NCBI RefSeq assembly: GCF_000234805.1 | Contig: NC_016645.1 | Coordinates: 1,898,391-1,962,390, forward strand | DNA: 64,000 nucleotides | Source: Pyrobaculum ferrireducens | GTDB taxonomy: Archaea; Thermoproteota; Thermoprotei; Thermoproteales; Thermoproteaceae | Reading direction: 5' to 3' | Part shown: positions 1 through 64,000 of the stretch, piece by piece | How positions within the stretch are numbered: position 1 is the stretch's first letter | Layout of the letters: every line of letters begins with the position of its first letter | Program-made: the position numbers and the translations under genes | Notes under the pieces: model-generated | Databases searched by the model: none | The model's input: only the letters and a program-made list of their open reading frames with translations | Told to the model about the DNA's origin: nothing

Positions 1-122
1 AGCTTCTGGAAAGGTCTGCCATATCTATCAAAAAGCACAGACCAGACACGATTGGTAGGTTAAATACATTAAGCAGTTTACGTCTACTACACGTATACTT
101 ATATCTCTTCTTCTTTCTAGCA

Positions 123-1583
123 GTGGTGGATAGCTGGCTAGCGGCAACTCCGGCTGTTGTGTCCTCACTTGCCAGCTGGTTTGTATACAGACACTACGCT
201 GTGCTAGCTTGGATTATCCTGTCAGCCCTTTTGCTAATCCTCTCAGGTAACGGCGCTGTCTTACTCCTAAATACTACATTGATAACGTTGGTAATCTTTA
301 GGGCTATCTACGATAGATATAGAATTGCAACAATGATTTTATTTACAATAGTTACTTTTATAAAAATACTAATTCTTATAGAATACTACTTGAATGAAAT
401 ATTAATCTATATATATTACTTAGTTGATGAAGTATTTACAGGATACTCAATTGCATTAATGTACCTATACAACTTCAAGCCAAGCCAGCTCGGCAAATCC
501 CTATGGTTGCTATTACCGGCGTCTGCCTTAGTCTCTACGTCCACGCTACCGCTTTCGGTCTTAGCTGGGAGCACGGCGGCTTTAGCCGACGTGTCGCCTA
601 TGTTAGTGATAGCTCTGGCGGCTTTCAACGTTTACTACCTCACATCTCTAGGCGAATTCCTAAGCATTTTGCCTGCGTTAATGCTTCTACTATCTTATGT
701 ACTCACTTATAAGAGGGTTCTCTACCTCTCCACACAGCCACCTCTGGGCTGGCTATATTCTTGGCTAGGCGGGCGGTATAAGGTGGTCCGCCTCCTAGGG
801 ATAGGCGGATTTAGCTATGTACTAATGGTGAGGCAGAAGGGGAGTGTCTACGCCGCGAAGATACTACGTTATCTTGACGACTACGGGGCGCCGTTGGCTG
901 GAGACGAGAATATCTTACGCCATTTTGGACAGGAGATGAACCGATACCTCGAAATAAGGTCGAATTACGTAGTAAAGGCTTTTGAGGTATACCTACCAGC
1001 GGTGGGGTACAACGACATGCGCCAATATATGAAAAACCCGCCCTACATATTGCTAGAGTATATGGAGGGGGGGACGTTGAGAGATCTGCTGAGGGCTCGG
1101 AAGAGGCTACCGCCGGGCCAGGTGGCGGAGTTGTTTAAACAGCTGGCCCAGGGGCTGTACGAAATTCACAAACACAACATCGTCCACCTGGACATAAAGC
1201 CTGAGAATATAATGTTCACAAGAGACAGGAAGACGGCGAAAATAGGCGACATGGGAATAGCCAAGGTAGTAACTGGCGGCTATGTGCATAGTAGCTTCAT
1301 GTCGCCTGCATACGCAGCGCCTGAGGTTAAGAAAGGCACCGCGTCGTTCGCCTCTGATATATACTCGCTGGGGTGCGTCCTCTACGAGGCGTTGACTGGC
1401 ATAAACCCCAACGTGTTTGTTGAAAATGGCTACCAGATACCGCCCCCAAGTACTTATGCCGCTGACGTACCTGCATGGATGGACGATCTTATCCTGAGAA
1501 TGCTGAGCATAGATCCGTCGAAGAGGCCGAGCGTCGCCGAGTTAGTTAATTTTATATCAGGCATTTTAGAGGGTCGACGATGA
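123..1583 (+). CDS. Membrane-anchored Ser/Thr protein kinase
   Basis: Predicted eukaryotic-type protein kinase, with the kinase domain probably on the cytoplasmic side of the membrane. Residues 1-215 are very hydrophobic (about six or more membrane segments). The kinase domain follows: glycine loop GIGGFSYV from about residue 226, the ATP-binding Lys in AAKIL near 245, catalytic-loop HLDIKPEN with Asp357, the DFG motif changed to DMG at 376, and an APE motif near 399. All key residues are present. The start is GTG; an AT-rich TATA-like stretch about 25 bp upstream suggests a leaderless transcript. The next gene, an FHA protein, overlaps the stop codon, so kinase and phosphothreonine reader are probably made together. 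The substrate is unknown. Confidence 0.92.
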   Translation: MVDSWLAATPAVVSSLASWFVYRHYAVLAWIILSALLLILSGNGAVLLLNTTLITLVIFRAIYDRYRIATMILFTIVTFIKILILIEYYLNEILIYIYYLVDEVFTGYSIALMYLYNFKPSQLGKSLWLLLPASALVSTSTLPLSVLAGSTAALADVSPMLVIALAAFNVYYLTSLGEFLSILPALMLLLSYVLTYKRVLYLSTQPPLGWLYSWLGGRYKVVRLLGIGGFSYVLMVRQKGSVYAAKILRYLDDYGAPLAGDENILRHFGQEMNRYLEIRSNYVVKAFEVYLPAVGYNDMRQYMKNPPYILLEYMEGGTLRDLLRARKRLPPGQVAELFKQLAQGLYEIHKHNIVHLDIKPENIMFTRDRKTAKIGDMGIAKVVTGGYVHSSFMSPAYAAPEVKKGTASFASDIYSLGCVLYEALTGINPNVFVENGYQIPPPSTYAADVPAWMDDLILRMLSIDPSKRPSVAELVNFISGILEGRR

Positions 1584-2035
1584 CGTGGAGATGCCCCGTC
1601 TGCGGCACCGAGAACCGAGACGACGAGTTGATGTGTAGGGTGTGCGGCGCGTATAAGCCCGAGGCAACGACTAGAAAAATAAGTCAAGTGGTGAAAGAAG
1701 CGGTCTCCGCTGTGGTTGCCGTAGAGATCTTGGAGAGCCCCATCGAGACGCTTGTGGGTAGGAGGTTCGAGTTTAAGGCTGGTTCTCCAGGTGCTGTCGT
1801 TACTGTGGGGAGGGCTGTGGAGAACAACGTCGTGGTGCCCGACCCAGCGGTGTCGCGGAGGCATCTGAGGCTTATAGTAACTTCTAATGGGATAGTTGTA
1901 GAGGATCTGGGTAGTAGCAACGGCACGTACCTAATAGAGGGGGAAAAGGAGCGCCAGATTAAGGTTGAGAACGTCGGCGGAGGGGCTCTGGTTAGGATAG
2001 GGAACACAAAGCTCAAGGTTTCTCTTTCACGGTAA
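1580..2035 (+). CDS. Zinc-ribbon plus FHA domain protein
   Basis: Small adaptor expected to bind phosphothreonine. An N-terminal zinc ribbon has Cys5, Cys8, Cys19 and Cys22. A linker follows, then an FHA domain from about residue 65 to the end with the usual landmarks GRAVENN, SRRH and GSSNGTYL (the Ser-Arg and Asn that contact phosphothreonine are present). The ATG overlaps the stop codon of the kinase gene (ATGA), which implies translational coupling. The natural inference is that it recognises the autophosphorylated kinase or its substrates. No enzyme domain is seen. Confidence 0.93.
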   Translation: MTWRCPVCGTENRDDELMCRVCGAYKPEATTRKISQVVKEAVSAVVAVEILESPIETLVGRRFEFKAGSPGAVVTVGRAVENNVVVPDPAVSRRHLRLIVTSNGIVVEDLGSSNGTYLIEGEKERQIKVENVGGGALVRIGNTKLKVSLSR

Positions 2036-2068
2036 AAGCTTATTAACCCATAATTAGCGCGCTCTTGT

Positions 2069-2695
2069 ATGTCGGAGGAAATGCAGTATGAGTATTTAGT
2101 CCCGCTTGAGAAGTATCTAAGCGCCGGCGTGAGGCTGGGCACGCGGCTGTCTAACAAGTACCTAGAAGATAGAGGCTTCATATTCGCGGTGAGGCCCGAC
2201 GGGTTGAGAATATTTGACATTAAGAAAATAGACGAGCGGTTAAAAATAGCGGCCAAGTTAATTGCCAGGTATCTGCCAGACAGAATCTTAGCCCACACCA
2301 CGAGGCCCTACGGCTTTAAGCCGGTGCAGATGTTTTGTAAATTTGTTGGTTGCAGAGCGCTTACTGGTAGATTCATACCGGGTACATTGACAAACCCAAA
2401 CCTACCTCACTACCAAGAAGTTGACCTACTCTTCGTGGTTGATCCTAAGCTTGACGCGCAGGCGGTTAGCGAGGCCGCCAAGATGGGAATCCCGGTGATT
2501 GCCCTCGTAGACACCGACACCCCACACCAGTACATCGACTTTATGATACCGTGTAATAACAAGGGTAGGAAAAGCCTCGCCTTGATATTCTGGGTACTTG
2601 CTAGGCAGGTGCTGAGGGAGAGGGGCGAGTTGAAACCCGACCAAGACCTCCCGGTGCCGCCCGAGGAGTTCGAGACGCGGCTCGTACAGACGTAA
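2069..2695 (+). CDS. rps2: 30S ribosomal protein S2
   Basis: Small-subunit ribosomal protein S2 of the archaeal/eukaryotic SA type. The full 208-residue length is normal for archaea. Signature stretches are the N-terminal AGVRLGTR region, the central [12 protein letters not shown] segment and the [11 protein letters not shown] segment. A TATA-like stretch (cttattaa) lies about 28 bp before the ATG, so the gene is probably transcribed without a leader. The MEMO gene begins at its stop codon (TAATG), giving an S2-MEMO pair on one transcript. Confidence 0.97.
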
Positions 2696-3540
2696 TGCGG
2701 GTCAGAAAGCCGGCGGTCGCCGGCTATTTCTACGAGTCGGAACGCGAGGAGTTGTTGCAACAAATAGACTGGGCAGTGAAGCACGAACTAGGGCCGAAGG
2801 CTCTCCAAATGCCTAAGCTCGGCGCCGAGGCCCTGGGGGGCGTGGCCCCCCACGCTGGCTATATGTACTCGGGGCCCGTGGCCGCTTGGCTATATTCCTA
2901 CCTAGCCGGCTTCGGGAAGCCGGACGCCTTCGTCGTTGTGGGCCCCAATCACTACGGAATAGGCGCCCCCGTGGCGATTATGAAGTCAGGTGTCTGGGAG
3001 ACCCCCCTGGGGCGGCTTGAAATAGACGAGGAGCTAGCCGGGCTTATCGCCTCGCATTACAAAGAGCTGGAGGACGACTTCTATGCCTTTGCCAAGGAGC
3101 ACTCGTTAGAGGTGCAGATGCCCTTCATACAGTACTACTTCGGCGACGTTAAAATAGTCCCGATCACCATTTGGAGACAGACGCTTTCCACATCAAGAGA
3201 GCTGGGGGTTGCAATAGCCAGAGCGTTGAGAGAGTACGGCAGAAGGGTATATGTAATCGCCAGTAGCGATTTCAACCACTACGAGCCCCACGACGTGACT
3301 ACGCGGAAAGACGAGATGGCTATTAGCAAGATTTTGAAACTCGACGAGGCGAGTCTATTCGAAGTCGCGTCTAAGTTCGACATCTCGATATGCGGCCTGG
3401 GGCCTATAGGCGTCCTTATCGTAGTAGCCAAGGAGCTCGGCTATCTAAACGCCACTTTGCTGAAACACGCCACTTCGGGAGACACCAGCGGCTATAGAGA
3501 GGAAACTGTTGGATACGCCAGCATTCTATTCTACCGCTAG
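2695..3540 (+). CDS. MEMO1/AmmeMemoRadiSam B family protein
   Basis: Member of the MEMO family (COG1355), related in fold to extradiol dioxygenases; its activity in archaea is not established. Visible family residues are [17 protein letters not shown] near the start, VVVGPNHYG, the HSLEVQMPF motif, and [11 protein letters not shown]. These His/Asp/Cys positions line the presumed active site. In other genomes MEMO, AMMECR1 and a radical-SAM protein are often linked or fused. Here an AMMECR1 protein is encoded 25 kb away (27684-28280) and no radical-SAM partner is seen in the window. The start overlaps the S2 stop by one base; the 3' end overlaps the convergent pyruvate kinase gene by four bases. 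Confidence 0.93.
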
Positions 3541-4886
3541 GGGAGCCTTATCTTCACCATATGAGTCCCCCCTCTAATTCCATAAGTGGCTACGAAGGGA
3601 GCTGAGCCCCTCAGCGAGATAAGTCTCTCAAGCCCCTCCTCATAACTCTCGACAGGTACGTGTAGCGGCTCCAAGGCCCATACTATAGAGAGGGCGCGGG
3701 CAACTCTAACATTCGGCGTCCCCACGTAGACTGTGCCGAGAGGTCTAAACTTCGCTATTCTCTTCGCCAATGTGCCGCTCCTGCTGAAAACAAGTATATT
3801 GGCCCCAAGATCTCCGGCGAGCTCCACAAGGCCCTTGGCGAAACGATCCCTAGCGTCCTGTGGCTGGGCAAACTCTGTGATTTGGTACTCCACTGTCGAT
3901 AGTATTTTTGAGAGCCAGCCGGCGGCTGCCAGGGGGTATCTGCCGCTTGCAGTCTCGTTGGTAAGCCAGAGGCTATCTACGCCCATAGACGCCGTGGTGA
4001 ACACGTCGTTAACCTCAGCCCTCGTGGGAACCGGTGAATACTGCACAGAGTCTAGAAGTTGGGTAGCCACGGCAACCGGCTTGCCATGTCTAAGCGAGGT
4101 GTGTACTACCCTCCTCTGTATTGTGGGTAAGGCGTCGAGTCCATAATGCAGACCTAAATCCCCTCTAGCCACCACTACGTAATCGCTACACTCCGCGAGC
4201 TCCCCCAACTTTTCAACTGCCCCCCTAGTCTCTATCTTCACAACCAAGTGGCTGTCGAACTCAAGCTCCCTGAGGAGGGATTTTAGACGTTGCACATCTC
4301 CACAGCTCCTCACAAGGCTAGCAGAGACATAGTCGATCTCCTCTCTAACTACGGAGATTCCCTTCAATACCTCCACATCCTCCTCCGCGGGGGTGGGTAT
4401 GTCGTAATCCTTCCCCTCAACCACCACGGCCTTCCCACTAGTCACAACCCCGCTTGACTCCGCCACAGAGATCACAACGTCCTGACCCGCCTCAACAACC
4501 CTAAGCCTTAGCTTGCCATCTAGCATCAAGATGGCGTCGCCAGGCTCGACTATCTGGAAAAATGTCTTGACCGCCACGGGGACGTAGGAGCCGTCCGACT
4601 TTGAGCTAAGTCTGAAAACTACCCTATCCCCCTCTTTTATGTTAATAGGCTCTGTGTTTCCCACCCTCACGCTTGGGCCTTTGAGATCCACAATGATAGC
4701 AAGCGGTCGGTTGCGGCTCCTCTCGTAGGTCCTCACTGCGTTTATCCTTGTCTTAACCTCGTCGAGAGTGGCGTGGGCGAGGTTAATCCTGACGCCGTCT
4801 ACTAAGTCAAGGAGCTTCTCAAACTCGTCAGGCGGTAGCGAGTCGGTGGAGGGGCCTAACGTGGCGACTCTCTTGGTAAGAGTCAC
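3537..4886 (-). CDS. pyk: Pyruvate kinase
   Basis: Glycolytic enzyme converting phosphoenolpyruvate and ADP to pyruvate and ATP. The N-terminal VATLGPST motif, [12 protein letters not shown], the active-site [12 protein letters not shown] and VVARGDLGL, and VATQLLDS followed by [10 protein letters not shown] mark the barrel domain. The C-terminal domain ([18 protein letters not shown] onward) is short. At 449 residues it is a little shorter than most family members. The gene follows aCPSF1 with a four-base overlap (ATGA), so the two are one operon, an unexpected pairing of RNA processing with central metabolism. Confidence 0.95.
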
Positions 4887-6796
4887 AACGCCCTGATCCT
4901 CTCCCCCACCTTCGGTATAACAGTGGTGATTTTGTACTTCAACTCTATAGATGTGGCCAAGCTGATTATCTTAGAAGGCTCCCCATGTATAAGCACAATC
5001 TTCTTAGGCTTAGGCTCCATATGCTCGACGTATTTCATAAGCTCCCTCCTATCGCTGTGCCCCGAGAACCCAGGTATAGAAGCCACCTCCATCCTCATGT
5101 CAATTTTAGACTCGCCCCCCACCAAGCTCCTAATAACAAACTCCCTCTCCCCGTTTAGAATCCTCCGGCCCAGGGTGCCCTCCGCTTGGTACGAGACGAA
5201 GATCAGCTTATTCCTCTCGTCGTAGGCTAGCTGGGCGAAGTAGTCCAGCACAGGCCCGCCGTTTAACATGCCGTGCGGCGCTATTATAACCGCAGGCTCC
5301 TCGCTCTGCGCGATCTTAGCCACTTGGTTTATCCTATCCTCGACGCGCTTAGCGCGGTCGACGATGACGACACTCCCCGAGGTTGTGAAGGGGTTCACGC
5401 CGCCGTATATCTCCTCGGCAACCTCGGGGTTGAGGTAGTGCGGATACATGAGGTATGCGTTCAGCGTCTCCACAATCATGCCGTCTACGTAGATGGGTAC
5501 GCGGGGCACAAGCCCGCCCTCTATCATCTTGTTCAGGATGTATAGAATCTCCTGCCCCCTGCCGGTGCTGAAGGCGGGTATCAACACCTTGCCGCCCTTA
5601 GAGACTGTGTCGGAGACGTGTTTAGCTAAGGCATTTTCCGCCTCCAGCCGCGGGGGCTGCACGTCGTCCTTCCCCCCGTAGGTAGACTCCATTATGAGCA
5701 TCTCCACTCGCTTAAACTTATTCACCGCCCGGTTCAACAGCCTAGTCTTCCCGTACTTGAAATCCCCCGTGTAGAGGATGTTATACCTGCCGTTGCCTAT
5801 GTGTAGGTGGGCCATAGCCGAGCCTATTTCATGACCAGCGTCGTAGAAAGTCAGCTTAATGTCGGGAGCTATGTCAGTCACCTCTTCGTAGTCAAGCGTA
5901 ATGGTGTGGTATATCACAGCCTCTATGTCTGCCATGGAGAAGCTGGGCTGGAGGCCCTCCCGCTCCTTGAGCTCCACGTAGTCGCTGAGAAGTATAAAGG
6001 CCTGGTACTTAGTTGGGTCGGTCATGTAGACAGGCCCCCTGTAGCCGTATTTGAACAACAGCGGGAGGCACCCCACGTGGTCCATATGGGCGTGGGTGAG
6101 AACAACAGCGTCGAGCTTGTCGATATCCACCAAGTCGAGAAGCGGGAAGTCCTCGTCGTACTGCCCCGGCTTGAGGCCGCAGTCGAGAAGGACGTTGCTC
6201 TCCGTAGTGCTCACCAGAATGGCGCTCCTCCCCACCTCCATCGCTGCGCCGAGAAAAGTCACTGTTATGGGCCCCTCCTTCACCACAGGCTCCTGGTGGA
6301 TATACCTGGCGAGGTAGTCCATGAGCTCTGCCCTCTGCGCATACGCCTTGTGAAAAATCTGCCTCACACCCACGATTTCATGAGTGGGCAACTTCACCCT
6401 GTCCCTAGGCACCCCGCTCTCAATCACAGCCCTCCAGCCAGTCCTCAGAAAAATCTCACGCGCCGCGGCCTTGATATCCCTCTCACGCAGAGGACGCGCG
6501 AGGTAAATATAGACATCGCCGTTACTTTCAAAAACCACATCTTCAACGTCTTCGAGAATCTCTCTAATTACCTTAGCCGCGCTTTTCTCAGACATCCTGC
6601 TACTCGCATCGGCTCTGAGAACTACGCGCTTCTTCAACGTCTTCGCCACCTCGCCGATCATGTCTAGCACATTTTCAGCAGGCTTCTTGACATATATACA
6701 GAGGTTAGGTCCTTCAAAAGCTACCCTAACCACATCAACACCCGACAGAATAGCCTTTACCTTGTTTTCCAATTCCAAAAAAGACACAAGCGGCAT
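4883..6796 (-). CDS. aCPSF1 beta-CASP ribonuclease with KH domains
   Basis: Archaeal homologue of the CPSF73 endonuclease, known in other archaea as a ribonuclease that cuts U-rich 3' ends and acts in transcription termination. Order seen: two KH-like RNA-binding segments in the first 180 residues, a metallo-beta-lactamase core with the zinc motif THAHMDH, then the beta-CASP region and the C-terminal SGHSDR and LIHGEPSK motifs that complete the metal site. I chose ATG 6796 because a TATA-like TTTATATATG lies just upstream; the open frame runs back to 6817. The product is about 637 residues, normal for the family. It is divergent from cysS and cotranscribed with pyk. Confidence 0.95.
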   Translation of the reverse strand: MPLVSFLELENKVKAILSGVDVVRVAFEGPNLCIYVKKPAENVLDMIGEVAKTLKKRVVLRADASSRMSEKSAAKVIREILEDVEDVVFESNGDVYIYLARPLRERDIKAAAREIFLRTGWRAVIESGVPRDRVKLPTHEIVGVRQIFHKAYAQRAELMDYLARYIHQEPVVKEGPITVTFLGAAMEVGRSAILVSTTESNVLLDCGLKPGQYDEDFPLLDLVDIDKLDAVVLTHAHMDHVGCLPLLFKYGYRGPVYMTDPTKYQAFILLSDYVELKEREGLQPSFSMADIEAVIYHTITLDYEEVTDIAPDIKLTFYDAGHEIGSAMAHLHIGNGRYNILYTGDFKYGKTRLLNRAVNKFKRVEMLIMESTYGGKDDVQPPRLEAENALAKHVSDTVSKGGKVLIPAFSTGRGQEILYILNKMIEGGLVPRVPIYVDGMIVETLNAYLMYPHYLNPEVAEEIYGGVNPFTTSGSVVIVDRAKRVEDRINQVAKIAQSEEPAVIIAPHGMLNGGPVLDYFAQLAYDERNKLIFVSYQAEGTLGRRILNGEREFVIRSLVGGESKIDMRMEVASIPGFSGHSDRRELMKYVEHMEPKPKKIVLIHGEPSKIISLATSIELKYKITTVIPKVGERIRAL

Positions 6797-6908
6797 CACT
6801 ACCACATATATAAACATTACCCAGAGAGCTGAGCCGCAGATCGGGCGCCGAAGTACACGCGGCCCTGGGCTAGGCAGAATAGATATTTAACAGATTATTC
6901 CAGAAGAT

Positions 6909-8330
6909 GTGCGGATCTACAACACGGCGACAAGGGAGGTGGAGGAATTCACGACGTATGTCCCTCGCCTAGTCCGCGGCTATGTCTGTGGAATTACGCC
7001 CTACGATCACGTCCACGTGGGGCATGGGCGGGTATACGTCTTCTTTGACATGTTTAGGCGGTATCTCGAAAATCTTGGCTACGAAGTGAGGCTCGTGATA
7101 AACTTCACCGACGTGGACGACAAAATTATAAACAGGGCACGGGAAGAATTTGGACAAGAGGCATACCGGCGGTGGAAAGAGGTGCCGGAGAGGTACATAG
7201 CCGAGTTTTTCGAAATGTCAAAAAGGCTGTACATAAAGCCGGCGTCTGCCTACCCCAGAGTCACAGAACACGTGGGGGATATGGTGGCGTGGATCTCCGC
7301 CCTCGTGGAGAAGGGCTATGCATACGTGGCGCCCGACGGCTCTGTATATTTCGAGGTGGGGAAAGTGCCTAACTACGGCGTCCTCTCCAGACAGAAGATC
7401 GAGGAGTTAATCGCAGGGGCCAGGGTGGAGCCCGAGCCGGGCAAGAGAAACCCCCTTGACTTCGCCTTGTGGAAAAGCTGGAGCCACGGCGAGCCTTGGT
7501 GGGATTCGCCGTGGTGCCCCGGCAGGCCTGGCTGGCATCTGGAGTGCGTCGTGATGTCCACAAAGCACCTCGGCGTGCCCTTCGACTTCCACGGCGGAGG
7601 CGCCGACCTCATATTCCCCCACCATGAGAACGAAATAGCAATAGCCAAGGCCTACTTCGGCGTTGACAACTTCGCCCGGTACTGGATCCACGTGGGGTAC
7701 CTCACCGTCAGGGGGGAAAAGATGTCGAAGTCTCTGGGCAACGTAATTACGCTGAAGGAGGTGCTGTCTAGATACAGCGGCGAGGCCTTGAGGCTGGCCT
7801 ACGCCATGAGCCACTACCGCAAGCCAATGGAATTCTCCTTTGAGCTCTTAGATCAAGCGGAGGACATGGTGAAGACCCTTTACACCGCCTACGACGAGCT
7901 GAGCCAAGCCGTGGCAGACGCAGGCGAGGAGGACAGGGAGAAGCTGGACTACGGGAGGTACGTGGAGGCGTTCTACGCCGCACTGGAGGACGACTTCTCG
8001 ACCCCCCAGGCGGTGCAACAGCTATATGGGCTGGCCCGTTACATAATCTCCACCGTCCTGCACAGGGTGGACAAGGTTTCGCGCCAGACGGCGCTTGACC
8101 TCCTCACGCAGTACGTCAAAATGGCCGACGTGCTCGGCGTGCTGGAGAGGAGGGAGGTTCCTAAGGAGGTGGACGAGGTGGTGAAGGCGGTGGTGGAGGC
8201 GAGGACAAGGCTGAGACAAGAGAAGCAGTACCAGCTCGCGGACTATTTGAGAGAGAGGCTTGCCGGGATCGGGGTGGAGCTACACGACTTCGGCCAGAGG
8301 ACTTACTACACCTACAGAAGAAGGCTATAG
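6909..8330 (+). CDS. cysS: Cysteinyl-tRNA synthetase
   Basis: Class I synthetase charging tRNA-Cys. Residues seen are the zinc Cys at 28 (GYVCG), the HIGH-type HVHVGHGR, the INFTDVDDK segment, the further zinc ligands in WHLECV and FPHHENE, and the KMSKSLGN loop. The 473-residue length is typical. The start is GTG at 6909; a TATA-like gatatttaac lies about 25 bp upstream. The 3' end overlaps the convergent PaREP1 gene by six bases. Confidence 0.97.
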   Translation: MRIYNTATREVEEFTTYVPRLVRGYVCGITPYDHVHVGHGRVYVFFDMFRRYLENLGYEVRLVINFTDVDDKIINRAREEFGQEAYRRWKEVPERYIAEFFEMSKRLYIKPASAYPRVTEHVGDMVAWISALVEKGYAYVAPDGSVYFEVGKVPNYGVLSRQKIEELIAGARVEPEPGKRNPLDFALWKSWSHGEPWWDSPWCPGRPGWHLECVVMSTKHLGVPFDFHGGGADLIFPHHENEIAIAKAYFGVDNFARYWIHVGYLTVRGEKMSKSLGNVITLKEVLSRYSGEALRLAYAMSHYRKPMEFSFELLDQAEDMVKTLYTAYDELSQAVADAGEEDREKLDYGRYVEAFYAALEDDFSTPQAVQQLYGLARYIISTVLHRVDKVSRQTALDLLTQYVKMADVLGVLERREVPKEVDEVVKAVVEARTRLRQEKQYQLADYLRERLAGIGVELHDFGQRTYYTYRRRL

Positions 8331-8819
8331 CCTCCTCCTCAACTCCTCGACGAATTTTCTAATCCGCTCGACGACCTCCCTCACGTCCTCCTCCACCTGC
8401 TCGAGGCTGGAGTACTTGCTCAAAACGCCGCTTTCATCCAGCCCGTTGTACTGAACCTCGTGGAGGCTGAGCGCCAGGGCCGTTAGCAGAACCACCTCGT
8501 CGCCGTAGGCCCTCCTCAACACACGGGCCGCCTCCCACATCCTCCCCGTGGGCATCAGGGCTATTACCCAATCTGCCAGCTCCACCTCAGCGCCCTCGCG
8601 CGTAGCTACTCTCCCCCTGTATTTCGCAGTCATTAAATCTCTCGCCAGCGCGGCCGCCGCGGCGAGGGCGGCCTTCCAAGCCTGGAAGGCCTTCCCAGCC
8701 GCGTTTCTATGCAACCCCTCGTCGAGAAAACGCAGAGCCAAATCAGCCTCCGCCAGCGCCTCTAAGAGCCTAATCTCCACATAGCGCCTCAAGTCCCGCC
8801 AGGGATGAACTATCTGCAC
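8325..8819 (-). CDS. PaREP1 family protein (HEPN-like)
   Basis: Belongs to the PaREP1 family, a paralogous group first named in Pyrobaculum aerophilum. Family residues seen: the long helical N-terminal half with GKAFQAWKAALAA, and the C-terminal SLHEVQYNGLD motif. The helical pattern resembles HEPN proteins. No catalytic motif is certain, so a nuclease or nucleotidyltransferase-partner role is only a possibility. The GTG at 8819 lies about 25 bp after a TATA-like gcttattaaagc, so the mRNA is probably leaderless. Confidence 0.8.
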   Translation of the reverse strand: MQIVHPWRDLRRYVEIRLLEALAEADLALRFLDEGLHRNAAGKAFQAWKAALAAAAALARDLMTAKYRGRVATREGAEVELADWVIALMPTGRMWEAARVLRRAYGDEVVLLTALALSLHEVQYNGLDESGVLSKYSSLEQVEEDVREVVERIRKFVEELRRRL

Positions 8820-8922
8820 AGAGGACGTCTGCCAAGCGCTTTAATAAGCTTAATGCCCCCTCACGCCCACATGTAGACGTTTATCCGAGACTTGAGAGAT
8901 CTGGCCTGCCTATAACCATTTG

Positions 8923-9048
8923 TTAGACTATACGCCGTAATACAGCTCTGCGGGTCTGAACGGCATTGTATGGCGGCGGTTTAGGCGCGTGCTGGGGGCT
9001 GGCTAACGCTGTGAGGCTATCCACGTCCTCACTATCGTCAAGTATCAA
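8923..9048 (-). CDS. Possible small ORF, 41 residues
   Basis: A 41-residue open frame (TTG start) just downstream of the aspartyl-protease-like gene on the same strand. It begins MILDDSEDVD and ends with the basic tail RRAVLRRIV. The acidic-to-basic layout looks like protein sequence, but there is no recognisable family. It may be a real small partner, the tail of a decayed gene, or chance. The rest of 8820-9055 holds the PaREP1 promoter and nothing else I can name. Confidence 0.25.
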   Translation of the reverse strand: MILDDSEDVDSLTALASPQHAPKPPPYNAVQTRRAVLRRIV

Positions 9049-9055
9049 AGTTGCC

Positions 9056-9454
9056 CTACCTCACTGTCTCCACACGTATCGAACCTCTGTAGATCCCCAT
9101 TAGTAACGCCTCCACCGGTTTGAGCCTCTTCTCCGCGGGGTCTGGCGCCAGGCCCAGCTGTTCCATAGTTACGGAGCCCAGTAGGTATATATCACGGTCG
9201 CCGAAGACCGCGGGAGTTGCAGAGGCTCTGAAGCCCTCGACATCTATCCCCACCTCGCCCACGCGCCTCTCCACAACTCTGCCGTCCGCCAGCCTCAGCC
9301 TAGCCACCCTCACCGCAGAGACCCCAAGACTCTCCAGCAACTCCGCTGGCATCACCGTATAGGTCGCTCCTGTGCCTACTAACAGGTCAACCTCCACTGC
9401 TTTTGCAGGGTTGTGGATATTCCACACCCGAGCCCTTACAGTAAACGTGCCCAC
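9056..9454 (-). CDS. Retroviral-type aspartyl-protease-like protein lacking the catalytic Asp
   Basis: Resembles the small single-domain clan AA aspartyl-protease-like proteins of Pyrobaculum and Sulfolobales. The hallmark motif, normally DTGATYT, reads LVGTGATYTVMP here (codon GGC where GAC would give Asp), so the catalytic residue is missing. The rest of the fold looks intact, including RLADGRVVERRVGEV and LLGSVTMEQLGLAPDP. The GTG start at 9454 lies about 25 bp after a TATA box (aatataa) that overlaps the stop codon of the upstream ATPase gene. Two broken relatives lie nearby (10614-10889 and 13698-13987). It may be an inactive binding version or a recent loss. Confidence 0.72.
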   Translation of the reverse strand: MGTFTVRARVWNIHNPAKAVEVDLLVGTGATYTVMPAELLESLGVSAVRVARLRLADGRVVERRVGEVGIDVEGFRASATPAVFGDRDIYLLGSVTMEQLGLAPDPAEKRLKPVEALLMGIYRGSIRVETVR

Positions 9455-9474
9455 GACACCGCCATCCGCCAGAT

Positions 9475-10485
9475 TTATATTGCCTGCGCCTCCAAGGCCC
9501 TCTTAACAGCCTCTCTGTGCAGTGGTGTCTGCCACGCCACCCGCCTCCCCACGCCTATCTCCGGGTCATGCGCAGGCGGAGGGGCGTCTATCCAGAGCCG
9601 GGAGTCTCTATTCGGCAGGTGGAATATAACAAGATTCCTCTCGACGAGTTCATCTATAAGCCCCTCAGGCGCGTCGCCGCTCCAGAGGACGTCTGGATCC
9701 TCCACCGCGCGCTCCAGCCAGCTACGCCACTTCTCTACAAAGCTACTAGTGACCCTCCCCCGGGCCGAGACGTCTTCTACAACATCCGATGGATCCCACC
9801 CCGCCTCGCAGAGCTTCGCAAGAGCTGAGGGATTGCCGCCAGTTAGCCTCCACACGTTGCCAAAGGCGGGCTTCTCCCCCGGCACGCGGTCGTACAGTTG
9901 CCTAAATCCTTCCGCCGACATGTTCCACATGACCCTCAAATCTGCCCATCTGTGCCTACCGATTTCTCGCAGAGAGACGCCCTCGCTCGTCGCGGCGACC
10001 GCTACAATAACATCGTAGTCGCCGGGCGGGTATTCTATAAGCCCCAACATCCCCTTTACATAAACAGCGGCTTTCTCAAGGCCGATAGCTTGAAAAACAT
10101 CATCGGCTAAGACGGCGAGGCGTCTCCTGCCACCTCTAATTAAATCCCTCGCCAGATCTAAAGCCGCCCAAGCAACTCTGCTCCAGACGCCCTCCGACGC
10201 CTCCCGCACAAGCTCTAGAAACCTCCGCCTCACATCAGGCACCTCAACCTCTGCGAGAAATACACGCTCCACAGGATTTATGTAAATTACGTCAAATCCA
10301 AACCACTTTAACAACTCGGCGGCTTGAATAAGCCACGCAGATTTGCCGCACCCCTCAGGCCCGTAGACCAGCTGCACAAACCTAGTGCCGCGCTCCGCCC
10401 ACTCCTCCACCCACCTCAGCCCCAGCTCCCTATCCACAAACTCCACATAGACGCCCCTGGCAAACCTCAGCCTAACCCTCTCCAC
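9475..10485 (-). CDS. Archaeal P-loop ATPase (AAA/STAND-like)
   Basis: Predicted ATPase of the archaeal AAA/STAND type. A Walker A motif, GPEGCGKS, lies near residue 45, and a probable Walker B, LAVLADD, near residue 125. The C-terminal half is helical and has a GGNPSALAKLCE segment of the kind seen in sensor/winged-helix regions. I prefer GTG 10485 over 10497 because it lies about 22 bp from a TATA-like ttaatatag. The aspartyl-protease-like gene starts 20 bp after its stop. Its specific role is not known. Confidence 0.78.
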   Translation of the reverse strand: MERVRLRFARGVYVEFVDRELGLRWVEEWAERGTRFVQLVYGPEGCGKSAWLIQAAELLKWFGFDVIYINPVERVFLAEVEVPDVRRRFLELVREASEGVWSRVAWAALDLARDLIRGGRRRLAVLADDVFQAIGLEKAAVYVKGMLGLIEYPPGDYDVIVAVAATSEGVSLREIGRHRWADLRVMWNMSAEGFRQLYDRVPGEKPAFGNVWRLTGGNPSALAKLCEAGWDPSDVVEDVSARGRVTSSFVEKWRSWLERAVEDPDVLWSGDAPEGLIDELVERNLVIFHLPNRDSRLWIDAPPPAHDPEIGVGRRVAWQTPLHREAVKRALEAQAI

Positions 10486-10613
10486 ACATACACCCACAAA
10501 CAGCTATATTAACTTCAAACACCCCGGCCGCGCACCCAGCATCGCCGTTTAACACACCGCCGTAAGCTTGTCCGCAAGCCACAGCTTTTTAACCTGACGC
10601 GGAGTTGGGCTAT

Positions 10614-10889
10614 ATGATCATCAAAATTAGGGTCGGCGTATTCAACCCAGCCGCGCCAGAGCGGGTCGTTGAGGTAGAGGGCGTGGTAGACACGGGGGCT
10701 ATATATGCCCCCTTCCACTCTCCGGGCGTCCCGGGGGGCACGGGGCCCCGGATCGTCCTTGCGGACTTCCAGGGCGGGGCCGCCCGGAGGGTTGGCGCCG
10801 CCCCTTCTGCAAGAGCGTATTGGGCACGGCTTCGCCTCCCGGTGCCCTCGCGGGAGGCGGGGCGGGCGCCAGCTTGCCCATGTGCGTAG
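10614..10889 (+). pseudogene. Decayed aspartyl-protease-like gene, N-terminal part
   Basis: The first 25-30 residues look like the family's N-terminus (IKIRVGVFNPAAPE, then EGVVDTGAIYA, with the catalytic Asp kept). The rest is out of register and very GC-rich, with only traces of the family pattern (IVLADFQGGAARRVG). A TATA-like ttttaac lies about 25 bp upstream. I read it as a broken copy whose C-terminal half has been scrambled. The stretch 10890-11057 has only a short open frame ending at 11049 that I cannot assign. Confidence 0.5.
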
Positions 10890-11057
10890 AAACACACCTC
10901 CTATTTATGAATTAACGTGTGGCGTAGATGCGGCCGCGCCGATTCCGCTTTCATCAATTCTAGTTTTTGATTTGGAACTGGCCTCGGTGCCTCCCTCCCT
11001 CAGTTACAACGGCATGTGGACAGTTCTTAATTACACAGAGGCGGTGTAACATCCCTT

Positions 11058-11150
11058 CTACATTTTTCCTGACTTGATGCCGTACGTTTTTCCTGAATCA
11101 GGAAGATTGTCCGATGTTAAGTCAGGTAAAATGTAGATAGGGGAGTTGAA
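11058..11150 (+). repeat. Palindromic repeat, copy 1 (left end of the unit)
   Basis: Nested palindrome. The outer arms are CTACATTTTTCCTGACTT at 11058-11075 and AAGTCAGGTAAAATGTAG at 11119-11136, and an inner hairpin TTCCTGAATCAGGAA occupies 11090-11104. It continues with GGGGAGTTGAA. The same architecture recurs inverted at 12850-12942 and, more diverged, at 38164-38258. It contains the stop codon (11117-11119) and last codons of the tnpB-like gene. In known TnpB systems this 3' position encodes the guide RNA and transposon right end, so an RNA of that kind is possible here. Confidence 0.8.
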
Positions 11151-12313
11151 CGTAAGGCGTCACGGTGGAAAAAAGGGGGGAGTATTTCACGGAACCTCTT
11201 CTGGGCCCAGTGTATAGGCACTTCATCGCGCTGAGCCTCAAAGCCGCACTGACACCTCATCCTTCTGTTCGGTAACTCCTCCATCTTTGCTCCGCATCTG
11301 GGGCATATGGTGGAGTACAGCCTCAGCTCTGCGTAGGGCACCCCGTGCCACTCGGCAAGCTCCCTCAGCCTCTTCACAAGCCTCCCCACATTGAGATACT
11401 TCTTGACGTTTGACTTTACCCTATCGCCTTTCTTCAGCCCCCGTATAGATTCGTCCATGGGCTCGTCCACTACGACGGCGGCTCTGTACTGCACTGCGAG
11501 TTTTACAATCTTCTTAACAGCCTCAATACTCCACTGCCTCCACAGCCGCCAGAGGCGGCTCTTCGTCTCCACGGCCTTTCTGCAGTAGGCGCCGCCTTTT
11601 GTGGAGCAGAGGGAGTCCAGCCTGGCGATCTCCCTCTCCGAGCGGCCTATGCGGCCGAGATCAGGCCTCAAGATGCCCTTCTGCAACACCTTATCCTCCT
11701 CTATGGTGGCTATCACTATGCCGTTGTGGAGGGCGTTGACGTCTACTACGAGAAGCCGCTTGGGCTGATATGGCGTCACCTCTCTGTAAAAGATGAGCGC
11801 CACGTTGAAAGTGGCGATGTTGCTATTCCGCCGCTTGCCCATCCACGCTAAGGCAAACTTCAATTGGGCGCCTTCCCTTAGCCTCTCCTCAATCCATTTG
11901 ATCTCTGTTCTCCTCAGCCTAATCACAATGGTGTTGCCGCGCTCGCCACTCCACTTTCTGATTTTGATCGCCTTCTCTTTCTGTTTCCCATCTCTAGATT
12001 CGACTAAATCCACTAGGACACCGCGGCTATTGTCACCCGCGTTTTTGTCCAACCTCATCTCTGCGTCGAAGGGCAATGGCACTTTCCAGATGCCGTTTTT
12101 CAATCCGTTAACCGGAATTAGTTTCATCGCATACTTTAGCTCCTTGGCGAAGTACTTCAGCGGGTTCTGCTCTGGCATCGGCGTTTTGAATCCGCTCTTG
12201 TACCACTCCGTTGCCCATTGTCTAAACCTCTCCTGCACCTCTAGAAATCTGGCCAGCTGATGCGGCGGTATCTCCTCAACCCTCCTCTTTACCACCAGCG
12301 TCCGGTAGCCCAT
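11117..12313 (-). CDS. tnpB: TnpB-like RNA-guided nuclease (IS605/IS607 OrfB family)
   Basis: RuvC-type nuclease homologue of the TnpB family. The three catalytic acids are visible: Asp191 in VVDVNALHNG, Glu284 in VVVDEP and Asp363 in AQRDEVPIHWA. The zinc ribbon between the second and third has CPRCG and a C-x-C pair around residues 335-352. The 398-residue length is normal for TnpB. No TnpA transposase is present nearby. The final codons and stop are inside palindromic repeat copy 1. In characterised systems TnpB cuts DNA using a guide RNA that overlaps this 3' region; that activity is inferred here. The catalytic set is complete, so the protein could be active. Confidence 0.85.
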   Translation of the reverse strand: MGYRTLVVKRRVEEIPPHQLARFLEVQERFRQWATEWYKSGFKTPMPEQNPLKYFAKELKYAMKLIPVNGLKNGIWKVPLPFDAEMRLDKNAGDNSRGVLVDLVESRDGKQKEKAIKIRKWSGERGNTIVIRLRRTEIKWIEERLREGAQLKFALAWMGKRRNSNIATFNVALIFYREVTPYQPKRLLVVDVNALHNGIVIATIEEDKVLQKGILRPDLGRIGRSEREIARLDSLCSTKGGAYCRKAVETKSRLWRLWRQWSIEAVKKIVKLAVQYRAAVVVDEPMDESIRGLKKGDRVKSNVKKYLNVGRLVKRLRELAEWHGVPYAELRLYSTICPRCGAKMEELPNRRMRCQCGFEAQRDEVPIHWAQKRFREILPPFFHRDALRSTPLSTFYLT

Positions 12314-12365
12314 GTCCCGCTACGCACACCTCCACACGTGGAATTGACGTCCCACTGCTGTGGCC

Positions 12366-12815
12366 TCAGCCCGGCGGCGGTCTGTCCGTATGTACAACAG
12401 CGCAGTTTTCCGAGCGGCCGCCGGTAGTCTCTGCCAGAGGCGTAGAGGCGTTGGCCAGCGGGGCGCCCATGAGCTTTGCACACCTCGCCGCCGCCATGGG
12501 CTCCTCCACCGGCTTGTCTCGGCGTCTGGCTCTGGGGAGGAGGGGCGGCTTCCTGGGCGGCCTCCTCGGCTTCCTCTCGGCGTACGGCGGGTCGAAGACC
12601 GCGTGGAGCCACGCCTCCCACATCTCCGCCAGCCGCCTCCTCCGCGTGTAGGCCAGGATGATGAAGACGTCGGCCCTAAGCCCCCTCCTTGCCGCAGAGG
12701 AGTGCCCCCGGAGGTGCATGTAGACGCGGTCGTAGTAGCCGCCCCGCTTGCCGACGCCTACGTACGCCACCCGCCCCCCGGCCACGGCCAGGTAGACGTA
12801 GTAGACAGCCCCCAC
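12366..12815 (-). CDS. GIY-YIG-like nuclease, copy A
   Basis: A 149-residue protein whose first 80 residues look like a GIY-YIG domain: VYYVY in place of the GIY strand, AYVGVGKR in place of YIG with a following Arg, a conserved LRGHSSAARRGLRAD segment and a Glu in LAEMWEAW. The tail is Arg/Pro-rich and variable. A close relative is encoded at 38291-38752 and a 27-residue remnant at 12987-13070. The GTG at 12815 follows a TATA-like tttaaa; the palindromic repeat lies directly upstream, as it does in copy B. A homing- or transposon-type nuclease is likely but not shown. Confidence 0.65.
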   Translation of the reverse strand: MGAVYYVYLAVAGGRVAYVGVGKRGGYYDRVYMHLRGHSSAARRGLRADVFIILAYTRRRRLAEMWEAWLHAVFDPPYAERKPRRPPRKPPLLPRARRRDKPVEEPMAAARCAKLMGAPLANASTPLAETTGGRSENCAVVHTDRPPPG

Positions 12816-12849
12816 GTATACACCAGGGTTTAAAGCCAGCTACAGCTTT

Positions 12850-12942
12850 CAACTCCCCCATATACATTTTACCTGACCTTACGTCAGATGTTTTTCTTGA
12901 ATCAGGAAATACATACGATACCGAATCAGGAAAAATGTAGAG
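12850..12942 (-). repeat. Palindromic repeat, copy 2 (right end of the unit)
   Basis: Inverted copy of the repeat at 11058. On the minus strand it opens with CTACATTTTTCCTGA, holds an inner hairpin around TTCCTGATTCAAGAA, and closes with GTCAGGTAAAATGTA followed by GGGGGAGTTGAA. It lies between the TATA box of GIY-YIG copy A and the GIY-YIG remnant at 12987, so it may also work as an upstream regulatory element. Confidence 0.8.
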
Positions 12943-12986
12943 AAGGCAGTGGAAAGTCATAGCTGACCTTAAATTTTGATTTATAC

Positions 12987-13070
12987 ATGACCGTAATCCA
13001 CTACGTCTACCCCACCATAGCCAGGCGAGGGGTGGCGTATGTGAACATCGGCAAGCAAGATCGCCATTAA
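12987..13070 (+). pseudogene. GIY-YIG-like gene remnant (27 codons)
   Basis: Reads MTVIHYVYPTIARRG and then VAYVNIGKQDRH before a stop. This matches the start of the GIY-YIG-like copies A and B (YVYLAVAG, VAYVGVGKR). A TATA-like ttatac lies only a few bases upstream. The frame ends where the tldD remnant begins, so the two were probably joined by a deletion. Confidence 0.6.
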
Positions 13071-13701
13071 CCTAAACCCGGATGAGTGGCAGAGATCCTA
13101 CATTAAGCCGGGCAACCTCAAGGTCAGGATCGGCAGCGAGCTTGTCAACATCACGGACTACCCCGCCATCCCCGGCACCTACGGCTTCTATCTGGTGGAC
13201 GACGAGGGCGTCGTGGCGAGGCCTAAGCAGTTGGTGAGGAGGGGAGAGGCGGCGGAGTTCATAAGCAATAGGCAGTACGCCGCGGTCATCGGCGGCAACA
13301 GCAACGCCGGGGCCCGGGCCTCCGCCTTCGACAGAGAGCCCATACCCAGGATGTCCAACACCTACCTAGAGCCGGGGGACTGGAAGCCCGGCGAAATCAT
13401 CAGCGACACGAGGCGGGGCATCTACATGGTCTCCTACACCGAGTGGAATATAAACGACACGAGGTACTCGGGGAGGTACGGCATCCTCGAGGGCTATCTC
13501 ATTGAAAACGGCGAGGTGAAACACCCAGTAAAAGGCTTCGTGGAGGTGGACACCCCAGAGCTCTGGGGCAACGTAGACGCCGTGGGGAGAGACTTCCAGC
13601 TCTTCGTAGGGACATGCGGCAAGGGCAACCCCTCCCAGGGCATCCCAGTCACCATGGGAGGCCCCACCTTCAGAAGCAGAAGCCTCAGGGTGGTGACATG
13701 A
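13045..13701 (+). pseudogene. tldD: TldD-family metalloprotease, C-terminal half only
   Basis: The translated frame matches the C-terminal domain of TldD/PmbA-type metalloproteases: the stretch around MSNTYLEPGDWKPGEIISDT, then SYTEWNINDTRYSGRYGILEGYLIENG, ALWG-like ELWGNVDAVGRD, and the terminal GTCGKGNPSQGIPV. The N-terminal half with the HExxxH zinc motif is absent; an in-frame TGA at 13042 closes the frame and there is no good start codon. It is therefore a truncated gene, cut at its junction with the GIY-YIG remnant. Confidence 0.8.
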
Positions 13702-13987
13702 TACTCAAAATCCTCGCAGGCAGGCTAGACGAGGCCACCGTGGTGAGGAGAGACGTGCTCGAGTCGCTCGGCGTAAAGCCATTGAGGAGGCGTAGATTCA
13801 AGGCATTCGGCGGCTACGTGGAGAGGGACGTGGGAGAGGCCGGCCCCGTCTTAATGGGCGAGAGGCGGGGGTGCCCGTGATATTCGGAGAGGCTGACGTC
13901 GTCGGGATGACGGCGCTTGAGATCTTCGGCCTAGAGGTCGACCCCGTGAGGGGGACTCTTAAAGAGGCCGAGTTGTTGCTCCTCTAG
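13698..13987 (+). pseudogene. Frameshifted aspartyl-protease-like gene, C-terminal part
   Basis: From ATG 13698 (overlapping the tldD stop) the frame gives RRDVLESLGVKPLRRRRF and YVERDVGEAG, then stops at 13880. The family sequence continues in another frame with VPVIFGEADVVGMTALEIFGLEVDP to a stop at 13985-13987. The DTGAT segment is missing; only traces (LDEATVV) remain. It is a pseudogene with one frameshift and an N-terminal deletion. Its last bases overlap the convergent surface-protease gene. Confidence 0.75.
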
Positions 13988-16900
13988 ACAAACCTGCGGA
14001 CAAAGGCCAGGAAGAGGCCTCCCGCTATTCCTAGTACAAGGGGCTCTATCTGCCTCAGCGCCTCGGCCGCCGCGACGTTGGGACCCCTCCCGGCGGCTAG
14101 GTCTCTCTCCACGAGGTATCTAGCCAGTAGAGCCATAGGCGTCGGGGCGCCCGTGTAGAGCCTCGATATCTGATCGACGAGGCCCCAGTCGCCGGTGGCG
14201 GCGGCCCTCTCCATTAGGTACTGGAAATAGGGCCGAGCCTCAGGCGGCAGAAGGCCGAGGGTTTTATTCGCCGCGGTGTAGCTCCCCGGCGGCGCGGCGT
14301 AGCCGACGAAGACGGACCTGTTCACAACGCCCATGTACTCAACGGTGATGTTGTAGCTAACGCGGCCCAGCCTGTCGAAGTCGCCGATCACCTCGACGCG
14401 CGCAGGTACCTGCACCCCGCCCAGCAGAGCGTATGCAGAGAAGCCCCGCGGGGGAAACACGGGTAGGCCCCTTATGGTGCCCAGCCTAGTGTAGTTAACC
14501 CCCACGGTGAGCGAAGCCCACCGCACAGACGCAGACGCCTTAGTTGTATTTGTGTATGCTGTGAAGACGGCGGCGCACGGCCTCGCGGAGCTGTACTGAA
14601 TAGTTTGGTTAAGCCTCACAACCCCTTTGTACACCCCGCAGCCGGAAACACTGAGAAGCACAGACGTGTCTATACTGGGGTACACATGGCCTATCACAGT
14701 GATGTTTACCGGCGCGCCAACCGGCGCCAGAGAGGGCGCCGAGATGGTGACGTTGACTCGGTAAACCAGCAAGGTAGTGTAATTCACATAGGGGCCTAGG
14801 GATATAGAGACGTTGTAGAAGCCAGGTGAGCTAACGCCGGGAACCGCCAGAGAAAATTCCTGGGTTCCGGGACCCACGGAGACGAGCTTAGACACGTTTA
14901 GCGATGTGTTGAGAGGGGCATCTATATACAAATTCTCGGGGGCTCTAATAGTAACGTTGAGAACAAAGGGCGTGCCGACCTCCGCCGCGACCGGTCGGGC
15001 CAATATGCCCAGCTGAGGCCTCCTAATTTGAACCACGCCAAAGCCGTAGTTAATCACAGCTACTCCATTAGAAACCTCAACCTCCTCTATAAATTCTGCA
15101 CTACCAGACACCTCTTTATTGAAGATGATGTATGTGTAGTTCTGCGTAGTGACTCTAAGCAAGACAGACGCCGCCTCTCTGCTACCGGATATACGCCACT
15201 GTAGTAATGTTGCATTAACCGCAGGCGGGGGGACGTGCAGATGCTTGTCAAAGGTGCCGAACGAGGTCACAAAGCTGAAAGAAATGTCGGTGCTGTACCG
15301 CGCCCTAGCCGAGATAACTGTCGAATTAGAGGCGCAACCACCCTTCGCCACTTTCAGCGTTACGTCTGTGCCGTTCACCCTAACCACGTAGAGGGCATCA
15401 ACCGAGGGGTTGCACACATCCACGACAACCTTGAAAAGACCTCTAAACTCGCTTGGGGTAACCACGCCGTTAATAAGCTCAACCGAAAGTCTAGGCCTCG
15501 GCAACTCAACATAAGCCGACTTCTCCTCACCAGCCACGGCATATCTAATAACAACGACGTCGCTGTAGGTGTAGTTCAGAAATATGTAACCGCCATCAAA
15601 ACGCGCCTCGCCCAACGGCCTAGGGTCAAGAAATTTAATTGGTATATCATCTCTGACCTCCATGTCAAACTTAACCATAGCCCATATAGACGCCACGCCT
15701 CCCCTAACCACAACCCTCACAAGCTCCAAGGTTGCGTTAACCATAGGCACGTCAATCGGAAACTCTCTACGCAACATGCCAACAGAGACAGACACGGTAG
15801 CCTTGGCTCCAGGTCTAAGCGTTATTTCCGTTACGTAAGGCCCGCCCGTGTAGTTCCCTCTTTTTTCTCTTCCGTCTGCGGTGATAGAAACTGTGCCCCT
15901 AAACCTAGCCCATGGAGGGACGCCGCTTAAAGTGATATTGACCTGGTACACCACCGACTCATTTTCAAATCTCCGCGGTAGGAAAGCGACGTCTAGAACA
16001 GGCCTAGGCACGTTCACCACCGCCGCCACATAGCCCCTGTAGCTAAGGCTGACATTCGCCGGTAGCTCCGCCACGTCGTATAGAGACTCCTCAGATCCGT
16101 ATTTCACAAGCAAGACGCCCCTCCCCTTGTCGAGGTCGTAATCCAGCGAGTAAGCCGGTTGAGACAACTGTACTGCGCCCACCACCTCCCCGCAACGGAC
16201 CGCGACGAACCCCGCGGGATCCGCCACGGCTCTAAACGGCACCCCAGCGACGATGGACGTGTTCCTCGGCACGTAGATCTCCACAGGTCTTATCTCCACG
16301 CCGTGGCCCGAGCCGTTTAAGACGCAACGCACGTCTATCGGATTGGGGTTAACCACGGTTACGTTCAACACCCCGTAGCCGCCTCTGCCAAGGTACAGCG
16401 TCTTTGGGGAAACCTCCAAGCCGAACTCCGTGAGGTTTAGGTAGACATAGGCCCACGAGCCGTTGTACTCCACCCTAAGGACATATGGCCTCAACCCGCC
16501 GGAGAAGGTGTAGCTAGCGAACCCCTCTCTGAAGTCGACAACTGTGCCGTTTATCCTCCCAGCCCCAACCGCCCTCTGGAAGCCGTATTCTGCATATATC
16601 CTCACGGTGACGTTGCCACTGTAGTAGACACCGTCCACCGCCCTGGCCTTGAGGACGCTGTAGTAAAAAGCCACCCTCAGCCTGGCGGTGTTGCTGGAAT
16701 TGTTCACAAGGGCCACCAGAAGCGTGCCGTTCGCCAGAGATACGTCGCGGCCCAGCGCCACGTTAGACACGACGCTCCCCGCCCCCCCGCCGGAGATCTC
16801 AATCCTCAGAAAGCCGCCGGGAGGCGCCGATATGTTGTAATAAACGGCGCTGTACCCCTCGACATCGGGGTAGTCATACGCCGCCCCCGGCCCCACCTCA

Positions 16901-17541
16901 ACCTGCCTGTACCTCGGCTTGTAGACAACGCCCCCCAGCTCCACTCCCCCCGCCAGCGCCAGGAGGAACCCCACGTACATCTTTGCCGCCCCCTGCCCCG
17001 TGGAGAGGGCCGCCAACACGCCGTCCCACTGTTGCGCGCGCTCTAGATACCACGCCAAAGGCGCGCTGTACTTATACCAATCATACACCCTGTCCTCCCC
17101 CAAGCTGAAGGGGTTCTTCTCGTACAGCCCGTCGCTGAAGTACATGGGGGGGAAGTAGTAAACCTTGGTGGCCACGGAGGCCATTGCCTCCGGAGTCGCC
17201 TCGTCGATCCAGAAGTAGTCAAAAATGTTGTGGAACCTGGCGAAAAACATATGGGCCACTTCGTGGAACGCAAGCCTCTCGGTGTAGCCAGGCCTAAACT
17301 CCTGCTTTAAGACACAACCGTTGCCGAAGTACGTGGCGCCGGGGTACTGGGCAGAGGCGTTGACGTAGACGAGGTACTTGTCACCACTACAAGGCGGGAG
17401 AGGGGCCAAGCCCTTCCCCGTATAGTAGCTGTAGGCCTTCTCCAGGTAGTTGGCAAGGACCGCGTCGTCGGGAGTCACGACGAAGTGTGTCGACGCCGCC
17501 ACGGACGCCGCAACGGCGAGAACAAGCAGAAACAAACGCAC
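13984..17541 (-). CDS. Secreted cell-surface metalloprotease with Ig-like repeats and C-terminal anchor
   Basis: Large surface protein of about 1185 residues. The signal peptide is MRLFLLVLAVAASVAAS. A peptidase domain follows with HEVAH at residues 93-97 and a likely third zinc ligand in DEATPEA (Glu114 or Glu118), as in gluzincin proteases. The remaining 850 residues are beta-rich repeats of the CARDB/Ig type with many N-glycosylation sequons. A hydrophobic C-terminal segment (VLGIAGGLFLAF) followed by Arg anchors it in the membrane. I chose GTG 17541 because it sits about 26 bp from the TATA box and opens the signal peptide. It probably trims or remodels surface proteins; the giant surface protein is encoded 2 kb away. 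Confidence 0.85.
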   Translation of the reverse strand: MRLFLLVLAVAASVAASTHFVVTPDDAVLANYLEKAYSYYTGKGLAPLPPCSGDKYLVYVNASAQYPGATYFGNGCVLKQEFRPGYTERLAFHEVAHMFFARFHNIFDYFWIDEATPEAMASVATKVYYFPPMYFSDGLYEKNPFSLGEDRVYDWYKYSAPLAWYLERAQQWDGVLAALSTGQGAAKMYVGFLLALAGGVELGGVVYKPRYRQVEVGPGAAYDYPDVEGYSAVYYNISAPPGGFLRIEISGGGAGSVVSNVALGRDVSLANGTLLVALVNNSSNTARLRVAFYYSVLKARAVDGVYYSGNVTVRIYAEYGFQRAVGAGRINGTVVDFREGFASYTFSGGLRPYVLRVEYNGSWAYVYLNLTEFGLEVSPKTLYLGRGGYGVLNVTVVNPNPIDVRCVLNGSGHGVEIRPVEIYVPRNTSIVAGVPFRAVADPAGFVAVRCGEVVGAVQLSQPAYSLDYDLDKGRGVLLVKYGSEESLYDVAELPANVSLSYRGYVAAVVNVPRPVLDVAFLPRRFENESVVYQVNITLSGVPPWARFRGTVSITADGREKRGNYTGGPYVTEITLRPGAKATVSVSVGMLRREFPIDVPMVNATLELVRVVVRGGVASIWAMVKFDMEVRDDIPIKFLDPRPLGEARFDGGYIFLNYTYSDVVVIRYAVAGEEKSAYVELPRPRLSVELINGVVTPSEFRGLFKVVVDVCNPSVDALYVVRVNGTDVTLKVAKGGCASNSTVISARARYSTDISFSFVTSFGTFDKHLHVPPPAVNATLLQWRISGSREAASVLLRVTTQNYTYIIFNKEVSGSAEFIEEVEVSNGVAVINYGFGVVQIRRPQLGILARPVAAEVGTPFVLNVTIRAPENLYIDAPLNTSLNVSKLVSVGPGTQEFSLAVPGVSSPGFYNVSISLGPYVNYTTLLVYRVNVTISAPSLAPVGAPVNITVIGHVYPSIDTSVLLSVSGCGVYKGVVRLNQTIQYSSARPCAAVFTAYTNTTKASASVRWASLTVGVNYTRLGTIRGLPVFPPRGFSAYALLGGVQVPARVEVIGDFDRLGRVSYNITVEYMGVVNRSVFVGYAAPPGSYTAANKTLGLLPPEARPYFQYLMERAAATGDWGLVDQISRLYTGAPTPMALLARYLVERDLAAGRGPNVAAAEALRQIEPLVLGIAGGLFLAFVRRFV

Positions 17542-17558
17542 GGACCCGCTACCGCCGC

Positions 17559-17574
17559 CAAATATAAATATAAC
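17559..17574. promoter_or_regulatory. TATA box shared by two divergent surface genes
   Basis: A single AT-rich block (aaatataaatat) lies about 26 bp from the GTG at 17541 on the minus strand and about 26 bp from the ATG at 17591 on the plus strand. No other TATA-like sequence lies in the 49 bp between the two starts, so one block probably positions TBP for both leaderless transcripts. Confidence 0.7.
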
Positions 17575-17590
17575 CCGCGGAAAAGGCGCC

Positions 17591-19513
17591 ATGAACAGAG
17601 CCGCTGTGGCCATGGCGGCGCTAGCCGCCGTCTTAATAGCCGTATACTTCGCCCTACAGCCCACCCAGCCCCCCTCCCCACAGCCCACAACTACGCAACC
17701 ACCACCCACCACCACGCCGCCTAGGATCCCGCAAACCTCGACAACCCCAGCAACGGCCACCACCTCTACAAACACCCCCCAGACAACCACAACGCAGACC
17801 TATACAACAACCGCTAGGGCCCCCATCTACCTGCCGAAGATCGAGGTGCAGATAGTGGCGCCTAAAGTGGTGAACACCACGAAGCTACCCTTCCAGATAA
17901 ACTATACCATAGTTATTAGAAACGTCGGCAACGGAACGGGCTCGGTGGACGTCGCCGGCTCCATCCGCAGGCTGGCGCCCGGCGAGGAGGCGAAAATCGA
18001 CGCACACATGACGGCGCGCAGGGCGGGCCTCCACACGGTAGAAGTCGACGTCAACGGCACTAGATATACAGGGGTTGTGGCTGTGTACTACTACGCCCCC
18101 ATGCTCGTAGCGGAGCCCCTGGCGGTAAACGTGACGTCGCTCCCCACAAACGTTACGCTCAGCGCAAGGATTAGAAACGTCGGCAACTACACGGCGAGGG
18201 TGGCCGGGGTAGAGATAAGGCCAGGAGAGGAGAAGACGGTAAACATTACAGTCGCCATAGAGGTAGCTGGAAGCACCATGGTAGAGGTAGAGGGCGTCAA
18301 GATACCCCTCTCCGTCTACTATCTCGTCCCTAAGCTAGAGTGGAGAATAGGCGGCCCCCCCGAGGTGGAGGCCGTGCCCGGGGAGACGTACCCCGTGTGG
18401 CTCTGGGTTAAAAACACAGGAAACGCCACAGCCGAGCTGTCAATCGACGGCAAAAACTACAGCCTAGCCCCCGGCAAGGGGCTAAACACAACAAAGATCG
18501 TCACCGTAGACAGAGCCGGCGTCTACGACGTAGGCTTCCAGCTGAAGGGCGCTGTTAACGCCACAGTTAAGCACACCCTCGTCGCCAAGATAGTGGCTCC
18601 AAAGGTAGAGCTAGTAATCTGGTCACCCGAACTCAAAAGAAGCTGGCCCCTCCCCAACACCACCGACGAGACTACTCTCAGCGTTGTGGAGAAGACAGCC
18701 ACGCTGAAGTGGGGATATATAATATCCACAAACGCCACCAGACGAATAGTGACGTTGATAGTGGAGCACCCAGACGGAGTAGATAAAATCCGCCTCGCGC
18801 CGGGCGAGACGGCGTCTAAAAACTTCACCACCACGTCACAAGCCCCTGGAAGCGCCGAGGCATGGGTAAAAATAAACTCAACACTATACAAGCTAAAGAC
18901 ATCCCTGCAACTAACACCACTCAAAATAACCATAAGCGATGTGTCAAAGATAGAATTCTCTGATAACAGGCAGATAGAGGTAAAAATAACATGTCAAACT
19001 CAGGAGGGACCTCGGGGACCTAACATCAAGATCTTAAGCGTATCAGGCACTCTCACATATACGTCTGGGGGGCGCCAGATATCTGGTACCCTAAAGGCGT
19101 ACTGGGGGTCTGAATACAGCGGTGACTACAGAGGCGAGATAAAGGACAAGTCTGGGTGGCTTTTGGCCAACATATTTGGATACAGTATATATATAGAATT
19201 TACAACATCTCCCCTTGCAGTCACTAAGATACTAATAAATGGAGAGCCACGCAACTGTGAAGTTCCTACTTCGCTTGCCCCCTCTATCTTCTACGCAGAG
19301 AAGCCCACCGCTACGGAAGTGTCTGCTACCGAATACGCCGTGAGGCTAGTTTCGGCTTTCGCCAGGACAGACAGCGAAAAGCCGCAGTCGGCGACATGGA
19401 ACGGGGAATACGTCGAGGTGCAGACGCGGGACGGGACCACTCTGAAGGTGTACTTCGAGAGTGGGAAAGTTAGGATAGAGGGCCCCCTCACGGCGAGTCT
19501 CGTCATATCCTAA
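17591..19513 (+). CDS. Membrane-anchored surface protein with CARDB-like repeats
   Basis: A 640-residue protein. Residues 4-22 form one membrane segment or uncleaved signal anchor. A Pro/Thr-rich stalk (about residues 24-75, probably O-glycosylated) is followed by at least three beta-sandwich repeats of about 85 residues. These carry the recurring pattern IRNVGN...G..V.G....APGEE, a hallmark of CARDB domains, with many Asn-X-Thr sequons. The last 200 residues have no clear repeat. I chose ATG 17591 from the TATA spacing; the open frame extends upstream through the divergent gene. It could act as a stalk that spaces or binds the surface layer. Confidence 0.85.
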   Translation: MNRAAVAMAALAAVLIAVYFALQPTQPPSPQPTTTQPPPTTTPPRIPQTSTTPATATTSTNTPQTTTTQTYTTTARAPIYLPKIEVQIVAPKVVNTTKLPFQINYTIVIRNVGNGTGSVDVAGSIRRLAPGEEAKIDAHMTARRAGLHTVEVDVNGTRYTGVVAVYYYAPMLVAEPLAVNVTSLPTNVTLSARIRNVGNYTARVAGVEIRPGEEKTVNITVAIEVAGSTMVEVEGVKIPLSVYYLVPKLEWRIGGPPEVEAVPGETYPVWLWVKNTGNATAELSIDGKNYSLAPGKGLNTTKIVTVDRAGVYDVGFQLKGAVNATVKHTLVAKIVAPKVELVIWSPELKRSWPLPNTTDETTLSVVEKTATLKWGYIISTNATRRIVTLIVEHPDGVDKIRLAPGETASKNFTTTSQAPGSAEAWVKINSTLYKLKTSLQLTPLKITISDVSKIEFSDNRQIEVKITCQTQEGPRGPNIKILSVSGTLTYTSGGRQISGTLKAYWGSEYSGDYRGEIKDKSGWLLANIFGYSIYIEFTTSPLAVTKILINGEPRNCEVPTSLAPSIFYAEKPTATEVSATEYAVRLVSAFARTDSEKPQSATWNGEYVEVQTRDGTTLKVYFESGKVRIEGPLTASLVIS

Positions 19514-19525
19514 TAGTAGAGAAAA

Positions 19526-19538
19526 CTTTTTAAAGACT
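19526..19538 (+). promoter_or_regulatory. Promoter of the giant surface protein gene
   Basis: A TATA-like aactttttaaag lies about 22-25 bp before the ATG at 19555, with purine-rich sequence (agagaaaa) just upstream where a BRE is expected. Spacing implies a leaderless mRNA. Confidence 0.6.
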
Positions 19539-19554
19539 CCACATTCAGAGTGTT

Positions 19555-22500
19555 ATGCATAACCAAACAAAGACAATCCTGGCAGTCCTACTACTAACAG
19601 TCCTAACTACAGTGGCATACGCCCAGTACGGCCCCGGACAGGCGCTACCCTCCGTCTTCGACGTAATATTGCAGATAAACGACGCAAGGGGGGCCTACGG
19701 CACCGACTACGACCTCTGCACACCCTGGCCCAAGGGCCTCGCCAACTTCCCGCCATACAAATTCGCCGCTGGCAAAAACTTCACCTTAATTATAAGAGAA
19801 ACCGCCTCCTCTCCCAAGTACCCCTCCGTATTCCAAGACTTTAGAGTATCCGCCGTCGGCAACGAGACAGGCTTCGTCAGATTCAACATAAACCTGCCGG
19901 CCGGAGTAGACGTCACAAAGAAGACAAGCTGGTACGTCGCAATAGTGGTTGAGTGGCCGAGACCAGGCACCTACTTCCTAGTATACAACCAGACCTTCAC
20001 AGACACAGCCCTCCTAGAGGTAATCGGCAACCTCAGCGGCAGGCCAGAGCTCACAGGCACAGAGGTATACACGGGTCCCTGGGGCGTCTTGACGGTAACC
20101 AACGGCGCCGGCAGATTCGGTAACCTCTCTTCTAGCGTCATACACACATTTTACGTTGGTGTAAACACGCTGGGCAAGCCCTTCGCCTTGACTTTCACCA
20201 GGACGGTCACGATTGCGGGGAGCACCATAACACTCGATGACAATATAGGTCCCAGGAGCGGCCCAACAGACTATGTAAAGCAGTACGATCCAATGGTGAC
20301 GGCGGTGTTCGGTCCCTTCACCTACCTAGCCACCTACGTGACGTCTCTAGGAAAGGCTGGCACCAGCCCATCTGACTACAGTGTGAGCATAGATCCATCA
20401 AAGGTGAAATATGATCACTACGTCTACATAACCATCGAGGGGAGCAGAGGCGTCGTTATAAAGAGCAGAAACGACCTATTTACGACGAGTGGAGCGCTGA
20501 GGTATGTGGCACTGACACTGAACAAGACATTGGTAGAGGCGCCGATGTCTTGTGGGCTAATTATATGGAACATGACGCTTTACAAGGTAACTGTAAACGG
20601 GTTGCTTGACCTGAAGGGTAACCCAATCTTTAACCCAGAGCACTTCCGCTACAAGATACAGATGAAGTTGGGCGACGACTGGGTAACATTTGACAGGGCA
20701 CAAGCCACGTGGAAGGCAGGAATAAACAGGGCGATTGATGTAATAGCAGAGCTATGCGGCCCGTTGCCCAGTACCATAACTGTTAACGATATCACCACCT
20801 ATATCAGGAACTGCGTCAACTCGTTGAGAGCCCAGGGCAAGACCTTTAGAGATGTCGTACTTGCCTTCTACGACCCAGTTACTGTAACAAGGCTAGGCGG
20901 GCTACTTTCACTGACTAATACTGACAAGGAGATATCTCTGGCGGACTTAACTACGAAGCTGGTGGTGGAGTACTACTACGCCTCCCAGCAAGACACGGTC
21001 AACGCCGTAGTTCTTGAAGTAGCGCTGACCGAGCCCGGTGACTACAGCGGTGTGTTGAACGTATCCATTCTACCTGTGCAGATTAGACTGTGGAGGTGGA
21101 GTAACAACTCCCTACCGCCGGCGGTCCCCAACCCAGCAGAGTACTTCTACACAGATCCTCTAGACTTGGCAGGCCTTAGATTTGTCGTGACTGGAGACAC
21201 GATGCAGATAGACAGGATGGCTTACGACGGCGCCGTGTCGTACGACCCGTGGCTAGGGCAGATAGTGTGGACCCTGCCGCCGTATCAGCCCATCCCCGGC
21301 GTTGTGGGCAACGCCAAGCTGTCGCTACCCGTGTTATTCAACGCAAGCGGCTACTTGCCCATGCCTACATTAATTGCAAACTTAACAAAGATAGGCGGCA
21401 GACTAGTGATCAAGTACTTCAACTACAGCGACGCCTTAGCAAATGGCGACTTCTTTGCTAAATTCTCAATGGGGGTGGTTGGTAGCTATGCGTACAAGTT
21501 CAGGATATACAAGGACGACGTGCTTGTGGGCACCGCTAATGTGGTTGCTTACTACCCGGTGATTAACAGCAGTGGATTACTCTACCACGCTAATGCATCA
21601 GACGCACTGCAAGCCGTGCCTGACGACAGACCTAAGGACATGTACGATGTGCAAGTTCTATATCCGCGTGGGATAATGGCTAGGTTCTACGACAGGGAGC
21701 ACGTAATTCACATAGCTATCATTAGAATTTTCCAGAACATATTAATGAGAGATGCCTGTGGAAACCCAGTCACTGGTATATCTGCTGGGCGTGCTGGAGC
21801 GAGCTTGACGCTGGTCATGAATACCGGTGGCAAAAATGTCACTATTGCTAGGCTACCAGTGGGTAGCGAGGTGCCAGTAGATATTTTTGTGCCTATTGAC
21901 GAGTGGGGCAAGCCGCAACTTGATCTAAAAGGTGGCTACATACAGGCCTACGCCGTGCTTAACTACTTCGGCTACACGCTGTACCCGGTAGACAACCGCA
22001 CTAAGTTGCCTGCTACCTCGCCAGTGTGGTTCAACATACCTGTCAAGTTCGGAGTTGTGAGGAAGCCGGTGATGTACCTGCCTATAGCGCCGCTCTTGTT
22101 CAGAGTTTGGAGTCAAGTAGCATCTGTTGATTATGATCCGGTGAAGGAGCCATTGATGGGCTTCGTTGTGAGTGTTTACAATAATGCGACTAAGTCGATT
22201 GAAAGATTTGAAATCGGGCGTAGTATTTCAAATAAAAACGGTATGGCCTATGTGCCAAATGTGCCATTAGGTGTTTACATAAATGTTACTGTTAGGACGA
22301 TAGTTCCTAGGGATGACAGAAGATGGCCATATACATATGCTCAAGTTCAAGCGGGTAACGATTATGCATCGTACGCCAGAGCATTAGGATTTTCCCCAAG
22401 TGTAGATGTTTATACACTTGGCACTAGGGGAGTAATTGATAGTGGAATACTTGTATTCAACAACACTATGATACTAACATCAGAGAATGCCACGAAGTTT

Positions 22501-25500
22501 ATATGTCCTTCCAGTTATACAGACACAAGGAAAGTAATTAACCTAACAGTGGGTGTTTTCGACTTAGTAGTGAGGGTGTTCGACAAGACAGGTAAGTATA
22601 TACTGAGGAGCCAGCCGGTCTTCCTCGGGCCGTATCCACAGGCCACGAGGCCTGTACTACTCAACGTCACGTTGCTCCTGGCTGATGACTACAGCCCGTA
22701 CCACTATGCTTCTATATGGAGAGACTTCAATATTGGCGACTTCAAGATCTTGACCGACTTCCGCGTTATTGGAATCACCGGTATGAGGAGCATATACCTC
22801 AACCTAGCCTCTAAGTACCTCAGCGAGGCACAGAAAGCCTTGGGCTGTCCTAGGTATACAGTTGCCAATTACTCCGCAGCCATCAACGCTTATGCGTTGG
22901 CGGCGATGGCCGGCTACGTGGCTAACGCCTCAACTGATAGATACGCCGCGGTTTATCTACTCACGTCTCAGCAACCCAAGGACATAATTGACGTGTGCCA
23001 GATGAAGCCGTATCAGGCAGGTGCGGCGGAGATAGCGAGGCTGTTCATGAAGGGCCAGAGGCTGAGGTTCGTAGTGTGGTACATGGGCCAGAAGGTCTTT
23101 GACGACTACGTGACTATTACCGGGCCGCTTGTGGACATAAAGGCGGATGTGTACCCAATCAACGTGACAACATACACGAAGAGTATGCGCCTACCGGTAG
23201 ATACTTTTGTGGGCTTCACACTGACCGACGTCTACGTCGGCCTGGCGCTGAACAAGACCGATGGCATGTTCGCCAATAAGACAATTGTGCCGCAACTAAT
23301 CGCTCCGTTCAACGACACTTACAGCACATACAGTCTTCAGTACTTGCTAACTAATGAGCTTGCGAAGTCTGCTGGTCAGCAGTTTAATGACAACGTCACA
23401 GCCTTCGTGGACAGTAACAAACAGGGACCGTGGCTGTACGGCAATTACACGCCTGCCCAGTTCGGTGGTGACTTTGTATATCTGCCAAACATAGCGTTGC
23501 TTAGAAATGCCACAGTTGCCAAGTATCAATTCACCACGCTAAACAACTACACAACTACGACAATTCAGAATAGAGTTGCCAACGACATTCCTGCCGGTAG
23601 CGGCACGATACAAATCCCGGCGTCCCAGTCCGTAAATATAACTTTAAGAGGAGCAAAAATTGTACTGGACCCGGCATCTAATTCAACTTATATAATGCTT
23701 ACTGCGTACAACGGTACTGAGAATGGCAACTTAGTACAGCCACAACTGAACATAACAGGTAAGTTAGTGTCCATCAACGGCACACTATATAAGCCCTACA
23801 ACGATACGATCAACGCCAACTACACAATTCAGGTTGTTGCCAGCGCCAAGTGTGGAAGTATTAGGATTGTACCCGGATCGAACGATATTACGGTGAATAT
23901 AACCATCACCGCTGGATCATGCCCAGCTACTGTGACATATAGTGCTGTGAATAGGTCCTACACATCCATGGTGCTTGTGACAACCTCTTCACCTGGTGCA
24001 GAATATGCAGTGAGCTTCGACAGATGGTTCTCGGTGCCCTATGACTGGAGCCTGGCACAGTACAACGTGCTGTACCACGCGACTAACGTCGTCGAGCGGA
24101 ATGACATATTGCGCGTGCTGACTTACACCGGCGCTACAAAGATTTGTGCCACGCAGACAGGTGCGGCCGCTGTAGGCGAGGACGACGAGTACACATATGA
24201 GCTACAGCTCTCCGGCTTGGAGGTGCCTAACTACCGTACGCTTGAGGTTGTTCTGCCGTGGAAGACCTCTGGTGGAGGAAAGGCGCTTGTAAATATAACG
24301 GCCTACTTCGCCAACAACGACACCAAGATTGACTCCGTAGTGTACAACCTAACCGACATACTGAGCGGCGTCAATGGTACTATGACTTTTGTAAGGTTGT
24401 CGCTTAACTTCGGCAAGGTCGGCGCCAAGGCCTATGACATTGCTACCTCTGGTGCGACCGTGCGGTATGTCATAACATTCCAGATGTACGATCCGAGGAG
24501 CGCTCCGTTTAGCGCCTGCGCGTCGAAGCTAGTACCGCTTGCCGCTAATTACAAGACGGTGTCGATGTACGAGTGCCAGATGCCAGTTGCGCCCGGAGTG
24601 CCTGAGCGTATTGATCCGCAGACCGTGGTGTACTACATTGATCCAGATCTCTCCGCCATGAACGGCTTCGGCGACACCTTTAACAAATATGGTGGATTCG
24701 GGACGCCCATTACCTACGTCGTCAAGTCTGGCGAGGTTGCTCTGTTGCCGTCTTGGTACTACAAGACCTCCGTCGCAGGGTCTAGGATTGCGAGGATTTG
24801 GATAATCGCCGCGAGCTCCGACCCGTCGCAGGGACCGGCGCTTGGCACTAAGTACTACAGCTGGACTGTGAAGGACGACAAGGTGAGCATCAACGTGTAC
24901 AAGTTCGAGAAGTACCTGGTGGTCAACTACGTGCCTAATGTCTGCCCAGCTGGCTGGACCAGCCAGACATTCCTAGACGAATTCGACGGCTCTGGCAGCA
25001 TAGTCGGCCTGGGCTTCGGCACGTCTGGTACGAGTACATTGGTGCTTAGCAACTACACCAAGGTGAATATGTGGAACTCCACCGACATGTGGCTGGCGGG
25101 CGGCGTGTTTAAGTTGCCCACGGTGGCGCTGGATGCCTTGACTGTGGAGAACGACGCGAAGTTCCCGATTGTGGTTGCTTCGCTGTCTGTGAAGTACGGC
25201 GACTACAAGTACTCCATACCTATGTCGCCTCTGCGCGTTGACTCCGGCAAGACGGCGACGGCCCTGCTGAACGGCTACGGCTTCGGCAGGACGTACATGT
25301 TCAGCGTGGCCGACGTGTGGAACTTCAACTTGGTGCAGCCGAACTACCAGTACGGCCTCAATGTCTACCACGCGGGTCTGTACGACGCGGCTAAGTACTT
25401 CGGCCTAGGCGAGGTTGACGTCACGAAGTATCTACGGCCGCTGGAGTCTAAGTACTACGTGCAGAATGTGCTCTACGCAAGCCACGCCGAGACGTCAGAC

Positions 25501-27624
25501 TGGACTTACAATATACTCGGCGGTAAGATCACCGAGGTCACAAAGGGCAAGTGGGGCGACTTGACCGTCCAGTCCAGCGACACCGACTATAAGTACGTCT
25601 TCAGCTACCCGACGCTTCCACTGGCTGAGATACGCGACTGGAACGACAGGCCGCTTGCCAACCAGACAATAGCGCTGTTTGACAGAAATGGCAGGCTCTA
25701 CGCCGTGGTGTACAGCGATAGTAGCGGCAGGCTGGTGTATCCACTGCCCGACATATCTGCAATCGGCTTGACTAACGTGGTGAGGGTGTCGTGGTACGAC
25801 GGCTACATCGTTGAGTTGCTGAGAGGGAAGCCCGAGTTCACGATATGGATCTACGACCAGCTAATCCAGAGAGACGTCACTGAGCTAGGCAACGCGACGA
25901 CGAACTCCAAGATAAGGACGTACGTCTATCCGCTGACTGTGACTGTGAAGGACGACGCCGGTAGGCCGCTGACTAACATGTATGTGAAGGTTGTAGACAC
26001 CTCGACAATTGGCCAGCTGGTCAATGCGGCTAACAAGACCGGCGCCGACGGCGGCGCCCAGGTGGTAGACCTCAGGATTTCGAAGTACTCCAGCGGCGTG
26101 CTGTCGCAGGTGCCCGGCACCAGCTACTACTACTACGTCTATGACCCATCTGGTGCCTTAGTGGCTGTTGGTAGGTTTGAGATACAGAGGGGTGCCTCGG
26201 TGCCGTCGACTGGCTGGAACGTGGTTGCTACTGTGAGGTACGCCACTGAGATACCTGTGAAGAACAGCGCCACGAGGGGCTACATCCTCGTGAAGGGCGT
26301 CGAGTTCCTCAACGGCACGAAGAGCGACGTGAAGATTCCATTCACCGTGAGCGGCGGCGTGATGACTCTGCAGGGCAAGGTGCCGGTATCTGTAGAGTAC
26401 CCGGTCGACATATACGTCACCCACGTCACGCTGGGCGGCCAGGAGGTGCCGGTGAAGGGTGGTCAATTCTTAGTGTTCAGCGGCAAGACTACCGACCTCC
26501 TTGCCGGATTGGATTTCGCCGAGCTGGGACTCACTGGTATAGTAACTATACAGGCTGTCGACGCCACGGGCGCTCCGAGGTCTGACTGGACTGTGCAGAT
26601 ACTATACGGCAACATCACCGCGGCGCAGGGCGGCGGCCAGGTACAGGCAGTGTTGCCTAGGACAGACGTCCTTGACCAGCCGTACACAATTAAGGTAATC
26701 ACCAACGCAATTACCCCCGACGGCAAGGCTCTGGTAAAGACTCAGACACTGGAACTGATGCAGAAGGCCTACGCACTGCAGATACCGGTGTCCACTGTGA
26801 AGGCTGTTGTGCAGGTCGTTGACGGCTTTGGCAACGTGAGGAATGACTGGCCGGTGGTTGTGGAGAACATCGCCACTGGCATGGGCCAGATCACCACCGA
26901 GCTGGTAGACGGCGAGAGGTACGTGGCTAGGGCAACGGGTCTCGGCTTCACCAACACGACGACATTCACCGCCAAGGGTCCGCAGATGGTGGTTAGGGTC
27001 AAGATACCCACTGGCAAGCTTGTGGCGCAGGTTGTAGACGGCTTTGGCAATGTGAGGAGTGACTGGACTGTGAATGTTGTCGGCGTCACCACCGGTCAGG
27101 GCACAGTTGGGCCGGTCGAGGTGCTGGCTGGCCAGTACACTGTGAAGACTTCGGTGTTTAACAAAGAGTTTACACAGGCTGTGAATGTTGGCGTTGGGCA
27201 AACCGCCACCGCAACTATACAGGTGCCGACTGCTAAGCTGAGTATCACCGCTGTTGACGACGACAAGAAGCCGATTGACAACTATGTGACGTATGTCGGC
27301 CTTACTGGTCCGCTGGCCCTTGAGTTTACCAGCCCGCCGAAGAGTGTCGAGGTGCTGGCTGGTAGCTACCAGGTCAAGGTGTCGGCTCTGGGTAAGGACG
27401 CCACGGCCCAGGTGACGCTGAATGCGGGCGATGTGAAGAATATACAAGTGGTTGTGCCGGGCACAGCTGGCCTAGACATCTTTAATACCAGGATACCGTT
27501 GCCCACGCTTGTGCTTTACGCACTTCTGTTGCTAGTGGTGATTGTGATACTGGCGATATTGATAATTGAGTACAACAACTGGAGGAGGAGACGCCTAATG
27601 CAGATTCTCGCCCCGCCGAAGTAA
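19555..27624 (+). CDS. Giant surface glycoprotein, candidate S-layer protein
   Basis: A 2689-residue protein. An N-terminal signal peptide ends near Ala23 (VAYA-QYG), and a C-terminal membrane helix (about residues 2650-2672) is followed by NNWRRRR, so it is exported and held by its tail. The body is beta-rich with many N-glycosylation sequons and few cysteines. The last 300 residues hold three related Ig-like repeats (near residues 2415, 2485 and 2560); the first two share [10 protein letters not shown] and all carry a GxYxVK-type strand. Size, topology, promoter and setting suit the main surface-layer subunit, but I know of no direct proof. GC content changes inside the gene: 22150-22560 and 23600-24000 are more AT-rich. 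Confidence 0.85.
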
Positions 27625-27629
27625 AAACC

Positions 27630-27662
27630 CTCTTTTTTCTATATTACTCCTCTACTTTTTTA
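27630..27662 (+). terminator. T-rich terminator after the giant surface gene
   Basis: Two T runs (cttttttct and ctttttt) follow the stop codon within 35 bp, the form of archaeal intrinsic terminators. The second run is also close to the TATA position of the AMMECR1 gene starting at 27684. Confidence 0.5.
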
Positions 27663-27683
27663 ACCCCTCTCGCCTCTTTCTCC

Positions 27684-28280
27684 ATGTCTATTGGCTCTGA
27701 GCTGATCTCTCACGTGAGGGCCGCGATGGTCAGCAAGCTCCGCGGCCTTCCTGTGCCGGAGATCCACCCGACTCTTTCCCGTCTCCGCCTCGGTGTGTTT
27801 GTCACAGTGGAGTCTATTGTGAGGTCTGGTGGCTACGAGAGGCGGGAGGTTAGGGGGTCTCTCGGCGTTGTCGAGCCTTTTAGAGACTTGGCTCATGACT
27901 CGGCGAGGGTTGCCGCTAAGCTCGCCATGTCTATACCGAGGTTCACCGAGTTCGACTTGCGGCGTTCTGTTGTCGAGGTGACTCTTGTAGAGGGGCTGAG
28001 GCCCTGGGACGGGGGCTTGGCCGGTTTTGAGTGGGGGCGGGAGGGCGTCTACGCGGTTGCCGGCGACAAGAAGATGGTTGTGCTTCCGCAGACGATGATT
28101 GAGAGGAGGCTGATTGGAGGGGCCCTCCTGCGCTATGTGGAGTCTATGGTGGGGGCGCCCGCCGAGCTGTACCGGTTCTACACGCGCATCTTCTACGAGC
28201 TGAGGCCCGAGGGGGAGGTGATTGAGAGGGAGTTGTGGAAGTCCCGTGTTATTAGGCAATTTTCTGAAGTTGTACGTTAA
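27684..28280 (+). CDS. AMMECR1 domain protein
   Basis: Full-length AMMECR1 family protein (COG2078), 198 residues. Seen: [20 protein letters not shown] (in place of the usual LRGCIG), the conserved [13 protein letters not shown], then [10 protein letters not shown] and MVVLPQTM. The family's biochemical role is unsettled; it is often linked with MEMO proteins, one of which is encoded at 2695-3540. TATA-like ttttttaa about 25 bp upstream. Confidence 0.9.
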
Positions 28281-28309
28281 GCTTTTATACACATCCGCTG
28301 TAGGGTGCA

Positions 28310-29116
28310 ATGTATATTGAGTTGTTCGTCGTGGCTGGGCAAAACGCCGATCTGGAGAACTCTCTTAAGAAGGCTGTGGAGGATCTTAGGAGCCGCGTGC
28401 AGAGGCCTGACAAGATCAGGCTGGCCACCGTCAAGATTAGGCCAGACGCCGTCGACCAGGTGCTGAGGCTGGCTAACGAGCCGCCCGATAAAGTCCCGCC
28501 GCACTACCGATCACTTGTAAACATGCTGAAGAAGTATGGAATAACGAGGTTCCCCGCCGTCGTTGTAGACGGCGCCAAGGTGGGGGAAGGCGACGTGGCC
28601 GTAGACGACGTCCTCCGCGCGGTGCAGGAAAAAGCCCGCGCGGAGTTCCCAGAACTAGCCACCTTCGAACTTGTCCCGCCGAAACCCGCCCCGGCGCCCG
28701 TCCAGCCCTTGGTAAGAGAAGTCGCCCCGCCCCCACCCCCTCCGCCGCCCCCGCCACAGCAACCGCCCCTCCCTACATACACGCCCGAGGTAAAGCCGGT
28801 GGAGTTGCCCCCACCCGAGCCTAAGCCCCTCGCGGAACCCAAGCCAGTTGCGCCAGAGTTGCCTCCGCCTCCTCCGCCGCCCCCGCCGCCTCCACCTCCG
28901 CAGTTGCAACCCGCCCCGGCGCCGGCTCTGCCCCCTCCGCCGCAACGTATGCCTAGGCAGATCACCACCGTCGTCAGGCTGGTGCTGGGGAGGCCGGATA
29001 ACTGTGGGGAGTGTGCCTATTTTGGCCAGCTGACGTCTCGATGCTTCTTGTTTGGCTTCGCCGTGGCCAACCCCGCGTCGCCGCCGTGCAAGCAGTATGT
29101 TAGAGGTGGAGGTTAA
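28310..29116 (+). CDS. Thioredoxin-fold protein with Pro-rich linker and C-terminal Cys motif
   Basis: A 268-residue protein of unknown function. Residues 1-100 look like a thioredoxin/glutaredoxin-type fold (MYIELFVVAGQN, then KYGITRFPAVVVDG with the cis-Pro loop) but lack the CxxC pair. Residues 125-215 are a Pro-rich linker with two runs of ten or more Pro. The C-terminus has Cys232, Cys235, Cys245 and Cys260, a probable metal site. TATA-like cttttatac about 22 bp upstream. Cysteine-motif proteins of a similar kind are encoded at 32855 and 33901, perhaps the same process. Confidence 0.75.
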   Translation: MYIELFVVAGQNADLENSLKKAVEDLRSRVQRPDKIRLATVKIRPDAVDQVLRLANEPPDKVPPHYRSLVNMLKKYGITRFPAVVVDGAKVGEGDVAVDDVLRAVQEKARAEFPELATFELVPPKPAPAPVQPLVREVAPPPPPPPPPPQQPPLPTYTPEVKPVELPPPEPKPLAEPKPVAPELPPPPPPPPPPPPPQLQPAPAPALPPPPQRMPRQITTVVRLVLGRPDNCGECAYFGQLTSRCFLFGFAVANPASPPCKQYVRGGG

Positions 29117-29627
29117 GTACAGAGCCGACCTCTCCGCCGTTAGGCACCGCCTGGCTTCCCTGGGTTTTTCCCTTCTCTCTCTGGAGGAGGAGGTGGATAT
29201 ATACTTCCAGCACCCGTGTAGAGATTTCTCGTCCACAGACGAGGCCCTCCGGGTGAGGATTTCCAAGGGCGGGGTCGCGGTGACTTATAAAGGCCCTAGA
29301 ATGGGCGTGGGGGCTAAGACCAGGGTGGAGGTTTCTGCAGAGGCGTCTGGCGGCGTTGTCGAGATTTTGGAGAGGCTGGGCTTCGCGAGGGTCGCCGCCA
29401 TCAGGAAGAGGCGCGAGTACTACCGGGGAGGCGGGTTTTTGGTATCGCTCGACGCCGTGGAGGGGCTGGGCGAGTTTGTGGAGATCGAGAAGGTGGTGGA
29501 GGACGCGTCGCAGGTGGCGGCGGCCGTGGAGGAGATCAAGAGGCTAGCCAGCGCCTTGGGTCTAGTGGAGGAGGTCAAGGAAACTTATCTTGAGCTGTTT
29601 CTCAACACTTTTAAATCTAGGGGGTAG
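29097..29627 (+). CDS. CYTH-domain protein (class IV adenylyl cyclase / thiamine-triphosphatase type)
   Basis: CYTH superfamily enzyme acting on triphosphate compounds. The signature ExExK is at residues 3-7 (EVEVK), followed by the arginine and lysine strands (ALRVRIS, VTYKGPR, TRVEVS) and EIEKVVED. I took ATG 29097, which places ExExK at the N-terminus as usual and overlaps the upstream gene by 20 bases. The substrate (ATP, thiamine triphosphate or tripolyphosphate) cannot be told from the sequence. Confidence 0.88.
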
Positions 29628-29634
29628 TATATAC

Positions 29635-31389
29635 GTGCAGTTTGGGGACCTGGTCAAGGCCCTAGCGGCTATAGAGTCGACGACTCAGAGGACGACCATG
29701 GTAAAGCTCCTCATCTCGTTGTTTAAAAAGGCGAGGCCCGAGGAGATCGACAAGATTGTCTACTTCATCCTGGGGGACTTGCGGCCGCCGTGGGAGGGGG
29801 TGGAGCTCGGCGTCGCTGAGAAGTTGTGTATCAGAGCCCTGTCTAAGGCAAGCGGGGTCCCGGCCTCTGAATTAGAGGCGCTGTACAAGAAGACGGGCGA
29901 CGTGGGGGAGGCGGCGAGGCGCGCCCTCTCTACCTCTAAGCGGCCTGGGCTTCTCGCCTTCGGCTCCCAGAAGCCGCTTGAGGTTTCCGAGGTGTACGAC
30001 GTGTTGCTCAAGGTGGCCAGAGCGTCGGGGGAGGGGGCGCAGGACTTGAAGATAAACCTCCTCTCCTCTCTCTTCGCGCGGGCGTCGCCGGAGGAGGGGA
30101 AGTACATCGCCCGCTTTGTCGTGGGGAGGCTGAGGCTGGGGGTTGCCGACATGACGATTATAGAGGGGCTCTCCGAGGCCTTCGGCGTGGAGAAGGAGTC
30201 TCTGGAGAGGGCCTATCACGTCTATCCCGACCTGGGCCGCCTCGCTAGGCACGTCGCCGAGGGGAGGCCGCTGGAGGAGATAAAGATTACGCTTGGCGTG
30301 CCCGTGTTGCCCATGCTGGCTCAGAGGCTGTCATCGGCATCCGAGATCCTCGCCAAGCTCGGGGGGTCGGCGGTGTGTGAGTACAAGTACGACGGGGAGA
30401 GGGCCCAGATCCACCTCTCAAAGGCCGGGGTGAAGATTTTCAGCAGGAGGCTTGAGGACATAACCCACGCCTATCCAGACGTGGTGAAGGCCGTAAGGGA
30501 GGCGGTGTCGGCGGGGGAGGCGATCCTCGAGGGGGAGATAGTGGCCGTCGACCCCGACACCGGCGACATGTTGCCCTTCCAGGAGTTGATGCATAGGAAG
30601 AGGAAACACGAAGTAGCGGCTGCTGTGGAGATGTACCCCACCGTCCTCTACCTCTTTGACGTGCTGTACGTAGACGGTGAGGACTTAACCGAGGAGCCCC
30701 TCATCTACCGCCGCGTCAAGCTTTCCGAGATCGTCAAGGAAAGCGACAAGGTCTCCATTGCTAAGTGGAGGATTTTCGACGACCCAGACTCGGTGGACGT
30801 CTTCTTCCACGAGTCGGTCTCCATGGGCACGGAGGGGCTGATCTGCAAGTCGCCGACTTCTGTGTATGAAATGGGCGCCCGGGGGTGGAACTGGATTAAG
30901 TACAAGCGGGACTACCGTAGCGAGATGATAGACACCGTCGACCTCGTGGTGGTCGGCGCGTTCCACGGCCGCGGGAAGAGGGCGGGCCTCTACGGCGCCT
31001 TTCTCCTGGCGGCCTACGACCCATCCACGGACATGTTCTACACCGTGTGTAAAGTGGGGAGCGGCTTCACCGACGCCGACCTCAAGAAGATGTACGAAAC
31101 GTTGCAACCCCTCAAGCTCCCCCACAGACACCCCAGGGTGGTGTCAAAGATGGAGGCCGACGTCTGGTTCGTCCCCCAGGTGGTGATAGAGGTCATAGGC
31201 GCCGAAATAACCCTCTCGCCGCTTCACACCTGCTGCCTCGGCGCGGTGCGGCCCGGCGTGGGGCTGGCGGTGAGGTTCCCGAGGTTCACCGGCCGCTACA
31301 GAAGCGACAAGTCGCCAGAGCAGGCCACCACCGTGGCGGAGATGCTTGAGCTATATAAGAGGCAGAAGAAGGTGGCTCAGCCTGAGTAG
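29635..31389 (+). CDS. lig: ATP-dependent DNA ligase
   Basis: Replicative DNA ligase of the archaeal ligase I type, 584 residues. The N-terminal DNA-binding domain fills the first 240 residues. The catalytic Lys251 lies in [10 protein letters not shown], followed by [17 protein letters not shown], the EGLICKSP motif and the OB-fold motif DLVVVGAF. I chose GTG 29635, 17 bp after ttttaaat and giving the usual N-terminus [10 protein letters not shown]. The 3' end overlaps the convergent coiled-coil gene by 13 bases. Confidence 0.96.
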
Positions 31390-31874
31390 ACCTTTTCCAA
31401 AGTCCACCGGAGCACCCGGAGGATTTCCCTCTTCCTCTCCTCTGTGCGGTAGTTGAATATCTTGAGGGCAACGGCCTCTCCCTCCCCGCCCTCAAGCTCG
31501 TACCTCAGCACCTCGTCCTGGCTTATCGAGCCCTGCCTAGCCTCACGGGCGTCCTCTTCTCTATACTTCTGGAGGAACTTGTCGAGGAAAAACCTCTTGA
31601 ATAGGCTGTCCAGCTTCACAGGCTCTCTAAACTTGATGTAGAGATAGTTTGGGTACACCTCGGCCTTGGCGTAGACCTCTCCGCCCCTGCCCTTAACCTC
31701 CTCGACGGATTCGGGCCTCGCCGCCATCTGCTGGGCGGCGGTTGAGAAAGACCGCTCTCCAATTGCCTTATCTAGAAACTCCAGTAGCGAGGTGTAGAGG
31801 GATAGCTCCTGCTGGAGCTTCGCAATCCTCTCCTCTAGTAGTTTTCTCAACTCCAGGAGCTTTTGAACCTCCAC
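31377..31874 (-). CDS. Conserved-looking coiled-coil protein, unknown function
   Basis: A 165-residue protein I do not recognise. Residues 1-45 are a strong heptad coiled coil ([20 protein letters not shown]); the rest is mixed alpha/beta with [10 protein letters not shown] and a C-terminal helix. No metal or catalytic motif is seen. It is divergent from the PfkB kinase gene, with an AT-rich stretch between them (31880-31905), and convergent with the ligase gene. Confidence 0.75.
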
Positions 31875-31914
31875 GCCCCCGTCACTGTATTTATATTTAA
31901 AATTTTGACATGTC

Positions 31915-32832
31915 GTGGTAGTTGCGTCTATTGGAAACCTGAACTTCGACCTCTACCTCAGGATATCGGAGCTACCGGGCCCCGACGAAAACGTCGAGGC
32001 TCTTGACCTGTACACCGGGGGCGGGGGGTCGGCCGCCAATTTCGCCGTGGCGGTCGCCAGGATGGGGCTGGGGGCGAGGTTTATAGGCGCAGTCGGCGAC
32101 GATCCCCTCGGCGAGATATCTCTGAGAGAGCTGAGGTCTGAGGGGGTCGATGTTACGTTTGTAAAGAGGGTTAGGGGGATGAGGTCGGGCGTCGTGGTGG
32201 TGCTGGTGCACCCAGACGGGGTGAAGAGAATGCTGTCACACAGAGGGGCCAACCTGGGCCTCACCCCAGCGGACTTAACCGTGGACAAGTTTTCCGGAGT
32301 CCGGCACATTCACCTAGCCACGGGGAGGACCGAGCTGATTTTAAGAGCTAAGGAGATCGCCAGGGAGATAGGCGCCACGGTGTCGGTTGACGGAGGCACG
32401 GCCCTCGCCAGGAAGGGGCTTGAAATTGTGAAGGCGGCGGTGGAGGGAGTCGACGTGGTCTTCATGAACCACGTAGAGGCCAAGCTCCTGGCGAACACCG
32501 GGGACCACAAATCCGCAATAGAGAGGCTGGCGAGGGAGCTGAGGGCTGGGGAGCTGGTGATAACCCTGGGCCCCATAGGGGCCGTGGCTTTCAAAGAGGG
32601 GAAGCTCCTCCAAGTAGACGCCTTTAAGGTAAACGCCGTCGACACGACGGGCGCGGGGGACAGCTTCGCGGCCGCCTACATCGCCATGTATCTAGAGGGG
32701 AGGGATTTATACGAGAAGCTTCTCTTCGCCAACGCCGCCGCCGCGATAAAAGTGACGCGGCCGGGCGCCAGGTCCTCACCCCGCCGCGACGAGGTGGTTT
32801 CGTTTCTGGAGTCTTTTGGATACAAGATTTAA
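31915..32832 (+). CDS. PfkB/ribokinase family carbohydrate kinase
   Basis: Sugar or nucleoside kinase of the ribokinase superfamily, 305 residues. The first signature GGGGSAANFAVAVARMG and the second, DTTGAGDSFAAAY with the catalytic base Asp, are intact, as is NHVEAKLL. The substrate is not determined by these motifs. GTG start at 31915 with a TATA-like ttatatttaaa about 22 bp upstream. A nucleotidyltransferase gene follows shortly downstream, so a sugar-activation role is possible but speculative. Confidence 0.93.
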   Translation: MVVASIGNLNFDLYLRISELPGPDENVEALDLYTGGGGSAANFAVAVARMGLGARFIGAVGDDPLGEISLRELRSEGVDVTFVKRVRGMRSGVVVVLVHPDGVKRMLSHRGANLGLTPADLTVDKFSGVRHIHLATGRTELILRAKEIAREIGATVSVDGGTALARKGLEIVKAAVEGVDVVFMNHVEAKLLANTGDHKSAIERLARELRAGELVITLGPIGAVAFKEGKLLQVDAFKVNAVDTTGAGDSFAAAYIAMYLEGRDLYEKLLFANAAAAIKVTRPGARSSPRRDEVVSFLESFGYKI

Positions 32833-32854
32833 ATAGATAGTTGTATATTGGTAA

Positions 32855-33196
32855 GTGGCCCAGAAAATGCTGTGCCTAGGCCCCCGGTGCGCCTTCGGCC
32901 CCAACGGCTCATCGTTGTTTAGATGTGGAAAGAAGGCTCTCAAGCCTACTATAAGGGGGAACAAGATAGTGTTCTGGTGTACGTGGCTAAACGACGAGTG
33001 TATAGGGGCTAAGTGCCAGTACGCCTACTGCGAGGCCAGGGCGATGACTCCAGAGGGCTACTGCACCTACAAGGCGCCGGGCGGGGGCGAGGAGGAGGCT
33101 AAGAGAGATATATTGGCCGAGGTAAAGAAAATGGAAAGGGAGGTCGAGAAGATCAGGGCGCATTTAAAGAGGCAAGGTCTTGGGGACTATTTGTGA
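32855..33196 (+). CDS. Small Cys-rich protein with C-terminal coiled coil
   Basis: A 113-residue protein with eight cysteines in the first 75 residues (first Cys7 and Cys12 in CLGPRC; later CTW, DEC, AKC, AYC, GYC), probably binding zinc or a cluster. The final 35 residues form a charged helix (EVKKMEREVEKIRAHL). GTG start about 24 bp after gatttaaa. The next gene overlaps its stop by three bases. I do not recognise the family. Confidence 0.75.
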   Translation: MAQKMLCLGPRCAFGPNGSSLFRCGKKALKPTIRGNKIVFWCTWLNDECIGAKCQYAYCEARAMTPEGYCTYKAPGGGEEEAKRDILAEVKKMEREVEKIRAHLKRQGLGDYL

Positions 33197-33870
33197 AGGC
33201 TGTTGTCCTCGCGGCGGGTCTGGGCACTAGGCTGAGGCCTCTTACGTACTTTCTGCCAAAGCCCCTAGTCGCCGTGGGGGATAGGCCTCTGATTGCGCAC
33301 ATTATTGAGTGGCTGAGGATGAACGGCGTGGGGGAGGTCGCCGTGGTGGGGTACTACATGCAGGAGGTGTTGGAGAGCTACCTCTCTGAGTGCCACCCAG
33401 ACGTGGCGTTTTTCAAGTCGAGGAGGTTGCTGGGCACGGCCGGCCAGCTTCACTACGTCCGCGAATGGGCCAGCGGGGATATGGCGGTGGTTAATACAGA
33501 CGTTTTGACAAACCTAGATCTCAGACACCCGCTTGAGTTGCACAGATCGTCGGGTGCTCTGCTGACTATCGTCGGTCAGAGGTACAGGGCCTCTCTCCGC
33601 TTCGGCGTCTTGGATACGGAGGGGCCGGCGCTGAGGGCGTGGAGGGAGAAGCCTACTATTGACTACATAACGTCCACCGGTATATACATAATCTCTGCCG
33701 ACGTCGTGAAGAAATTAGGCGAGGAGTACCTCGACATGAACGTCTTAGCGACGTCGCTGATGCCTAGAGTCGCTGTTTACACGGCGAAGGAGGCGTATTT
33801 CTACGACGTGGGGACGCTGGAGGATTTGCAATCAGTCGCCAACGTCGTTGTTGGAGATTTGAAGCCGTAA
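33193..33870 (+). CDS. Sugar-phosphate nucleotidyltransferase
   Basis: NTP-transferase of the GlmU/RfbA type, 225 residues. The nucleotide-binding signature LAAGLGTRLRPLTYFLPKP is at the N-terminus, followed by the metal Asp in VVNTDVLTN and the sugar-binding REKPTIDYITSTGIYI segment. No left-handed helix acyltransferase domain is attached. It would make an NDP-sugar for glycan or surface protein glycosylation. GTG 33193 overlaps the stop of the Cys-rich gene (GTGA). Confidence 0.9.
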   Translation: MKAVVLAAGLGTRLRPLTYFLPKPLVAVGDRPLIAHIIEWLRMNGVGEVAVVGYYMQEVLESYLSECHPDVAFFKSRRLLGTAGQLHYVREWASGDMAVVNTDVLTNLDLRHPLELHRSSGALLTIVGQRYRASLRFGVLDTEGPALRAWREKPTIDYITSTGIYIISADVVKKLGEEYLDMNVLATSLMPRVAVYTAKEAYFYDVGTLEDLQSVANVVVGDLKP

Positions 33871-33900
33871 CGGATATATATTTTCTAATACATAAAGGCG

Positions 33901-34632
33901 ATGAGCGTCTGCCCTGCTTTGAGACGCGGAGAAGGCGGGTTTGTATGTGGCTACAGCAACAAACCCATAGATCCCTTCAGTTGGTACTGTATAGGGAACT
34001 ACACCGAGTGCCCCATATTCATAAGATACACCCGCGAGGAGAGGACCAGAGCCGCGGCGCCCCCCAGGCCGGAGGAGGCGCCTAAGCCCCTGGCCGAGGT
34101 GCTCCCCCTGACGCCGGAGAAGGGCGAGGCCGAGTTCGAGAAGGCCGTCAAGCCCGTGATAGACAACGTGGTTTTGAAATACGACGACTTGGTAAAGAAA
34201 CTCGACAATATGTGGAGAGAGTACGAGGGCGACGTGGTGAAGGTGAGGAGGCAGTGGGAGGTGGAGAAGATGTCGCTACTGAGGGCGCAGGAGTTGCTGG
34301 GCAGGACCATCGGCGACTACGAGAAGATGCTTGCGGAGCTAGAGCTAAAGAGAGACTTCATGCCGCCGGAGTCTTACGACAGCGCTAAGAGAGATATAGA
34401 GACGAAGCTTGAGGCCCTGCGCAACCTCCTAGACGAGGTGAAGTCGAAGTACGCCGCGCTTGAGGAGGGCCTCGGCGCCCACTTCAAGAGAGTTCTCTCC
34501 ACCTCCACAAGCGCCGAGGTCATATCGCTGAAGCTCTCCCTGTCGAAGCTTGAGGAGTTGTTAAAAGAGGGGAAGATATCTCGCGAAACTTACGAAAAAC
34601 TTAAGAAAGAGCTTGAGGAGTTGTTGAGATGA
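33901..34632 (+). CDS. N-terminal Cys-motif protein with long coiled coil
   Basis: A 243-residue protein of unknown function. Cys4, Cys16, Cys30 and Cys37 probably bind a metal. A Pro/Ala linker follows (50-75), then about 165 residues of helix, mostly coiled coil. Two helical-hairpin units carry the pattern of a Tyr followed by K-x-x-I/L-E (PPESYDSAKRDIE and ISRETYEKLKKELEE). The same units occur twice in the next gene, which overlaps it (ATGA). TATA-like gatatata about 27 bp upstream. The pair probably forms a complex. Confidence 0.78.
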   Translation: MSVCPALRRGEGGFVCGYSNKPIDPFSWYCIGNYTECPIFIRYTREERTRAAAPPRPEEAPKPLAEVLPLTPEKGEAEFEKAVKPVIDNVVLKYDDLVKKLDNMWREYEGDVVKVRRQWEVEKMSLLRAQELLGRTIGDYEKMLAELELKRDFMPPESYDSAKRDIETKLEALRNLLDEVKSKYAALEEGLGAHFKRVLSTSTSAEVISLKLSLSKLEELLKEGKISRETYEKLKKELEELLR

Positions 34633-35183
34633 GTCTCGACGTCGCGTATCTAGCCCTGGGCGAGCTGGAGAAGATACTGTCTCAATACGACGAGAAGCTC
34701 AAGGGCATTGAAGACACCTGGAGGGCCTTCACAGACTCTGCCACCAAGACGAAGTCGAGCTGGGACGCCGACCTCCCTCGGATCAAGATAAGAGTTGACC
34801 AGCTGAGAAACGTGGTGGAGAGCTTGAAGAAGGAGCAGGAGGTCCTCCTCGCCAAGCGGGAGCTTGGCCTAATCTCCGACAAGGACTACGAGAGCCTCTC
34901 CGCAGAGTTGCAGAAGAAGATATATGAATACCAGGAGAAGCTCGACGCGCTGTCTCGGAAGACGGCGGAGATTGAGATGAGGGTGCTCTACCTCTGGGCG
35001 AGGGCCCTCACAAGAGACTACCTGGCGAAGTTCGACCTTGTGGAGCTCGAAAAGAAAATCGAGGACGCCAGAGCCGCGGGGAGGATAGACGAGGAGACCT
35101 ACGCCAAGATGAAACACGAGATCGACGTGATGAAACACACCTGGGAGTTGCTAAACCTCTTGTCGCCTAGCGACAAGTCTTGA
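34629..35183 (+). CDS. Coiled-coil protein, partner of the upstream gene
   Basis: A 184-residue, almost wholly helical protein. It has the hairpin units GLISDKDYESLSAELQKK and GRIDEETYAKMKHEID, like those of the upstream protein, but no Cys motif and no membrane segment. It is translationally coupled to the upstream gene. Long antiparallel helices of this sort suggest a filament or scaffold; no family was recognised. The end overlaps the convergent NfeD-like gene by 17 bases. Confidence 0.75.
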   Translation: MSLDVAYLALGELEKILSQYDEKLKGIEDTWRAFTDSATKTKSSWDADLPRIKIRVDQLRNVVESLKKEQEVLLAKRELGLISDKDYESLSAELQKKIYEYQEKLDALSRKTAEIEMRVLYLWARALTRDYLAKFDLVELEKKIEDARAAGRIDEETYAKMKHEIDVMKHTWELLNLLSPSDKS

Positions 35184-35547
35184 CGTAGGCCACGCCGTTC
35201 CTCACCTCCACCAACTCTACGCAATCTCCCCGCGCCGCCCGACACCCGTCACACACTGCCCTCCAGTACTCACCCCCGATCTTCACCACGCCGACTGGCT
35301 TCAGATCTTCGACGGCGACGCCTCTACCGCCGACGTAAGTATAGCCCCTAGGCGCCTCTCTAAACACCTTAAAGCCTACATAAACCGCAAGCGCCGCGAA
35401 GGGGGCCGACACAGCCACGGCGGCCCACAGAGGGATAAGCCCAGAGAGGTGTAGCAACAGCGCTACGACGGCTGGCAGGACAAATAAAAACACGTCGTCC
35501 AGCACCGCGACGAGGATCAAGAGGCGAGACATAAAACCCATATACAT
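35167..35547 (-). CDS. NfeD-like membrane protein
   Basis: A 126-residue protein with two or three membrane segments (about residues 8-60) and a C-terminal OB-fold of the NfeD type (GRGVAVEDLKPVGVVKIGGEYWRAV). NfeD proteins usually partner stomatin-like proteins or membrane serine proteases; no such partner is nearby. Three ATGs are possible (35547, 35541, 35532). The OB domain carries Cys residues (CDGCRAARGDC) that are not usual for the family. Confidence 0.8.
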   Translation of the reverse strand: MYMGFMSRLLILVAVLDDVFLFVLPAVVALLLHLSGLIPLWAAVAVSAPFAALAVYVGFKVFREAPRGYTYVGGRGVAVEDLKPVGVVKIGGEYWRAVCDGCRAARGDCVELVEVRNGVAYVKTCR

Positions 35548-35557
35548 CCAGTATTAT

Positions 35558-36619
35558 ATGTTTAAAGTAGAGGTGCCGGGGGGATACACAGCCCTCGTCA
35601 GAGGCCCCGCCCACGTCCAGTGCGAGGATCTGTGCGAAGTCTTCGGCGGGGCATTTCAAAGCTTCGCAGTTCCCCCGCACAAGCAGTACCCCGTGGAGGG
35701 CCCCGCGAAAATGAGAATTGAAAGCGGCGAGCTCGTCCTAGTACGGGGGGCCGCCGTGCCTCCCGACTGGCGCATGGAGCTGGAGGGCACAGCGGCTCTG
35801 CTCGGCCCCACAGACTCTGGAAAAAGTAGCCTCTCCACATACCTCCTCAATATCCACGTGAGGAGAGGCAGGAGGGTATGTGTAGTAGACGCAGACGTCG
35901 GCCAGGCCGACATAGGGCCGCCCGGCTTCGTCGCGTATAGTTGCACCTCCGCCCCCGTGCCCCACGTCTCGGAGCTAGAGCCCCACGACGCTTACTACAT
36001 CGGCGCCACGAACATACAGGGAATGGAAGACCTATTCGTGGCCGGCGTGGTGAGGCTGTTGAGAAAAGCCGCGGCCCAGTACCCACATCTAATAATAGTA
36101 AACACCCCCGGCTGGGCGACGGGACGCGGCCTCCAGATGCTGAAAGCCCTAGCCGACGCTGTGGAGCCCACAGTGGTGAACATCGGCGAGCAGATACTGC
36201 CGGGGCGCGTGGTGACGAAGCCGAGACACCTCCTGCCAAGGGGGCCTCAGGAGAGGAGAGAATTGAGAAACCTCGCGTATAGACGCCACATCAAGCTGGC
36301 GGCTAAGCTACAGATCGAGCCCCAAAAAATTACAAACTGTAGGGTAGGCAACGCAGTGGAGTGCCCGTGGGGGAGGTACACGCCGGGAGACGTGCCGGAG
36401 CCCCAGAAGAAGGGCAGGGAATACACAGTCCCCCCGCACTACCTCAGAAACCTGCTGGTAGCCCTCTACAGAGGCGGCCGCCTGGCGGGCTACGGCGTAG
36501 TGGAGAGGCTCGACCCCAGGCCCGTTTTATACGCCACAACCACGGAATTCGACGAGGTGCACATGGGAAAGATAAGAATAGACCCCCAGACCCTCCAGGA
36601 GCTAGAACCACTACCCTAG
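35558..36619 (+). CDS. Grc3/Clp1-like polynucleotide 5'-kinase
   Basis: P-loop kinase of the Clp1/Nol9/Grc3 family, 353 residues. Walker A is GPTDSGKSS near residues 84-92, and the Clp1-type Walker B/lid segment is VVDADVGQADIGPPG, followed by NTPGWATGRG. Family members in archaea phosphorylate the 5'-OH of RNA and can act in tRNA intron processing, which would fit a genome rich in tRNA introns. The promoter is a TATA-like cataaaac near 35530, overlapping the 5' end of the divergent NfeD-like gene. Confidence 0.88.
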   Translation: MFKVEVPGGYTALVRGPAHVQCEDLCEVFGGAFQSFAVPPHKQYPVEGPAKMRIESGELVLVRGAAVPPDWRMELEGTAALLGPTDSGKSSLSTYLLNIHVRRGRRVCVVDADVGQADIGPPGFVAYSCTSAPVPHVSELEPHDAYYIGATNIQGMEDLFVAGVVRLLRKAAAQYPHLIIVNTPGWATGRGLQMLKALADAVEPTVVNIGEQILPGRVVTKPRHLLPRGPQERRELRNLAYRRHIKLAAKLQIEPQKITNCRVGNAVECPWGRYTPGDVPEPQKKGREYTVPPHYLRNLLVALYRGGRLAGYGVVERLDPRPVLYATTTEFDEVHMGKIRIDPQTLQELEPLP

Positions 36620-36628
36620 ATCCGCGCC

Positions 36629-37406
36629 ATGGAGCTCACCCCACTCCAGTACCTCCTCTCAGCCGCCGCGGGGCTGGTCGTTGGCTTCTCCCTCGGCTTA
36701 GTAGGCGGGGGGGGGGGGTAGCATACTGGCGGTCCCCCTCCTCCTCTACATGGTAGGGCTGGAAAAAGCGCCCGACGCCGCCCACATTGCGGTAGGCACC
36801 ACAGCCCTAGCCGTAGGCCTCAACGCCTATATAAACTCCCTCATACACCTCAAAAAGAAAAACGTAGATCTAAAAACAGGCGCGGTCTTCGCCGCCGCAA
36901 GCCTCGCCGACTCCGCCGCCGGCGCCTACCTGGGACACATCACCCCCGGGACGAGGTTGCTGGCTCTATTCGCCGTATTTATGATAGCCGTGGGGGCCTC
37001 CATGGCGCTACCCACCAAAACGCATCGAAACACCCCAAGGCGCTCCAAGCCGAAGATGGCGGCCGCCGGTATTTTAGTCGGCTTCCTAAGTGGGTATTTC
37101 GGGATAGGGGGAGGCTTCTTAATAGTCCCCACGCTGATGTACGTGGCCGGGCTTGAAATTTCCAAGGCAGTCGGCACGAGCCTAATCTCCGTAGGCACCT
37201 TCGGCCTCGCCACCGGCCTAATCTACGCGCTATACGGCAAAACACTAGTCGCCATAGCCGCCCTATACCTAATAGGAGGCGTAGCCGGGGGCTACCTCGG
37301 GGCGGCGCTGGCGGTCAAGACGCCGAGAGATACTCTAAAGAAGATATACAGCGCGCTGATAATATCAGTAGGCATCTACATCCTCTACAAGTCGCTAGGC
37401 GCCTAA
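36629..37406 (+). CDS. TauE/SafE-type sulfite/anion exporter, interrupted by a G12 tract
   Basis: Membrane permease of the TauE/SafE (DUF81) family. The true start appears to be ATG 36629 (MELTPLQYLLSAAAGL), giving the conserved GFSLGLVGGGG loop, but a run of 12 G (36707-36718) puts a TAG in frame right after it. With 11 G the frame would continue GGGGGSILAVPLLLY into the long frame that runs to 37406, which repeats the motif as FGIGGGFLIVPTLMY in the second half. The gene is thus off by one base: a phase-variable gene, a fresh mutation, or a base-calling error. Confidence 0.85.
36707..36718 (+). repeat. Homopolymer of 12 G inside a transporter gene
   Basis: Twelve consecutive G residues after gtaggc. 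Long G or C runs are prone to slipped-strand changes, and this run sits exactly where one base decides whether the transporter is read through. Confidence 0.95.
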
Positions 37407-37790
37407 ATCAACACAACTCATCTATACATAATAAACGCCGATGCAGAGGCGCCGCCGGCAGACACGGCCAGAATACACGAAGCCAGGCGCGGAGCCGCAT
37501 AGGCCCATCGCGCCAGCGAAGCCAATGCCGCCGCTCTCTTTACCGCCTTGCAACCCCCGCCGTAAGATGGGCGCGGCAGACAACAATGGGAAAATTGCCA
37601 CGGCTGGGCTCGTTGTAAACGAGTAGCCCCTCACTATTCTTCTAACATGCGTTCTAAGAAAACTGCAGACAGGCGGCGATCAAGAGCCCAATTTGCAAAA
37701 GGAATGGGAAGCACAGCCCCCGCGGCCACGCAAAGAACCAGCCTCTGCACAGCCAAAAAGTATAAAAACCGCGGCGAGAAGAAATACCCA
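37407..37790. other. Intergenic stretch with only doubtful short frames
   Basis: The 384 bases hold no gene I can name. A 61-codon frame at 37441-37626 (plus strand, MQRRRRQTRPEY) follows a TATA-like tatacataataa. It is basic and Pro-rich, which could be a real small protein or chance. The right end holds the tRNA-Glu promoter (tataaaaacc at 37761). Confidence 0.4.
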
Positions 37791-37907
37791 GCCCCGGCGA
37801 AGAATCGGGGAGCCGCGGCTTGCCGGCCGCTCCAACCGGTAGTCTAGCCCGGTCAAGGATGTGGGCCTTTCGAGCCCGTGACCCGGGTTCAAATCCCGGC
37901 CGGGGCA
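37791..37907 (+). tRNA. tRNA-Glu(UUC) with a 42-nt intron in the acceptor stem
   Basis: The 5' exon is GCCCCGG (37791-37797). The rest of the tRNA starts with TAGTCTAGCCCGG at 37840. The anticodon loop is CTTTCGA (anticodon TTC), the T arm is CCGGG-TTCAAAT-CCCGG, and the 3' acceptor strand CCGGGGC (37900-37906) pairs fully with GCCCCGG. Discriminator A; no CCA encoded. The 42 nt between are an intron with its own hairpin (GGAGC pairs with GCTCC). CCGG occurs at both exon edges, so the exact cut is ambiguous by up to four bases. A TATA box, tataaaa, lies about 25 bp upstream. Confidence 0.85.
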
Positions 37908-38163
37908 CTCCCCCCAACTCTAACTCCCTAGGCCCGGCATACCGCTTCAAAAACTCAGATAAAATCTTGAAAAGAGACACAAATCTGTAAAGGGCAGTTC
38001 GCCATGCACGGACATTAAATTACACGCCATGCCGTGTGTCAGTTAGTAGGTATAAAGTGAGTTGCTCCAGGAGGAAGCCGTGTATAGGAGCGCCCCGTGC
38101 ATGCGTCGTGTCGGTTTGAGGACACACACCGCCGCCAGGTATCGGCGTCTTTCAACCCTCCCG
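37908..38163. other. Intergenic stretch before the repeat
   Basis: Nothing gene-like. There is a 7-bp inverted repeat (gtgtgtc near 38035 and gacacac near 38119) and a near-repeat of cgccatg around 38000-38030. It may be debris from past integration beside the tRNA. Confidence 0.3.
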
Positions 38164-38258
38164 TAATATGTTTTTCCCGAGTCGACGCCGTACAATCTCC
38201 CTGAATCGAGAAGAATATCCGACTTCGAGTCGTGAAGAGCGTAGAGGTGGGAGCTGAA
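38164..38258 (+). repeat. Palindromic repeat, copy 3
   Basis: A diverged copy of the repeats at 11058 and 12850. It keeps TTTTTCCCGA, GCCGTAC, the inner CCCTGAATCGAG, a right arm AGTCGTGAAGAGCGTAGA and the GGGAGCTGAA tail, then the GTAGCTGGCTTTAAA also found before GIY-YIG copy A. It lies directly upstream of GIY-YIG copy B in the same relative orientation as copy 2 to copy A. No tnpB-like gene is present at this locus. Confidence 0.7.
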
Positions 38259-38290
38259 TGCCGTAGCTGGCTTTAAAGCTCTTCACTGAT

Positions 38291-38752
38291 GTGGCTGTTG
38301 TCCACTCCGCCAACCTGGCTCTGGCCGGGAGATGGGTGGCGTATGTGGGGGTGGGGAGGCGCGGCGGCCGCTACGACCACATATACATGTACATGAGTGG
38401 CTACTCCTCAGTCGCCAGACGCGGCTTGAGGGCAGATGCGTTTGTCTATCTGGCCTACACCCGCAATAAGTTGCTGGCGGAGATATGGGAGGCGTGGTTC
38501 TACACGGTTTTCAAACCTCCGTACACCAGGCGGGGGCCCCGGGCCATGCCGAGAGGCCTCTACGCGGAGAGATATGCGTCGGTGGAGGAGCCAGTGGCAA
38601 TGGCGAGACACGCCGAGGTGGTCAGCCCCTCATCGGTTGGCGCCTCTACGCGTCTAACTGAGATTATTGACGGTTGTGCAGAAAAACGCGTAGCTGTGGT
38701 ACATGTTGAGAAGCCGCCTCCCACAGCCTGCGGCGTAGCAGAGGGGGCTTAA
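38291..38752 (+). CDS. GIY-YIG-like nuclease, copy B
   Basis: A 153-residue paralogue of the protein encoded at 12366-12815. The strongest agreement is over VAYVGVGRRGG, ARRGLRADAFVYLAYTR and LAEIWEAW, with a weaker C-terminal tail (SVEEPVAMARH, VVHVEKPPP). The first strand is VVHSANLALAG, so the aromatic GIY residues are less well kept than in copy A, and catalysis is uncertain. GTG start 15-20 bp after ctttaaa; palindromic repeat upstream. The PaREP2-like gene follows by 31 bp. Confidence 0.62.
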   Translation: MAVVHSANLALAGRWVAYVGVGRRGGRYDHIYMYMSGYSSVARRGLRADAFVYLAYTRNKLLAEIWEAWFYTVFKPPYTRRGPRAMPRGLYAERYASVEEPVAMARHAEVVSPSSVGASTRLTEIIDGCAEKRVAVVHVEKPPPTACGVAEGA

Positions 38753-38783
38753 TTCCATATAAAGAGGTGAGCCAGGTGAGGAT

Positions 38784-40097
38784 ATGGGCATGTTTGTGGA
38801 TATTGATGAGGTACTGACGAAGCTGAGGGAGAGGTGCGGGATAGCGCTACGCGGCGGGCCTCCGCCGACGTTAGAGGCGGTGTTGGAGGAGTCTGCGAGG
38901 CGGGGAGTGCTGTATGGCAACGCGGCTACCTTGTTCAAGAAGTGGAGGCTGTACATGCGGTACGTAGGCGAGGCGGTGCCCGAGGCGCTGTCGCTACCAG
39001 TCGACAAAGCCACGCAGTTTAGACAATTTGTAGACGGCCTTATCCAGCTGTTGGATAAGGCTGAGAAACAGGCAAGAGAAAAGCTGGCGGGGATATGCAA
39101 AGCCGTGGAGGAGGGCCGCGTCAAGATCAAGAGTGGCAAAACCGTAAGCCACATATGCGCCGGCGGCGTATGTATCCATGCACATTCGACCAGCGCCCCG
39201 GTGTTTAAACTACCTCTACACGACATATCTGCCAAGCTGTACTTCCCCAGTATTGGACTAGGCCCAGAGGAAGTAGAAGCCTTCCAACTAGGCTGGAGGG
39301 CGAGCGACGAGGCGACTGAAGGTAGGCGGCCTGAGATGGGCACGACAAAGCCGTGGCAACTATTAGCATGGCTTGCGGTTAGATCCGGAGTGGTGCGGAT
39401 TTATCTCCATTATGTCCATGTGAATGCTAGCGGTCTATCTCTGGAGACATACGCCGTTGCCCGGGATTGGGAGCAGAGGTGGTCTAAGGAGGAGGCGCAG
39501 AGGCTCGCCGTAGAGGCTATACAGCGGGGCGATTACAGGCCGTTATTGACGTGGTTCTTGGGAGACGGGGTGGCTAGGTGGGAGAATCTCCGCCTTTATT
39601 TAGCAGGCGCCATCTTAGGTGGGTTCAGACGAGATGTTGCAAAGAGAGGTAGCTACGCCACTAGGGAGATTTCCACCGCTGTGGCAAAAGCATTGCTGGA
39701 AAACGCTGGGATTTACGGCCGGTTGCTAGAGGTGTTGCGTAGCCACAAGTGGGAATATCTAAAGACACTGGCAAGTTACAAGCCGCCTCTTAGCCCAACT
39801 TACGTGACGGTAAGAGGCGTGGAGATGCGCCTACACTTGTCGGCGAGAACTTTATACGCAGAGAGGCGGCTCGCCAGCGAGGAGGAGGCTAGGCGCACCG
39901 CGGAGCGACTGGCGCCCCACGCCAGTATCTACAAAGACAGAAACAGGTACGTAGTGTACATCCCCTGGAGCGGGCTGAAAGAACTTATGCAAAAAGACCC
40001 AGCGCTAGGGAGAGCGGTAGTGGATTACCTAGGCAAAGTAGCCGAGAGGAAGCCTATTGCAAAAAAGCTACTAGCCCAGATAACCCCCCTCTTTTAA
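38784..40097 (+). CDS. PaREP2-like protein
   Basis: A 437-residue protein that fits the PaREP2b-type repeated families of Pyrobaculum. It has a helical N-terminal third, a central CAGGVCIHAHS segment, and LLTWFLGDGVARW near residue 255, which resembles one LAGLIDADG motif of homing endonucleases. A second, weaker copy has not been placed. A Shine-Dalgarno-like gaggtgag precedes the ATG, unlike the leaderless genes around it. It lies next to tRNA-Arg, a usual site for mobile genes. A DNA-binding or homing role is inferred only. Confidence 0.65.
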   Translation: MGMFVDIDEVLTKLRERCGIALRGGPPPTLEAVLEESARRGVLYGNAATLFKKWRLYMRYVGEAVPEALSLPVDKATQFRQFVDGLIQLLDKAEKQAREKLAGICKAVEEGRVKIKSGKTVSHICAGGVCIHAHSTSAPVFKLPLHDISAKLYFPSIGLGPEEVEAFQLGWRASDEATEGRRPEMGTTKPWQLLAWLAVRSGVVRIYLHYVHVNASGLSLETYAVARDWEQRWSKEEAQRLAVEAIQRGDYRPLLTWFLGDGVARWENLRLYLAGAILGGFRRDVAKRGSYATREISTAVAKALLENAGIYGRLLEVLRSHKWEYLKTLASYKPPLSPTYVTVRGVEMRLHLSARTLYAERRLASEEEARRTAERLAPHASIYKDRNRYVVYIPWSGLKELMQKDPALGRAVVDYLGKVAERKPIAKKLLAQITPLF

Positions 40098-40110
40098 AAT
40101 TAAACCTACG

Positions 40111-40239
40111 TGGCGGGCCCGCCGGGATTTGAACCTTATCCCAAGCCCCCACGCGGGGGCTTGACGGGACCTACGGCTCCGCAGGGTCGGCGGATCTGGT
40201 GGATCCACCGCCGCGCTGTCCTGACTGCGCTACGGGCCC
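40111..40239 (-). tRNA. tRNA-Arg(GCG) with two introns
   Basis: On the minus strand the acceptor strands GGGCCCG and CGGGCCC pair fully, with discriminator G and an encoded CCA (40111-40113). The anticodon arm is GCGGC-CTGCGGA-GCCGT after removing a 22-nt intron (about 40186-40207) inside the stem at position 30/31. The T arm CCGGG-TTCAAAT-CCCGG forms only after removing a 29-nt intron (about 40136-40164), which is itself a hairpin (AAGCCCCC pairs with GGGGGCTT). Anticodon GCG gives Arg; the anticodon assignment depends on the first intron's borders. A TATA-like ttaaataaat lies upstream. Confidence 0.78.
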
Positions 40240-40331
40240 TTTCCCAGATACATGACTATTTATTTAAGCCTTATGCCGCCTTTAAAAAGCTAACCGAATT
40301 AAACCCGCTCAGTCGCCTATTTAACTGAGAT

Positions 40332-40454
40332 ATGTGGGCAGTCCCAGCGTGGGCCGCCGCCGTCCTCGCAGTAGCCTACTATATCGACAGGTCCGCAACC
40401 GAGGGTGGGCTGGCGAAATGTGCTATCTCTGTACAGCAGCATAGACGCCGGTGA
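40332..40454 (+). CDS. Possible small protein, 40 residues
   Basis: Starts MWAVPAWAAAVLAVAYYIDR, a single membrane-like segment followed by a short basic tail. TATA-like stretches (tttaaaaag, ctatttaac) lie upstream. There are no relatives I can name, so this is tentative. Confidence 0.3.
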   Translation: MWAVPAWAAAVLAVAYYIDRSATEGGLAKCAISVQQHRRR

Positions 40455-40690
40455 ACGGAGCGCATCGCGTAATGCGGCGGCGCTTTTTGGTATTAGAAAC
40501 TTTTATAGCCACTCCATGGACTGTAGAGTGTGGCTGTAGTAAAAACCCACATCTTTTTCTTTTCACTCTCTTTTACGTCTCCATTCTGTTGTTGATAACA
40601 CTAATACTGTATCACCTATTAACAGAGGGTTTGGAAAGTACTCTAATAAGTCTGCTCATAGTGGCAAAGTCTGTGGCAGTCTCCTTCTAA
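40451..40690 (+). CDS. Possible small membrane protein
   Basis: A 79-codon frame overlapping the end of the previous one (GTGA). The second half is strongly hydrophobic (FLFTLFYVSILLLITLILYHLL, then LISLLIVAKSVAVSF), which is unusual for chance frames; the first half is not convincing. It could be a remnant with a lost start. Confidence 0.3.
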   Translation: MNGAHRVMRRRFLVLETFIATPWTVECGCSKNPHLFLFTLFYVSILLLITLILYHLLTEGLESTLISLLIVAKSVAVSF

Positions 40691-40693
40691 GCT

Positions 40694-40834
40694 TTACTTG
40701 CCATTTTTGCAGTAAACCCCCAGTGGGTTGCTGGAGAGCAAAGAGGCGACCTCTTTGATAGCTACTTTGGCGTCGTTTACAGCTAGATGCGCCCAGAACT
40801 CCGAGTTGTCTATGCCGTGAAAGGTTGGGGGACG
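40694..40834 (-). pseudogene. Truncated gene, C-terminal 46 codons
   Basis: The minus strand gives a plausible protein end without a start codon: PTFHGIDNSEFWAHLAV, then AIKEVASLLSSNPLG and a stop. The frame comes out of a tRNA-like fragment, so the gene was cut there. I cannot name the family. Confidence 0.35.
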
Positions 40835-40835
40835 C

Positions 40836-40863
40836 TACTGGGTTCAAATCCCACCGGGCCCGC
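40836..40863 (+). repeat. 3'-tRNA-like fragment (possible attachment remnant)
   Basis: The sequence GGTTCAAATCCC followed by ACCGGGCCCGCC matches the 3' end of the tRNA-Arg gene at 40111 except for two bases in the T stem. No 5' half lies within the 150 bp upstream, so it is not a full tRNA. It is on the opposite strand to the intact gene. Confidence 0.6.
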
Positions 40864-40885
40864 CTGTCTGGGCTCTCGCCTTCTT

Positions 40886-41203
40886 TTACTGTCTATTGTG
40901 GTCTGTGAGGGTGTGGTCGTGGTTTCTGCATATTACCCTTAGCCTTCCCTTGGTTGTTGTCTGGTATACTAGGCACTTGTCTTCTTCGCCGGTGCATGGG
41001 GCTACGCATCTTATTTCGTAGCCCTCTACTTCGCATTCCATTTCGTAGGGCTGTCCCGTCTTGTCTATATACCGTATCCCGATGCCGTAGGCCAGGGCGG
41101 CGAGTAGGAGATCCACCGGCCTCAGCTCCCCGATTTGTATCTCTTTGTCATCTATCTTCACCGAGGTGGGCGTGACGGTTATCTTATGGCGCCTCTTGTG
41201 CAT
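40886..41203 (-). CDS. Hypothetical protein, possibly OsmC-like
   Basis: About 105 residues from ATG 41203, which overlaps the end of the upstream Fe-S gene by 25 bases. Seen: KITVTPTSVKIDDKEIQIG, then RPVDLLLAALAYGIGIRYI, which has the pattern of an OsmC fold (sheet, then a helix starting with a P-x-x-LLLAALA motif). The catalytic cysteines of OsmC are not in the usual places; C-terminal cysteines (RCVAPCTGEEDKC) could bind metal. Confidence 0.6.
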   Translation of the reverse strand: MHKRRHKITVTPTSVKIDDKEIQIGELRPVDLLLAALAYGIGIRYIDKTGQPYEMECEVEGYEIRCVAPCTGEEDKCLVYQTTTKGRLRVICRNHDHTLTDHNRQ

Positions 41204-42075
41204 AGGATTGCGCACGCCCCGCATCCAGTGCACGTGTCTAGTATCTGTGGTGTGCCGGCCCGGGAGGGGGCTATGGCGGGGCACGCCGTTTTTAGACAGT
41301 CGCCGCATCTGTCGCAGAGGGCGGGCTCGACCCGGTATGGCCTCCTCTCAACAGCGTATCCAACTACACGTTTCTTAAATAAGTCGCAAACGTCGCCGGG
41401 GTGGTCTAGGACTACTGCGTAGCCGCCGAGCTCGGCTACTCTGGCGACGAGGTGGTCTTCTCTCTTGGCCACTGCTACGACGGGACCTGCGTTGTACCCC
41501 CCGATAAGTATTCCGAGGGCTATCGCAGACGCCTTCAGCGGGGGGAGGTGTATGTCCACCACCTCGGCGACCTCGGCGGGCTCGTGCCACGTTGGGACGA
41601 CCATGTAGTCGGGTTGCGCGCCAGCCGCCGGCGTCAGCCTCACGTCGGAGACTACGATGGGCACGGCGTCTATCATCTTCAGGAGGCGGTATAGGCAGGC
41701 CATTAGGGGTAGCAGTTCGTGCCCCACGCCGTTCTTCTCGCCGCCGCTGGCCCACCTCCACGGCTTCATGTAGTGCTTGTTAAAAGTGGAGACCCGCCTC
41801 TTCGCCGCGGCGGGGGCGGGGCCTTCGTAGCCCACTGGTGTGGAGTACATCTCCGAGTGGTCGACGGCTTTCTCCAGGTCTTTGAAGCACTCCAGCCCGG
41901 GGGGACACGGCGTTATCAGAAGGGCGCCCCAAGCCGCGCCTCTCGCGGCTTCCAGAGCCTCTCTGCTGGGAGTGGCCTTCACGAGGACTTGTCTAAAGGT
42001 TGCCGAGAGTCCGACGGCTACTGCCAGCCTCTCGTCGTCTGTGTAGGCCGCGTCATCTATGACGAATTCAACCAC
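41179..42075 (-). CDS. Ferredoxin-type 2[4Fe-4S] protein, unknown N-terminal domain
   Basis: A 298-residue protein. The last 55 residues form a bacterial-type ferredoxin domain with CDRCGDCLKTAC and CTGCGACAILC, enough for two [4Fe-4S] clusters. The first 240 residues have no family I know; they include PPLKASAIALGILIGGYNAGPVVAVAK, broken here by alternating helix and strand. Probably an electron-transfer or metal-handling protein. It is the first gene of a pair with the OsmC-like frame and follows the YkgJ-type gene by 12 bp. Confidence 0.85.
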   Translation of the reverse strand: MVEFVIDDAAYTDDERLAVAVGLSATFRQVLVKATPSREALEAARGAAWGALLITPCPPGLECFKDLEKAVDHSEMYSTPVGYEGPAPAAAKRRVSTFNKHYMKPWRWASGGEKNGVGHELLPLMACLYRLLKMIDAVPIVVSDVRLTPAAGAQPDYMVVPTWHEPAEVAEVVDIHLPPLKASAIALGILIGGYNAGPVVAVAKREDHLVARVAELGGYAVVLDHPGDVCDLFKKRVVGYAVERRPYRVEPALCDRCGDCLKTACPAIAPSRAGTPQILDTCTGCGACAILCTRGAIR

Positions 42076-42087
42076 GTGGCTATTTGT

Positions 42088-42489
42088 CTACTTGATTTTA
42101 AGCATGACCACCAGCCGCCTCAGGGCTTCTTTTTCTGTGGGGAAGTGGTCGAGGGGCTTGGGGCCGTTGATCTTGACCCATAGGCACTTGTCTGAGAGGT
42201 ATATCTCGCCGGTTTTTAGATTCAGCACTAGGGGGTACATTCGGCAGGCTAGCGGCTTTTTTTCGTGGATTGTGCACCTGCCCTTGTAGAAGGGGCACCA
42301 CCCCTCTATTACCCACTTGTACAGCTTCACGCCGTTGTAGAAGCCGTATTCTCTAAATGTGAGCTTCACGCCTATTTTCTCCGCCTCTTTAGTGAGGATG
42401 GGGATTTCATCTTCTAGAACCACGGGAGCCTCTTCTATAGTTTCAAATTTGCAACAGTCAGAGGGACATCCGATGGGGCAGCTGAACAC
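42088..42489 (-). CDS. YkgJ-family metal/Fe-S cluster protein
   Basis: A 133-residue protein of the YkgJ (UPF0153) type, which carries conserved cysteines thought to bind zinc or an Fe-S cluster. Seen: CPIGCPSDCC at the N-terminus, CPFYKGRCTIHEKKPLACRMYPL in the middle (all family Cys present), and a later DKC. It is the first gene of a three-gene minus-strand operon with the ferredoxin-type protein. Confidence 0.88.
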   Translation of the reverse strand: MFSCPIGCPSDCCKFETIEEAPVVLEDEIPILTKEAEKIGVKLTFREYGFYNGVKLYKWVIEGWCPFYKGRCTIHEKKPLACRMYPLVLNLKTGEIYLSDKCLWVKINGPKPLDHFPTEKEALRRLVVMLKIK

Positions 42490-42820
42490 GGCCCCCTCCT
42501 CATATCCCTTTTTAAACTCCTCGTGGCTTTAATATGTGTAAATAATATTTTCGAAATTAGCAAATATAAATTTATAAAGGTGTGCCTTGGATGTTTGTAA
42601 ATTTAATTGTATAAAGAACCTTCTTTAAATATGTGATTATTCACAGAGCCACCGGTGAAACAACTAAAGTACTATTTAAAAAATTTTAAAGATAAATTTA
42701 AAAATGTTTTAAAGACGTTCCCCACATGAAGAAGGAAAAGAAAGAGGGGAAGAAGGAGGAGAAAAAGAAGTAAGAGGCTAAGGCGCTAAGATTTTTAAAA
42801 CCTTCTTCTTTTCCCCTCCC
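42490..42820. other. AT-rich intergenic island with a Lys/Glu-rich mini-frame
   Basis: This 331-bp gap is far richer in A and T than its surroundings, with repeated ttaaa and aaattt motifs. It must hold the divergent promoters of the YkgJ gene and of rpl14e. A 15-codon frame at 42726-42773 reads MKKEKKEGKKEEKKK and follows TATA-like tttaaaaat at the usual spacing. No tRNA or clear sRNA is seen. Confidence 0.6.
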
Positions 42821-43132
42821 ATGGTTAAGGTCTTGGATGTTGGTAGGATTGTCGTTAAGGTTTTGGGGAGGGAGGCTGGTAGAAAGGCTGTCATTGTCGA
42901 CATCGTAGACGCGAACTATGTAGTTATCACTGGGCCGAGGTCTCTTACCGGCGTTAAGAGGAGGCGGGTTAACGTAAACCACATAGAGCCCACGGACAAG
43001 AAGATTGAGATTAAGAGGGGGGCCTCCGACGAGGAGGTTTTGAAGGCGCTGGAGGCCGCCGGGCTTGTTGAGTATATGCGTGAAAGGGTGAAGCCCCGCG
43101 TTCTTGGAATAACCAAGGCGGAGGTTAGGTGA
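42821..43132 (+). CDS. rpl14e: 50S ribosomal protein L14e
   Basis: A 103-residue ribosomal protein with an SH3-like fold. Seen: [33 protein letters not shown] (broken by the conserved Gly), [25 protein letters not shown]-like tttttaaaac about 25 bp upstream. It is translationally coupled to cbf5 downstream, an order common in archaea. Confidence 0.95.
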
Positions 43133-44121
43133 GGTGCGGGACTAGGGAGGTTTTTGTAAAAGTTGAGGAGTCTACGAATCCTCAGTGGGGTAAGCCGCCG
43201 TCTCAGAGATCTGCTGAGGAGCATATAAGATACTCCATGGTTGTACTGGACAAGCCTAGGGGGCCGAGTAGCCACGAGGTGGCCGCCTGGGTTAAGAAGA
43301 TTCTTGGCGTGGACAGGGCTGGCCACGCGGGGACGCTGGATCCGAAAGTCTCGGGGGTTTTGCCGATAGCGGTGGCTGAGGGGACGAAGGTTTTGATGGC
43401 GCTTTCCCGGTCGGACAAGGTTTACGTAGCCGTGGCGAAGTTCCACGGGGGCGTCGACGCGGAGAGGCTTAGGGCGGTTTTGCAGGAGTTCCAGGGCGTG
43501 ATCTACCAGAAGCCTCCTCTGCGGTCCGCCGTCAAGAGGCAGTTGCGCACTCGCCACGTGTATTCGCTTGAGCTTTTAGAGCTGGACGGCCGGTACGCCG
43601 TTATTAAAATGCACGTCGAGGCTGGGACATATGCGCGGAAGATTATCCACGACATAGGGGAGGTTCTGGGGGTGGGCGCCAACATGAGGGAGCTGAGGCG
43701 CGTCGCCGTTTCGTGCTACTCCGAGGACGAGGCGGTGACTCTGCAGGACGTGGCGGATGCGTACCATATATGGAGGCGCTATGGAGACGACACATACCTG
43801 AGGAGGGTTTTGTTGCCTATTGAGGAGGCGGCTAGGCACCTCCCCAAGATATGGGTAAGGGACAGCGCTGTCGACGCGTTGTGCAACGGCGCCCCCCTCG
43901 CCGCGCCCGGCGTGTCGAAGTTCGAAACTCCCTTCTCCGCGGGGGATCTCGTGGCGATGTTTACGCTCAAGGGAGAGCTCATTGGAGTCGGCAGAGCGTT
44001 AGTAAGCTCCGAAGAGGTTAAAAAAATGGATAGAGGCCTCGTCGTGCGCACGGATAGAGTTGTGATGAGGCGTGGTACCTACCCGGCGATGTGGAAAAGA
44101 GGGACGAGGGCAAAAACTTAA
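43129..44121 (+). CDS. cbf5: tRNA/rRNA pseudouridine synthase Cbf5
   Basis: Catalytic subunit of H/ACA guide RNPs, also able to make Psi55 in tRNA. Seen: [17 protein letters not shown], the catalytic Asp in [32 protein letters not shown], and a C-terminal PUA domain from about residue 245 ([18 protein letters not shown]). 330 residues, normal length. GTG 43129 overlaps the L14e stop. Confidence 0.96.
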
Positions 44122-44144
44122 AAGTAGAGTTATTAGTGTAGTAC

Positions 44145-44438
44145 GTGGGGCAACGTCCTCCAATTCGCCGTATTGTGATTGACGCCGCAATACCGACAAA
44201 AGGGGTTACAATTGTAGACGTGGCTAAGGAGCTTTACAAAGTGGAGGGCGTCAAGGCTGTCCGCGTCACGGTAGACGACGTGGATGTAGACGTCTTGGGG
44301 CTAGCCATTGTCGTGGAGGGGGTCGACATCGACTACGGAGAGCTGGAGGAGGTCTTGGAAAAGGTGGGGGGAGTGGTGCACTCTGTGGACGAGGTGGTGG
44401 TGGGGGAGTACATCCCGGAGGCTGGGACGACGGCGTGA
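44145..44438 (+). CDS. DUF211 protein
   Basis: A 97-residue ferredoxin-fold protein of the DUF211 family: IRRIVIDAAIPTKG, LYKVEGVKAVRVTVDDVDVDVLG (broken by the conserved Gly), VEGVDIDYGELEEVLEKVGGVVHSVDEVV. Function unknown; often encoded next to a membrane protein, as here, where the next gene overlaps by four bases. GTG start about 25 bp after acttaaaag. Confidence 0.92.
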   Translation: MGQRPPIRRIVIDAAIPTKGVTIVDVAKELYKVEGVKAVRVTVDDVDVDVLGLAIVVEGVDIDYGELEEVLEKVGGVVHSVDEVVVGEYIPEAGTTA

Positions 44439-44932
44439 GATACCTACTCCTCGGCGTGATAGACGGGTTAATCACGGCAGGAACTCTGTCCGCCTCGTTG
44501 CTAATTAGGGGAGGCGAGATCGGCTTGGACCTGGCGCTGTCTATTGCCGTTGTGGTTTCTACGATAAGTGCCTTGACTGTGTTCGTTGCCGAGTACTCCC
44601 ACCAGATGAGTGAGGTGAGGGAGACTACTTATAAGCTCATGCTTAGAGAGGAGCAGAGGGGCTGGACTCTGCTACATACCCGTGCCCTCTACGCCACGGC
44701 GAGATCTGCGCTTCTCAACTTCGCGTCGTCTTTTGTAGGCGCCTTGGCTGTCTTGATACCTGCCCACTTCACGCCGCACGCGGCGGTGGCGGCCGTCGCG
44801 GTTGTGGTTGTGGTGACGAGCCTAGCGCTGGCGGGGAGCTCATGGAGGGAGTTTCTGGAGCTCGCCACGATGATAGCCTTGGCGGTGTCGGTGGGCGTGG
44901 CCGTGGGCCTGGCCTTCCCCCTCATAACTTAA
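44435..44932 (+). CDS. VIT/CCC1-like membrane protein
   Basis: A 165-residue protein with about five membrane segments. The N-terminal GVIDGLITAGTL and the following AEYSHQMSEVRE match the pattern of VIT1/CCC1 iron/manganese transporters (DGL and E-Y-x-S). It lacks part of the usual metal-binding helix region, so the substrate is uncertain. Coupled to the DUF211 gene (ATGA overlap). Confidence 0.75.
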   Translation: MRYLLLGVIDGLITAGTLSASLLIRGGEIGLDLALSIAVVVSTISALTVFVAEYSHQMSEVRETTYKLMLREEQRGWTLLHTRALYATARSALLNFASSFVGALAVLIPAHFTPHAAVAAVAVVVVVTSLALAGSSWREFLELATMIALAVSVGVAVGLAFPLIT

Positions 44933-44954
44933 ATAACTAATCTCTTGAGGGGAC

Positions 44955-45413
44955 GTGGCTACTCTACCAGTAGAGTATTTACGGACCACCCGCCTATTTA
45001 GAGAAAAGATCGGCGATGTGGAGATAATCTCCTTCGAGGTGCCGGTGCATAAGTACTTCTCCCGCAACGAGATTCCCTACCTCGCCACGGCCCTCGACGT
45101 GGATTTCCGCAAGATGGAGAACTTAATAACAGACATGAAGTACGGCAGAGTCGCCGTGGAGAAGCTCTGGGCTTATAGAATGGACGCCGACATTATACGT
45201 GAAAACAAGAAGGTACTGTTGCCCGACCTGGCAAGCAACCCAGTAGACGGAGAGGTGGACGAGTTCGAGGACGCCAAGGTTTTGAAGATACACGTCGGAC
45301 CGCTGAAGGAGTACGTCAGGGTGTTTGTAAGGCCGAGGCAGGGCTTTAGAGAGGTTGTTGTGTATAGAAAGCCCCCCCACCCAGCTTTTGTGAGATACGT
45401 CGCGTATCTATGA
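44955..45413 (+). CDS. Hypothetical protein, 152 residues
   Basis: A soluble alpha/beta protein with no known domain. It opens with EYLRTTRLFREKIGDVE and has a central KYFSRNEIPYLATALDVDF. TATA-like acttaaata lies about 25 bp before the GTG. The next gene overlaps by four bases (ATGA), so it is cotranscribed with the Gfo/Idh oxidoreductase. Confidence 0.75.
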   Translation: MATLPVEYLRTTRLFREKIGDVEIISFEVPVHKYFSRNEIPYLATALDVDFRKMENLITDMKYGRVAVEKLWAYRMDADIIRENKKVLLPDLASNPVDGEVDEFEDAKVLKIHVGPLKEYVRVFVRPRQGFREVVVYRKPPHPAFVRYVAYL

Positions 45414-46342
45414 AAGTCGCGGTGGTGGGTATAGGAGGCTGGGGCAAGAACCATCTCCGCGTAGCGGCGCAACTTAAGGGGGAGGGCCTTGTGGAGGTGG
45501 TGTATGCCGTCGACGTCGACGAGTCTAGACTCAAGTGGGCTGAGAGGGTGTACGGGGCAGTGCCGGTGAGGGGAGTCGACGCCGCGGCTAATTTAGACGT
45601 CGACGCCGCGATTATAGCCACGCCGACCACCCTCCACGCAACGCACGCGGCGGCGTTTCTCACCAGGGGTGTGGCCACCCTGGTGGAGAAGCCCTTCGCC
45701 GCGAGCCTTCAAGAGGCCTACCAGTTGTTGGATTTGGCCGGGAGGACGCTGGTGAGCACTGGGTACCTCCTCCGCTTCCACCAAGGCGTGAGGTATGTCA
45801 AAAACAACCTCGGCAAACTGGGGCGTTTTCTTACGGCCTACGGCAAGAGGACTTCTAGGTGGCCTCTGCGGCCTGGCGACGTCGGGGTTATTAAAGACCT
45901 GGCGATTCACGACATCGACCTCGTAACGTATATAACCGGGAGGAGGGCTGTGTCTGTCTACGCCTCCGGCGGCTCCACGAGGGGGGGTTACGAGGATCAC
46001 GTGCAGATATTTGCCCACTACGACGGCGCGTCGGCGATTTACGAAGCCAACTGGCTCACGCCATATAGATTTAGAAAACTTGAGCTGACGGGGGAGCAGG
46101 GTATATTCGTCGTGGACTTCGCCTCAGACGAGGCTTATTTCTACGGCGAGGAGGGGGTATACCGCCCCAGGCTTGAAGTGGCGGAGCCCCTTCTCCTACA
46201 AGATAGGGAGTTTATAAAAGCCGCCTCCGGCGCTGGGGGTGAGGTGGTCAGCAGGGACGATATCATATACACAATGAAGTTTTGTGAAGCCGCCGCGCTG
46301 TCGGTAAAAACAGGTAGGGTAGTAAACCTCGACGAGCTGTAG
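45410..46342 (+). CDS. Gfo/Idh/MocA family oxidoreductase
   Basis: NAD(P)-dependent dehydrogenase acting on a sugar or sugar derivative. The Rossmann motif VVGIGGWGKNHLR is at the N-terminus, the family EKP motif is LVEKPFAAS near residue 92, and the active-site KDLAIHDIDLV follows near 165. 310 residues. Substrate unknown. Confidence 0.92.
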   Translation: MKVAVVGIGGWGKNHLRVAAQLKGEGLVEVVYAVDVDESRLKWAERVYGAVPVRGVDAAANLDVDAAIIATPTTLHATHAAAFLTRGVATLVEKPFAASLQEAYQLLDLAGRTLVSTGYLLRFHQGVRYVKNNLGKLGRFLTAYGKRTSRWPLRPGDVGVIKDLAIHDIDLVTYITGRRAVSVYASGGSTRGGYEDHVQIFAHYDGASAIYEANWLTPYRFRKLELTGEQGIFVVDFASDEAYFYGEEGVYRPRLEVAEPLLLQDREFIKAASGAGGEVVSRDDIIYTMKFCEAAALSVKTGRVVNLDEL

Positions 46343-46343
46343 A

Positions 46344-46355
46344 GGCGTATACGCC
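46344..46355. promoter_or_regulatory. 12-bp perfect palindrome (possible operator)
   Basis: GGCGTATACGCC lies directly after the stop codon of the oxidoreductase gene and about 20 bp before the TATA-like gttttttaac of the next gene. It could be an operator or chance. Confidence 0.3.
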
Positions 46356-46401
46356 ACCTACTTTACGAATTGGCGTTTTTTAACCACAGCCCCGCCTCTT
46401 C

Positions 46402-46941
46402 ATGAAAGCCGGTGAGGAGCTCAGTATCCACGAGATTGAGAAGCTGGATCTCGGCGAGGACTTCAAGCTGGCTCTCTCCAGGGCCTTAAGCGGGGCGAAT
46501 GTGTACATAGTGGGGCCGCCTGGTAGCGGCAAAACCGCCATGTTGCGTAAGCTGGGCCTCTACCTCTCCAGATCGGGGAGGGGGGCCGCCTATGTAAAGC
46601 TGGAGTGGGCCAAGTACGGCTGGGGGCTTGGGGACTACTTGAAGCACTACGGCGCGAGGAATATAGGCCTCATAGGCGCGGAGGCCGGCGGCGACGTCGT
46701 GTTGCTAGACGATGGCGAGTTGCTGTGGAGCTACAGCTCGGCGTATAGAAACCTTGTGAGAGACGTCAGACAGAGACAGGTGGTAGCCGCCTTTAGAGAA
46801 ATAGATATGGACACGCTAACCATACTCTTCGGCGATGGGTTTACCATTTACCTCCAGCGGCAGGTAGCGGCGAGGCCTGTGGTCAAGGCTCCTCTTGGCC
46901 TCGGCTTTATTGGGAGAACTTCCGAAATTGTGGTGATTTAA
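46402..46941 (+). CDS. Small P-loop ATPase
   Basis: A 179-residue protein. Walker A is GPPGSGKTA near residue 38, a likely Walker B is VVLLDDGEL near 95. It lacks the C-terminal half of full AAA proteins, so it is a minimal ATPase. ATG about 25 bp after gttttttaac. Specific function unknown. Confidence 0.75.
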   Translation: MKAGEELSIHEIEKLDLGEDFKLALSRALSGANVYIVGPPGSGKTAMLRKLGLYLSRSGRGAAYVKLEWAKYGWGLGDYLKHYGARNIGLIGAEAGGDVVLLDDGELLWSYSSAYRNLVRDVRQRQVVAAFREIDMDTLTILFGDGFTIYLQRQVAARPVVKAPLGLGFIGRTSEIVVI

Positions 46942-47531
46942 CCGCCGAGGAGAATTGGGAGGAGTGCGACTAGGTTATTCAAGCCGTGTAGAGTCATCGA
47001 AGCGGTTATACCCCCTTTTTTAAAGGCGTAGGTCAGAACTAGCCCATAGGCGAAGTAGAGAGGTAGCAACGCCGCTGCGCCGTGAACCGCGGCGAAGATA
47101 AGCGAGTTGCCCATGTATCCCACAAGCTGGCCAGCTCTCTTCTCAAGCTCGGTGTAAAGCATGGCGCGGAAAATAGTCTCCTCCACCAGGGGAACCAGAA
47201 CCACCGCCGAGGTGAAGAAGTAGAGCCTCCACTGGGGGCATGTAGAGAGTGTCTGTATAAACACCTGGAGTAGCGAGTCGTATTGGCGGAGAAGCGGCTG
47301 CAGGATCAGCTCCAACCCCCACAGACCTGTGAATATCAAGAGAGAGATGGCGAAGTACTTGGGCCTAAATGCGAAGGGCCTTGCGTAGTAGATCAGTGGC
47401 GTAAGCACTAGATACGCCACTGCCAGAGACGCCGAGACGCAGTTAGGCGCCAAGAGCGCCGCCACGCCCATGGCTATGAACATCACTGGTATCGACAAGG
47501 CCAGCGCAACGAGGCGCACATATATAAACAA
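46938..47531 (-). CDS. CPBP-family intramembrane metalloprotease
   Basis: A 197-residue protein with about six membrane segments, related to CAAX prenyl proteases (Abi/CPBP). The motif EExxxR is VEETIFRAML, followed by the His motifs FAAVHG and LHGLNN; all catalytic residues are present. In archaea the substrate is unknown. Divergent from the hypothetical gene at 47551; the 3' end overlaps the ATPase gene by four bases. Confidence 0.88.
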   Translation of the reverse strand: MFIYVRLVALALSIPVMFIAMGVAALLAPNCVSASLAVAYLVLTPLIYYARPFAFRPKYFAISLLIFTGLWGLELILQPLLRQYDSLLQVFIQTLSTCPQWRLYFFTSAVVLVPLVEETIFRAMLYTELEKRAGQLVGYMGNSLIFAAVHGAAALLPLYFAYGLVLTYAFKKGGITASMTLHGLNNLVALLPILLGG

Positions 47532-47550
47532 CCCGTGGGTTATTTAAGCT

Positions 47551-48036
47551 GTGGAGATCCAAGTCGCCGCGTCTGCCGTGGGGAAGAAGAAGTTCTACAT
47601 CGACCTTACAAACTGGGGTAGGGTCGAGAGGTACCACAGACCCTTTCTAGTAAACGCCGGCTGGCCCGGCGGCCTCGCTACCGGCGTGTTAGATCTACGG
47701 ACATACATGGAGGAGGTTGCCGAGATATATAGAGAGGCTGTGGACGCGGTCGGTAGAGCAAATAGGAATTTTATAAAGACGGCTGGGAGGCTCTGGCTCC
47801 TGAGATTTGTACTGCCGACTAGGGTTGAGGCGGCCGCATCGGCGGTGAGAGAGGCCAGGGCCTACTGGGAGATCAAAACTCACGTCGAGAACGTACTTGG
47901 GAAGAGGTTCGACACGTGGGGCGAGGTGTACACCGGCAGGGCCGGCGTGGAGGTGAGAAACGGCGCGGTGTACGTAGGCGGGGCTCCATCTCTCGGCCAC
48001 ACATACCTCTGGCTGATCGGCGCGCTCAGCCTGTAG
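47551..48036 (+). CDS. Hypothetical protein, 161 residues
   Basis: Not recognised. It has an N-terminal strand region (GKKKFYIDLTNWGRVERYHR), a long central helix and a C-terminal AYVGGAP-like strand segment. GTG start about 22 bp after ggttatttaag. The last 11 bases overlap the convergent CinA-like gene. Confidence 0.7.
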   Translation: MEIQVAASAVGKKKFYIDLTNWGRVERYHRPFLVNAGWPGGLATGVLDLRTYMEEVAEIYREAVDAVGRANRNFIKTAGRLWLLRFVLPTRVEAAASAVREARAYWEIKTHVENVLGKRFDTWGEVYTGRAGVEVRNGAVYVGGAPSLGHTYLWLIGALSL

Positions 48037-48832
48037 AGACGGCGGCCCGCTCGCCGTGCCGCAATTTGATAAGCTCCACGAGCCTCCCCGCCGCCCTCTC
48101 CACAAGCGCCTCGGCCTCCTCTCTACTCCCCGCGCTGGCATAGATGTGTATATGTAGAAGCGGCGCATCCACCTCAAACCCCTTGGGGTGCGACTTGACG
48201 TATACCCTAGGGTCGATCCTCATAACCTCCCTGATTAGAGGCGCCGCGTCGGCCTCGGGCACCCCCCTCACCACGACCACCCTCTCCGAGAAGTAGACAG
48301 GCGGCCCTCGTTCCCTCAGCAGAGGCTCGACGTGGCTCTCGAAGATAGCCTCCATCTCCCTGGGGACCCCCGGCAGGATGACTACAACTTTACCGCCAAT
48401 CTCGTAGAGGATGCCGGGGGCTGTCCCCACCGGGTTGGGCAACGGCTTGGCGCCGGGCGGCATCATCGCCATCTTGATCCTCTCCTGTGTGAGGGGGTAG
48501 CCGCGGGCTTCGTACTTCTCCCTAACCATCCTCAGCGCCTCCTCGTTAACCACAGGCTCGGCGCCTACCGCCTTGCAGAAGGCCAGGTTTGTAATGTCGT
48601 CAGGAGTGGGTCCCAGCCCCCCAGTTGATACGACCACATCCGCCCTATCCACAGCCTCTCTAAAAGCCTCCACTATGTCGCCCTCCTCGTCCGGCACGAC
48701 GAGTATCCGCCTCACTGCGTAGCCGAGAAAAGTCAACTTGCTTGCGAGCCACGCCGCGTTGGTGTTGACCACCCTCCCGATGAGCAACTCATTTCCGATC
48801 GACAGAATCCAGGCGACGCCTTTATGCATCAC
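48026..48832 (-). CDS. CinA-like/MoaB-domain protein
   Basis: MoCF-binding domain protein of the CinA N-terminal type. Seen: SIGNELLIGRVVNTNAAWLA, VVSTGGLGPTPDDITN, and PGVPREMEAI. The C-terminal NMN deamidase domain of bacterial CinA is absent; the protein ends at 268 residues, as in other archaeal forms. The probable activity is nucleotide pyrophosphatase-like or molybdopterin-binding. It follows the EamA transporter gene by 6 bp on the same strand. Confidence 0.88.
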   Translation of the reverse strand: MMHKGVAWILSIGNELLIGRVVNTNAAWLASKLTFLGYAVRRILVVPDEEGDIVEAFREAVDRADVVVSTGGLGPTPDDITNLAFCKAVGAEPVVNEEALRMVREKYEARGYPLTQERIKMAMMPPGAKPLPNPVGTAPGILYEIGGKVVVILPGVPREMEAIFESHVEPLLRERGPPVYFSERVVVVRGVPEADAAPLIREVMRIDPRVYVKSHPKGFEVDAPLLHIHIYASAGSREEAEALVERAAGRLVELIKLRHGERAAVSTG

Positions 48833-48838
48833 AGCTAG

Positions 48839-49717
48839 TTAGGTAGTGGATTTAAGCTCTTCCCTAATAACCAGCACGAGCCCGAGCAGGGTGATCAAGA
48901 CGCCGAGGGCTTGCAGGGGGATTTCCAGCGACCCCAGAAGCGGGGCGGCGACGTGGACGGCGCCCCTCGGCACCTCGCCCAGGATCGGTATAGCGAGTAG
49001 CGTGGCTCCCACGGGCTCCCCCAGGGTGCTCGCCGCTATCGTCACCGCTCTGTATCTGCCGAGCAGAAAGTTAAAGACTGTGTGGCCCAGCATCATTGGT
49101 ATAGACGCTATGAGGAGAAACATTACAAATACATAGGCGTTATACGCAACCATGTTGCTCCCCAGAGACAGGCCCACTACTAGGGAGATAAGCGCGGCGA
49201 CGCCGTAGGCCACGGCGGCGTATCCCAAAGTCCCCACCGACGTCCTGACGACTCTCCCCAGCGCTAGGTAGCCCGCGAAGGAGGCCGCGCCGATTAGGGC
49301 AAGGACGTTGCCCAAGAGGCCTCCTGGCGAGAACGTGATAAATATGCTACCCACCACGGCCAGCAGAACGCCGGCGGCGGTTGCGCCGCCAACTCTCTCC
49401 CCGATGTGCCTCGATAGAAACAGCATAAGGACTGGGTGGATGTTGACGAGGGTGGTGCTGGCCGCCACTGTGGTTAGGAATAGGGAGGGGATCCAGCTGA
49501 GGAAGTGCACAGCCAGCAACACGCCGGAGAGGGCTGAGTACATGAGGGCGCGGCCCCTCGGCAAGCCCAGCCCCCTCCACGACCCGAGCATGAGCACTAT
49601 GGCTGTGGCGAAGGCCAGCCGCCAGAAGGTGATCGCCACCGGGTCGGCGGGTGTCAGCCTAATTAAAATCGCCGCGCTGGAGATGGCCAGTATGCCGACG
49701 GGCAGGAGCCAGAGCAC
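48839..49717 (-). CDS. EamA/DMT-family transporter
   Basis: A 292-residue membrane protein with about ten helices in two repeated EamA halves. Typical residues include ITFWRLAFATAIVL in helix 2 and GAASFAGYLALGRVV at the start of the second half, then the ending LGEPVGATLLAIPILGEVP. The substrate is unknown. Divergent from the peroxiredoxin gene; the two share a short AT-rich region. Confidence 0.88.
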   Translation of the reverse strand: MLWLLPVGILAISSAAILIRLTPADPVAITFWRLAFATAIVLMLGSWRGLGLPRGRALMYSALSGVLLAVHFLSWIPSLFLTTVAASTTLVNIHPVLMLFLSRHIGERVGGATAAGVLLAVVGSIFITFSPGGLLGNVLALIGAASFAGYLALGRVVRTSVGTLGYAAVAYGVAALISLVVGLSLGSNMVAYNAYVFVMFLLIASIPMMLGHTVFNFLLGRYRAVTIAASTLGEPVGATLLAIPILGEVPRGAVHVAAPLLGSLEIPLQALGVLITLLGLVLVIREELKSTT

Positions 49718-49762
49718 GTTACTATGCCTAAATCCTTATTTATACACATCAAGTCGACAGAT

Positions 49763-50176
49763 ATGAAGTTTCCCGAGTTGGAACTCACGGCGCACACCGG
49801 CGAGATCGTCGCCCCGGCCAGGGCGCCCAAGGCCGTGGTCTACTTCTTCCCCAAGGCGTTTACCACAGGTTGCACCAGGGAGACTATACGCTTTAACGAG
49901 CTCTACGACAAGTTCCGCGAAAAGGGATACGAGGTCTTCGGCGTCTCCACCGACAGCGTCGAGACTTTGAAAAAATTCGCCGAGAAATACGGCGTTAGGT
50001 TTAAACTACTAAGCGACAAGGGGGGCCGCCTCGCCTCTCAACTCGGCATTTTGAGGCCAACGGGGACGGCGGAGCGCGTCACCTACATACTAAACGGGGG
50101 AGAGGTGGTGCACGTGCTGAGGGGACTCAAGTCGGCGGACGAACACGCCGACCGCGCCCTGGAGTTGGCCAAATGA
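49763..50176 (+). CDS. Peroxiredoxin (BCP/PrxQ type)
   Basis: Thiol peroxidase reducing H2O2 and organic peroxides. The peroxidatic Cys lies in FTTGCTRETIRF; no resolving Cys is seen close after it, so it may act as a 1-Cys enzyme. I chose ATG 49763 (MKFPELEL) because it lies about 25 bp after ttatttatac; the frame extends to 49724. It overlaps the TusA-like gene by four bases. Confidence 0.9.
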   Translation: MKFPELELTAHTGEIVAPARAPKAVVYFFPKAFTTGCTRETIRFNELYDKFREKGYEVFGVSTDSVETLKKFAEKYGVRFKLLSDKGGRLASQLGILRPTGTAERVTYILNGGEVVHVLRGLKSADEHADRALELAK

Positions 50177-50406
50177 AAATTTACGAGATCAAGGGGCCCT
50201 GTCCCGAACTAGGCATGACCCTGGCCAGACTCGTGGCAGAGCTGGGAGAGGGGGAGGAGGCCAAGCTTGTAAGCAGGTGGCGCTACGTATTAAGCGACTT
50301 GAAGAGCGTGGCGGGGGACATGGGGATAGAGATAGTCTCCGTGGAGGAGCGCGGCGACTTAGTCGAAGTTTTGGTTAGAAGGCGAGGACAAGGTCGGCGT
50401 CCCTAG
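50173..50406 (+). CDS. TusA-like sulfur carrier protein
   Basis: A 77-residue protein with the TusA/SirA fold. The motif GPCPELGMTLARLVAEL has the conserved CP pair, whose Cys carries persulfide in the family. It is coupled to the peroxiredoxin gene and convergent with a DsrE-like gene, a grouping that fits sulfur trafficking. Confidence 0.8.
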   Translation: MKIYEIKGPCPELGMTLARLVAELGEGEEAKLVSRWRYVLSDLKSVAGDMGIEIVSVEERGDLVEVLVRRRGQGRRP

Positions 50407-50764
50407 CCAAGGCGAGGAAAGTCAGAGATCCCGCCACGGCGACGCCGTCCATGGGCGTCACGCCGAGCATTTTCGTCACCGGCTCGTCCACGTAGACATA
50501 GACGCCGCTTCTCAGACACTCGGCGGCGAGTTCCTCAAGCCTCTTAGCGCCGATCTTCCTCATTTTCCACCTTATGTAAAGAGAGGCGAGCAGGGGAAGG
50601 CCTATGAGCCTACTCCTCGGCCGTCTGCTGAAGATCAACGCCCCGAGCCCCGTGGCGAATAGGTGGACCTCATACCCAAGCGCCCTGGCCGATAAGGCGA
50701 TAACCAGGGCGTGGTAGGCGCGGGCGATGTCGTTGTCGGCCAGCATTATCACAGCCTTAGGCAT
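50375..50764 (-). CDS. DsrE/DsrF-like protein
   Basis: About 129 residues with the DsrE fold: AVIMLADNDIARAYHALVIAL, broken by the loop, then ALGYEVHLFATGLGAL and a late GVYVYVDEP. Family members pass sulfur between proteins; the Cys here is in AECLRSGVYV. Start at ATG 50764, about 20 bp from tatatatt. The 3' end overlaps the TusA-like gene by 32 bases in the opposite strand. Confidence 0.8.
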   Translation of the reverse strand: MPKAVIMLADNDIARAYHALVIALSARALGYEVHLFATGLGALIFSRRPRSRLIGLPLLASLYIRWKMRKIGAKRLEELAAECLRSGVYVYVDEPVTKMLGVTPMDGVAVAGSLTFLALARDADLVLAF

Positions 50765-50816
50765 AAATACCACCCACCTCTGGAATATATAGGTGATGTG
50801 CCAATGCAGGCGGCGA

Positions 50817-51491
50817 TTAGGTGGCCGATGACCTGCCGGCTGATCTATAAGAGGGGCACCTCTCTCCTATAGGACACACGCCGCATCTGGGATCCCTCGC
50901 CTTGCATACATACCTGCCGAATTGTATCAGCTTCAGGTGTATCTCTAGGTAGCGCTCGGGGGGGACCATCTCCATGAACCACCTGCTGATTTGTCCATAT
51001 CTGTCGCCGACCCCCCAGCGCTTTGCTATACGTGTGATGTGCGTGTCCACGGGGAAAGCCGGCAGGCCTAGGTTTACCAACACCACGTCAGCCGTCTTCT
51101 CCCCCACACCCGGCAGGCTTAGGAGGAGTCTCCTAGCCTCCCCGGGCCCCATCTCGACAAGCCTCTGGGGGGTAATGCCGAGCTTTATGAAGGCGTCAGC
51201 CAGCGCCTTCAGATTGCGCGCCCTCTGCCGGTGCATGCCGGCGGGCCTAATTAACTCCTCCAACTCCTCCGTGGACAGCGCCAGCAACGCCTCAGGCGTC
51301 ACGCCCCCCAGCCTCTTCTTTAGATTTGTAAAGGCGCGGAAGGCGTTCTTATCCGACGTGTTTTGGCTCAACACCACGGCCACTAGGAGCTCGAAGAGGT
51401 TGCCCCCCTCTCTCCAGACGACGGGGGCGACGAACTCCTCCAGCCGTAGCTCCACGGCCTTGTCTACCAGCTTTATGAACTCGGAGGACAT
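50817..51491 (-). CDS. nth: Endonuclease III (DNA glycosylase/AP lyase)
   Basis: Base-excision repair enzyme, 224 residues. The helix-hairpin-helix is LPGVGEKTADVV with the catalytic Lys, and the catalytic Asp lies in PVDTHITRIA. The [4Fe-4S] loop is C-x6-C-x2-C-x5-C (CKARDPRCGVCPIGERC). The Lys separates it from the MIG mismatch glycosylases, in which it is replaced by Tyr. Confidence 0.95.
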   Translation of the reverse strand: MSSEFIKLVDKAVELRLEEFVAPVVWREGGNLFELLVAVVLSQNTSDKNAFRAFTNLKKRLGGVTPEALLALSTEELEELIRPAGMHRQRARNLKALADAFIKLGITPQRLVEMGPGEARRLLLSLPGVGEKTADVVLVNLGLPAFPVDTHITRIAKRWGVGDRYGQISRWFMEMVPPERYLEIHLKLIQFGRYVCKARDPRCGVCPIGERCPSYRSAGRSSAT

Positions 51492-51536
51492 GGTGTTGTG
51501 TCCATAGGCCTTATATAACTCTGACGCCGTGGCTAC

Positions 51537-52034
51537 GTGGACGAGGTCAGGTTTTCGTTGCGCAAGTCGGATTTCGACAGATTTGCCGAGAGGCTGGGCG
51601 TCAACGCGGAGGAGTTGCTGTCTGCGCTGAAGGCCGAGGTGGTTAAGGTGGGGCCTGGCTTTAGGTATGTCATCGACATGGAGAACTTCTTCTATTTTGT
51701 CGTGTCGCGGATAGTCACGGCGGCGCAGAAGAGGGAGGAGCCTCCCCGCCAGGTCACGCTCGAGATGTTTGAAGAAGCTCTCAATAAGGCTGTGGACAGG
51801 CTGGCGGGGGCCAGTGGATACGCCAAGCTTGTGGAGGTGAGGAACGCGGTGGCCCAGGAGCTGGCGATTAGGGAAGAGGACTTCGCCAGGTGGCTCTCCG
51901 AGTTGCTTCAGGTGAGGAGGGGGGCCTACGTGTTGCTGGAGGGAGGCGATCTTAAGGTGCAGATAGGCGCCAAGAAGTACGGCTTTATAAAAAGGGTGGA
52001 GAAGAGAGCCGTAGCCGAGGTGACGTACTATTAG
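51537..52034 (+). CDS. Hypothetical protein, 165 residues
   Basis: A soluble helical protein of unknown function, starting VRFSLRKSDFDRFAERLG and ending with a beta segment (GGDLKVQIGAKKYGFI). No known domain. GTG start about 22 bp after ccttatataac, so it is leaderless. It is followed 43 bp later by an ATPase gene with its own TATA box. Confidence 0.75.
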   Translation: MDEVRFSLRKSDFDRFAERLGVNAEELLSALKAEVVKVGPGFRYVIDMENFFYFVVSRIVTAAQKREEPPRQVTLEMFEEALNKAVDRLAGASGYAKLVEVRNAVAQELAIREEDFARWLSELLQVRRGAYVLLEGGDLKVQIGAKKYGFIKRVEKRAVAEVTYY

Positions 52035-52077
52035 TAAGATACCTCCCCATCTTATTTAACGGTAGTTATAATAAGAC

Positions 52078-52866
52078 GTGAGTTTAAACGGTTGCTCTAT
52101 CCCGAAGTGGCCGGTGGCGGGGGAGGCATATAGGCTGGGCGGCAGGTCTTGGCAGAGGGCTGTTGAGTCGCTTGTAAAGCTGACGTCGGCGTTTCCCATG
52201 GCCGTCCTCCTGGGAAGGGCCGGCATGGGGAAGTCCCAGGTGGCTTACGAGGTGTGTAAAAAGACTAGCTGTATATACGTCGACTTGACGGAGGTGGGCG
52301 AGAGGAGTATGGCCAACATCGCGGCGATCGTCGCGTGGAGGCTTTTGTCTAGATACGGGGATAGGGGAGGCGCGAAGAACAGAATAGTGGAGGTCTATAG
52401 GAAGTTCGGCTACGAGGGGCTTGCGTCGCTCGCCAGGGGGGACCCCGCGTGGACTCTGAGATCAGCGCTGGAGCTGGCCGGCACGAGGACGGTGGTGGTG
52501 CTGGACGAGCTCCTACCCTCGGCGGAGGACCCCAAATTCTTCGAGGTGGCCTACATAATGCACAGGATAAGGAACATGAACCTGCCCAACTCCTCGTTTC
52601 TAGTGACCATGTTGCCTGAGGTTTATGAGAAGATTGTGGAGCGCATACCCCCGCTCGGCAACTTCTTCATCCACATCACTGTACAGTTGCCAGACGTAAT
52701 CCCCGAGGAGGAGGTTGAGGACATCGTCTCGGCCTACTGCCCGGAGAAGGCAGAGCTGGCTCGTAAAATCGTCGCCGAAAGACCCGACATAACTGTGCGC
52801 GAGTTGTTGCTGGAGCTCAACAACATGCCCTCGAGGAGATACGTAGAGCTTGTACCGGCGGATTAG
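52078..52866 (+). CDS. ORC/AAA-like P-loop ATPase
   Basis: A 262-residue protein with Walker A GRAGMGKSQ near residue 45 and Walker B VVVLDELLP near 142. The C-terminal part (PEEEVEDIVSAYCPEKAELARKIV, broken here) looks like the lid of archaeal AAA/STAND ATPases. No winged helix is seen. GTG start about 25 bp after cttatttaac. Role unknown. Confidence 0.78.
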   Translation: MSLNGCSIPKWPVAGEAYRLGGRSWQRAVESLVKLTSAFPMAVLLGRAGMGKSQVAYEVCKKTSCIYVDLTEVGERSMANIAAIVAWRLLSRYGDRGGAKNRIVEVYRKFGYEGLASLARGDPAWTLRSALELAGTRTVVVLDELLPSAEDPKFFEVAYIMHRIRNMNLPNSSFLVTMLPEVYEKIVERIPPLGNFFIHITVQLPDVIPEEEVEDIVSAYCPEKAELARKIVAERPDITVRELLLELNNMPSRRYVELVPAD

Positions 52867-52988
52867 AGGAGCCCCTTTCCACACCTACATCGAGGCTTAA
52901 GCCAGCCGCCGCCCCCGAGGGCGATTAGCCAGAGGGTTGAGTCGTTAGTTTGTTGTTAACTGTTAAATGTAGATACGATGCCACACGT

Positions 52989-54467
52989 ATGATTAGGTCG
53001 GAGACGGTGAAGCAGATTTTGGAGCATTACAGAGTTGTCTGGGCGCTGAGCCACGCCCAGGGGCTCATGGGGTGGGACTCGGAGACCTACATGCCGGAGG
53101 AGGGGATTAAGGGGAGGGCTGTGGCTAGGGCGGAGATTGCCCAGCTTATTCAGAGGTTTATGCTTGACGAGAAGTTTGTCAAGTTGGTGGAGAAGGCGGA
53201 GGAGGAGAGAGATCTCACAGAGGTGGAGAGGGGAGTTGTGAGGGTTTTGAGACGGGACTTGAGGTTCTACCAGAGGGTGCCTCCCGAGGTTGTGAAGGAG
53301 TTTGCCAAGGTCACGTCGGAGGCCTTCGTGGCGTGGAGGGGCGCGAAGGAGAAGGCGAAGTTCGAGCTCTTCGCCCCCTACCTAGAGAAGATTGTGGAGC
53401 TGTCGCGGGTTATTGCGGATAAGCTGGGCTACGAGGAGCATCCCTACGACGCGCTTCTGGATTTATACGAGGAGGGCCTCACGTCGAGGGACGTGGAGGC
53501 CGTGTTCTCGGTGCTTGAGCCCGGGGTGAAGAGGCTACTGGCGAGGCTGGAGTCCGCCGGCTGGCCGAAAAGACACCCGCTTGAGGAGGTGCCCTACGAG
53601 AGGTCTAGGGTGGAGGCGGCTATAATGGAGGTGCTCGAGCTGGTGGGGTACCCCAAGGGGAGGTTTAGAGTGGATGTGTCGCCGCATCCATTTACCATAG
53701 GCATTACGACACCTTTCGACGTGAGGATTACGGTGAGGTACAGAGGGGTGGATTTTAAAGAGCCTCTCTTCTCGGCGCTTCACGAATACGGCCACGCCCT
53801 CTACGAGCTAAACATAGACGAGTCTCTTGCCATGACGCCGGTGGGCACCGGCGTGTCTCTAGGCGTCCACGAGAGCCAGTCGAGATTTATGGAAAACGTG
53901 GTCGGCAGAAGCCGGGAGTTCGTGGGCAAGGCGGCGCCCATACTACGCAGGCACCTTGACTTCCTCTCGAAGTACTCAGACGACGATCTCTTCTACTACT
54001 TCAACGTGGTGAGGCCCAGCTTAATAAGGACGGAGGCGGACGAGGTTACCTACAACCTCCACATCCTGCTCCGCTACAGGCTGGAGCGGCTCCTCATAAC
54101 GGGGGAGGTTAAGGTCCGGCAGTTGCCTGAGCTTTGGAATGAGGAGATGGACCGCCTGCTGGGGGTGAGGCCGAGGAACGACGCGGAGGGCGTTCTTCAA
54201 GATGTGCATTGGAGCCACGGCTCCATCGGCTACTTCCCCACCTACACCCTGGGCAACGTGGTGGCCGCCATGATATACTTCAAACATGGGAGGGTGAGGG
54301 AGCTCGTCGCTGAGGGCAACTTCGCCGCCCTTAAGGACTACCTCAGAGAAAGGATACACAGGTGGGGGAGCGTGTACCCGCCGAAGGAGCTCCTTGTTAA
54401 GAGCTTCGGCGAGGCCTACAACGCCGAGTACCTGATCAGCTACCTAGAGCAGAAGTATAGGGGTTAG
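52989..54467 (+). CDS. M32 metallocarboxypeptidase
   Basis: Zinc (or cobalt) carboxypeptidase of the Taq/Pfu type, about 492 residues. The active-site motif is ALHEYGHALYE with HExxH, followed by the third ligand Glu in GVHESQSRFMEN and the family motif IRTEADEVTYNLHI. It removes C-terminal residues from peptides. I chose ATG 52989 because ttaaatg lies about 25 bp upstream; the frame extends to 52950. Confidence 0.93.
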   Translation: MIRSETVKQILEHYRVVWALSHAQGLMGWDSETYMPEEGIKGRAVARAEIAQLIQRFMLDEKFVKLVEKAEEERDLTEVERGVVRVLRRDLRFYQRVPPEVVKEFAKVTSEAFVAWRGAKEKAKFELFAPYLEKIVELSRVIADKLGYEEHPYDALLDLYEEGLTSRDVEAVFSVLEPGVKRLLARLESAGWPKRHPLEEVPYERSRVEAAIMEVLELVGYPKGRFRVDVSPHPFTIGITTPFDVRITVRYRGVDFKEPLFSALHEYGHALYELNIDESLAMTPVGTGVSLGVHESQSRFMENVVGRSREFVGKAAPILRRHLDFLSKYSDDDLFYYFNVVRPSLIRTEADEVTYNLHILLRYRLERLLITGEVKVRQLPELWNEEMDRLLGVRPRNDAEGVLQDVHWSHGSIGYFPTYTLGNVVAAMIYFKHGRVRELVAEGNFAALKDYLRERIHRWGSVYPPKELLVKSFGEAYNAEYLISYLEQKYRG

Positions 54468-55102
54468 CACACCTTGCAGAGAGGCGCCAGCGCGGTGCAG
54501 ACGTCGGACTCGGCTCGGTACTTCGCCTCTTTATTTAGAAACGTACCCCAGGCCAGCTCGTAGTCGGCAACCTCTACCTTTTTCAGCATCTCCTCTATAC
54601 GCGGCGTGCGCTCATCTACCAGGCCGGCGCGCCTAGCCTCCTGGATTACGTAGTTGTTTAGCCCCACCCTCGCCCTGAAGAGGAGGTAGGTTGCCGCGTC
54701 GCAGTGATCGCGTAGCTTGACTACCCTCCCGTCGAAGTACAGGGGCCGCCCCAGCTTGACGGTCAGCTCGGCGGAGGCCTGCGCGGCTAGGACGCTGATG
54801 ATTTTAAAGGTGCGGCCGCCGTAGGGGGTGTGTCTGAGGAAGAGGAGGTTTATCTCGTCGCTTACGACGTGGGCGTGGTCCGCTCCGTGCGTCGAGGCCA
54901 GGGCCTTGGCTACTTCGACTAATGCGTTGTGCACTGCGCGGCTCCGGGGAGGGGGGAAGTCTCTCAGCCGCTTTCCGAAGCCTACGCCGTCTAGCCTAAC
55001 GGCGAATGGTATTGAGGCGGGCTCGCAGACGGCCTCCCTCTCTCTGTACCTCATCTCGAGGATGCGTGGGTTTTCCGCCAGTAGCCTCTTGAGGGAGTCC
55101 AC
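54464..55102 (-). CDS. Thg1-like protein (tRNA 3'-5' polymerase)
   Basis: Member of the Thg1/TLP family, which adds nucleotides to RNA 5' ends. The metal Asp lies in AVRLDGVGF and the second acidic motif is VVSDEINLLF. The tail HCDAATYLLFRARVGLNN matches the tRNA-binding half. About 212 residues from GTG 55102; the frame extends upstream but the extension crosses the shared promoter. Archaeal TLPs repair truncated tRNA 5' ends in other species; the function here is inferred. Confidence 0.85.
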   Translation of the reverse strand: MDSLKRLLAENPRILEMRYREREAVCEPASIPFAVRLDGVGFGKRLRDFPPPRSRAVHNALVEVAKALASTHGADHAHVVSDEINLLFLRHTPYGGRTFKIISVLAAQASAELTVKLGRPLYFDGRVVKLRDHCDAATYLLFRARVGLNNYVIQEARRAGLVDERTPRIEEMLKKVEVADYELAWGTFLNKEAKYRAESDVCTALAPLCKVC

Positions 55103-55114
55103 GACTATTAACTG

Positions 55115-55125
55115 TTTTAAAATAT
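55115..55125. promoter_or_regulatory. TATA box shared by divergent Thg1-like and coaD genes
   Basis: The near-symmetric block ttttaaaatat lies about 18 bp from GTG 55102 on the minus strand and 20-26 bp from GTG 55141 on the plus strand. No other TATA-like sequence lies between the two starts. Confidence 0.5.
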
Positions 55126-55140
55126 GGATCGCTTCGTTTC

Positions 55141-55608
55141 GTGAAGTTGAGGTTTCGCAACGTAGTTCTGGGCGGCACCTTCGACACACTGCACTCCGGG
55201 CATGTGAAGTTGCTGGCCACTGCCACCCTGGTCGGGGAGAGGATTTTGATTGGGCTCACCAGCGACTCCTTCGCCTCGACCTATAAGCAGTATAAGGTGA
55301 GGCCGTTCTCCACCAGGCTGGCTAATTTGAGAAATCTCATGTCGCTGATAGCGCCGGAGAGGGAGGTTGTGTACGTGGAGATACACGACCCCTACGGCCC
55401 CGCAGTCTCCGACCCAAGGCTTGAGGCGATTGTGGCCAGTATAGAGACGGCGCCCCGCGCCCTGCAGATAAACGACGAGAGGGCGAGGAGGGGGGTCAGG
55501 CCTATGGAAGTCGTGGTAATCTCCACTGTGCGGGACGGCTTTGGACATACGCTCTCGTCCACATACATTAGAAGGGTGCTAGAGGGGTTGAGAGGCGAGT
55601 CTAAGTAG
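55141..55608 (+). CDS. coaD: Phosphopantetheine adenylyltransferase (archaeal type)
   Basis: Nucleotidyltransferase of coenzyme A synthesis, joining ATP and 4'-phosphopantetheine. The HIGH-type motif is GGTFDTLHSGHVKLL, and the second nucleotide motif is DGFGHTLSSTYIRR. 155 residues, normal. The 3' end overlaps the convergent M28 peptidase gene by 30 bases. Confidence 0.93.
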   Translation: MKLRFRNVVLGGTFDTLHSGHVKLLATATLVGERILIGLTSDSFASTYKQYKVRPFSTRLANLRNLMSLIAPEREVVYVEIHDPYGPAVSDPRLEAIVASIETAPRALQINDERARRGVRPMEVVVISTVRDGFGHTLSSTYIRRVLEGLRGESK

Positions 55609-56904
55609 GGCGAGCTCGCGGTACGTCTCCAACGCGTTTTCGCAGTTGCCTACACAGAGGGTGGGCCCCGCGAGTAGATCTACGCGTCGGTACTCCGCCG
55701 CCGCCTTTTTGAGGAACTTGAAAACGTCTGTGTATACAATGTCTGAGTGGCTGTAGTCGCGGAAAACCACTACGTAGTTGTACACCAGGGACCAAGCCTC
55801 GTGGGGGCTGTCCGCCGGCGGTAGACCGTAGTCCTCCAGTCTTACGGCGGGCGGGGCAGGCTTGATCTTCACGAGTCTTTTTGCGAGGTCGGCTACGTAT
55901 AGGATGTTTTCTACCTCGGCGTTTGTGTCTAGTGGGCTGTGGTAGAGGGCCCAAGTGTCTCTGAGAGACGAGATTGTGACCGAGGGGAGGCCCCACCTCT
56001 CGTAGTGCACACTGTCGAAGTAGGCCTCAGGCCGCTCAACGGGGCCCAGACCCCTCAACGACTCATGGAGGTAGGGCACGGCGTACATCCTCGGGGTGCC
56101 CACCCCAACCACGTCGATATTTACAAGTAACGACGGCCTCCACTTCTTAAAGTAGTTATACGACCCCCAGGCCCAGTAGAAAGACGGCACGTGGGGGGCC
56201 ACCCCCTCCTCGGCGGTGAAGAGGCCGAGGGCGACCGGCACGTCGTCGGCCACCAACTCACTGAACGCCAGCACCGCCGCCTCTACGCCTGCGCAGTTGT
56301 CGGTGGCGCCGACTAGCCAGTGGTCCCAGTGGGCTGAGATCATCGGCGTGTTTTCAAAACTATTAAACGCCACAAGGCTGTAGCTGTATGTCACCCGCGT
56401 CTTCGTCTCTACAACCAGCCGCGCCCGCTTTCCTACATAGCTGGCGGCGTCTTCAAAACTGGCGGCGGGGATAGGAGCCGGCGCCGCGTCTATCTTATAG
56501 CCGTACTCGCCGGTAACTACAATGCGCCGCGGCGGCCTTCCAGAGAACACCACCGCTTGGGCGCCGCGTCTGGCCGCCTCGATTACTATGTATTTGGCGT
56601 CGTCTACATCACTAGGGAACTCGGCCACTACTATATTCCCCTCCACGTCGCCGTCCGGCGAGACGAGCCTCCCCTCCACCGAGGCGGGTCCCGAGTAGGG
56701 CAACGCCAGCCCCCTCAGAGCCATGTCGCCAACCTCTAGCCTAGTCCCCGCATCTTCCCATGCCAGCACCTCGACAGGCGAGAGGTGGAACCAGACACTG
56801 GGGGTGTCGAGGAAGGCGATGAGCCACTGCAGAAACTCCCTTTCGCCACTCCCCCCGGCTACAAGATCTCTATAAGATGTGCATTTCCTATACACCTCGG
56901 CCAC
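55579..56904 (-). CDS. M28-family aminopeptidase-like protein
   Basis: A 441-residue peptidase of the M28 type, with a PA-domain-like insert (residues 60-165). Zinc ligands are visible: His in SAHWDHW, Asp in ATDNCAG, Glu in FTAEEG, Asp in VNIDVVG, and a late His in YHSPLDT. No signal peptide is seen, so it is probably cytoplasmic. TATA-like tttttaaa lies about 22 bp before the GTG. Confidence 0.88.
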   Translation of the reverse strand: MAEVYRKCTSYRDLVAGGSGEREFLQWLIAFLDTPSVWFHLSPVEVLAWEDAGTRLEVGDMALRGLALPYSGPASVEGRLVSPDGDVEGNIVVAEFPSDVDDAKYIVIEAARRGAQAVVFSGRPPRRIVVTGEYGYKIDAAPAPIPAASFEDAASYVGKRARLVVETKTRVTYSYSLVAFNSFENTPMISAHWDHWLVGATDNCAGVEAAVLAFSELVADDVPVALGLFTAEEGVAPHVPSFYWAWGSYNYFKKWRPSLLVNIDVVGVGTPRMYAVPYLHESLRGLGPVERPEAYFDSVHYERWGLPSVTISSLRDTWALYHSPLDTNAEVENILYVADLAKRLVKIKPAPPAVRLEDYGLPPADSPHEAWSLVYNYVVVFRDYSHSDIVYTDVFKFLKKAAAEYRRVDLLAGPTLCVGNCENALETYRELALLRLASQPL

Positions 56905-56937
56905 GGATGGGAGGGGGTCAGGTTTTTAAATCAGTGA

Positions 56938-57285
56938 CTAGAGGCTTTCCACAGTGTATGCGTCTAGCTTTTCCAGGATTTTGTCGAGTTTGGAGTTTAC
57001 CTCGCCCAGTAGCTTGGCGACTTCGCCTGTCTGCCCCGACTGGAGGCTCTCCACCGCCTTCTTTAAATCTCTAACCACGTCTATAAGTGCGTCTAGCCGC
57101 TGAAACGCCCTCATAACGCCATCAACGTCGTTTCTGAGCTCGTCAAGCTTCTGCATGTTGAGGTACGTGGCCAGTATTATGAGCTCCTGGATGTTGTCTA
57201 TCCTCTTCTTCTTCTCAAACTTGTTTATTACCTCAACGGCGAGGTTCCTCACAGCCGACTCTATTTTCTTATTAACCTCACTCAC
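56938..57285 (-). CDS. Coiled-coil protein, 115 residues
   Basis: All-helical protein, no known family. Charged heptads run from IESAVRNLAVEVI to LGEVNSKLDKILEKLDAY. It might be a small structural or nucleoid-type protein. It is transcribed away from the candidate C/D box RNA at 57318. Confidence 0.7.
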   Translation of the reverse strand: MSEVNKKIESAVRNLAVEVINKFEKKKRIDNIQELIILATYLNMQKLDELRNDVDGVMRAFQRLDALIDVVRDLKKAVESLQSGQTGEVAKLLGEVNSKLDKILEKLDAYTVESL

Positions 57286-57317
57286 AAAAGATTAATTACA
57301 GAGGTTAAAAAGTGTTG

Positions 57318-57376
57318 ACCAGTGATGAGGGGATCGATGGTTGGAGGCGTGACGATGGAAGAGACGATCTGAGGAA
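57318..57376 (+). ncRNA. Candidate C/D box guide sRNA
   Basis: Boxes seen in order: C box GTGATGA (57322-57328), a C'-like GTGACGA (57349-57355) and D box CTGA (57369-57372), total about 51 nt from C to D, the usual size in this order. A TATA-like gttaaaaag lies about 20 bp upstream. The D' box is not clear, and no target was checked. The D guide (GAAGAGACGAT) would direct methylation five bases from the D box. Confidence 0.5.
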
Positions 57377-57406
57377 ATACTTATAAGCCGCATCGGGAGG
57401 CTGGCC

Positions 57407-57685
57407 GTGAAGAGGGTTGTGGTGGTTGCAAGAGGCGAGCTGGACCTTCCCGGGGTGCCAATTTTAAAAATACTAAAAGGCGAGGCCTTGAGAAACAACG
57501 TGACGGGGGAGGCGCGCCTCGTCGGAGATACGCTCTACGCAGTGTTGGAGGGCGCCGACGAGTCTGTTGACAGGCTGGTGAAGTTCCTGCCGGCGGCGTC
57601 GCCCGCCATAAAGATAAGAGAGATTGAGATAAGGGAGGAGAGGTATAGAGGCGAGTACAACGGCTTCAAGATAATCTCCCCCTAG
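57407..57685 (+). CDS. Hypothetical protein, 92 residues
   Basis: Small alpha/beta protein (VVVVARGELDLPGVPILKIL, broken by Gly; a final EERYRGEYNGFKII). No family recognised. GTG about 25 bp after acttataag. The 3' end overlaps the HDAC-like gene by 20 bases. Confidence 0.75.
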   Translation: MKRVVVVARGELDLPGVPILKILKGEALRNNVTGEARLVGDTLYAVLEGADESVDRLVKFLPAASPAIKIREIEIREERYRGEYNGFKIISP

Positions 57686-58487
57686 CCCGCCTCAGTAGGA
57701 GATCCACCTCTCTCAAGACATCTCCGCTCTCTTCATACCGCTCCACCGGAGGGGGCCCGCCGCCCTCCAGTCCGCTCAGAAGCGCTGACAGCGATGCCGT
57801 GAAGACAGCAGGCGTGGAGGGGCACTCTATCGAGATATAAAACCTCTCCCTGCCCCTCAGCTCCTCGCCAAGTCTGTAGAAAAACGCCTCGGATGCGAAG
57901 AAGTACCCAGTGGGGTCTTTCCGATGGATGTCAAACCCCAGTTGCAACACAAGAGGCCCCTCCACCTCGCGCAGTACGTAGCTCAGCACCTTGCCGAAGC
58001 CCCTATCCCCAGCCCCGGGAGGGAGGGGGAAGGCGACTACGTCGTGTCCCCTCTTAGCTAGGTACTTCCGAGAGGGCCCCTCGGCCCCTCCGTATACCAG
58101 GTACAGCGGGAATTTATGTTCTAGGTGAAGCTCCCAAGTGCCCCAGGGGAAGTGGCGGTCCACCGCTACGACGGCCGCGCCCAGCCGCTTGGCGAGGAAG
58201 ACGGAGGCGTTAAACGGCGCGCCTCTAGATGCGTGTAGCCCGGCCCCCGCGGTCCCACCAGCGTAGAAGATTACCCCATCCCGGCCGAGGGCGGCCTCGG
58301 CCACCGCCGCGGCGGCCAAGACCTCGGCCTCCCGCCGCCTGGCGTCCCGGAGGAACACATCGCTGTGGATTTCCCCCACGGCGTCCCAAGATCCTAAACC
58401 CTCCACTACCTCCGCTCCCATCTCTCTCATCTTTTGGGGAACCCAGCCTCCGAGGCTGGCGTGTGTCAACAGAAGCCGCTTAGGCAC
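57666..58487 (-). CDS. Histone-deacetylase-superfamily protein
   Basis: About 273 residues, related to HDAC/acetylpolyamine amidohydrolases. The zinc ligands appear as AVDRHFPWGT (Asp and His) and QLGFDIHRKDPTG (Asp). The usual HHA dyad is GLHASRGAPFN, so the first His is replaced by Leu. PLPPGAGDRGF matches the PGSGD loop. It probably removes acetyl or acyl groups from protein or polyamine, if active. I chose GTG 58487, about 26 bp from gtatataaac. Confidence 0.8.
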   Translation of the reverse strand: MPKRLLLTHASLGGWVPQKMREMGAEVVEGLGSWDAVGEIHSDVFLRDARRREAEVLAAAAVAEAALGRDGVIFYAGGTAGAGLHASRGAPFNASVFLAKRLGAAVVAVDRHFPWGTWELHLEHKFPLYLVYGGAEGPSRKYLAKRGHDVVAFPLPPGAGDRGFGKVLSYVLREVEGPLVLQLGFDIHRKDPTGYFFASEAFFYRLGEELRGRERFYISIECPSTPAVFTASLSALLSGLEGGGPPPVERYEESGDVLREVDLLLRRARGRLS

Positions 58488-58554
58488 GTGTCTTGTAGAG
58501 GCTGAGAGAGTATATAAACACGTAGGTTTAGTAGATCTGCTTATTGGTGCAGAG

Positions 58555-59541
58555 TTGAACCCGGGCCTACGGGTGACGAAAGACCCGCATGTGGGTCCCC
58601 GGAAACAGATATATACACGCCTATTCTCACTTCTCAATGCAGGGGTTTATGAAATAGAGAAAAAGCTGTACGAATTGTTGAGAGAGCGGGCTAAGTACAA
58701 CACGCCTCCTCTTATAAACGGGGTCCTCGCCGCCGTAATAGCCTCAGAGGTATCCAGAATGCATAAACCCGGCGTGGCCTACCTAGGCCCCGAGAAGTCC
58801 TTCACCTGGGAGGCCGCCTCCTACCTATTCCCCCACGGCGACTTGACGCCTTGTAGATCCATTACAGAGGTCTTCGAGAGGGTTGAAAGCGGCGTTGTTG
58901 ACTACGGGGTGGTGCCCTTTAGTAACAGCCTTGAGGGGCCAGTCGGCGAGACTATAGACTCCCTAGCCACGCGTGAGGTGGGCATAGCGGCGATGGGTGA
59001 GATGAGAATCACATTGTGCATCACTAAGAAGGGGAACCCCCGCGTGGTCTACACACACCCCCACGCCGCGGCGCAGGCCAGGAAGGCCACCTCTCTGCTG
59101 GGCGCCGACGTCGTGTATACAAACTCCACCTCCGAGGCCGTCAGGGAGTTTGAGAAGTGCATGGGGGACTGCGCAGTCTTGGCGTCGCCTAAGGCGCTGG
59201 AGGGTTTTGAAAAGATCTGCGGCGTGGAGGACGGGGAGAGCTACACGAGATTCGCCGTGGTGTCTAGAGCGGGGGGAGCGGCGGGGGAGCGGGCGGTGCT
59301 TATATTCGCCGTGCCCAACGTCGCCGGCGCGTTGTACAAGGCCCTCGCCCCCATTGCCAATAGGGGGATAAACATGACGCTCATATACTCGCGGCCGACC
59401 CGCCTATCGCCGTGGGACTACTACTTCGTCGTGGAGCTGGAGGCAGATGAGAGACTGGGGGAGGCTGTTGAGGAGATGCGCCGCTTCACCACCATGCTGA
59501 AGGTAGCGGGGCGGTACAACGTGGTGAAGATAGCGCCGTAG
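58555..59541 (+). CDS. pheA: Prephenate dehydratase (with ACT domain)
   Basis: Enzyme of phenylalanine synthesis. The prephenate dehydratase domain starts at VAYLGPEKSFTWEAA (near residue 74), with VPFSNSLEGPVGETIDSL and the catalytic ESYTRFAVV. A C-terminal ACT domain (AVPNVAGALYKALAPIANRGINMT, broken by Gly) allows feedback control by Phe. The first 70 residues are helical (IEKKLYELLRERA) like a reduced chorismate mutase. The true start is unsure: a TATA-like gatatatac at 58608 would place it further in. Confidence 0.9.
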   Translation: MNPGLRVTKDPHVGPRKQIYTRLFSLLNAGVYEIEKKLYELLRERAKYNTPPLINGVLAAVIASEVSRMHKPGVAYLGPEKSFTWEAASYLFPHGDLTPCRSITEVFERVESGVVDYGVVPFSNSLEGPVGETIDSLATREVGIAAMGEMRITLCITKKGNPRVVYTHPHAAAQARKATSLLGADVVYTNSTSEAVREFEKCMGDCAVLASPKALEGFEKICGVEDGESYTRFAVVSRAGGAAGERAVLIFAVPNVAGALYKALAPIANRGINMTLIYSRPTRLSPWDYYFVVELEADERLGEAVEEMRRFTTMLKVAGRYNVVKIAP

Positions 59542-61659
59542 CTACTCCACCAGCTGCCTCGCCTGTTCTATGACCGACTGGGCGAGCTTCTCGCCGAAGC
59601 CAGGTAGAGACGCTATTTCCCTCACGGAGGCCCTCGCCACATCTCTAAGCGTCTTGTAGCCGAAGTTGTAGAGCACCCTCGCCCTAACTCTCCCGACCCC
59701 CCTCAACGCCGTGACTAGCTCAAGCAACTCCTCCTTGACGCCGTAGACGACGCGCGCCGTGACTCTCTCAAGGCCGCGTCTATGCTCCTCAAGCCCCACC
59801 ACGCCGGCTAGCTTCGCCGCGGCGCCCCCAAGCCACTCAAAGAGGTCTACATACACCCTGAGGTCCCCCGGAGCCACCTCGAATCTCTCGTAGATCTCGT
59901 CCTCGTCAACCTCCTCGATCCACGCCTTCAGCATCGCGACGGTCCTCACCACGTCTTCAAACTCCTCGTCCTCCTCAACATCCAGCGCCGAGAGGACCTC
60001 CTCAGCCACCTCCCGGCTGACTCTCCCCCGCCTCACCCTGGGGAAGTCTGGCGCCGTCAGAACTATATACAGATATGCCGAGATCGCCCCCCGCCTCACC
60101 GCCTTAAGCAGGTTTATGTACCTCGCCGCGGTCTCGGGGTCGAGGTAGAGCCTAGCCACCTGTCTCCCCAGCTCCGTGGCGTATACCAAATCGCCGTCTC
60201 GCTCCAAGAAGCCCCATTCCACCAGCTCATCCACGGCGTCGGCCACCTTAGATCTGAGAAGCGCCGACTTTAGAGAAGTCTTCACCTGGTGGTACCCCAG
60301 GGTGTTGGAAAAGAAATCCACCAAATCGTCGATAGTTCTGGCGTAGCCCCCGCCCACGGCCCCCAGGGCGTGGGCCCTCAAGTTAGGCCCGGAGAGTATG
60401 TGAGACTTGACATCCTCCACCCTCCCTCTCACGTACCTCTCCATGAGGTAATCCACCTCGCCCCTGCTCCTAGCCACAATAACAGCCTCGCCGTACGGAT
60501 CCAGGCCGGGCCTGCCGGCGCGGCCCGCCATCTGCCTGTACTCAAGCACCGGTATCTCCTCCCTCCCCACCGCGGGGTCAAACCTCTCGTAGTCCGCCAC
60601 GACGACGCGCCTCGCCGGGAGGTTCACCCCGGCGGCTAGGGTGGTGGTGGAGACAATTACCTTAATGACGCCTCTCCTAAACCCCTCCTCGACCAGCCTC
60701 CTGACCTCCAGCTCCAGCCCCGCGTTGTGGAAGGCCACTCCCCTCGCCACCAGCTCGGCGAGTTCCCTCCCAATGATCTTGCTGGTGGAGGCGCCGAGGA
60801 CGGCCCCCGCCAGCGCCTGCGCCTCCCCCACGTCGATAAGCTTAGTCGGGTGGGCCGCCACGGCCCGCGCCACGGCCTTCGCGATGCGCACCGTGGACGA
60901 CCTGCTACTTGTAAAGATCAGGGCCTGCCCGCCGCTAGCCACGGCGTCTATCGCGAGGGCAACCTCTGCTTCTCCGCCGGCCCCGCCTACAGCCCTCTGG
61001 CCGCCGTCGGGAAAGTAGATCTTCCCCCCGTGGTAGACCCCCTCCCGGAGCGGGACGGGGCGCCAGCTAGACGCCACGAGCCTAGCCCCCAGCCACCTAG
61101 CCACGTCACCCGCGTTGCCGACCGTGGCGCTGAGCCCGATAAACTGCGTCTTGAGGCCGAGGTGCCTCACCTCGGCTATTATCGACTCGAGGACTGGCCC
61201 CCTCTTGGGGTCGCCCAGGTAGTGGATCTCGTCCACCACGACAACGCCGACTGAGCTCAGCCAGCTTGGCCTGTGGCGGAGGAGGCTGTCCAGCTTTTCG
61301 TATGTCACAACCACGACGTCGTATTCGTAGAGCCTCTTGTCGTCTGACTCAAAGTCGCCGGTGGATATGCCGATCTTCGCCAGCCCTCTGTAGTGGGAGA
61401 AGTGGACAAGCTTCTCCTGGGCCAGCGCCTTGAGAGGCACGGCGTAGAGCGCCATCCTCCCCTCAAGCGCCGCCTTAACCGACGCCACCTCTGCAAGCAA
61501 CGACTTGCCAGACGCAGTCGCTGTGCAGAGCAACACATTCACCCCGTCGAATATCCCCGCCCTAACCGCCTCGACCTGCGGGGGAAACAGCTCCCTAACC
61601 CCCCTCTCCCTCAACACAGCGATAAGCCGCGCGTCAAGAGACAACTCGGAGACATCCAC
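59542..61659 (-). CDS. hel308: Hel308/Ski2-like DNA helicase
   Basis: Superfamily 2 helicase, about 705 residues. Motif I is TATASGKSLL, motif II DEIHYLGD, motif VI QMAGRAGRPG; the ratchet and winged-helix regions follow, and a C-terminal helix-hairpin-helix is near LRGVGRVRARVLY. Hel308 unwinds lagging strands at stalled forks. I chose GTG 61659 because a TATA-like gtttttattt lies about 25 bp upstream; the frame extends to 61689. The annotation is by homology to the Hel308 type; other Ski2-like helicases are close. Confidence 0.88.
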   Translation of the reverse strand: MDVSELSLDARLIAVLRERGVRELFPPQVEAVRAGIFDGVNVLLCTATASGKSLLAEVASVKAALEGRMALYAVPLKALAQEKLVHFSHYRGLAKIGISTGDFESDDKRLYEYDVVVVTYEKLDSLLRHRPSWLSSVGVVVVDEIHYLGDPKRGPVLESIIAEVRHLGLKTQFIGLSATVGNAGDVARWLGARLVASSWRPVPLREGVYHGGKIYFPDGGQRAVGGAGGEAEVALAIDAVASGGQALIFTSSRSSTVRIAKAVARAVAAHPTKLIDVGEAQALAGAVLGASTSKIIGRELAELVARGVAFHNAGLELEVRRLVEEGFRRGVIKVIVSTTTLAAGVNLPARRVVVADYERFDPAVGREEIPVLEYRQMAGRAGRPGLDPYGEAVIVARSRGEVDYLMERYVRGRVEDVKSHILSGPNLRAHALGAVGGGYARTIDDLVDFFSNTLGYHQVKTSLKSALLRSKVADAVDELVEWGFLERDGDLVYATELGRQVARLYLDPETAARYINLLKAVRRGAISAYLYIVLTAPDFPRVRRGRVSREVAEEVLSALDVEEDEEFEDVVRTVAMLKAWIEEVDEDEIYERFEVAPGDLRVYVDLFEWLGGAAAKLAGVVGLEEHRRGLERVTARVVYGVKEELLELVTALRGVGRVRARVLYNFGYKTLRDVARASVREIASLPGFGEKLAQSVIEQARQLVE

Positions 61660-61689
61660 ACCCCCCGCCCCCCACAGAAATAAAAACAA

Positions 61690-62157
61690 TCACCCCCCGC
61701 ACAGCTCGTAGATAGTCAACACGTCGGCCAGCCCCCTCCCAAACTGCCAAAGCTCCATGTCGTAAGTCACAAGCGGGACGCCCCTAGCCACCGCCGCCGC
61801 GATGAGCGATCCATCAACAAGACCCACGCCGCCGGGGGGAATTGACGCCTTGTCCACGGCAACCTTTTCCAAATCTCCCGAGGCGTTGAGTTGCGCCACG
61901 GCGACTTGAGCCGGGGCAACGGCGTAGGGCCACCTACGCTCTATAATCCCCCCAAAGGCCTCAGCAAGCGCAAAGGCTGTCGTGTAAATCCTCACGCCTG
62001 ATAAAGCCATAAGCGCGCAGTTCCAGACATCTTCGCCTACCCCCGCCTCCCGCCCCAGAAGGGCCGCCAGTTGCGGGGCGCCTATCTGAAGCAGTATCCT
62101 CGCCGCGAGGAGCCCGGTATCGACTACTGCTCCTCTCTGTAGTCGAGGATGCGGCAT
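61690..62157 (-). CDS. PIN-domain protein
   Basis: A 155-residue PIN-fold nuclease. Acidic residues: Asp in AVVDTGLLAARIL, Glu in AFALAEAFGG, Asp in GLVDGSLIAAA, Asp in LVTYDMELW. A set of four is standard, so it could be active. It overlaps the small gene upstream by 34 bases, the layout of a VapBC-like toxin-antitoxin pair. Confidence 0.82.
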   Translation of the reverse strand: MPHPRLQRGAVVDTGLLAARILLQIGAPQLAALLGREAGVGEDVWNCALMALSGVRIYTTAFALAEAFGGIIERRWPYAVAPAQVAVAQLNASGDLEKVAVDKASIPPGGVGLVDGSLIAAAVARGVPLVTYDMELWQFGRGLADVLTIYELCGG

Positions 62158-62378
62158 TTCTCATCCACCTTTAAAACCGCTTTGATCTCCCTCGGCGGCA
62201 CCCCCAGCACTGCGGATACGTAGACGTAGTACACCTCGACCACCCACACATCGCCCTCCCTCTCCGCCTTAATCACCCGAAAGTTAGGAGGCAGGTAGCC
62301 AACCATCTGCTGGAGAAAAGTCTTAATTCTAAGAGTCACGGCCGCGACATCTACGCACCCTGTCTCGACAATCTGCAT
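62124..62378 (-). CDS. Small partner of the PIN-domain gene
   Basis: About 84 residues, starting MQIVETGCVDVAAVTLR and rich in beta strand (VWVVEVYYVYVSAVLGV). I see no AbrB or RHH pattern of usual VapB antitoxins. The overlap with the PIN gene suggests coupled translation, so an antitoxin role is inferred. I prefer ATG 62378, 23 bp from cttaaatac, over the GTG at 62384. Confidence 0.6.
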   Translation of the reverse strand: MQIVETGCVDVAAVTLRIKTFLQQMVGYLPPNFRVIKAEREGDVWVVEVYYVYVSAVLGVPPREIKAVLKVDEKCRILDYREEQ

Positions 62379-62456
62379 AGCCACAACTCTCCACGTGTAT
62401 TTAAGCTGATATTAAGCACCTCAAGAGCGTGGCGTTAACAAGTTTCAGATATGTAA

Positions 62457-62490
62457 GCGCCCCTCTTCTGTAGCGAGGGCGATTGGGCGC
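62457..62490 (+). ncRNA. Candidate hairpin RNA (H/ACA-like)
   Basis: Outer stem GCGCC/GGCGC and inner stem CCTC/GAGG with an unpaired pocket-like loop (GCGATTG) on the 3' side. Such single hairpins without a full lower stem have been reported as pseudouridine guides in Pyrobaculum. The ACA-box equivalent is only a weak AAC, so this is tentative. Confidence 0.25.
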
Positions 62491-62529
62491 AACCGGGCTT
62501 AAGTTTTATTTAATGGAGTTGTTAATAAT

Positions 62530-63042
62530 GTGGAAACAATAGGCAAATATGATGTAGGTGATGTCGTGGCGTATGTTACATATAGGCTAGGGAATGTAGG
62601 TAGCTTAAAGAAGTTAATGAAGCTCCTCTTCCTCATTCAGTACGAAACCCGCCGCTTGTTTACGCCGAGGGCGGTGAAGTTCCTATACCACGGCGCGCCC
62701 GTGACGCGGGCCGAGTTTTTCATATGGAGCTTCGGGCCCATGGCTAACGAGGTGTACGACGCCCTGGAGGACGAGTCGCGGTTCCGTATAGAGCCCGCGG
62801 AGGAGGGCCCCGCCTACACCGTGAAATACCTAGGCGAACCCCCGAAACTGCCTCCGCCAGTGGCGAAGAGAGTCGACGACGTGTTGAAGAGGTACGGAAG
62901 CTACAAGGCGTGGGAGCTGGAGAAAAAGGTAAATCAGTTGCTGGGGCTCAAGCCGGAGAAAAAGGAGGAATACATGGGATGCAGTAGACAAATACCTCCA
63001 GCTGGAGGGGTTCAGGATAGAAACACGAGACTTGGCACATGA
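62530..63042 (+). CDS. Panacea-domain (SocA/GepA-like) protein, C-terminus frameshifted
   Basis: A 170-residue protein of the Panacea (DUF4065) type, used as antitoxins in many toxin-antitoxin pairs. Seen: LKKLMKLLFLIQYETRRLF, TRAEFFIWSFGPMANEVYDALE. From about 62975 the frame ends in unlikely residues (CSRQIPPAGG), while the next frame gives a better end (WDAVDKYLQLEGFRIETRD, stop at 63046-63048). This suggests a frameshift near the end. GTG start about 25 bp after gttttattt. Confidence 0.7.
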   Translation: METIGKYDVGDVVAYVTYRLGNVGSLKKLMKLLFLIQYETRRLFTPRAVKFLYHGAPVTRAEFFIWSFGPMANEVYDALEDESRFRIEPAEEGPAYTVKYLGEPPKLPPPVAKRVDDVLKRYGSYKAWELEKKVNQLLGLKPEKKEEYMGCSRQIPPAGGVQDRNTRLGT

Positions 63043-63089
63043 CGATTAAGAATCAGTTAAAATTTTGGAGATCTCCACATTAGATCTAG

Positions 63090-63642
63090 AAGAAGTAGCC
63101 TCACGTGGGAGGAGTACAAGGAGTTAATACACGCGGCGTGCGCCGGGTGGAGCACGGCCTGAGTGGAGTGGCTAAGGAGGCGGTTCGGCAACCCTCGCGG
63201 TCACTACGGCCTTCTGGGTAGCGCCCTCGTGGCGTGCTACGCCGCCAGAGAATGTCGCGATGTTGTACCTGAAGCCGAGTTATCCATTCCCTCCATACGG
63301 GGCCCGATACTGGTAGACGTCGCAGTGGTGACAGACGTCGTAATAGATCTAGAAGCTACATCATAGAGATGTGAGAAGTCTCGACGGTCAACTAGATCCG
63401 GTAATAGAGCAACACGGACAAATCTTGAAGAGAAGCGGCATCTATCTTGGAGTTCTGCACTTATTCACGTCCAAGGTGCCTCGGATCAAGACTCCGCGCT
63501 GGGTATAGCCGGCACACATACCGCCTGGCTGGCATGAGTCGTTCAGTGCTGTGGAGAACGCCCTTAAGGGGTTGGCGAACAGCCTGGGCTTTAGATGGGC
63601 TTCCGTGGGCTCCTGTGGTAATACAGCCTCACTTTTTTAAGC
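63090..63642 (+). pseudogene. Decayed gene next to the Panacea-domain gene
   Basis: Coding-like pieces lie in successive frames: WEEYKELIHAACAGWSTA to a stop at 63161; EWLRRRFGNPRGHYGLLGS and later ILVDVAVVTDVVIDLEATS to 63366; then DGQLDPVIEQHGQILKRSG, broken by an in-frame TAG, then PGWHESFSAVENALKGLAN to 63642. At least two frameshifts and one stop. The middle piece (E...ILVDVAVV...IDLEA) recalls restriction-type nucleases, but I cannot name the family. It may be the lost partner of the Panacea protein. Confidence 0.55.
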
Positions 63643-63654
63643 AGATCGGCGTGT

Positions 63655-64000
63655 ATATGTGTGACTGTTGAGGTTGAGCTGGATATCTTGCGCGACAAGT
63701 TTAGAGAGTTGGTGACGGGTAACGAGAAAATCTCCGACGAGCTTATCAACATGATTATCCAGCGGAAGAGGTCTCTGGAGGTGGATTTCCACGACATCTT
63801 AATGTTTGACAAGACACTGGCGGATCTAGTAATCGAGAGGCCTAAGCAAGTCCTGCCAGAGGCGGACAAGGTGGTGCGGGAAATCGTAGAGGAGAAGGAC
63901 CCCGAGACCGCCAGGCAGCTTAAGCGCTTCTACTTCAGAGTGCGGAACCCCCCGCTGGCGGTCCCCCTGAGGAAGCTCAGGTCGGAGTACATAGGCCGCC
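63655..64000 (+). CDS. mcm: MCM replicative helicase (partial, N-terminus)
   Basis: The first 115 or so residues of the MCM helicase; the gene runs off the window. Seen: VEVELDILRDKFRELV, LEVDFHDILMFDKTLADLV, then FYFRVRNPPLAVPLRKLRS (all broken by short loops), the N-terminal domain A of archaeal MCM. The start is ATG 63655 or GTG 63661; a TATA-like cttttttaag at 63630-63640 fits both. Confidence 0.9.
   Translation, partial: MCVTVEVELDILRDKFRELVTGNEKISDELINMIIQRKRSLEVDFHDILMFDKTLADLVIERPKQVLPEADKVVREIVEEKDPETARQLKRFYFRVRNPPLAVPLRKLRSEYIGR

What the first reader, a model, noticed from the sequence alone, without database searches (positions are those of the whole stretch)
11058..12942. TnpB-like plus GIY-YIG-like genes enclosed by inverted palindromic repeats: a possible undescribed mobile unit
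Seen: a 93-bp repeat at 11058-11150 and its inverted copy at 12850-12942 face each other around two minus-strand genes, a TnpB-like protein with all three RuvC acids and a GIY-YIG-like protein. Known: TnpB proteins of IS605/IS607 elements use guide RNAs from the element's 3' end; GIY-YIG enzymes are common in homing and mobile elements. Inference: the two nucleases act in one transposon or decoy system.
Basis: partly seen in the sequence, partly recalled or inferred. Interest (0 to 1): 0.75.

Follow-up and report, generated by a model that had tools for sequence, protein, structure and literature searches.

The report
TnpB transposon carrying a GIY-YIG nuclease
In a heat-loving archaeon (Pyrobaculum), two nuclease genes travel together as a real jumping element that carries its own likely guide-RNA genes at its ends and spreads without any recognisable transposase of the expected type, which makes it a test case for whether RNA-guided nucleases can drive transposition themselves.

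Summary
The unit is real and mobile, but its borders are not the palindromic repeats. In a sister genome the same retropepsin-like gene is intact; in the window it is split by a 3,030-bp insertion, 10706-13735. All six GIY-YIG+TnpB units found (two here, four in the sister genome) have an orthologous site that lacks the unit.

Each insertion has one fixed end, a ~335-bp block ('alpha') lying outside the palindrome. The other end is variable: truncated, or running on into captured host DNA (here 640 bp of tldD, joined at a 9-bp microhomology). Three insertions have 7-11-bp target duplications. The fixed end abuts GGNN|T in the empty sites.

Alpha ends in a GC-rich, covarying RNA fold that stops exactly at the element/target border. 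The same RNA lies downstream of tnpB in GIY-less elements of other Thermoproteaceae, so it is very probably the TnpB guide RNA.

No Y1 transposase and no reverse transcriptase was found in any of 19 family genomes. GIY and TnpB are both under purifying selection. Most likely this is a TnpB-superfamily element that moves by break-and-copy insertion with its own nucleases. The exact job of the GIY-YIG enzyme is inferred, not shown. The 'decoy' idea has no support.

The parts
10706..13735 (.). Whole insertion (3,030 bp) splitting a retropepsin-like gene that is intact in G009 (L225 1709|1708)
   Evidence: BLAST 10274-10705 and 13736-14834 match contiguous L225 2145-600; junctions printed
10706..11048 (-). 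Alpha: fixed terminal block of the element; outer end TGCCCCCTTCCACTCTCCGGGCGTC
   Evidence: Aligned with 16 other copies; restricted to G000, G009, G016 apart from a 34-35-bp match in G001; fixed border in orthologous empty sites
10706..10886 (-). Candidate TnpB guide RNA (omegaRNA): GC-rich structured RNA ending at the element/target border; its guide would be the flank at 10705 and below
   Evidence: Covariance model hit 10706-10815(-); same RNA downstream of tnpB in GIY-less elements L099, L098, L096, L100, L042; covariation
10904..10917 (-). Conserved TTAATTCATAAATA box upstream of the RNA, possible archaeal TATA element
   Evidence: Near-invariant in 12 copies; promoter role inferred
11053..11153 (.). 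Palindromic repeat R1
11117..12313 (-). tnpB-like gene, 398 aa
   Evidence: PF07282; purifying selection dN/dS 0.11-0.19 among five copies
12366..12815 (-). GIY-YIG-like endonuclease gene, 149 aa
   Evidence: Motifs and relatives; dN/dS 0.10-0.32 in the first 90 aa
12848..12942 (.). Palindromic repeat R2, directly upstream of the GIY-YIG gene as in the other GIY copies of G000, G009 and G016 that were examined (not seen upstream of the divergent G001 copy)
12943..13095 (+). Remnant of a second, divergent GIY-YIG 5' region in inverted orientation, plus a short spacer
   Evidence: Inverted repeat I1; 89% match to L017 5635-5888
13096..13735 (+). Captured fragment of a tldD/pmbA-type gene at the variable end of the insertion
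   Evidence: 97% to intact tldD in L224, 96% in L186; joined to host at microhomology CCGTGGTGA
10605..10705 (+). 5' part of the interrupted retropepsin-like gene (..VVDTGAIY)
13736..13987 (+). 3' part of the interrupted retropepsin-like gene (VVRRDVLESLGV..)

Best explanation
This is a transposable element of the TnpB superfamily that has no TnpA and carries a GIY-YIG endonuclease. Its full form is alpha - palindrome - GIY-YIG - TnpB - palindrome - inverted alpha. Each alpha is probably a stand-alone gene for the TnpB guide RNA, whose 3' end is the element border, so the guide is the adjoining host DNA. A new copy most likely arises when a staggered break is made at a GGNN|T site by the element's nucleases (GIY-YIG, TnpB or both). 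The target end is joined at the alpha terminus and the element is copied inward by repair synthesis. The copy ends where synthesis stops or switches to the target by microhomology, giving truncated copies, captured host DNA and, in some cases, target duplications of 7-11 bp. The guide RNA then lets TnpB cut empty alleles so that repair copies the element back in. Shown: mobility, fixed/variable ends, duplications, microhomology joins, target motif, conserved RNA, absence of Y1 transposase and RT. Inferred: which nuclease makes the break, the copying mechanism, the guide function.
For: Six units in two genomes, each with an orthologous site lacking it. Fixed alpha end versus variable other end. 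Target duplications GACTTTATTTA (L015), TACCCCT (L085), about CGGGCCCCCA (L087), each single in the empty site. 9-bp microhomology joins CCGTGGTGA (window) and CATAAAGCC (L017), with tldD carried along. Target motif: G at -4 in 7/7 and at -3 in 6/7 empty sites, T at +1 in 6/7; no such adjacent pair in 20,000 random sets. Alpha RNA covaries, stops at the border, and is found at tnpB 3' ends in GIY-less elements. No PF01797 and no PF00078 in 19 genomes while the controls ring. Both genes under purifying selection. That TnpB makes staggered cuts guided by right-end RNA plus flank is published (PMC8612924).
Against: TnpB elements are numerous in genomes without the GIY gene (82 matches in G003), so GIY is not needed for TnpB elements in general. 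Fixed alpha lies on the GIY side in three insertions (L085, L087, L015), where no tnpB reads into it. The middle RuvC acid is Asp rather than Glu. The GIY-YIG fold is unproven (AlphaFold pLDDT 41). Several insertions lack duplications (window, L084) and one has a 1.08-kb target deletion (L083). The empty site used for L017 comes from a more distant genome (G006). A serine recombinase elsewhere in the genome was not searched for.
Confidence: 0.58

Rival explanations
1. The element is a TnpB-only element moved in trans by a transposase or recombinase not yet recognised; the GIY-YIG gene is cargo.
For: TnpB elements without GIY are common in the family, so something moves them; subterminal palindromes and a fixed right end resemble IS200/IS605 layout.
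Against: No Y1 transposase in any of 19 genomes. Target duplications and variable second ends are not expected of IS200/IS605. GIY is conserved under selection.
Confidence: 0.2
2. The GIY-YIG gene with its palindrome is a separate selfish unit (homing endonuclease type) that has invaded TnpB elements and uses the palindrome as its recognition site.
For: GIY follows a palindrome in these three genomes and occurs with different partners (TnpB in six units; a large ORF in L018/L093; alone in L086).
Against: GIY copies share the alpha end with TnpB copies; L015 moved as an alpha-palindrome-GIY fragment with its own target duplication. A similar palindrome precedes tnpB in GIY-less elements.
Confidence: 0.15
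3. Target-primed reverse transcription, as in Penelope-like retroelements, which also have GIY-YIG, inverted terminal repeats, palindromes, 9-10-bp duplications and 5' truncation.
For: Architecture and insertion marks are strikingly similar (PMC3846280).
Against: No reverse transcriptase (PF00078) in any of 19 genomes and none in the element; either alpha can be the fixed end, which would need both strands as RNA.
Confidence: 0.04
4. No mobile unit: ordinary genes between dispersed repeats.
For: None found.
Against: Orthologous empty sites for all six units.
Confidence: 0.01

Closest known systems
IS200/IS605 and IS1341-type (TnpB-only) elements
   Same: TnpB; structured right-end RNA stopping at the border; subterminal palindromes; a short motif at the target border
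   Different: No TnpA in element or genome; RNA blocks at both ends in inverted orientation; 7-11-bp target duplications; one end variable; GIY-YIG gene
Penelope-like elements (eukaryotic)
   Same: GIY-YIG nuclease, inverted terminal repeats, palindromes, about 10-bp duplications, truncated copies
   Different: No reverse transcriptase; carries TnpB; archaeal
Fanzor1 elements CRe-1/2/3 linked to Helitron2, and Fanzor Mariner PGv-1 with a GIY-YIG ORF (PMC3627910)
   Same: TnpB-family protein; variable 7-19-bp duplications with 5' truncation; one case with an adjacent GIY-YIG gene
   Different: Eukaryotic or viral; linked to Helitron or Mariner machinery, which was not seen here
PaREP2b, called a putative transposon in Pyrobaculum (PMC3558965)
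   Same: Repeated gene family of the same genus; a PaREP2b-like ORF (name from memory, no Pfam match) partners GIY in L018 and L093
   Different: No TnpB and inserted at a tRNA gene

Membership tests
IS200/IS605 family | Y1 (HUH) transposase TnpA in the element or genome | tested here: not met
   PF01797 in 0 of 19 genomes; control genomes positive
IS200/IS605 family | TnpB with RuvC motifs and zinc ribbon | tested here: met
   PF07282 above cut-off; D191/D283/D363 and zinc-ribbon cysteines invariant, middle acid Asp
IS200/IS605 family | No target duplication, two defined ends | tested here: not met
   7-11-bp duplications in L015, L085, L087; one end variable
TnpB-omegaRNA (OMEGA) systems | Structured right-end RNA ending at the element border next to tnpB | tested here: met
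   Sequence, fold and position only; expression not testable
TnpB-omegaRNA (OMEGA) systems | RNA-guided DNA cleavage next to a TAM | not testable with these tools
   GGNN|T motif predicted as TAM
IS607 family | Serine recombinase TnpA | tested here: inconclusive
   None recognised among the element's ORFs; genome-wide search not run
Penelope-like elements | Reverse transcriptase | tested here: not met
   PF00078 in 0 of 19 genomes
Penelope-like elements | GIY-YIG endonuclease domain | tested here: inconclusive
   Motif residues conserved, PF01541 matches 2 of 9 members, poor structure model
Homing endonuclease gene | Insertion at one conserved allelic site | tested here: not met
   Six different host loci
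DDE-type inverted-repeat transposon | Two fixed inverted ends and a DDE transposase | tested here: not met
   Variable second end; no such ORF recognised in the element

The most novel reading that the evidence does not exclude
A transposon whose terminal repeats are guide-RNA genes and which spreads by nuclease-made breaks and copying repair, with TnpB and/or GIY-YIG replacing a transposase altogether.
Probability: 0.38. Interest if true: 0.92.

Novelty: new variant of a known kind. Interest (0 to 1): 0.72.

Why it matters
TnpB is usually seen as a helper of TnpA: it cuts the vacated site so that repair restores the element. Here TnpB elements multiply in a family of archaea in which no Y1 TnpA was found, and one subfamily has gained a second nuclease and guide-RNA genes at both ends. 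The insertions carry marks of break-and-copy integration. This makes testable whether RNA-guided nucleases can mobilise elements by themselves. It also gives a predicted guide RNA, guide sequences and a predicted TAM (GGNN) for a hyperthermophilic TnpB.

Tried and rejected
Palindromes as element borders: rejected, they are internal. Alpha as a protein-coding gene: considered because its inner end reads ..SFNYHGAWIVLNYAEAA*, but the conserved part is RNA-like and the frames are not kept across copies. A known RNA family: no Rfam match. Retroposition: no reverse transcriptase. GIY relatives elsewhere: none by pattern scans of genome contigs and viral contigs, and only 4 of 398 phylum genomes by profile. 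AlphaFold of GIY was too poor to use, so no fold search was run. PDB sequence searches gave nothing. A variable 5' end as a general rule of GIY-less TnpB elements in G003 was not established: their upstream similarity mostly stops near one point. comparisons with L017 were invalid because of a name clash and were redone. Literature searches found no paper describing TnpB with GIY-YIG in Pyrobaculum.

Full report
OBSERVATION. The two repeats exist at the stated place (11057-11150 and 12848-12941, 80% complementary), but each is itself a long palindrome. The repeat is a dispersed family: 14 matches in the window's genome (G000), 29 in G009 (same genus), 3 in G016 (same family), none in the other 16 family genomes. 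Between them lie a TnpB-like gene (PF07282, E=6.6e-7) and a GIY-YIG-like gene. The window's GIY protein has no significant Pfam match of its own, but relatives 36-76% identical keep the motif residues and two of nine family members match PF01541, best 7.8e-5.

RECURRENCE. The pair occurs as palindrome - GIY - TnpB - palindrome six times: the window; G000 587-589 kb (L017, where the GIY frame has a stop); G009 45 kb (L083), 1039 kb (L084), 1240 kb (L085) and contig 2 at 184 kb (L087). GIY also occurs without TnpB: alone in L086, and with a 440-468-aa ORF that resembles PaREP2b (name from memory; no Pfam match) in L018 and L093. TnpB occurs without GIY in many relatives. A GIY profile hits only 4 of 398 genomes of the phylum.

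TRUE BORDERS. Flanks were matched to orthologous places in sister genomes. The window's element interrupts a retropepsin-like gene that is intact in G009: 10274-10705 and 13736-14834 match contiguous sequence there, so the insertion is exactly 10706-13735, 3,030 bp. Sites without the element were found for all other units: L017/L175 (and L179), L083/L176, L084/L102, L085/L181, L087/L174, and for a GIY fragment L015/L177. The fit is not equally clean everywhere: the G009 counterpart of L017 has itself changed at the junction, and L083 lost about 1.08 kb of target.

ONE FIXED END, ONE VARIABLE END. Every border on one side is the outer end of a ~335-bp block, alpha, that lies outside the palindrome (consensus TRCCCCCTTTCTNCTCTCCGGGCGTC). 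A fuller element has alpha in inverted orientation at both ends (L084, L087). Either alpha can be the fixed one: TnpB side in the window, L017, L083 and L084; GIY side in L085, L087 and L015. The other end varies: inside the GIY ORF (L015), just past a palindrome (L083, L085), inside the second alpha (L084, L087), or inside captured host DNA. The window copy carries 640 bp of tldD (97% to the intact gene in the same genome), joined to the host at the 9-bp microhomology CCGTGGTGA. The L017 copy shows the same GIY-remnant/tldD junction and ends at the 9-bp microhomology CATAAAGCC. Target duplications are seen in three: GACTTTATTTA (L015), TACCCCT (L085), about CGGGCCCCCA (L087), each single in the empty site.

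TARGET MOTIF. Oriented with the flank that adjoins alpha on the right, the seven empty sites read GGTG, GGGG, GGTA, GGCG, GCTT, GGCC, GGCG before the junction, then T in six of seven. G at -4 is invariant and G at -3 is in six of seven; 20,000 random draws from the same loci never gave such an adjacent pair. One of the seven comes from a more distant genome.

ALPHA AS GUIDE RNA. Read outward, alpha has a near-invariant TTAATTCATAAATA box and then about 180-200 nt of GC-rich sequence ending at the border. The last ~85 nt fold in most copies as a three-way junction plus a tail AGNAGAAAGGGGGYA. On nine copies 90% of pair cells are standard against 31-53% for slid versions, and six pairs show changes on both sides. 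Single-sequence folding energy is only modestly better than shuffled (z -1.4 to -1.5), so the case rests on covariation and position. The outer part of alpha is similar to sequence downstream of tnpB in GIY-less elements of G001 and G005. A covariance model built from alpha hits tnpB 3' regions in L099 (1e-17), L098, L096, L100 and L042, and weakly in several G003 elements. TnpB of ISDra2 uses an RNA made of the right end plus about 16 nt of flank (PMC8612924). By analogy alpha is a guide-RNA gene whose guide is host flank; for the window copy the guide would match the empty G009 allele almost perfectly. This remains a prediction.

ENZYMES. No Y1 transposase (PF01797) and no reverse transcriptase (PF00078) was found in any of 19 Thermoproteaceae genomes, with controls positive. 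Both element proteins are under purifying selection: TnpB dN/dS 0.11-0.19, GIY first 90 aa 0.10-0.32. The middle RuvC acid is Asp in all seven TnpBs aligned, a conservative change whose effect is unknown.

HOW IT PROBABLY WORKS. A nuclease of the element opens a GGNN|T target with a stagger of several bases. The target is joined at the alpha terminus, the element is copied, and the second end is made by end joining or template switching at microhomology. This accounts for duplications, truncations, captured tldD DNA and one fixed end. TnpB with guide RNA would then convert empty alleles. Which nuclease opens new targets is open. GIY-YIG is the candidate that distinguishes this subfamily, but TnpB elements of relatives multiply without it, so TnpB or an unknown recombinase is possible. 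Penelope-like elements show the same marks with GIY-YIG and inverted terminal repeats (PMC3846280), and Fanzor elements with 5' truncation and variable duplications are known (PMC3627910); both are analogies, not membership.

VERDICT. A real mobile element of the TnpB superfamily, a new variant: no TnpA, GIY-YIG partner, probable guide-RNA genes as terminal repeats, one-ended copy-type insertion.

Noticed in passing
L018 1300-3950 and L093 900-3830: A PaREP2b-like ORF plus GIY, palindrome and alpha lie next to an apparently intron-bearing tRNA (TGT-like anticodon, probably Thr), with a repeat of the tRNA 3' half at the far end, in two genera. This looks like an island integrated at a tRNA gene. 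ARAGORN did not call the tRNA.
   Followed up: partly
window 38171-38752: A second, divergent palindrome+GIY copy about 265 bp downstream of tRNA-Glu (37834-37906), 99% identical to its orthologue in G009 (L088/L226), so it is old and vertically inherited.
   Followed up: partly
window 40403-40747: About 340 bp here is replaced by an unrelated ~180-bp stretch in G009, inside otherwise 96-97% identical DNA.
   Followed up: no
L204-L223 (G003): Many GIY-less TnpB elements with GC-rich 3' RNA-like ends closing in AAGGGGGCA or similar, and upstream palindromes of the type CTTTCARCTCC..CCTGAC/GTCAGG..GGAGTTGAAAG, in a genome without Y1 TnpA.
   Followed up: partly
L096 2087-2289 and 3664-3862: A GIY-less TnpB element in G001 is also bounded by long inverted repeats (104 nt at 86%, plus 62 and 32 nt).
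   Followed up: partly
window 9056-9454 and 10605-13987: Two neighbouring retropepsin-like (aspartyl protease) genes; the second is the one split by the element.
   Followed up: partly
L141 5365-6080: Repeated FQLSFDFR-type translations suggest a CRISPR array next to an alpha copy at 6404-6602.
   Followed up: no
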